Shown piece after piece: positions 1 through 20,341 of a stretch of 20,341 bases of DNA. The notes below the pieces were generated by a model. It had not been told where the DNA came from. It worked only from the letters and a program-made list of their open reading frames with translations, and did no database searches. The position numbers and the translations under genes are program-made. This stretch comes from a virus: the IMG/VR virus record IMGVR_UViG_3300008450_000612, positions 1 through 20,341 of that record; one strand, written 5' to 3'. Within the stretch, counting starts at the first letter, position 1. Each line of letters opens with the position of its first letter.

Positions 1-1175
1 GTAAGCCCAACGTCCCAAGAAGTTATGGCGGTAAATCCATCGACAAGAATCAACTCATCACACGTACCGTAGATTGCAACTGAAACCGTGCCAGACACGG
101 CGACATAGGTATGAGATTTGACCCCAGATGAAGTAAAGGCTTCAATCGTTCCGTCGTTCCAGTCGATGCTGGCGGCAGTAGTTCCCACAAACTCTACGTT
201 AACAGTGTTGTTAAGTGCCAAGTCATAGGTCACAAAGTAAGATTCTGCTGGAGGTGGGATAGGCGCGTTAGAAGAGAAGTCTTGCAGGACCGAGCCGTAC
301 CAGAACCCAGTAGTGTCGCGGTACGACAAGACCACAAGGTCTACGGCATCCGCAGCAGTACTAAGCAACCCACTAACGGCCCCACCCGGAAACTTTATTG
401 TGCCGTCCCAGCCCATTGTCCTGCCGCCAGTAGCGTCTTGGGTTATGAACCAGTTGATCGTCTGACCATCAAAAGCGTTGATAAACGTGACGGTAGTAAC
501 GCTCGCCGTAAGCGTAGTCTCAAACACGTTGGAGAGGGAGCAATCAACTGTAATGACCGATGCAGCCTGTGTTACCGCAACGCTGGGGGTGCTTACACCG
601 CCAATGAAGTTGGTGGTCCCGTTGGGGTAGATAATTTGATGGGTATTGAGGATGCCGCCAGCGTCGGTGGTGGCAAAGGACAATGACGCTGGAACCGTAC
701 CAACTGCAACTGTGCCGTCTACCGTAGCAAAAATACGGGCAGCAGTGCCGGGACCGCCTGAAGTCAGTCCAGTAAATGTGATGCTACCTGCTATGTCGCC
801 ATCCAGAATCGGGGAAGTGCCGTCCACTGTCTTACCAAAGAACAGCACGGTAGGCTCGTAGCCTATGAGGTCCACACCTTGAGCAAGGTTCAGGTTCAGG
901 GAGAAGTTGTTGATCCCCGTGAATACGTTAGCGGCGGACAGATAGGCTCCATCCGTAACCGTGTCGGCGTTACCCGTCAAGTCTCCGGTCACGTTGCCCG
1001 TCAGGTGGCCTACAAACTCAACGGAGGTAATCTCCACCATCCCCACAAGCGTGTCAATGGTGTCGCCTAGCTGTACGTCTGTACTACCAACGGTGATGGG
1101 GGTGTTGAAATTGACATCCAACTGCGCCAGCGGCAGTGGTTGTGTTGCGGACTGAAAGACGTAGGGGACGGCCAT
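1..1175 (-). CDS. Tail-fibre-like structural protein, 3' part cut off by window edge
   Basis: The frame is open from ATG at 1175 to the window edge (391 codons), so the C-terminus is missing. A GAGGT site precedes the ATG. Residues 58-70 hold an LTGNVTGDLTGNA repeat typical of phage fibre N-terminal halves. Residues about 208-300 form a beta-rich module (DGQTINWFITQDATGG ... WYGSVLQDF) that I know from many phage fibre proteins. After a proline linker (PIPPP, 305-309), residues about 313-371 look PKD-like (SIDWNDGTIEAF ... SHTYVAVSGTVSVAIYG). The last visible residues (ELILVDGFTAITSWDVGL) resemble the first rung of a BspA-type leucine-rich repeat. The likely role is host binding or virion decoration. 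Fibre character is fairly secure; the exact position on the virion is not. Confidence 0.75.
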   Translation of the reverse strand, partial: MAVPYVFQSATQPLPLAQLDVNFNTPITVGSTDVQLGDTIDTLVGMVEITSVEFVGHLTGNVTGDLTGNADTVTDGAYLSAANVFTGINNFSLNLNLAQGVDLIGYEPTVLFFGKTVDGTSPILDGDIAGSITFTGLTSGGPGTAARIFATVDGTVAVGTVPASLSFATTDAGGILNTHQIIYPNGTTNFIGGVSTPSVAVTQAASVITVDCSLSNVFETTLTASVTTVTFINAFDGQTINWFITQDATGGRTMGWDGTIKFPGGAVSGLLSTAADAVDLVVLSYRDTTGFWYGSVLQDFSSNAPIPPPAESYFVTYDLALNNTVNVEFVGTTAASIDWNDGTIEAFTSSGVKSHTYVAVSGTVSVAIYGTCDELILVDGFTAITSWDVGL

Positions 1176-1188
1176 AAAACCTCACAGA

Positions 1189-1359
1189 TTAAACAGGGCC
1201 ACTTGGCACAAAGGAATTCGTGTTAATCGTTGTCCAAGCAGTAACGGCTCGCCACGGGATGACTTCCCCGACATTGTTCAGCCAGTCAATCTCAGCCCCT
1301 AGATTATTGATCCACGGTATGTACTGCTCAACATCAATGTCTTGCCAAACTATAGGCAT
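1189..1359 (-). CDS. 56-aa hypothetical phage protein
   Basis: ATG at 1359 follows an AGGAG site whose bases overlap the TAG stop of the upstream gene (TAGGAGATCGTATG). The ORF ends with TAA at 1191-1189, 13 bases before the fibre gene starts. The product is acidic and rich in Trp, Ile and Asn (MPIVWQDIDVEQYIPWINN at the N-terminus), with no Cys, signal peptide or membrane segment. The strong ribosome site, same strand and tight packing between two coding genes support a real gene. I do not recognise the family; a small tail or fibre-assembly protein is a guess from position. Confidence 0.7.
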   Translation of the reverse strand: MPIVWQDIDVEQYIPWINNLGAEIDWLNNVGEVIPWRAVTAWTTINTNSFVPSGPV

Positions 1360-1367
1360 ACGATCTC

Positions 1368-1781
1368 CTAGACAATTCTAAGGATTGCTGAAGAAGAGGT
1401 ATTAGCAGGAAACGTCACAGCGAAAGTCGTTGTCGAAGTCTTATCCGCACCGAAGTCAAGCACCGCTATAGACTTGTTGGCCGCAGTCGCGTTGTAGATC
1501 AGTGCCCCACGCGCCGTAAGAGACGCAGTCCACGAGGGGTTGGCAAAGCTGATGTAGGCGATGTTGTCCAGTGTGTTGATAGTCACGCCAGTAAGGATCT
1601 CGCCCCCGGCTGTATAGCCAGCCGCTACAACCTCATCAGTGACGCTATACACCGTAGTGTTTGCATTCAACGTAGCAGATGCGGTATACAGAGCGATCTT
1701 GACTGTGTCGGTCAACAGGTCGTGTACTGCTTGCGGCAACTCAGCTTTGAAGCTGGTCGTCATTGTTTGCTCTAGTGCCAT
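1368..1781 (-). CDS. 137-aa virion protein of unknown function
   Basis: The start ATG at 1781 lies one base after the TGA of the preceding adaptor-like gene (TGATATG), with no good Shine-Dalgarno, so it is probably translated by coupling. A second Met at residue 7 is an alternative start. The N-terminal stretch MTTSFKAELPQAVHDL followed by KIALYTASATL resembles a family of small phage structural proteins found near tail and fibre genes. The remainder is Thr/Ala/Ser-rich with beta-prone segments (AGGEILTGVTI, TTTFAVTFPAN) and has no Cys. It looks like a soluble virion component, perhaps at the tail or fibre attachment site. Function is inferred from position and composition only. Confidence 0.7.
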   Translation of the reverse strand: MALEQTMTTSFKAELPQAVHDLLTDTVKIALYTASATLNANTTVYSVTDEVVAAGYTAGGEILTGVTINTLDNIAYISFANPSWTASLTARGALIYNATAANKSIAVLDFGADKTSTTTFAVTFPANTSSSAILRIV

Positions 1782-1782
1782 A

Positions 1783-2457
1783 TCAAGTCACAGGTTGTCG
1801 ATACTGACCAGAACGATATGCATCCTGACGCTCCAGACCATCACCCAGACGTTTAGCCAAGCCAAGGGCTTCTTTGTACTTGCCATCGTACAGGGCCATC
1901 ATGTCCTGCTCACCCTTCATGTAGGTGTAGGCTTCGACCAATGATCCGTACAACAGAACAGTGTCAAAGTTGTCGCCAAGCCATGTCTGCCCGCTAGCAA
2001 CGGTGGTGATCGACTCTGGGTAGAAGAAGTAATGCAGTTCTACGTTGTAAGTCGTATTTGGCGTTGGACCAAGGATGAAGGTCAACTCATTCAAGATCAC
2101 AATCGGGCTGCTGTTGGTGCTAGGTCCGAACAGCGCGTAGTACTTCGGCGTCCCCGTTGTAGTGGGGTTGGGGTAGGCTTCACGAATGAAGTTAACGTCC
2201 TTGTCCAGCAAGAACGTGTAGTCGCCGCCAGCAGCCGGGAAGATAGCCATCGAGTACACCGACAAGAAATCATCGGGGCAAGCGAGGTACTTCTGGTTCG
2301 CTGTTAGCGTTCCCGTTACGTTGCGACGGAGTGATGGGAACTGAATCGTGTTGTAAATGCGTTGCTCTGCCTGTGATATGAACGTGTCCATATCTACAGT
2401 GGCAAATTGATTCTCCGTATAGGAGGTAATCGCAGCTACAAGCTCCGAATAGTTCAT
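1783..2457 (-). CDS. Head-tail adaptor, SU10/T7 gp11-like
   Basis: The 224-aa product starts MNYSELVAAITSYTENQ and continues with a helix (DTFISQAEQRIYNTIQ), then NQKYLACPDDFLSVYSM, a beta-rich middle, and a helical C-terminus (YGSLVEAYTYMKGEQDM ... YKEALGLAKRLGDGLERQ). This helix, YLxxPxDFL, beta, helix layout is that of the adaptor proteins of short-tailed phages such as SU10, related in fold to T7 gp11 and P22 gp4. These form a ring under the portal and seal the packaged head. The start overlaps the stop of the upstream small gene by ATGA. The family call is from remembered sequence pattern, not a search. A second connector candidate lies at 3281-3973. Confidence 0.65.
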   Translation of the reverse strand: MNYSELVAAITSYTENQFATVDMDTFISQAEQRIYNTIQFPSLRRNVTGTLTANQKYLACPDDFLSVYSMAIFPAAGGDYTFLLDKDVNFIREAYPNPTTTGTPKYYALFGPSTNSSPIVILNELTFILGPTPNTTYNVELHYFFYPESITTVASGQTWLGDNFDTVLLYGSLVEAYTYMKGEQDMMALYDGKYKEALGLAKRLGDGLERQDAYRSGQYRQPVT

Positions 2458-2711
2458 GCCATCGGACCCCTAGACATCGTACCCTTGGTGGCAGCGCCTA
2501 CGCCACGCATCTTGATGCCGTCAGTCTTCACACCGTCGTCGTTGCCCAGCGAAACGCCTTCCATTGGCGTCCAGCCTTCTTTACGGGGCATGGTTGGCTT
2601 CTTGCCATAGTCGTTGATGCCCAAAGGCTTGCCCGACATGGTGTGGGGCTCTGCGTAAACGCTGGCCTGACCGACTTCCTTGCCGTCTTCTTTCTGACTG
2701 TATTTAGCCAT
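2454..2711 (-). CDS. 85-aa small phage protein with GAATKG C-terminus
   Basis: The start is set at ATG 2711 (MAKYSQKEDGKEVGQ), because AAGGGG at 2718-2723 precedes it at good spacing and the upstream gene ends one base before (TGATATG). A longer reading from 2783 runs through the upstream 55-aa gene and has no ribosome site. The protein is hydrophilic and Lys/Gly-rich and ends with GIKMRGVGAATKGTMSRGPMA. A motif of the type KMRGxGAATKG recurs near the C-terminus of many small phage structural proteins. There is no membrane segment and no Cys. The stop overlaps the adaptor start (ATGA). A small head/tail accessory protein is likely, but the function is unknown. Confidence 0.7.
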   Translation of the reverse strand: MAKYSQKEDGKEVGQASVYAEPHTMSGKPLGINDYGKKPTMPRKEGWTPMEGVSLGNDDGVKTDGIKMRGVGAATKGTMSRGPMA

Positions 2712-2712
2712 A

Positions 2713-2880
2713 TCAAGCCCCTTGGTTTTTAGCGCGGGACATACCACGACCAAGACGCATACGGTCTTCACCAGTAGGGCCACCCTTTTTCATGCCTTTA
2801 GCGGCGGGGTCTGGATGAGCGCCCTTACCCTTCATCATGTGCTTTTTGAGAGCAGCTTTTACTTTCATGTCCTTAGCCAT
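2713..2880 (-). CDS. 55-aa Lys/Met/Gly-rich protein
   Basis: ATG at 2880 is preceded by a near-perfect AAGGAGG site that shares bases with the TAA stop of the upstream zinc-ribbon gene (TAAGGAGGCCATATG). The ORF ends with TGA at 2715-2713, one base before the next ATG. The product begins MAKDMKVKAALKKHMMKGKG and ends RMRLGRGMSRAKNQGA. It is strongly basic and lacks Cys, Trp and any hydrophobic segment. It belongs with the small basic proteins encoded at 4476-5784. DNA or RNA contact, or an internal virion role, is possible but unproven. The ribosome site makes the gene itself convincing. Confidence 0.75.
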   Translation of the reverse strand: MAKDMKVKAALKKHMMKGKGAHPDPAAKGMKKGGPTGEDRMRLGRGMSRAKNQGA

Positions 2881-2889
2881 ATGGCCTCC

Positions 2890-3279
2890 TTATGTCGTCG
2901 CTACTGCGACTGTACCAACAATCCCCTGTGCCACCAAGTAGTTTGGCGTGAGCAAGGTATCGAAACTGCTGGCTCCACCAACCGGATTCCAGCCCCATTG
3001 AAACACTCTGCTACCCCCGCCCAACGACCCATCAGAGGTAACGCCTGACTGGTAGTAGGTTTGATCCGGGCGTGGTTCACGTACTGCTTGAGGATCATCT
3101 ACCGGATACATACCCAGTTGAAGCTGTGGCTGATCTGGATCCCAGCACTCTGTACACACAAGAATGTTGTAAATCTTGGTCTTTACAACTTCCTTCTTGA
3201 GCGCAGTCAGTTTGAACCGTTGCCCACATCTATCACACTGCGCGATAGAGTTTTTGCCTGAAGCAAATCTATTGCCCAT
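2890..3279 (-). CDS. 129-aa zinc-ribbon phage protein
   Basis: ATG at 3279 follows the upstream TGA by one base (TGATATG). The N-terminal third carries two CxxC pairs, C15-x2-C18 (QCDRCG) and C42-x2-C45 (CTECW), separated by 23 residues. This is the layout of a zinc ribbon, with a basic linker (LTALKKEVVKTK) between the pairs. The C-terminal two thirds is Pro/Gly/Ser-rich and probably extended (DPQAVREPRPDQTYYQSG). Similar short zinc-ribbon proteins occur beside connector genes in aquatic phages. Its neighbours suggest a virion or assembly role, while the ribbon would also suit nucleic-acid binding. The specific function is unknown. Confidence 0.7.
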   Translation of the reverse strand: MGNRFASGKNSIAQCDRCGQRFKLTALKKEVVKTKIYNILVCTECWDPDQPQLQLGMYPVDDPQAVREPRPDQTYYQSGVTSDGSLGGGSRVFQWGWNPVGGASSFDTLLTPNYLVAQGIVGTVAVATT

Positions 3280-3280
3280 A

Positions 3281-3973
3281 TCAGTTTATGAACATCTGCC
3301 TTGGGACAAGCCGAATCGCTGCCTTCTCGCGGTCCTCAGATGATGCCAGATCCCAAGCTTCGTCGTACTGTGCCTTGAGCGTGTCGAGCCGTTGCAGCCC
3401 ATCCGGGAGCTTCAGCGCAAGGTAGTAGGCCAGCCCCGCAACCATGCAGGGGATGAAGCGGAACGGTACGTCCATCGTGTTCACGCCTGTGCCCGCATCT
3501 TGAATACGGCGAAGATACCAATACACGAAGGTGTAGGGCTGCGAAGCGTCTGGGATGGGCCAAACAGTGACGTTGGGAATAGGCGCTTGCCTATTGATGT
3601 AGACCTGAATGGGCCTAGCCTGAGTCAGCTTGTTGGGGATCGTAGCGTAGGTAGATACAGAGATGCGCGTGATCGACAGGTCAGCCTGAGTCGATGCATT
3701 CCCTGCGCCAGTACGGATAACGTGCTCAAGCAGATCTACCGTGTCAGACGGGAGATTGTACGTTGCAGTACCCGGAACAAGGGTGATAGAAGACTGAGCA
3801 ACAGTCCACAGGTTAATCCCGCGATTAGCCCAATCAGCAAAAAGCAAATTGAGACTACGCCTTGCAGTCTTGAGATCGTAGCCTGAACGAAGCTCCGCAC
3901 CACAACGCTCGAATGCTTCTTCGACCAGATCGGTCAGATCAAGATTGAATGTGGTAGTGCCAGAGGTAGCCAT
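3281..3973 (-). CDS. Connector/adaptor candidate, 230 aa
   Basis: The protein opens with NLDLTDLVEEAFERCGAEL, then YDLKTARRSLNLLFADWANRG and INLWTVAQSSITLVPGTATY. A beta-rich core follows, with NLPSDTVDLLEHVI, a PNVTVWPIPD segment and YTFVYWYLRRIQDA. The C-terminus is helical (RFIPCMVAGLAYYLALKLPD ... RLDTLKAQYDEAWDLASSEDRE). The N-terminal helical bundle with an ARRSLNLLxxxWANRG motif, beta core and C-terminal helices match phage head-completion/adaptor proteins of the gp4/gp11 type. The start overlaps the upstream stop (TAATG). It probably joins the portal ring and receives the tail nozzle. The family is recognised from pattern only, and its relation to the second adaptor gene at 1783-2457 is untested. 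Confidence 0.6.
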   Translation of the reverse strand: MATSGTTTFNLDLTDLVEEAFERCGAELRSGYDLKTARRSLNLLFADWANRGINLWTVAQSSITLVPGTATYNLPSDTVDLLEHVIRTGAGNASTQADLSITRISVSTYATIPNKLTQARPIQVYINRQAPIPNVTVWPIPDASQPYTFVYWYLRRIQDAGTGVNTMDVPFRFIPCMVAGLAYYLALKLPDGLQRLDTLKAQYDEAWDLASSEDREKAAIRLVPRQMFIN

Positions 3974-4476
3974 TACTGCAACGAGTTAGTTGACGACTGC
4001 TGAGGTTGCATCAGCCCTGCCATGTTTTGCTGCTGCGAGAACTGCTGCATGGCGTTCGGGGCTGGGCCTGCTCCGGGCATACCGCCCTTACCACCCGCTG
4101 CGCCTTGGGGCGGCATCTGCTGCATTGGGCCACCTTGCTTGCCCATCATCTGCTGCATATAGGGGTTCTGCGGCATTTGACCCTGCATCATCGGGTTCTG
4201 GGCTCCGGGCATACCACCCTTACCGCCTGCCGCGCCTTGTTGCATGGGATTCTGCGGCATCTGCTGTGGCATCTGCTGCGTTTGCAGCATGGGCGGTTGC
4301 TGCATGGGCATTTGCTGCATTGGACCGCCTTGCTTGCCCATTTGCCGCGCTGCTATTGCTTGCTGAAGTGCGGGGGGCAAGCCCTGCATCGGACCGCCCT
4401 GCTTCTGCATTGGGTTCCCCGGTCTCTGCATAGCAGACATACCGCCCCCCGGTCTTTTCATTCCACCAGCACCCAT
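3973..4476 (-). CDS. Met/Gln/Gly/Pro-rich low-complexity protein
   Basis: The 167-aa product is almost entirely low complexity: about one residue in six is Met, Gln is even more frequent, and Gly and Pro make up most of the rest. Two peptide units each occur twice: a GKQGGPMQQMP unit, and a GAAGGKGGMPGA unit. There is no Cys, no Trp and only one Tyr, and no predicted membrane segment. Both ends overlap neighbours through TAATG junctions, so it is translated as part of the array. It is probably intrinsically disordered. Similar Met/Gln-rich proteins occur among structural genes of aquatic phages, but I know of no assigned role. A flexible virion linker or ejected protein is speculative. Confidence 0.75.
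   Translation of the reverse strand: MGAGGMKRPGGGMSAMQRPGNPMQKQGGPMQGLPPALQQAIAARQMGKQGGPMQQMPMQQPPMLQTQQMPQQMPQNPMQQGAAGGKGGMPGAQNPMMQGQMPQNPYMQQMMGKQGGPMQQMPPQGAAGGKGGMPGAGPAPNAMQQFSQQQNMAGLMQPQQSSTNSLQ
4069..4360 (-). repeat. Internal direct repeats inside the Met/Gln-rich gene
   Basis: Two degenerate direct repeat types are visible. One, about 38 bp, begins near 4069 and again near 4203 (gctccgggcataccnccctt ...) and encodes GAAGGKGGMPGA followed by a variable residue or two. The other begins near 4126 and 4319 (attggnccnccttgcttgcc ...) and encodes GKQGGPMQ. The copies differ mostly at third codon positions, so they are older duplications under protein-level constraint rather than fresh slippage. 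Confidence 0.7.
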
Positions 4477-4709
4477 TATCTGAACCCCGCTGTCTTCTTA
4501 GCAATGTTTTTCGGTTGTGCAACGAACTGCTTGCCCGCTGCCTTACCCGCACGTTTGGCCTTGGTTGTCGCTGCGTACTCAGCAGGAGACAAAGACTTGA
4601 TCGCTGCTTCTGGCAAATAGCGTTCGCCTGTTTTAGACGAAGGCTTCCCTGACTTGGTCCGCCACTTCTGGTCAGTCCAATTCTTAAGGGATTGCTGTGG
4701 CGCTTTCAA
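4476..4709 (-). CDS. 77-aa basic phage protein, TTG start
   Basis: The frame has no internal ATG. Translation most likely starts at TTG (4709-4707), which overlaps the TGA stop of the upstream gene (ATTGA). AGGTGG lies about a dozen bases upstream. The body reads KNWTDQKWRTKSGKPSSKTG, then ERYLPEAAIKSLSPAEYAAT and KRAGKAAGKQFVAQPKNIAKKT. I recognise this as a conserved small phage protein pattern, also seen in some giant-virus proteins, but I cannot give a reliable family number. It is very basic and lacks Cys and membrane segments. The stop overlaps the next gene's start (TAATG). Function unknown; nucleic-acid contact is possible from charge. Confidence 0.75.
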   Translation of the reverse strand: MKAPQQSLKNWTDQKWRTKSGKPSSKTGERYLPEAAIKSLSPAEYAATTKAKRAGKAAGKQFVAQPKNIAKKTAGFR

Positions 4710-4981
4710 TCTGTGTAGCCCCCACCTTTGGCCTTGTACTTCTTAGCCAACAACTGAGCTTTCCGCGCTGACCATTGGCCCGCTGCGGTTCCTTGCGTTG
4801 CCTGACCCTTGATAGAGTTGAACAGTGCCTTACGCATGGTTGGCTTGGTGTAGTTGCCCGCAGCGTTTACCTTACCGCCTTCGGCATACTGCGCGAAGTC
4901 AGTATCGTCGCGGCGAGCTTTCTTCTTTGCCCCCGGCATCTTGGAGGGGCTAATAGCACCCATGCCGCGACTAGGTCTCAT
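4706..4981 (-). CDS. 91-aa basic phage protein
   Basis: The start ATG overlaps the upstream TGA (ATGA) and the stop overlaps the next TTG start. The protein has an N-terminal basic segment (KMPGAKKKARRDD), a short acidic/aromatic patch (TDFAQYAEGG), and a conserved-looking core (NYTKPTMRKALFNSIK ... GQWSARKAQLLAKKYKAKGG). This core recurs in small proteins of many uncultured aquatic phages. No enzymatic motif, Cys or membrane helix is present. It travels with the neighbouring small basic genes and is probably translationally coupled to both. The function is unknown. Confidence 0.75.
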   Translation of the reverse strand: MRPSRGMGAISPSKMPGAKKKARRDDTDFAQYAEGGKVNAAGNYTKPTMRKALFNSIKGQATQGTAAGQWSARKAQLLAKKYKAKGGGYTD

Positions 4982-5163
4982 ACCATCTTGCCTTTGGTCT
5001 TACCACGTTGGGCACACCCGTCAGCACGGCTAGATGCTGAACCGCCCTTAGCCATCTTCTTGACCTCGCCGCCCTCTTTCATAAGGCGCTTACCTAGCTG
5101 CCCTACCGCAGAGCCATCCTTACGCATCTGCATAACTCTCTTAAACATATTACCGAAGCCCAT
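4978..5163 (-). CDS. 61-aa basic protein ending in GKTKGKM
   Basis: ATG at 5163 follows a strong AAGGAG at 5169-5174. The upstream gene ends with two TAA codons in tandem, the second merging into this site (TAATAAGGAG). The product starts MGFGNMFKRVMQMRKDGSAV, then has a KKMAKGGSASSRADGCAQRG stretch and ends KTKGKMV. The C-terminal SSRADGxAQRGKTxG pattern is common in short phage structural proteins. The last residues resemble those of the neighbouring 54-aa protein, suggesting a shared peptide signal or distant paralogy. Role unknown. Confidence 0.75.
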   Translation of the reverse strand: MGFGNMFKRVMQMRKDGSAVGQLGKRLMKEGGEVKKMAKGGSASSRADGCAQRGKTKGKMV

Positions 5164-5175
5164 GATATCTCCTTA

Positions 5176-5340
5176 TTAGCAGCCGCCGCCGCTCTTCATC
5201 TTGATCATCTTGCCCTTGGTTTTACCCTTGGTCTCGATGCCCTTAGCCATCTTGGTCATGCCCTTCTTGGGGGCGTTAGCTTTGTCTTTGGCATCCATGA
5301 TGTTCTTCATAAATGCTGGGAGAGGTTTCTTGGTCTTCAT
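5176..5340 (-). CDS. 54-aa Lys/Met-rich protein
   Basis: ATG at 5340 overlaps the TGA of the holin candidate (ATGA), and the ORF ends in TAA followed by a second in-frame TAA. The sequence begins MKTKKPLPAFMKNIMDAKDK and ends in TKGKTKGKMIKMKSGGGC. Lys and Met dominate, there is one Cys at the very C-terminus, and no hydrophobic segment. The KMAKG ... GKTKGKM arrangement is shared with the 61-aa protein just downstream. It lies in a continuous coupled array, which supports it as real despite its size. Function unknown. Confidence 0.7.
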   Translation of the reverse strand: MKTKKPLPAFMKNIMDAKDKANAPKKGMTKMAKGIETKGKTKGKMIKMKSGGGC

Positions 5341-5525
5341 GATAAGTCCTTCTTACGGTTAGTCCAGTTGCGGACGGTGTCAGTCTCCCAGATTCGGAAG
5401 CCTGTCCAAATGATCGTAAACAGTGCTGCTATTGATGGGAGGACATTTACAAGCGTGCCTACTACGGTTGCTATAGACACGGCATCCATCACGTGTTTGG
5501 TAGCCTCAAGAGCTTCATCTTTCAT
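5337..5525 (-). CDS. Holin candidate, 62 aa
   Basis: From ATG 5525 the product is 62 aa: a short charged N-terminus (MKDEALEATKHVMD), a hydrophobic stretch at about 15-46 (VSIATVVGTLVNVLPSIAAL, then FTIIWTGFRIW), and a charged C-tail (RNWTNRKKDLS). Pro30 could split the stretch into two membrane segments. This size and layout fit small phage holins, which form membrane lesions that release the endolysin. I chose ATG 5525 because the upstream gene stops one base before (TGAAATG), with GGAAG about 7 bases upstream. An ATG at 5576 would add 17 residues and overlap the upstream gene by 50 bases. No endolysin or spanin is in the window, so holin is an inference from topology. Confidence 0.6.
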   Translation of the reverse strand: MKDEALEATKHVMDAVSIATVVGTLVNVLPSIAALFTIIWTGFRIWETDTVRNWTNRKKDLS

Positions 5526-5526
5526 T

Positions 5527-5784
5527 TCAGCACTTCCATCGTTTGAGAGATGCGGCTTTGCGAGTGGGTTTACCATGCTCGTCTTTCATTGGCCCCGGCA
5601 TACCGCTCATGCGAGCACAGAATGACTTCTTGCGCGGGCCACCTTCAGGCTGGGGAGCTTTGAGGTTGCTGCCTGTGGCAGCATTGTATTTCTCTCTTCC
5701 CTTGGCCGTCAAGCCCGCGCCCTTAGATACGGGGAGCTTCTCGCCGCGACCAACGGCTAGGGATGGGGTTTTCTTCTTAGTCAT
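5527..5784 (-). CDS. 85-aa conserved basic phage protein (possibly DUF6321)
   Basis: The start overlaps the stop of the 310-aa fibre-like gene (TAATG). The sequence contains KGAGLTAKGREKYNAATGSN, then LKAPQPEGGPRKKSFCARMS and GMPGPMKDEHGKPTRKAASLKRWKC. I recognise this as a well-conserved small phage protein; my recollection is that it is catalogued as DUF6321, which I could not verify. It has two conserved Cys (in SFCARM and at the C-terminal WKC) and is strongly basic. It lies between the fibre genes and the holin candidate. The molecular role is unknown. Confidence 0.8.
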   Translation of the reverse strand: MTKKKTPSLAVGRGEKLPVSKGAGLTAKGREKYNAATGSNLKAPQPEGGPRKKSFCARMSGMPGPMKDEHGKPTRKAASLKRWKC

Positions 5785-6716
5785 TATGGTAATCCTGCAC
5801 CTAAAACACCGGGGATATTGCTCACAGCTATCGTGGGCGTGTAAGTTCCAGCCAAAGCAAAACCGGGGTCTTTAGGTAGGTTGGTAGGGACTAACAGCCC
5901 AGTAGACGAATTCACCGTAACCGTAGCAGTGGGAGTCCACGTACCACCCGTGACTCTAAACGCACCTGCGGCGCTCCTAACGAATGTCACCTTGTTAAAC
6001 GTACCGCCGTTAATGGTGACTATTGTTGATGCGCCAGTAATAGTTGCGTTTATCGGAGTACCCGTACCAAATGTGCCACCACTGATGGTGGTAGTCAATG
6101 CTGGAAAAGTCACGTTGCCTGAAAATGTTGGGGTTCCTGATACCTCGCAAGCAGTAAACGCTGTTGTCCCGCTAAACGTAGGTGACCCCGATATTTGAGT
6201 AGCATAACTACTTAAGTTGCCGAACGTATTGTTCCCAGTAAAAGTACCGCCCGTAATTAAAAAATTACCTGTCAGAGTACCGTTATATGTACCCCCGGCA
6301 GGTAGGGTAAGGCGAGGTGGAGAACCACCACTGGAGCCAATAATTGCTTGGTTGTATGTGCCTGTGGCAAGCGTCCAATTCCCTTCTGCTGCGTTAATTG
6401 TTCCAGTAAACAAAGAAGCAGATACTGCGCTTAAATCTATTTGTGTCTCCTGACTACTTACCCCATTCAGCGACCCACTCCAACCCCCGGTTGGGCCTGT
6501 TGTTATACTAGTCCCGATGGGGAAAGGGCCATTGAACGAAGCGGTAAGAAAAACAGTATCACCTAATGCTATGCTTGGAACCCTTCCCGCTGGAGTGCCG
6601 CCATAGCCGCAGCAACTACATATGAACCCTAGCGACAAAAACCAATTACTTGGGTCGTTCCAATCCCCATTGGGTTGAGAGGAAGCGCCGCCATCGCCGT
6701 AATAGATATTTGCCAT
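5784..6716 (-). CDS. Fibre-like beta-repeat protein, short paralogue (310 aa)
   Basis: The N-terminus MANIYYGDGG and the C-terminal KDPGFALAGTYTPTIAVS ... GAGLP match the two larger proteins at 7154-8407 and 8438-9688, so this is a shorter, diverged member. Residues 33-36 carry a small Cys cluster (CSCC) followed by GGTPAGRVPSIALGDT, equivalent to the Cys-rich site in the others. The middle consists of degenerate Gly/Thr/Phe repeats (SGTPTFSGNVTF, SGGTFGTGTPI, NGGTFNKVTFV), suggesting a beta-solenoid. It lacks the N-terminal beta domain of about 90 residues present in the larger two. A receptor-binding or virion-decoration fibre is likely. No good ribosome site precedes it; the cupin gene ends 15 bases upstream. 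Confidence 0.75.
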   Translation of the reverse strand: MANIYYGDGGASSQPNGDWNDPSNWFLSLGFICSCCGYGGTPAGRVPSIALGDTVFLTASFNGPFPIGTSITTGPTGGWSGSLNGVSSQETQIDLSAVSASLFTGTINAAEGNWTLATGTYNQAIIGSSGGSPPRLTLPAGGTYNGTLTGNFLITGGTFTGNNTFGNLSSYATQISGSPTFSGTTAFTACEVSGTPTFSGNVTFPALTTTISGGTFGTGTPINATITGASTIVTINGGTFNKVTFVRSAAGAFRVTGGTWTPTATVTVNSSTGLLVPTNLPKDPGFALAGTYTPTIAVSNIPGVLGAGLP

Positions 6717-6731
6717 AGCAGGTGTACTCGG

Positions 6732-7157
6732 TTACGCTTCGATAAAGCCCGCAATAGAGGTTTTCATGGTACTTGCCATCGCAATGATGGAGTCCAGTTC
6801 GGCAACCTTACCTGTCAAGTCCTGCTTTACAGCGTCCGTGACCATCACCCTGTGTTTGGTGACATTGATGATTACCGCTGGCTCCAGCGAAGTAAACGAA
6901 TGAGGCTTAGTCCCAAGATCAACGATGTCGCCAGCAGAGCGGGTTGTACTCACACCGTCCTCGGTGATGCTGACGCTACCACTAATCACAATGGTAACGT
7001 GCATATTCTCATCGGTGTGCGTGTGCTCTTGGAGCACCACCCCCGCTTGCTGGAATGTATACACCATACCCATCACCGTAGCGATAGGGTTGGGGATGCT
7101 TGGGTGATTCGGCATCACCGCAGGGTTACACTTCAACAAGGATTCGTCAATAATCAT
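6732..7157 (-). CDS. Cupin-domain protein, 141 aa
   Basis: Residues about 25-105 form a single cupin barrel. Motif 1 is G39 ... H45-T-H47-T-D-E50-N-M-H53 ... G60, and motif 2 is G76-D-I-V-D ... K84-P-H86. The His residues could bind a metal ion, but the canonical Glu spacing is not exact. The C-terminus (VKQDLTGKVAELDSIIAMAS) looks helical and may mediate oligomerisation. The start overlaps the stop of the upstream fibre-like gene (ATGA). Cupins range from enzymes such as sugar epimerases and dioxygenases to sugar-binding proteins, so the reaction cannot be assigned. Its place between fibre paralogues suggests a virion or surface-sugar role, which is inference. Confidence 0.8.
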   Translation of the reverse strand: MIIDESLLKCNPAVMPNHPSIPNPIATVMGMVYTFQQAGVVLQEHTHTDENMHVTIVISGSVSITEDGVSTTRSAGDIVDLGTKPHSFTSLEPAVIINVTKHRVMVTDAVKQDLTGKVAELDSIIAMASTMKTSIAGFIEA

Positions 7158-8407
7158 GGTAAGCCACTCCCTACTAGGTCACTGGATGTCCCTGCTAGAA
7201 GGACTGTTGCGTTAAATGTTCCACCGCCCAATACGAAACCGGGATCAATCGGTATCGCGGCGGATGAGAAGGTCATGCTGTTCCCGCTTCTAACAGCAGG
7301 GGTTGTAACGGCGGGGGGAGTGTAAGAGCCCCCGGTAATGGTTAGGGCTTGAGACTGCCTGTTGATTGTCAAAAGGCCCGTAATAGTACTATTGGTAATC
7401 GTGATGCTGCCGACGGGCACACTAGATAAGTTTAATTGTTTGCAATTTAGTGTGACGGCTAGCGAGGTTGAAAAACCAGAGTTCAGGGTGATGAAACACG
7501 CAGCAGCAGCACTGGGGGTAGGAGCAAACAGCCCCAACACGAATGGCTGGGTATAGTTTGCTGGGCGCATCTGGTACGTGGCGTAATTGCTAGGTATAGC
7601 GCAGTTAAACGTAGGCGTACCACTATTGATTATAAACGAGCCGCCCATCGCTGTCGAAGTTCCAGCCGAGTTAACGATTGTGCCGTTAAAAACCGGAGTT
7701 CCTGTGATATTCAAGGAAGTACTGGATGTTACTGATGAGGCAAACGTGCCGCCGTTAATGTTAGTAACACCAGCAGAAACGGGCCCATTAAATGTCCCAC
7801 CACCGATATTAAAGTTAGTAGAAACTTGGGTTGTTGTAACAGTGCCATTGCAAACAATAGTCCCGCCTAAGCCGCCCTGATATGAGTCCATTGTTACTGT
7901 GCCGTTATATGTCCCGTCGTTAATGCCACCATAATAATCAAAGAAGCTGGCCGTATCTAAAGTGCCGATATAGATATTTGAAGGCCACGGTGTAATATCA
8001 GGACCAGTGTTGATTGTTTGGTAAATAATAACGCTATCTGCGGTTGTTGGTAGTCTTCCTAGCGGCGTTCCGGGGGTACTGACCGCCGTACAACATACGC
8101 AGCAAACAGACCCCGGATCAGAGAACCAATTAACGTCCGCCTTGGCAGAAAACGCTATCGCTGCATCGCCTGTGCCGCTAACCTTTGTAAGCGTACCGCT
8201 GGCAGTTGCCGTTCCCGTCCCACCAGCGCGGATTGTCCCGGAGCCAGTGGTGATGGACGTTCCAGTTACCTTAAACTGAATTCCGTTGTTCTCATAAATA
8301 GCGCCCGCAGTCGGGGTCACCGTAACGCTAGACACTGTGAACTGAATGGATGTGTTCCAGTTGCTGTCCGCCACGCCAATAACATCGCTAAAGTAGACGT
8401 TTGCCAT
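7154..8407 (-). CDS. Fibre-like beta-repeat protein, paralogue B (417 aa)
   Basis: This is a close paralogue of the 416-aa protein at 8438-9688. The N-terminal 90 residues align nearly gap-free (MANVYFSDVIGVADSNWNTS ... GTLTKVSGTGDA ... AKADVNWFSDPGS). The Cys cluster CCVCC at residues 102-106 follows, then TPGTPLGRLPTTAD. The central part is a series of Gly-Gly-Thr-Phe type repeats (INGGTFASSV, TGTPVFNGTIV, NSGTPTFNCAI) typical of beta-solenoid fibres. The C-terminus DPGFVLGGGTFNATVLLAGT ... GSGLP is shared. There is no clear Shine-Dalgarno; a 10-codon mini-ORF ends one base before the ATG and may deliver ribosomes. Host attachment or virion decoration is likely. Confidence 0.8.
   Translation of the reverse strand: MANVYFSDVIGVADSNWNTSIQFTVSSVTVTPTAGAIYENNGIQFKVTGTSITTGSGTIRAGGTGTATASGTLTKVSGTGDAAIAFSAKADVNWFSDPGSVCCVCCTAVSTPGTPLGRLPTTADSVIIYQTINTGPDITPWPSNIYIGTLDTASFFDYYGGINDGTYNGTVTMDSYQGGLGGTIVCNGTVTTTQVSTNFNIGGGTFNGPVSAGVTNINGGTFASSVTSSTSLNITGTPVFNGTIVNSAGTSTAMGGSFIINSGTPTFNCAIPSNYATYQMRPANYTQPFVLGLFAPTPSAAAACFITLNSGFSTSLAVTLNCKQLNLSSVPVGSITITNSTITGLLTINRQSQALTITGGSYTPPAVTTPAVRSGNSMTFSSAAIPIDPGFVLGGGTFNATVLLAGTSSDLVGSGLP
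8102..8140 (-). repeat. 39-bp exact repeat, copy in paralogue B
   Basis: These 39 bases are identical to 9383-9421 in the other large fibre paralogue. They encode the ADVNWFSDPGSVC segment immediately before the Cys cluster, where the two proteins then diverge abruptly. Perfect conservation including third codon positions, with more divergence on both sides, suggests recent recombination or gene conversion. Confidence 0.85.
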
Positions 8408-8408
8408 G

Positions 8409-8441
8409 TTAGACGCGCCCGCTCACAGAATCCGTAGTCAT
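8409..8441 (-). other. Ten-codon mini-ORF linking two fibre paralogues
   Basis: ATG at 8441-8439 overlaps the TGA of the 416-aa gene (CAATGACT), and TAA at 8411-8409 lies one base before the ATG of the 417-aa gene (TAACATG). The peptide would be MTTDSVSGRV. The last seven codons plus spacer match the end of the gene at 9690-10136 (FVNGYS-stop, TAACATG) at 15 of 22 bases by eye. It therefore looks like a leftover gene end carried along when the fibre gene was duplicated, and it may now act as a translational relay. Confidence 0.5.
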
Positions 8442-9688
8442 TGCAAACCACTCCCCATGATGTCGTTGGTTGTGCCTGACAACAGGACTGTCGGATTGAA
8501 TGTTCCGTTACCAACGGCAAAACCGGGATCAGTAGGCACTGCGGCGAAGCTGAACGTCATGTTGCTGCCGCTCTTGATGGCTGGGGTAGTTACTGCGGGG
8601 GGAGAATAAGACCCCCCTGAAATGCTTAGTGATACTGTAGACAATTTATTGATTGTCAAAAGACCCGTAAAAGTGCCGCTGTTAATGCTTATGGAGCCCG
8701 ACCCCGTCCTTTTGGCGTTTAGCGTTACGTTTTGCGATGTTGAAAAACCCGAAGCAATAGTTATAAACGGGCCATTCCCACTTGTAGGGGCGGTAAGTCC
8801 TAACACTAATGCGCGGTCATAGACCCCTTGCCGCAGCGTGTACAAAGTGAAATTATTGGGTATTGCACAGTTAAAAACAGGTGTGCCAGACTCCACTTGA
8901 AAAGTGCTCGCCGCTGCTGTTAAAGTTGCAGCCGAGTTAACGATGGTCCCATTAAATACCGGATTGCCGTTAAGGATAAATAGCGAAAAAGCATTATTAA
9001 CTGTTACCGCCCCCGCGAACGTACCACCGTTAATCCTAACGTAAACCCCAGTAACAGAGCTGTTAAACGTCCCGGCGTTTATTGTTACAGTAGAAAACCC
9101 ACTCCCTACAACTGCGCCATTACAAACAATAGTGCCGCCTACCGAAGGATCGCCGCTACCAAAAGTTAGTGTCCCACTAAATGTACCTGCGCCTATCTCA
9201 CCTTGATATGTTCCGGTGTTGTAAAAAACGCTTGATACTGTAAGAGCGGAAGGCCACGGCGTAATATAAGAAGGGGTGTTAATGGTGTTCCCAATAATGC
9301 AGGTATCTGCGGTAGTTGGTAGTCTGCCCAACGGGGTTCCGGGGACGTTAAATCCGGGGCATCCAGAGCATCCGCAGTAGCCGCAAACAGACCCCGGATC
9401 AGAGAACCAATTAACGTCCGCTTTTGCGGAAAAGGAAATCGTTGCGTCACCTGTACCCGATACCTTTGTGAGCGTACCGCTTGCGGTTGAGGTTCCAGAA
9501 CCCCCAGCATTGATCGTCCCGGAGCCAGCAGCAATAGACGCGCTGGTGACTGTGAAGGTTACGCTATTGTTCGTGTACGTCGCGCCCGCAGTTGGGGTCT
9601 CGGTAACGCCAGACACCGTGAACTGGATAGATGTATTCCAGTTGTTGTCCGTCACCCCAATCGTGTCACCGAAGTAGACGTTTGCCAT
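8438..9688 (-). CDS. Fibre-like beta-repeat protein, paralogue A (416 aa)
   Basis: The first member of the three-gene family in transcription order. It has a beta-rich N-terminal domain (residues 1-95, MANVYFGDTIGVTDNNWNTS ... AKADVNWFSDPGS), a Cys cluster C102-x2-C105-x-C107-x2-C110 (CGYCGCSGC), then GTPLGRLPTTADTC. The middle has degenerate repeats (INAGTFNSSV, INGGTFAGAV, NGNPVFNGTI, ESGTPVFNCAI), consistent with a beta-solenoid. The C-terminus DPGFAVGNGTFNPTVLLSGT ends in GSGLQ. The ATG lies one base after the TAA of the preceding gene (TAACATG). A virion fibre or adhesin is the likeliest role; no enzymatic motif is visible. Confidence 0.8.
   Translation of the reverse strand: MANVYFGDTIGVTDNNWNTSIQFTVSGVTETPTAGATYTNNSVTFTVTSASIAAGSGTINAGGSGTSTASGTLTKVSGTGDATISFSAKADVNWFSDPGSVCGYCGCSGCPGFNVPGTPLGRLPTTADTCIIGNTINTPSYITPWPSALTVSSVFYNTGTYQGEIGAGTFSGTLTFGSGDPSVGGTIVCNGAVVGSGFSTVTINAGTFNSSVTGVYVRINGGTFAGAVTVNNAFSLFILNGNPVFNGTIVNSAATLTAAASTFQVESGTPVFNCAIPNNFTLYTLRQGVYDRALVLGLTAPTSGNGPFITIASGFSTSQNVTLNAKRTGSGSISINSGTFTGLLTINKLSTVSLSISGGSYSPPAVTTPAIKSGSNMTFSFAAVPTDPGFAVGNGTFNPTVLLSGTTNDIMGSGLQ
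9383..9421 (-). repeat. 39-bp exact repeat, copy in paralogue A
   Basis: Identical to 8102-8140, in direct orientation and 1281 bases away. It sits at the same point of the coding sequence in both paralogues, just before the Cys-rich variable stretch. It marks the duplication and could serve as a crossover point for deleting or swapping one copy. Confidence 0.85.
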
Positions 9689-9689
9689 G

Positions 9690-10136
9690 TTATGAGTACC
9701 CGTTCACAAAGCGAGCCGCTTTCCATGCGCCAAGCACAGAGTCGTAGCGGAACATCAATTCACCCTGAGTGCCTGATGCGATGGTGACAGGGCTGGTGAG
9801 TGTGCTGCTGGTAGGGATATGCGCCCAAGTAGAGGAGAACGTCACCGTCCTTGCCCCACCGCTGGCGGTGAGCCAGAACTCAATCTGGTTGCCATCTGCT
9901 GCGCCTGTCGGAGTGTCAATAACCAAGTTGCCTGTCAGGATGACACGGTACGTGATCCTGCCGCTCGACGCTGGGGCTATCGTAGCTGCGTAAGTTAGCG
10001 TAACAGGAGTGTTCGATACAGCCGCGATGTTCGCGGTGGTTGTACGTACAGTAGCCGCACTCTGCACAATCGGAACGATCTCCGTCCCTGTGAGTGTCGC
10101 AGCGGCGGTTAGGTTCGATATTGTGGTATTAGCCAT
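9690..10136 (-). CDS. Small fibre-type protein, 148 aa
   Basis: The N-terminus MANTTISNLTAAATLTGTEI followed by VPIVQSAATVRTTTANIAAV is a common phage attachment motif at the start of fibre or appendage proteins. The C-terminal half (GNQIEFWLTASGGARTVTFS ... GELMFRYDSVLGAWKAARFV) is a beta module like the one in the truncated fibre gene at 1-1175. AAGGA precedes the ATG at good spacing. The gene ends one base before the next ATG. It may be a fibre adaptor on which the following beta-repeat proteins assemble; that partnership is inferred from order only. The tail end of this gene appears to be echoed in the mini-ORF at 8409-8441. Confidence 0.75.
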   Translation of the reverse strand: MANTTISNLTAAATLTGTEIVPIVQSAATVRTTTANIAAVSNTPVTLTYAATIAPASSGRITYRVILTGNLVIDTPTGAADGNQIEFWLTASGGARTVTFSSTWAHIPTSSTLTSPVTIASGTQGELMFRYDSVLGAWKAARFVNGYS

Positions 10137-10139
10137 GTT

Positions 10140-10892
10140 TTATCCTTGGAGCAGGAAGTCGCCGTTTTCAAGTAGGAGGAAGTCCGTCCCGTTCTCTAGC
10201 AGGATACCGTCAGTTACAGCGCCAGCCTGTGCTGTTTGGACAGTAATGGGGCCAACGTATGATACAGTCTCCCCCACACAGTCAGCAGTAGATTCAAGTT
10301 CGTACCCCCAATAACCAGCAGTGGCTATAGAAGCGTCTGTTACTTGTATTACTGTAGTGCCGTTAACTTTTACAGTAAGCGAAGAGCCCGCCACCGTAAA
10401 TGTGAGGGTCGAGTTTGTCGGATCGGTGGCAGACGTACCTAGTATAGTTTCTACTCCTGAAACCAATTTCCTCAACGTAATAGGGGTGACACCAGAAGCA
10501 CTGTCATAACATAGAACAGAGTATCCGCTTGTTGGGGTGTTATTTCCCCCCGGAGTGCTTCTTGCCCATGCAGCTACAAGAGTATTGCCCCCACCAGTAT
10601 AAGAGGGAATTACCACAGCAATTATACTTGCGTCGGTTAATGTGACGGAGTGTCGAAATAACCCCGTATCATACTGGTCTGCTCTGGCGAGAGATGAAGC
10701 AAAAGATATAGCAGAGCCGCCAGCAATATCTACTTGCCAAGTACCACCGCCAGAAATAGGGGATGGCGTTCTATTGTTTACATTGCCGCTCCCTACCCAA
10801 TCCTCTTGCACCAGAACAACTGGAACAAAGGGACCAGCAGCGCCACCTCCACGGAGGTTTGCGATGGATAGACCGAAGCCAAATGGCGGCAT
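10140..10892 (-). CDS. LamG/concanavalin-like virion fibre candidate, 250 aa
   Basis: Gly/Pro-rich start (MPPFGFGLSIANLRGGGAAG), then a jelly-roll-like domain at about residues 28-215 (EDWVGSGNVNNRTPSPISGG ... ADQYDTGLFRHSVTL ... TLTFTVAGSSLTVKVNGTTV ... GYWGYELES). This is the pattern of concanavalin/LamG-like folds in phage appendages. The C-terminus repeats short LLENG units (ILLENGTDFLLLENGDFLLQ), a tail seen in other phage fibre proteins. The ATG directly abuts the TAA of the spike-base gene (TAAATG), so the pair could form base and fibre of a head spike. Sugar binding is plausible but no specific site can be named. Confidence 0.65.
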   Translation of the reverse strand: MPPFGFGLSIANLRGGGAAGPFVPVVLVQEDWVGSGNVNNRTPSPISGGGTWQVDIAGGSAISFASSLARADQYDTGLFRHSVTLTDASIIAVVIPSYTGGGNTLVAAWARSTPGGNNTPTSGYSVLCYDSASGVTPITLRKLVSGVETILGTSATDPTNSTLTFTVAGSSLTVKVNGTTVIQVTDASIATAGYWGYELESTADCVGETVSYVGPITVQTAQAGAVTDGILLENGTDFLLLENGDFLLQG

Positions 10893-11144
10893 TTAGAAAA
10901 TCCGAACTATCGTCGATGCGGTTGTGTCGGTGCTGCGTACACCAATGACACGCACTGGGATAACTGCGCCAGCCGGGATTGCGGTGAACAAGACAGTTGT
11001 GCCTTGGGAAGTCACCACGCTCACGTTGCCCGTAGTGCCAACATAGACAACAGACGGTTCAAAGCGAGTCGTGTCGCTCAACGTGACTGCTGCTGCGTCA
11101 CCCGGAAATTGGGGGAACGTAGGACTAGGATTAGTCTTTGCCAT
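10893..11144 (-). CDS. Spike base protein, RcGTA (rcc01079) type, 83 aa
   Basis: The sequence AAAVTLSDTTRFEPSVVYVG, then TTGNVSVVTSQGTTVLFTAI and PAGAVIPVRVIGVRSTDTTA fits the family of small spike-base proteins first described in the Rhodobacter capsulatus gene transfer agent. In that particle these carry the head spikes. The match covers almost the whole protein; the family call is by pattern memory, not a search. AGGAG lies at good spacing before the ATG. The following gene starts with no gap and may be the fibre that sits on this base. It lies near the capsid gene, consistent with a head location. Confidence 0.7.
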   Translation of the reverse strand: MAKTNPSPTFPQFPGDAAAVTLSDTTRFEPSVVYVGTTGNVSVVTSQGTTVLFTAIPAGAVIPVRVIGVRSTDTTASTIVRIF

Positions 11145-11163
11145 AATTGATCTCCTATGAAAT

Positions 11164-11179
11164 GGGGGCCGAAGCCCCC
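11164..11179 (-). terminator. UUCG-capped hairpin, weak terminator or RNA-stability element
   Basis: On the transcript this reads GGGGGC-UUCG-GCCCCC: a perfect 6-bp GC stem closed by the very stable C(UUCG)G tetraloop. It begins 8 bases after the TAA of the 163-aa gene. The following bases (AUUUCAU) are not a proper U tract, so strong termination is unlikely. Protection of the upstream mRNA end, or partial termination lowering downstream expression, are the two likely roles. Confidence 0.6.
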
Positions 11180-11187
11180 GAGACTAA

Positions 11188-11679
11188 TTAGGCAGCAGAT
11201 GCCGATGGGTTAGCAGAGCCGTCGCTGTCTTTCACAACATACGTTACGGTCAAGAAACCAGCGCCGGAGGTGGCGGTTACGTTAGCCTGTGTGAACGTGA
11301 TGAGTGCGTCTGTCGTACCTACGTTGTTGCACAACACGGCAGCGGCGGCGCTGTTATTGCCAAGCAGCAAGTTAACGATACCTGTGGCGGCAGCGGTGCT
11401 ACCGTTAGCTGCGGTGTTAATAGCCGTACCGTTTACGAACAAAGCGTACGTAGGCGTGGTGGTTGCATACGCAACAGTGGTGTTAAACGAAGCACTTAGA
11501 ATTTGTGAGCCAGCAGGGATTGCAAAAGCAAACGTAGCTGCCGTGATGTCCGTGTACAGGATGGACTTGGATTGGGCTACTACCGTAGCGCCCGTATTGC
11601 GAACCGTGCCAGAAGTGGTCCCGGTGGTGTTTTTAACCGTGCCGAGCAGCCAAGGGCCAAGGTGAGTTGCGAATCCCAT
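11188..11679 (-). CDS. 163-aa virion protein, decoration candidate
   Basis: The protein starts MGFATHLGPWLLGTVKNTTG and continues TTSGTVRNTGATVVAQSKSI. A long Ala/Thr/Val-rich, beta-prone body follows with hardly any charge (IPAGSQILSASFNTTVAYAT ... GIVNLLLGNNSAAAAVLCNN). I recall this N-terminal pattern from small structural proteins next to capsid genes in aquatic phages. GAGGA precedes the ATG. It is the first gene after the capsid terminator, so it probably has its own promoter, and the hairpin at its 3' end would favour high output. A capsid decoration or cement role is plausible, not shown. Confidence 0.7.
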   Translation of the reverse strand: MGFATHLGPWLLGTVKNTTGTTSGTVRNTGATVVAQSKSILYTDITAATFAFAIPAGSQILSASFNTTVAYATTTPTYALFVNGTAINTAANGSTAAATGIVNLLLGNNSAAAAVLCNNVGTTDALITFTQANVTATSGAGFLTVTYVVKDSDGSANPSASAA

Positions 11680-11776
11680 GATATATCCTCATTTGCGGCT
11701 TGCTGTCTTGAGGGGAGTCTGCCAAGTCAGTCAACAAGCCAAGTGGTCTTGGTATTAGGGTTGTACCACACCCAAA
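11680..11776 (-). promoter_or_regulatory. Only sizeable leader region; promoter expected, none clear
   Basis: The gap between the capsid gene and the 163-aa gene is 163 bases. Its distal half is the terminator; these 97 bases are the leader of the next gene. Since a strong terminator lies just upstream, some promoter should be here. Candidates are weak: TTGTTT then TAATAC at 16-base spacing (TAATAC at 11752-11757), and a TTGACT without a good -10. A small dyad, CCAAG-ACCA-CTTGG, is also present. I cannot choose between a sigma-70 site, a phage-specific promoter and simple readthrough. Confidence 0.3.
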
Positions 11777-11811
11777 CAAAAAAGAAAAGGGGTAGGCTTT
11801 TGACCTACCCC
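11777..11811 (-). terminator. Rho-independent terminator after the capsid gene
   Basis: In the transcript direction the stem is GGGGTAGG (11811-11804), the loop TCAAAAG (7 bases) and the return arm CCTACCCC (11796-11789), all eight pairs perfect. TTTTCTTTTTTG follows directly at 11788-11777. It starts about 30 bases after the capsid stop. It would cap the head-gene transcript and separate very high capsid expression from the downstream genes. Confidence 0.9.
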
Positions 11812-11842
11812 CCAGCCGGGAACCCCCAACCCTATCTAACTA

Positions 11843-12754
11843 TCAGGCCACGCCGGGGGAGCCGAACATACCCAGCGGATCTGACCAGCCGAACGAATAA
11901 CGCTCGCGGGCCTTGTAACGGACGTTGCCCGTATCGAAGTCACCGTCCATCGAGTTAGCCAGTGGCGAACGCTCGAAGTGCTTCATGCCGTTAGGCACAT
12001 CGGTGCAGAGATACCAGCCGCTAGTGTCGGTCAAGAAGTGATTGACCGAGTAGCCTTCTGGGATCGAACCGTTGTTCTTCAGTGCGTTGATGTCGTTGTC
12101 GGTAGTGCCAACACGGAGGCTGGTTTCCAACAGACGAGTAGCAACGAACATCAGAGCAGGAGGAATGATCAGCTTGCGTGGCTTGGCAGCAATCAGCAGA
12201 CCACGCTCATCGGTCCAAGCTGCGATCTGAATGACGGCTGCTTCCAGCGACGTTTCGTTCAGGTCAGCGTTGGTCGAAGGACGATTGCTGTTGGTAGCGC
12301 CGTTCACCAGTGGGTGAGCAGTACTGAACAGGGAAACACCGTCACCACCCAAGTAAGCGTTGCTGAAGCCGTTGTTGATAACGGAAGCAGCCTTGACTTG
12401 CTTGGTGTAGGCCATAGCGCGAGCAAGAGCCTTGGTATAACGAGCCGAGAGGCTGTCATACAGGTTATCTTCCACAGCTTCTTCCGTGATAGAGAAGCCC
12501 AGAGCGATGGTTTCGTGGTTGTAGCGAGCGGTGAAAGCTTCCTGCGCGTTGTCATACGCGATGGCTTGGCCTTCGTTCTTGACTGGAGCAGCGGAGAAAC
12601 CAGACAGCTTGGTTTCTTCTTCAAACGAACGCTCAGACTTTTCAGTCGTATACAGTTCTTTGTGCTCTTCGCCGTAGCGAGCGTACTCAAGACCGAACAG
12701 GGCATTCAAACCCGGAAGCAGTTCTTTTAGCAGTTGTGCGCGTGAAATTGCCAT
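11843..12754 (-). CDS. Major capsid protein, Mu gpT-like (HK97 fold)
   Basis: The 303-aa protein fits Mu gpT-type major head subunits. The N-terminus (MAISRAQLLKELLPGLNALF) is followed by an acidic helical arm (residues 25-50), an AYDNAQEAFTARYNHETIAL segment and FSITEEAVEDNLYDSLSARY, a long helix in the capsid fold. The diagnostic GDGVSLFSTAHPLVNGATNS lies at 137-156, and KPRKLIIPPALMFVATRLL at about 191-209. The C-terminus (YKARERYSFGWSDPLGMFGS) is typical of the P-domain end. There is no N-terminal protease-type extension, consistent with a separate scaffold gene upstream. AAGGA precedes the ATG, and a strong terminator follows the gene. It forms the icosahedral shell. Confidence 0.9.
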   Translation of the reverse strand: MAISRAQLLKELLPGLNALFGLEYARYGEEHKELYTTEKSERSFEEETKLSGFSAAPVKNEGQAIAYDNAQEAFTARYNHETIALGFSITEEAVEDNLYDSLSARYTKALARAMAYTKQVKAASVINNGFSNAYLGGDGVSLFSTAHPLVNGATNSNRPSTNADLNETSLEAAVIQIAAWTDERGLLIAAKPRKLIIPPALMFVATRLLETSLRVGTTDNDINALKNNGSIPEGYSVNHFLTDTSGWYLCTDVPNGMKHFERSPLANSMDGDFDTGNVRYKARERYSFGWSDPLGMFGSPGVA

Positions 12755-12765
12755 GATCTAGTCCT

Positions 12766-13608
12766 TTACGCAACGCCAGTTGCAGAATAGTAGCCATGCA
12801 GACCAAACTGAAGTTTGATGAGCAGTTCTGGATACTGGGTGAAGACAACCGTCGAGCTATAGTCACCTGAATTCAGCGTGAACGTAGCTGCTTGGTTCAA
12901 AACGACCGATGTAGCACCTGCCGAAGCGGCAGTAGATACAAACGAACCCGTCTGAGCCAGTTGGCCGTTAGTGGTGATTACTGCAACGTCCGTACCGACA
13001 GGCAGAGCAAACGGCAGGGCGCTAACAGTCAAGGTAGTCGTACCTGCACTGTAAGTAGCCGTACCCAAGCTAACAGCCGTATCAGGCACTACGCCAACCA
13101 CACGCGCTGGAAGCGTCGTGGTAACCGGGGTAGCACTAGGGGCCAAGATAGCATTGGCTGAATTGCCCGTGTTGGTGTTACCCGTGTTGTTGATCAGAGA
13201 CAGATTCTGACCGACCATCGCGTAAGCACCGGAAGCGGGAGTAGTACCAGCAGCGGCAGAGCAAACAACAGCTTGGAACACTGCATCTGGATCGTCAGAT
13301 ACGTAAGCCATGCAATCGCCAGCCGTCGTATTAGCGGGCCAGAACTGCGAGAACAGTTTTTGCCTAGTGTTAGGGTTGGTGTACGTGCAGCCAAGGAAAA
13401 TACCGACAGTCTGGTTAAGACCCGTGCCAGTAGTAACCGAAGCACGAGCAACCGTACCGCGAGTGAGCGACACGAAGTCGCCGTAGAAGATATTAGTGTT
13501 GTAAGCATAGGGGATCGCGTACATACGGGTAGAACCCGCAAATACCTGACCTCCTAGCAAATTGATCGGCTTCAGCCCATACGGGGCTGCAACAACGGGA
13601 TAAGCCAT
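12766..13608 (-). CDS. Capsid-associated structural protein, 280 aa
   Basis: The start MAYPVVAAPYGLKPINLLGG followed by QVFAGSTRMYAIPYAYNTNI and FYGDFVSLTRG matches a pattern common in phage structural proteins encoded beside the major capsid gene. The rest is Thr/Ala/Val-rich and beta-prone, with a Thr-rich middle (NNTGNTNTGNSANAIL) and an aromatic C-terminus (LIKLQFGLHGYYSATGVA). A strong AAGGAG precedes the ATG. Its location between the 148-aa gene and the capsid gene, with only 11 bases to the capsid start, suggests expression with the capsid. Head decoration or cement is the best guess. No enzymatic motif is seen. Confidence 0.75.
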   Translation of the reverse strand: MAYPVVAAPYGLKPINLLGGQVFAGSTRMYAIPYAYNTNIFYGDFVSLTRGTVARASVTTGTGLNQTVGIFLGCTYTNPNTRQKLFSQFWPANTTAGDCMAYVSDDPDAVFQAVVCSAAAGTTPASGAYAMVGQNLSLINNTGNTNTGNSANAILAPSATPVTTTLPARVVGVVPDTAVSLGTATYSAGTTTLTVSALPFALPVGTDVAVITTNGQLAQTGSFVSTAASAGATSVVLNQAATFTLNSGDYSSTVVFTQYPELLIKLQFGLHGYYSATGVA

Positions 13609-13618
13609 TTAAGACTCC

Positions 13619-14065
13619 TTATTTAGTACCTGAACCAAACCCCGCACCGCGAGTCACTGCTGACTTGCGTTCCGCAAACAGCGGCATACGGGGATCATTT
13701 TGACGAAGGAAATTGTTGTCTACCGACTCTGACTGTTGCTGACTGACATTGTCGTAGTACTCAGTCATAGCGGAGAGTTTTCCCTCGGGCATCTTGCACA
13801 GCATCAGGCCACCGACCTCAACATTACCAGACGGGGTAGCAGCGAGCATCAACTCAGGATGATCTTCCGACCTGACTGGTTCCCAGCCGTCACGCCGTTT
13901 GCGTGAGACATTGGTTGGGTCTGACTGACCGAGAATATGCGTTGCAATCCAACGGAAGGCCCATCCGGGCTCTGGAGTTGGATCGGGCAAGGTGCTCGAA
14001 GGTTTGTATACGTAGCGCGTTTGTTTTTCGCGGGTTTCAAGATCACGGGGGGTGCGTTCAGCCAT
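13619..14065 (-). CDS. Conserved 148-aa phage head-region protein
   Basis: Contains GWAFRWIATHILGQSDPTNV, then a basic RKRRDGWEPVRSEDHPELML stretch, GNVEVGGLMLCKMPEGKLSA, and SVDNNFLRQNDPRMPLFAER near the C-terminus. This combination is familiar to me from a conserved hypothetical family that sits between portal and capsid genes in many cyanophage-like and freshwater phages. The start overlaps the scaffold gene by 8 bases. The protein is hydrophilic with no membrane segment. Position suggests a capsid assembly factor or minor head protein. The biochemical function is not known to me. Confidence 0.75.
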   Translation of the reverse strand: MAERTPRDLETREKQTRYVYKPSSTLPDPTPEPGWAFRWIATHILGQSDPTNVSRKRRDGWEPVRSEDHPELMLAATPSGNVEVGGLMLCKMPEGKLSAMTEYYDNVSQQQSESVDNNFLRQNDPRMPLFAERKSAVTRGAGFGSGTK

Positions 14066-14981
14066 TTTGATTCTCCAATTTTGCGACTTCGATAGCGTAC
14101 TGTTGAGGGGTCAGACCGTATTTCTTTGCCAACGCAAGCTGCGTCGTAGTAAGAGACACTTTCCTTGGACCCGACGAACGTGTTGCAGATGCGACTACCG
14201 ATGATGGCTTGGATGACTTGGCCTTGCCGAACACTTCAGGGAAAGTCGAGTGCAACCTCGAATCTATCTTGCTGAAATACTCGTCACTGGTTGGGTCCAC
14301 GCCCGTATTCACTAGTTTTTGATGCAGCCCTAGTGAGAAGCTGGTTAGTTCTTCGTACCCCGGACTTCCAAACCACTGGTTTTTTTGCAGCCAGCGCTGA
14401 GTCTTTTGGTCTGGTTGAGTCTCTTGGGGTACAGACTGACGAGGTTGTACCCCAGTTTCGTCTACTTGTAAAGCGGTGGGATTAAATCTCTTTGCTTCTT
14501 CCAGCTTCCACTTTGCATCAGTGAGTGCTTCTTGAGCCGCAATAATGGCGTCAGTATCGAAAGCCTCTTGCGCTTCCTTGTACTGTTTGCGGGCCATTGC
14601 CAACTCAGACTCTGCCGCCGCCTTAATGGTCGTGGCGTATTGCTGCGTGCCGTCGTTCACATAGCGTTTGAGGTTCTTGTTCTCATCGATGAGATGTTGT
14701 GCAAGTTTCTCAAGCTCTTGCCGCTCACGCTGAACGGACTCTTTGGCGCGTCGTTCATCGTGGCGTGCGTGGGTCAACTCCTTGATACGGCTCTTGACCT
14801 TATCAGAGTAGTTTTCAATCTCTTCATCCGTAGGATCTTCGACCTCCCGATCAAGGGGCTTGCGGCCACGGTCTTGTTCAGGCGTGTCGTCAACGATCTC
14901 AATTTCTACCTCCGACGAGTCGCTGTTGATTACAACTTCGGTGTTGTCGTCCTGCTCATCAGGAAACTTGTATGGATCCAT
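14058..14981 (-). CDS. Scaffolding protein candidate, 307 aa
   Basis: The N-terminal 60 residues are very acidic (EVEIEIVDDTPEQDRGRKPL ...). Residues about 60-110 and 118-166 are highly charged helix, probably coiled coil (KVKSRIKELTHARHDERRAK, QRERQELEKLAQHLIDENKN, ELAMARKQYKEAQEAFD). A Pro/Gln linker follows (QPRQSVPQETQPDQ), then a C-terminal part with SDEYFSKIDSRLHSTFPEVF and a final TTQLALAKKYGLTPQQYAIE helix. An acidic start, central coiled coil and position between portal and capsid are the usual signature of phage scaffold proteins, which template the procapsid and then leave. A strong AAGGAG precedes the ATG, overlapping the TAA of the cochaperonin gene. Confidence 0.75.
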   Translation of the reverse strand: MDPYKFPDEQDDNTEVVINSDSSEVEIEIVDDTPEQDRGRKPLDREVEDPTDEEIENYSDKVKSRIKELTHARHDERRAKESVQRERQELEKLAQHLIDENKNLKRYVNDGTQQYATTIKAAAESELAMARKQYKEAQEAFDTDAIIAAQEALTDAKWKLEEAKRFNPTALQVDETGVQPRQSVPQETQPDQKTQRWLQKNQWFGSPGYEELTSFSLGLHQKLVNTGVDPTSDEYFSKIDSRLHSTFPEVFGKAKSSKPSSVVASATRSSGPRKVSLTTTQLALAKKYGLTPQQYAIEVAKLENQNG

Positions 14982-14990
14982 GCTTGCTCC

Positions 14991-15425
14991 TTATGCGCGG
15001 CTGATGCCACGGGGGTCTTCCACGATACCTTCCACCTGATCGTCATTGATCATGCGGAACTCCTTGCCGTAAACCTTGAAGCGCGTACCTGAGTAGGCGC
15101 GAACAAGTACGAAGTCACCTTGTTTACACCAAGGCGTCTCACCGAACTTGTCTTGGTCTTGATAGGCTTGTGGACCCATCTTCACGACAAACAGCACTGT
15201 GGTGGCGTGCTCCTCTTGCCGCAGCGAAGCGGTAGCCTTAATAAGATCGAGGTCAGTACCCTCAAGCCGATCAGAGACATCGGGGACCATGCACAGGATG
15301 CGCCAACCAGTAGGTTCTGGGAGCGACTTGCCCCTTTCTTCAAAAGGAATGTGCTCTTCTGGAGTTTCAAGCGGTCTGATTTGGGGCGGCAAGACGAGGC
15401 CGGGAGGCAGAATGAGATCACTCAT
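14991..15425 (-). CDS. GroES-like cochaperonin, phage-encoded
   Basis: The 144-aa product has an N-terminal extension (residues 1-38) rich in Pro, then a Cpn10-like barrel from about 40 to 138. Strand WRILCMVPDV is followed by a variable, probably mobile loop (about 52-75, with LDLIK as the possible GroEL-contact tripeptide region), FVVKMGPQAY, then WCKQGDFVLVRAYSGTRFKV and EFRMINDDQVEGIVEDP. This KVGD ... INDD pattern is typical of GroES-type proteins. It would cap host GroEL and help fold the capsid, as T4 gp31 does. I set the start at ATG 15425, which overlaps the upstream stop by 8 bases; an extension to 15449 would need a TTG. It is followed by the scaffold gene. Confidence 0.75.
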   Translation of the reverse strand: MSDLILPPGLVLPPQIRPLETPEEHIPFEERGKSLPEPTGWRILCMVPDVSDRLEGTDLDLIKATASLRQEEHATTVLFVVKMGPQAYQDQDKFGETPWCKQGDFVLVRAYSGTRFKVYGKEFRMINDDQVEGIVEDPRGISRA

Positions 15426-15612
15426 CAGATTGTTCAACTTTCTTAGCAAGGGCTATTAGGTAAGACTCTGCAAGGGCCAGCCCTTGAATCACCCCGCAGA
15501 GTTTTTGGTACTCCTCGAACGACTTGCAAGCACCTGTTGCAATGTCGTCCGTGTAGTTGTTCATGTCCGTGCGTATTTGGTCGCGCAATACGCGTGCGAA
15601 GTCGTGGATCAT
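15418..15612 (-). CDS. 64-aa conserved small protein after the portal
   Basis: The start overlaps the portal stop (ATGA). The protein is mostly helical (MIHDFARVLRDQIRTDMNNY, then SFEEYQKLCGVIQGLALAES, YLIALAKKVEQ). An EYQxLxGxIxGLxxAE pattern occurs in short proteins directly downstream of portal genes in other phages. There is no membrane segment or Cys pair. It is tightly coupled with portal and cochaperonin genes, so an assembly role is plausible. Function unknown. Confidence 0.75.
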   Translation of the reverse strand: MIHDFARVLRDQIRTDMNNYTDDIATGACKSFEEYQKLCGVIQGLALAESYLIALAKKVEQSDE

Positions 15613-18143
15613 GATTTACCTTGTGGTTTGTTTGCCTGTGCCCGAGCCTGTGCAGCGGCTTGAGCTTTGCTCTTGGCGATGTCGATACCCATGCGGACGC
15701 CATCACGTTCTTGGTCTGCGGACAGACGCGCCTGATCATGGCTGCTCTTCATCTGGGCCTGCTGGATGGTTCCTTCGGCCTGCATCTTCTTGATCTCGAT
15801 CTCGTCGGCCCTAGCCGAGCTATCGACTGCCAGCTTCTTCTCAGCAAGTTGTGCTTGCTGCATGGCAATTTGTGCTTTGATCTGCACTTCTTGCGCTTTG
15901 ATCTCCACTTCTTGCTGGCGGATCTGAAGTTCTTGCTGCTGCATCTGCACAATCGGATCTTGCTGGGCCTGTTGAGCTTGCTGCTGTGCTTGCTCTGCCT
16001 TGTGCTGCTGGAGCAACTGCTGTGCGGCCTGTGCCATAGCGCCTGACAACATATTCTGCATTTCGATAGGAATCTTCGGACCGTTCTCGTCAGAATCTTC
16101 CGGCGGCAGCGGCATACCCATCTGCTGCTCGATCTGCATCCGGTACGCATACGCAGCGTGTTCAGCGATGTGCGCCATACCTGCGGCCATCATCTCCTGC
16201 GCCTTGGGGTTCTGTCCCACGACAGCCATGATCTTCGGATCTTGGGTCATCGACATATGCACCTGAATGTGCGACTCATGGTCTTGGAAGATGAACGCCT
16301 TGAGCGGCTTGCTCTTCAGGATGTCCATGTTCTCGGTGACCGGATCCTTGGGCTTCATGTCGTCGGGGAGAGGGACCAGTTTTTCTGCGTTCTTGATACC
16401 CAGAACGTCCAACATGGCGCGGTGCAGTTGTGGGAGGTCGTAGATCTCCGGGGCCATCTGAGCCATCTGGATGACGGCTTGATACTGCACCACGCGCTGG
16501 CTCATCGTTGCCGCGTTGGGGTCGCTGACCGGGATGATGTCTACGTGGGAATAGTCTGACTTCTTGGCTCCGGTGCTCTCATTGCCCGGGTCGTAGTCGT
16601 ACATATCATCGGTGTAGTCCCGGATGATCGCAGCGAGCAGTTGTAACTCTTGTTTGAACGAGTAGTGGACTCGGGCCTGTACTGCCGTCATCACCTTCAA
16701 CTGGCGCTCAAGGATCGCCAGTGTCGATCCGACAGGCGCGTTGGCAGACATATCGCTGACCTGCATATCCGCAGTGGAGGCGAAGCGACGGCCCTCTTCA
16801 ACGATCTTGTCCAGCAGCCCAGCCAGAACGGACGACGGTTCTTTATATGGGAGCGGCAGGATGTTGTCGCGCAGCGCACCTGAGCCGATGTCTACGTCAC
16901 GGAACTCTCCGGGAGCAATTGGCGTGTCGTCGCCTTTGATTCGCAAACCCCGGCTTTTGAGACCGCCCGGGAGGTTGGAAAGTGTTCCCGCGTCCACAAG
17001 CTGTCGCATAAGGCTGGTAGCCGACTTCGCGTACCCGCCGATGAGGTGGAAGAGACCGAAGCCATACGCTCCGAAGCCGGGGATGTACTGGTAGTGGACG
17101 AAGTGCTGACGCTTGAGGTTGAGTTCGTCGTCTTCTTGCCAGTTGCGGCGGATGGCGAGTACTTCATTGGAGCCCTTAATCAGTGTGACCACGTAGGGCA
17201 GTGAGATGCCCGTCTCTTCGCCATCCTTGTCGGTATCCTCGAAGCCTTCGAGGTCTAGGTCAACGTGGCACTCGTACAGCGTCAGCCGATCATCATTGAG
17301 ATCGCTGAAGCCTGTTTCTTTGTCCTTGGCCTTCTGAATTTCGTCCGTTGTCTTCAGTGGATCAGGAAGCTCGATGTCGCGGTAGAAGCCAGCTTGTTGC
17401 AGCTTCAACACCTCGTTCTTGGTTTTACGCATCACATGGGTGAGGCGGTAGCAAGTGTCCAGATCGCTTGTGCCGTAGGGCAGCAGTACGTCTTCTGCCG
17501 GGATGAAGATCGAAACCTGCCGTCCGAGCGATGGGTCGTAGTAGACCTTCTTGAACGCAGAGCCCGTAGCCGGGAGGCTCCAAAGCATCCGCTCGTGTTC
17601 TGGCCTGAACTCCCGCATGACTTCGGTGAGTTCGTAGTTCATGTCGTCCTCAACACGAACAGCGGCTTCTTTCTTCTCTGGCGTCTCCTTGCCGAGGATC
17701 TTGGTACGTACTGGCCCGGATGCAGGAAACGTCTCGGTAATGGTCTCTGACTGGAACCGGATCACAGCCTCAGTGATCATGGGGTGGAACACGCCACAAG
17801 CACCATTCCAAGGCTCAGTACGCTCCTCGTACTGCAAACCAAGCAGTTTTAGCCCTTCCGTGTAAGCTTTTTCCCAGTCTTTGCGCGATGCTTTGTCGTT
17901 GTCGATATCCCCGACGAGGTCTCCAGCCATCGAATCGAGGGCTTTTTGGTCCATTTCTTCGGCCAAATTGGCCCCGAAATCGCCCGTTTCGTCGTCTTTT
18001 TCGATGGAAAGCTCCATGTCTCCAGCGCGAATGTTCACCTCTTCGGGGTCAATAATCTCGATTTCGAGCGGTTCTTCGCTCATACCCAGCGCATCCAGCC
18101 CCATTGGAGCCTGATACAGCCCTTTGTCGATGTTCGTAGCCAT
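15609..18143 (-). CDS. Portal protein, P22 gp1-like, with Gln-rich C-terminal helix
   Basis: The 844-aa protein follows the large terminase by 8 bases. Residues 85-135 (DWEKAYTEGLKLLGLQYEER ... NGACGVFHPMITEAVIRFQS) and 175-205 (HERMLWSLPATGSAFKKVYY) show the entry helices and core typical of large podovirus portals. The stem/clip region follows (LSNLPGGLKSRGLRIKGDD, about 388-406; ERQLKVMTAVQARVHYSFKQ, about 479-498). Residues about 695-840 are Gln/Ala/Lys-rich, long-helix sequence (EQAQQQAQQAQQ, QEVEIKAQEVQIKAQIAMQQ), equivalent to the C-terminal barrel of the P22 portal. Twelve copies should form the DNA channel at one head vertex. The ribosome site (AAAGG) is modest. Confidence 0.88.
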   Translation of the reverse strand: MATNIDKGLYQAPMGLDALGMSEEPLEIEIIDPEEVNIRAGDMELSIEKDDETGDFGANLAEEMDQKALDSMAGDLVGDIDNDKASRKDWEKAYTEGLKLLGLQYEERTEPWNGACGVFHPMITEAVIRFQSETITETFPASGPVRTKILGKETPEKKEAAVRVEDDMNYELTEVMREFRPEHERMLWSLPATGSAFKKVYYDPSLGRQVSIFIPAEDVLLPYGTSDLDTCYRLTHVMRKTKNEVLKLQQAGFYRDIELPDPLKTTDEIQKAKDKETGFSDLNDDRLTLYECHVDLDLEGFEDTDKDGEETGISLPYVVTLIKGSNEVLAIRRNWQEDDELNLKRQHFVHYQYIPGFGAYGFGLFHLIGGYAKSATSLMRQLVDAGTLSNLPGGLKSRGLRIKGDDTPIAPGEFRDVDIGSGALRDNILPLPYKEPSSVLAGLLDKIVEEGRRFASTADMQVSDMSANAPVGSTLAILERQLKVMTAVQARVHYSFKQELQLLAAIIRDYTDDMYDYDPGNESTGAKKSDYSHVDIIPVSDPNAATMSQRVVQYQAVIQMAQMAPEIYDLPQLHRAMLDVLGIKNAEKLVPLPDDMKPKDPVTENMDILKSKPLKAFIFQDHESHIQVHMSMTQDPKIMAVVGQNPKAQEMMAAGMAHIAEHAAYAYRMQIEQQMGMPLPPEDSDENGPKIPIEMQNMLSGAMAQAAQQLLQQHKAEQAQQQAQQAQQDPIVQMQQQELQIRQQEVEIKAQEVQIKAQIAMQQAQLAEKKLAVDSSARADEIEIKKMQAEGTIQQAQMKSSHDQARLSADQERDGVRMGIDIAKSKAQAAAQARAQANKPQGKS

Positions 18144-18151
18144 ATTAGCCT

Positions 18152-19729
18152 TTAGTAGTATGAGACTGTCCTACGCCGAAAGATCGTCGGATCGTCTTTC
18201 TCGTCGGAATCCAGAGGGATGAGCCCGCCTTGGCGGAAGCGCAGGAGTGCTTGGGTGGCGGTATCGACGTAGTCGTCGTGTTCACCAACGGGGAACGCAG
18301 CTATTTCCTCAATAACCTCGCGTGCCCAGCGTGTATCGGGAGCCCAGACTTTACCCGAGGTGAACATATCGGCCACGGCATTCATCCGCACCATCTTGTC
18401 GTTACCCCGGCTGGGTGAAAACTCGCTGACCGGAACCCCGATACTGCGTAGCTCTTGTATGAGTGGTGCGCCAGCGGCCTTCTTCTCAATCAGACAGGCG
18501 TCGGGCTCCCATTCCTTATAGTGCTTGAGCGCGATCTGCTTTAATTCAGGAAACGCCATGCGATCTTTGAACGCATCGAGCAGGATGATCTGCGGCGCGT
18601 CGTTTTCTTCCTCGTTGTAGAACACGCCCCATGTCGTACAGGCGGAATAGTCCGAGTTGTTCTTGGTCTCGAACGCCGTATCCCATGACTGGATGATGTA
18701 CTCGCACTTGGGCGGCTCTTCCGGGTTCCAGATGCGCCAGTGCTTGCGTGAGATGATGGCTGCTGTGTCGCTGGTGGGCTGCTGCATATACTGGGCGTTC
18801 CAGTATCGCGGGTCCATATTGGCTTTTTTGTTCTTGAGTTCGTCGAGCGGCCATTGTTCAGGCCACAGCGACTTCTCCTCTGGGGTATCTTCTTCCAAAA
18901 TGGCTGGAAGCTCGACAATCTCCCACTGATCGGCGTTGGGGTTCTTGGTCTGATAGTCGATCAAGCGCCCAGTCAGGTCAAGCAGCGACCAGCGCGTCAT
19001 GATGACAATGATGGCCCCTCCGGGCATCAGTCGTTGGAGCGGTCCCGTTTGAAACCACGACCATGCCGTATCAAAAGCAAGACGCGAGTTAGCCTTAACG
19101 TCCTGCTCCGAATGCGGATCGTCGATGACAAATAGGTCAGCACCTCGACCAGCGAGAGCGCCACCAACGCCAGCAGCATAATACTGGCCCCCAGCAGAAG
19201 TTGACCACTTACCAGCAGCCTTCTGGTCATCAGCGACAATTGTCTGAGGAAATATCTCACAGTACTCCTCCGTGTCAACCAAGTTCCGAATGCGTCGGCC
19301 ATAGTCTTCTGACAGGGACGCGGTGTGCGTGCCCATGATGATCTTCTTGTTTGGGTATTTTCCTAGAAAGTAGGCAGGAAAAAGGTAGGAGGAGAACTCA
19401 GACTTACCCATACGAGGCGCGATGTTGATGATCACGCGCTTCTTCTTGCCATCAATCACATCGGTGAAGATCTTGGCAAGCTTCTTGTGATGAGCGCCGA
19501 TCTTGAACCCCGGGTACACCGCAGTGGCAAATCCCAGCATGGAGTGTTGGGCGGTTGCAAGGCTGGCGCGTTTCTCACGCACCTCCAAGTCCTCGAACAA
19601 CTCAATTTTTTCTGCAATCGTCATCGTCGGCAGCGCCTGCATGAGCGCTGCCAGTTCTCGTTTGCTGAGGGTGGTGATGCTACTTAGATTCATCGAGGGG
19701 ATCTGGCGCTTCTTCGATATCAATGACAT
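18152..19729 (-). CDS. terL: Terminase large subunit (packaging ATPase/nuclease)
   Basis: From ATG 19729 the product is 525 aa. The ATPase half has the deviant Walker A APRMGKS (104-110), Walker B LFVIDD (199-204) and coupling motif MTRW (244-247). The nuclease half has SWDTAF (D350), IEKKAAG (E415) and GEHDDYVDT (D485/D486), an RNase H-like acidic triad. It would cut concatemeric DNA and pump it through the portal. Three starts are possible: TTG 19735, ATG 19729 with AGGT upstream, and ATG 19693 (MNLSSITT). The last overlaps the small-subunit stop by only 14 bases and may match homologues better. The N-terminal 50 residues are helical and could contact the small subunit. Confidence 0.93.
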   Translation of the reverse strand: MSLISKKRQIPSMNLSSITTLSKRELAALMQALPTMTIAEKIELFEDLEVREKRASLATAQHSMLGFATAVYPGFKIGAHHKKLAKIFTDVIDGKKKRVIINIAPRMGKSEFSSYLFPAYFLGKYPNKKIIMGTHTASLSEDYGRRIRNLVDTEEYCEIFPQTIVADDQKAAGKWSTSAGGQYYAAGVGGALAGRGADLFVIDDPHSEQDVKANSRLAFDTAWSWFQTGPLQRLMPGGAIIVIMTRWSLLDLTGRLIDYQTKNPNADQWEIVELPAILEEDTPEEKSLWPEQWPLDELKNKKANMDPRYWNAQYMQQPTSDTAAIISRKHWRIWNPEEPPKCEYIIQSWDTAFETKNNSDYSACTTWGVFYNEEENDAPQIILLDAFKDRMAFPELKQIALKHYKEWEPDACLIEKKAAGAPLIQELRSIGVPVSEFSPSRGNDKMVRMNAVADMFTSGKVWAPDTRWAREVIEEIAAFPVGEHDDYVDTATQALLRFRQGGLIPLDSDEKDDPTIFRRRTVSYY

Positions 19730-20267
19730 CGACAACCTGCATGAACTTGTTGAGCTTGTCCTTGATGCGCTGCTCGACCTCTAGATCAGACAGATTGGCC
19801 TTCTTGATCTCCACCTTCTCGGTGAACAAGCCCACCTCAGTGACCTTGCCCAACATCTCCAGCGCCTTGAGCCTGATACGAGCGTCGGGGTGATTGGTCT
19901 CTTCAATGATCTTGGCGACGGCCATACCGCGCAGATTCTTGGCCTGCTCTACAAACTCCCAGTCGTAGGCGGACAGCATGGTGACTAAGTGCCGAACTGC
20001 CTGTGGCGTCTTGAGCGTAGTCAGATTGGATTTGGTCTGCTCTTCGGGCGCAGCGGTTGCCAAATCAGTAAACACTTTGCGTGCGGCGCTGGCTTCAGCG
20101 TCGGCAAGTATCTTCTGGTCATCCTCAACGCCCATGCTCTCTAGCCACATCGTCGTATTGACTTGGGCGTCGAGCACCGCTTGTGCATCGGCCTTATCCA
20201 AAGGCTGGATAGCATTCTTGGAATGCGCGGCGATAGGCGGTTTGATGTCTAGCAAGTGTTCAAGCAT
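19680..20267 (-). CDS. terS: Terminase small subunit candidate
   Basis: 195 aa directly upstream of, and overlapping, the large terminase. The helical middle ends with DARIRLKALEMLGKVTEVGL and FTEKVEIKKANLSDLEVEQR (residues 129-168). This KALExLGKxxxVGLF pattern is typical of small terminase proteins just before their oligomerisation or tail region. The C-terminus is acidic (DIEEAPDPLDESK). There is no obvious N-terminal DNA-binding helix-turn-helix, so the domain carrying DNA recognition is unclear. The nearest ribosome-like sequence (GAGG) is over 20 bases upstream of the ATG, so translation of an upstream gene may be needed. The role is to recognise packaging DNA and recruit the large subunit. 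Confidence 0.75.
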   Translation of the reverse strand: MLEHLLDIKPPIAAHSKNAIQPLDKADAQAVLDAQVNTTMWLESMGVEDDQKILADAEASAARKVFTDLATAAPEEQTKSNLTTLKTPQAVRHLVTMLSAYDWEFVEQAKNLRGMAVAKIIEETNHPDARIRLKALEMLGKVTEVGLFTEKVEIKKANLSDLEVEQRIKDKLNKFMQVVDVIDIEEAPDPLDESK

Positions 20268-20296
20268 AAGCGCGTAGGTTTGCTACCTCGTTTGGG

Positions 20297-20333
20297 CCGA
20301 GTGTATACTACGGTTTGTAGTGCCGCAACTCGG
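20297..20333. promoter_or_regulatory. Nested inverted repeat upstream of terminase
   Basis: The right-end 74 bases hold no complete gene. Outer arms ccgagt (20297-20302) and actcgg (20328-20333) flank inner arms actac (20307-20311) and gtagt (20317-20321) with loop ggttt. In the minus direction a weak TTGCGG and TATACA pair at 15 bases could be a promoter. No long U tract follows. It could be a protein-binding site, a leader hairpin or part of a packaging site; the window edge stops further reading. Confidence 0.35.
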
Positions 20334-20341
20334 GCATTGCT

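Follow-up and report, generated by a model that had tools for sequence, protein, structure and literature searches.

We uncovered a ten-codon ORF wedged between two tandem paralogous genes of an uncultured phage, which we read, with moderate confidence and on comparative sequence grounds, as the seam left by a tandem gene gain, in which the start of a downstream gene (D) has been joined to the tail of an upstream gene (U), and which would most likely act as a translational relay from the first paralogue (A) to the second (B). The DNA is the IMG/VR record IMGVR_UViG_3300008450_000612, a virus record of 20,341 bases that was analyzed over its whole length (hereinafter the window), and the region in question lies on its minus strand.

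The gene neighborhood of the mini-ORF

In the order of transcription, the minus strand encodes the following: U (10136-9690; 148 aa), the upstream neighbor, whose terminal TAAcATG leads onto A; paralogue A (9688-8438; 416 aa); the mini-ORF (8441-8409); paralogue B (8407-7154; 417 aa), which runs onto D through an ATGA and has an embedded Shine-Dalgarno sequence (SD), AGGGAG, at 7167-7172; D (7157-6732; 141 aa), a cupin-like protein (Cupin_2, E 1.5e-5, just under the gathering cut-off); and T3 (6716-5784; 310 aa), a third, distant paralogue that lies downstream of D and outside the duplication. The tandem paralogy of A and B extends over the whole genes, with 59% amino acid identity along their full length. 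In the protein tree, T3 groups not with A and B but with P, the single copy of the distant relative L006; hence, it was probably gained separately. T3 also shares one base with the next gene (TAATG). The window further carries minus-strand terminase, portal, major capsid and downstream genes, the capsid protein being ~70% identical to that of the Planktothrix phage Pag-Yong1.

No Pfam or PHROGs family could be assigned to A, B, U or T3, and no match to A, D or T3 turned up among 50,697 phage records. The AlphaFold model of A, built from a seven-sequence alignment, is beta-rich (mean pLDDT 68.5), with low confidence at first and fair to good confidence over residues ~160-400, where a run of short strands points to a predicted solenoid-like fold; a Foldseek search of the PDB with this model returned no significant match (best E 0.12). 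Between the window and its relative L004, the centers of A and B are hypervariable (nucleotide identity 0.55-0.79), unlike A's N-terminal third and both C-termini, which are nearly fixed. The beta-rich model and the hypervariable middle together suggest that A and B may be surface or tail-associated proteins.

Several further oddities are seen around these genes. The 250-aa protein encoded at 10140-10892 on the minus strand has the ends MPPFGFGLSIANLRG... and ...GILLENGTDFLLLENGDFLLQG, which are shared by 50-aa proteins at the same place in two relatives (L004:2138-2290 and L005:3351-3503); a domain of roughly 200 aa thus appears to have been gained or lost, in frame, within that tiny gene. 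The position after D is occupied by T3 in the window, by nothing in L004 and, in L005 (5597-6331), by a gene with the shared N-terminus MPPFGFGLS and a different body, as would be expected of an insertion hot spot with a common N-terminal tag. Similarly, another protein (L004:1156-2124; 322 aa) opens with a stretch that has ~71% identity to U's N-terminal 48 residues (MANTTISNLTAAATLTGTEIVPIVQ...), and this part of U appears to be a mobile N-terminal module. Finally, in Pag-Yong1 an unannotated 24-codon ORF (L017:16931-17005) sits in a 73-nt gap, starting 2 nt past one gene and overlapping the start of the next by 4 nt; it is possibly another relay ORF.

The seam and its ancestry

On the minus strand, the A/mini-ORF/B junction reads ...GGG AGT GGT TTG CAATGACTACGGATTCTGTGAGCGGGCGCGTCTAACATGGCAAAC..., and the mini-ORF itself is ATGACTACGGATTCTGTGAGCGGGCGCGTCTAA (MTTDSVSGRV*). 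The first-pass annotation had described a TGA of A overlapping the ATG of a ten-codon ORF whose TAA ends one base before the ATG of B, and a direct reading of the junction confirms this: A's TGA (8440-8438) forms an ATGA with the mini-ORF's start, giving a -4 link, and after ten codons and the TAA, B's ATG (8407-8405) follows as a +1 link in the form TAAcATG. Without the mini-ORF, the gap from A to B would be 30 nt; with it, the gap becomes two short links resembling most junctions of the operon, both of which, in the window and in L004, fall within the spacing of coupled pairs (an overlap or about -8 to +10 nt). The mini-ORF is also preceded at a spacing of 9 nt by a strong SD-like GGGGAG (8451-8456, minus strand) embedded in A's last codons (GGG AGT GGT), which the first-pass annotation had overlooked. 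Its predicted duplex energy with the anti-SD, -8.1 kcal/mol, lies between the 1% and 5% background quantiles (5%, -7.4 kcal/mol) and makes it as strong as the SD of D (-8.4 kcal/mol). The SDs of A (-3.8 kcal/mol) and B (-5.1 kcal/mol) are weak by the same measure; the latter is a weak match at the 10-25% background level, in agreement with the earlier remark that B has no clear SD of its own.

Of the viral contigs scanned, only two close lineages, L004/L011 and L005, proved informative, besides the distant L006 and L014; L003, L007, L009 and L012 are parts of the L011 contig, and a search of genome contigs gave no relative. As L004 and L011 are 99.9% identical over 6.5 kb, they were counted as one lineage, and this is the only independent one with the duplication. 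It has the order U–A–mini–B–D, with A and B respectively 79% and 69% identical to those of the window. The mini-ORF of L004 (3971-4003; MTTISVSGRV*) and that of its near-twin L011 likewise comprise ten codons in the same frame, so a relative that fails to keep the frame, the outcome named earlier as counting against a translational bridge, was not encountered. The seam of this lineage, ATGACTACGATTTCTGTAAGCGGGCGCGTATAAC, differs from that of the window at 4 of 30 positions with no indel; a GA-to-AT change between the two lineages (ACGGATTCT / ACGATTTCT) could reflect either a pair of substitutions or a -1 and a +1 shift that compensate each other.

By contrast with these duplicated loci, L005 has the unduplicated arrangement U–P–D, with TAACATG at the U/P junction and CCATGATTATT (ATGA) at the P/D junction; L006 is also single-copy and far more diverged. 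In the protein tree, A and B group to the exclusion of L005's P (support 89/93), which is consistent with L005 keeping the older, single-copy state. Set against the duplicated seam of L004, the ancestral-type junctions of L005 allow each end of the mini-ORF to be mapped to an ancestral junction. The synonymous divergence between A and B is saturated (dS 1.2-1.6) and far exceeds the values for U and D when the window is compared with L005 (0.38-0.54). Hence, the extra copy could have been an already divergent allele brought in by unequal crossover, in which case the seam would look unchanged, or L005 may have lost a copy.

The 5′ half of the mini-ORF maps to the start of D. The end of A aligns with the end of B through GGGAGTGGYTTRCMATGAYTA, that is, through the ATGA and a TA beyond it; since B's ATGA is the start of D, the ATG of the mini-ORF occupies the start position of D. 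It thus appears that a D-type SD, lodged in the Gly-Ser codons GGG AGT, came along with a D-type start. The bases following the ATGA match the head of D at 4 of 8 positions, which is not significant; an origin of these first mini-ORF codons in the coding sequence of D is at most suggested.

The 3′ half maps to the end of U. The sequence at 8408-8429 (minus strand), TCTGTGAGCGGGCGCGTCTAAC, is identical at 15 of 22 positions to the end of gene U at 9689-9710 (minus strand), TTTGTGAACGGGTACTCATAAC, its source or sister, in line with the upstream similarity noted at first. The accompanying claim that TAACATG and the first 16 coding bases recur at 9690 holds as an exact repeat, although its length is TAAC plus 17 bases. 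In a blastn comparison of the record with itself, 8427-8301 aligns with 9708-9582 at 81%; as this alignment begins before the ATG, the homology of A and B extends 20 nt upstream of their starts. As the homology of the adjoining genes sets the register, only a single comparison was made: U's last six codons agree with the 18 bases before TAAC at 11 positions, a score equaled or bettered by 7 of 5489 in-frame 18-mers (six-codon windows) from the phage's other genes (p about 0.001). The similarity therefore exceeds chance, and the corresponding comparison between relatives, the L004 mini-ORF against the U end of L005, gives 12 of 18. These alignments of the seam with the U/A junction bear out the proposal that the duplicated unit took in the end of U.

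One could instead suppose that the bases before B never belonged to U and that the match reflects shared constraints on initiation regions. Just 11 of 18 bases are identical beyond TAAC, and the start codons ATG GCA AAC GTC TAC (MANVY) do not vary by a single nucleotide among the five copies, which points to some constraint on the region; however, the p-value was obtained in a register fixed beforehand and the blastn homology is contiguous across the start, and we regard chance or convergence as very improbable. The U-derived portion is confined to codons 5-10 and the stop: by inspection, the first four codons match U at about 3 of 12 bases, on which ground a derivation of the whole mini-ORF from U was rejected. 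Accordingly, the original view of the mini-ORF as a fragment of the preceding gene stands for its latter part, but not for the ATG, ATGA and SD, which sit at D's start position. With the U side supported by its p-value and the D side by the ATGA and the SD position, the mini-ORF is best read as a putative fusion of a D-start and a U-end made at the duplication seam.

The proposed relay and the case for neutrality

We propose that the ancestral order was U–P–D, with the stop of U touching the start of P (TAAcATG), the start of D overlapping the stop of P (ATGA) and the SD of D lying within the last codons of P. A duplication or unequal crossover would then have fused D's head with U's tail, giving U–A–[D-start|U-tail]–B–D; the two parts share a reading frame by chance, so that the seam is a ten-codon ORF with a D-type start and a U-type stop. 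A ribosome finishing A would reinitiate at the overlapping ATG, aided by GGGGAG, translate ten codons, stop one base before the ATG of B and reinitiate there, and a gap of 30 nt, too long for coupling, would become two short links. Given the known distance limits of reinitiation and the shortening of the gap to -4 and +1, a relay is the most economical mechanism. By this reasoning, the mini-ORF would be translated and B would depend on it, and the peptide itself probably has no function of its own.

A competing possibility, to which we give appreciable but clearly lesser credence, is that the seam is a neutral scar, open and in frame by luck and without effect, with B being translated from its own weak, purine-rich site (GAGCGGG) or by ribosomes recruited at A's terminal SD. 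The chance of an open, in-frame join, given the start and the stop, is about 0.23, and after four random substitutions sparing the ATGA and TAA the mini-ORF stays open in 98% of cases, so that neutrality likewise predicts the retention of the frame in the one independent lineage. Its divergence of 0.133 (4/30 nt) is close to that of A (0.174), with no extra conservation relative to the neighborhood; on ten codons, dN/dS has no power. Against neutrality, the SD and ATGA at the end of A are preserved in both duplicated lineages, neither lineage has an indel, and the 30-nt spacing is unfavorable to direct coupling. The codons GGG AGT are identical in all five A, B and P copies, including both A copies, which no longer precede D. 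AGT is used least among the Ser codons (18/223), and a single codon is kept in only 4 of 32 conserved Gly and 5 of 13 conserved Ser columns, the product of these rates being roughly 0.05. This retention at the end of A is the only hint of selection, the evidence for which is weak overall.

The seam might also act through RNA structure: the end of A (GUUUGCAAUG) can pair with the start of B (CAUGGCAAAC), hiding both starts, and translation of A or the mini-ORF would open the stem, with the mini-ORF providing a path for ribosome traffic rather than a hand-over. The stem is present in the minimum free energy fold of the window's seam and in the centroids of both seams, with a pairing probability of about 0.15 in the window and about 0.6 in L004, and the start codon of B is predicted to be 7% unpaired in the window. 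Yet the folding energy of the seams is no better than that of shuffles (z -0.32 and +1.08), and the complementarity stems from the start and end sequences of the P family, so that it comes free with any tandem copy; we consider this explanation improbable.

Under the relay reading, a tandem duplication inside a tightly coupled operon would build its own relay ORF, with approximately a quarter of the seams in frame by chance; as a general statement this is tentative. If B depends on the mini-ORF, a duplicate in a coupled operon would stay translated without a new ribosome-binding site, and if selection keeps in-frame seams, duplication seams would be a general source of minimal ORFs that are immediately useful in translation. 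This would provide a concrete and countable origin for very short ORFs of the kind that annotation pipelines throw away, and it predicts that tandem paralogues in coupled phage operons have seam ORFs above the chance level of roughly 23%.

Comparison with known systems

The hand-over mechanism and short coupling ORFs are known; the new element is their origin at a duplication seam, which we did not find described in the literature. In native gene pairs of E. coli and Haloferax, reinitiation is most efficient where the overlap is short, and hardly any is left at a distance of about 20 nt in H. volcanii and 38 nt in E. coli (PMC10666635). The -4 and +1 links of the seam are the same as those of bacterial and archaeal genes with termination-reinitiation at ATGA and TAATG (PMC6728339, PMC10666635), and the distance dependence in these systems predicts that the mini-ORF would help. 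Unlike those pairs, the present case has two links in series around a ten-codon ORF with no evident product.

Short ORFs that only deliver ribosomes have been proposed and are discussed in a recent review, which cites the mycobacterial MIRUs (PMC12548453). Like such uORFs and the MIRU ORFs, the mini-ORF lies in a polycistronic message, would be coupled to the next gene and apparently serves translation only; MIRUs, however, are mobile repeats inserted at start codons, whereas here the phage genes' own signals have been joined at a seam. A dispersed MIRU-like repeat was rejected, as there is no other copy of the mini-ORF in the window or its relatives. A further parallel is with the leader cistrons of engineered bicistronic designs (PMC5995908), which likewise combine an SD, a very short first cistron and a stop adjoining the target start. 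In those designs the SD of the target lies inside the first cistron, whereas B lacks a clear SD and the upstream gene would itself feed the relay.
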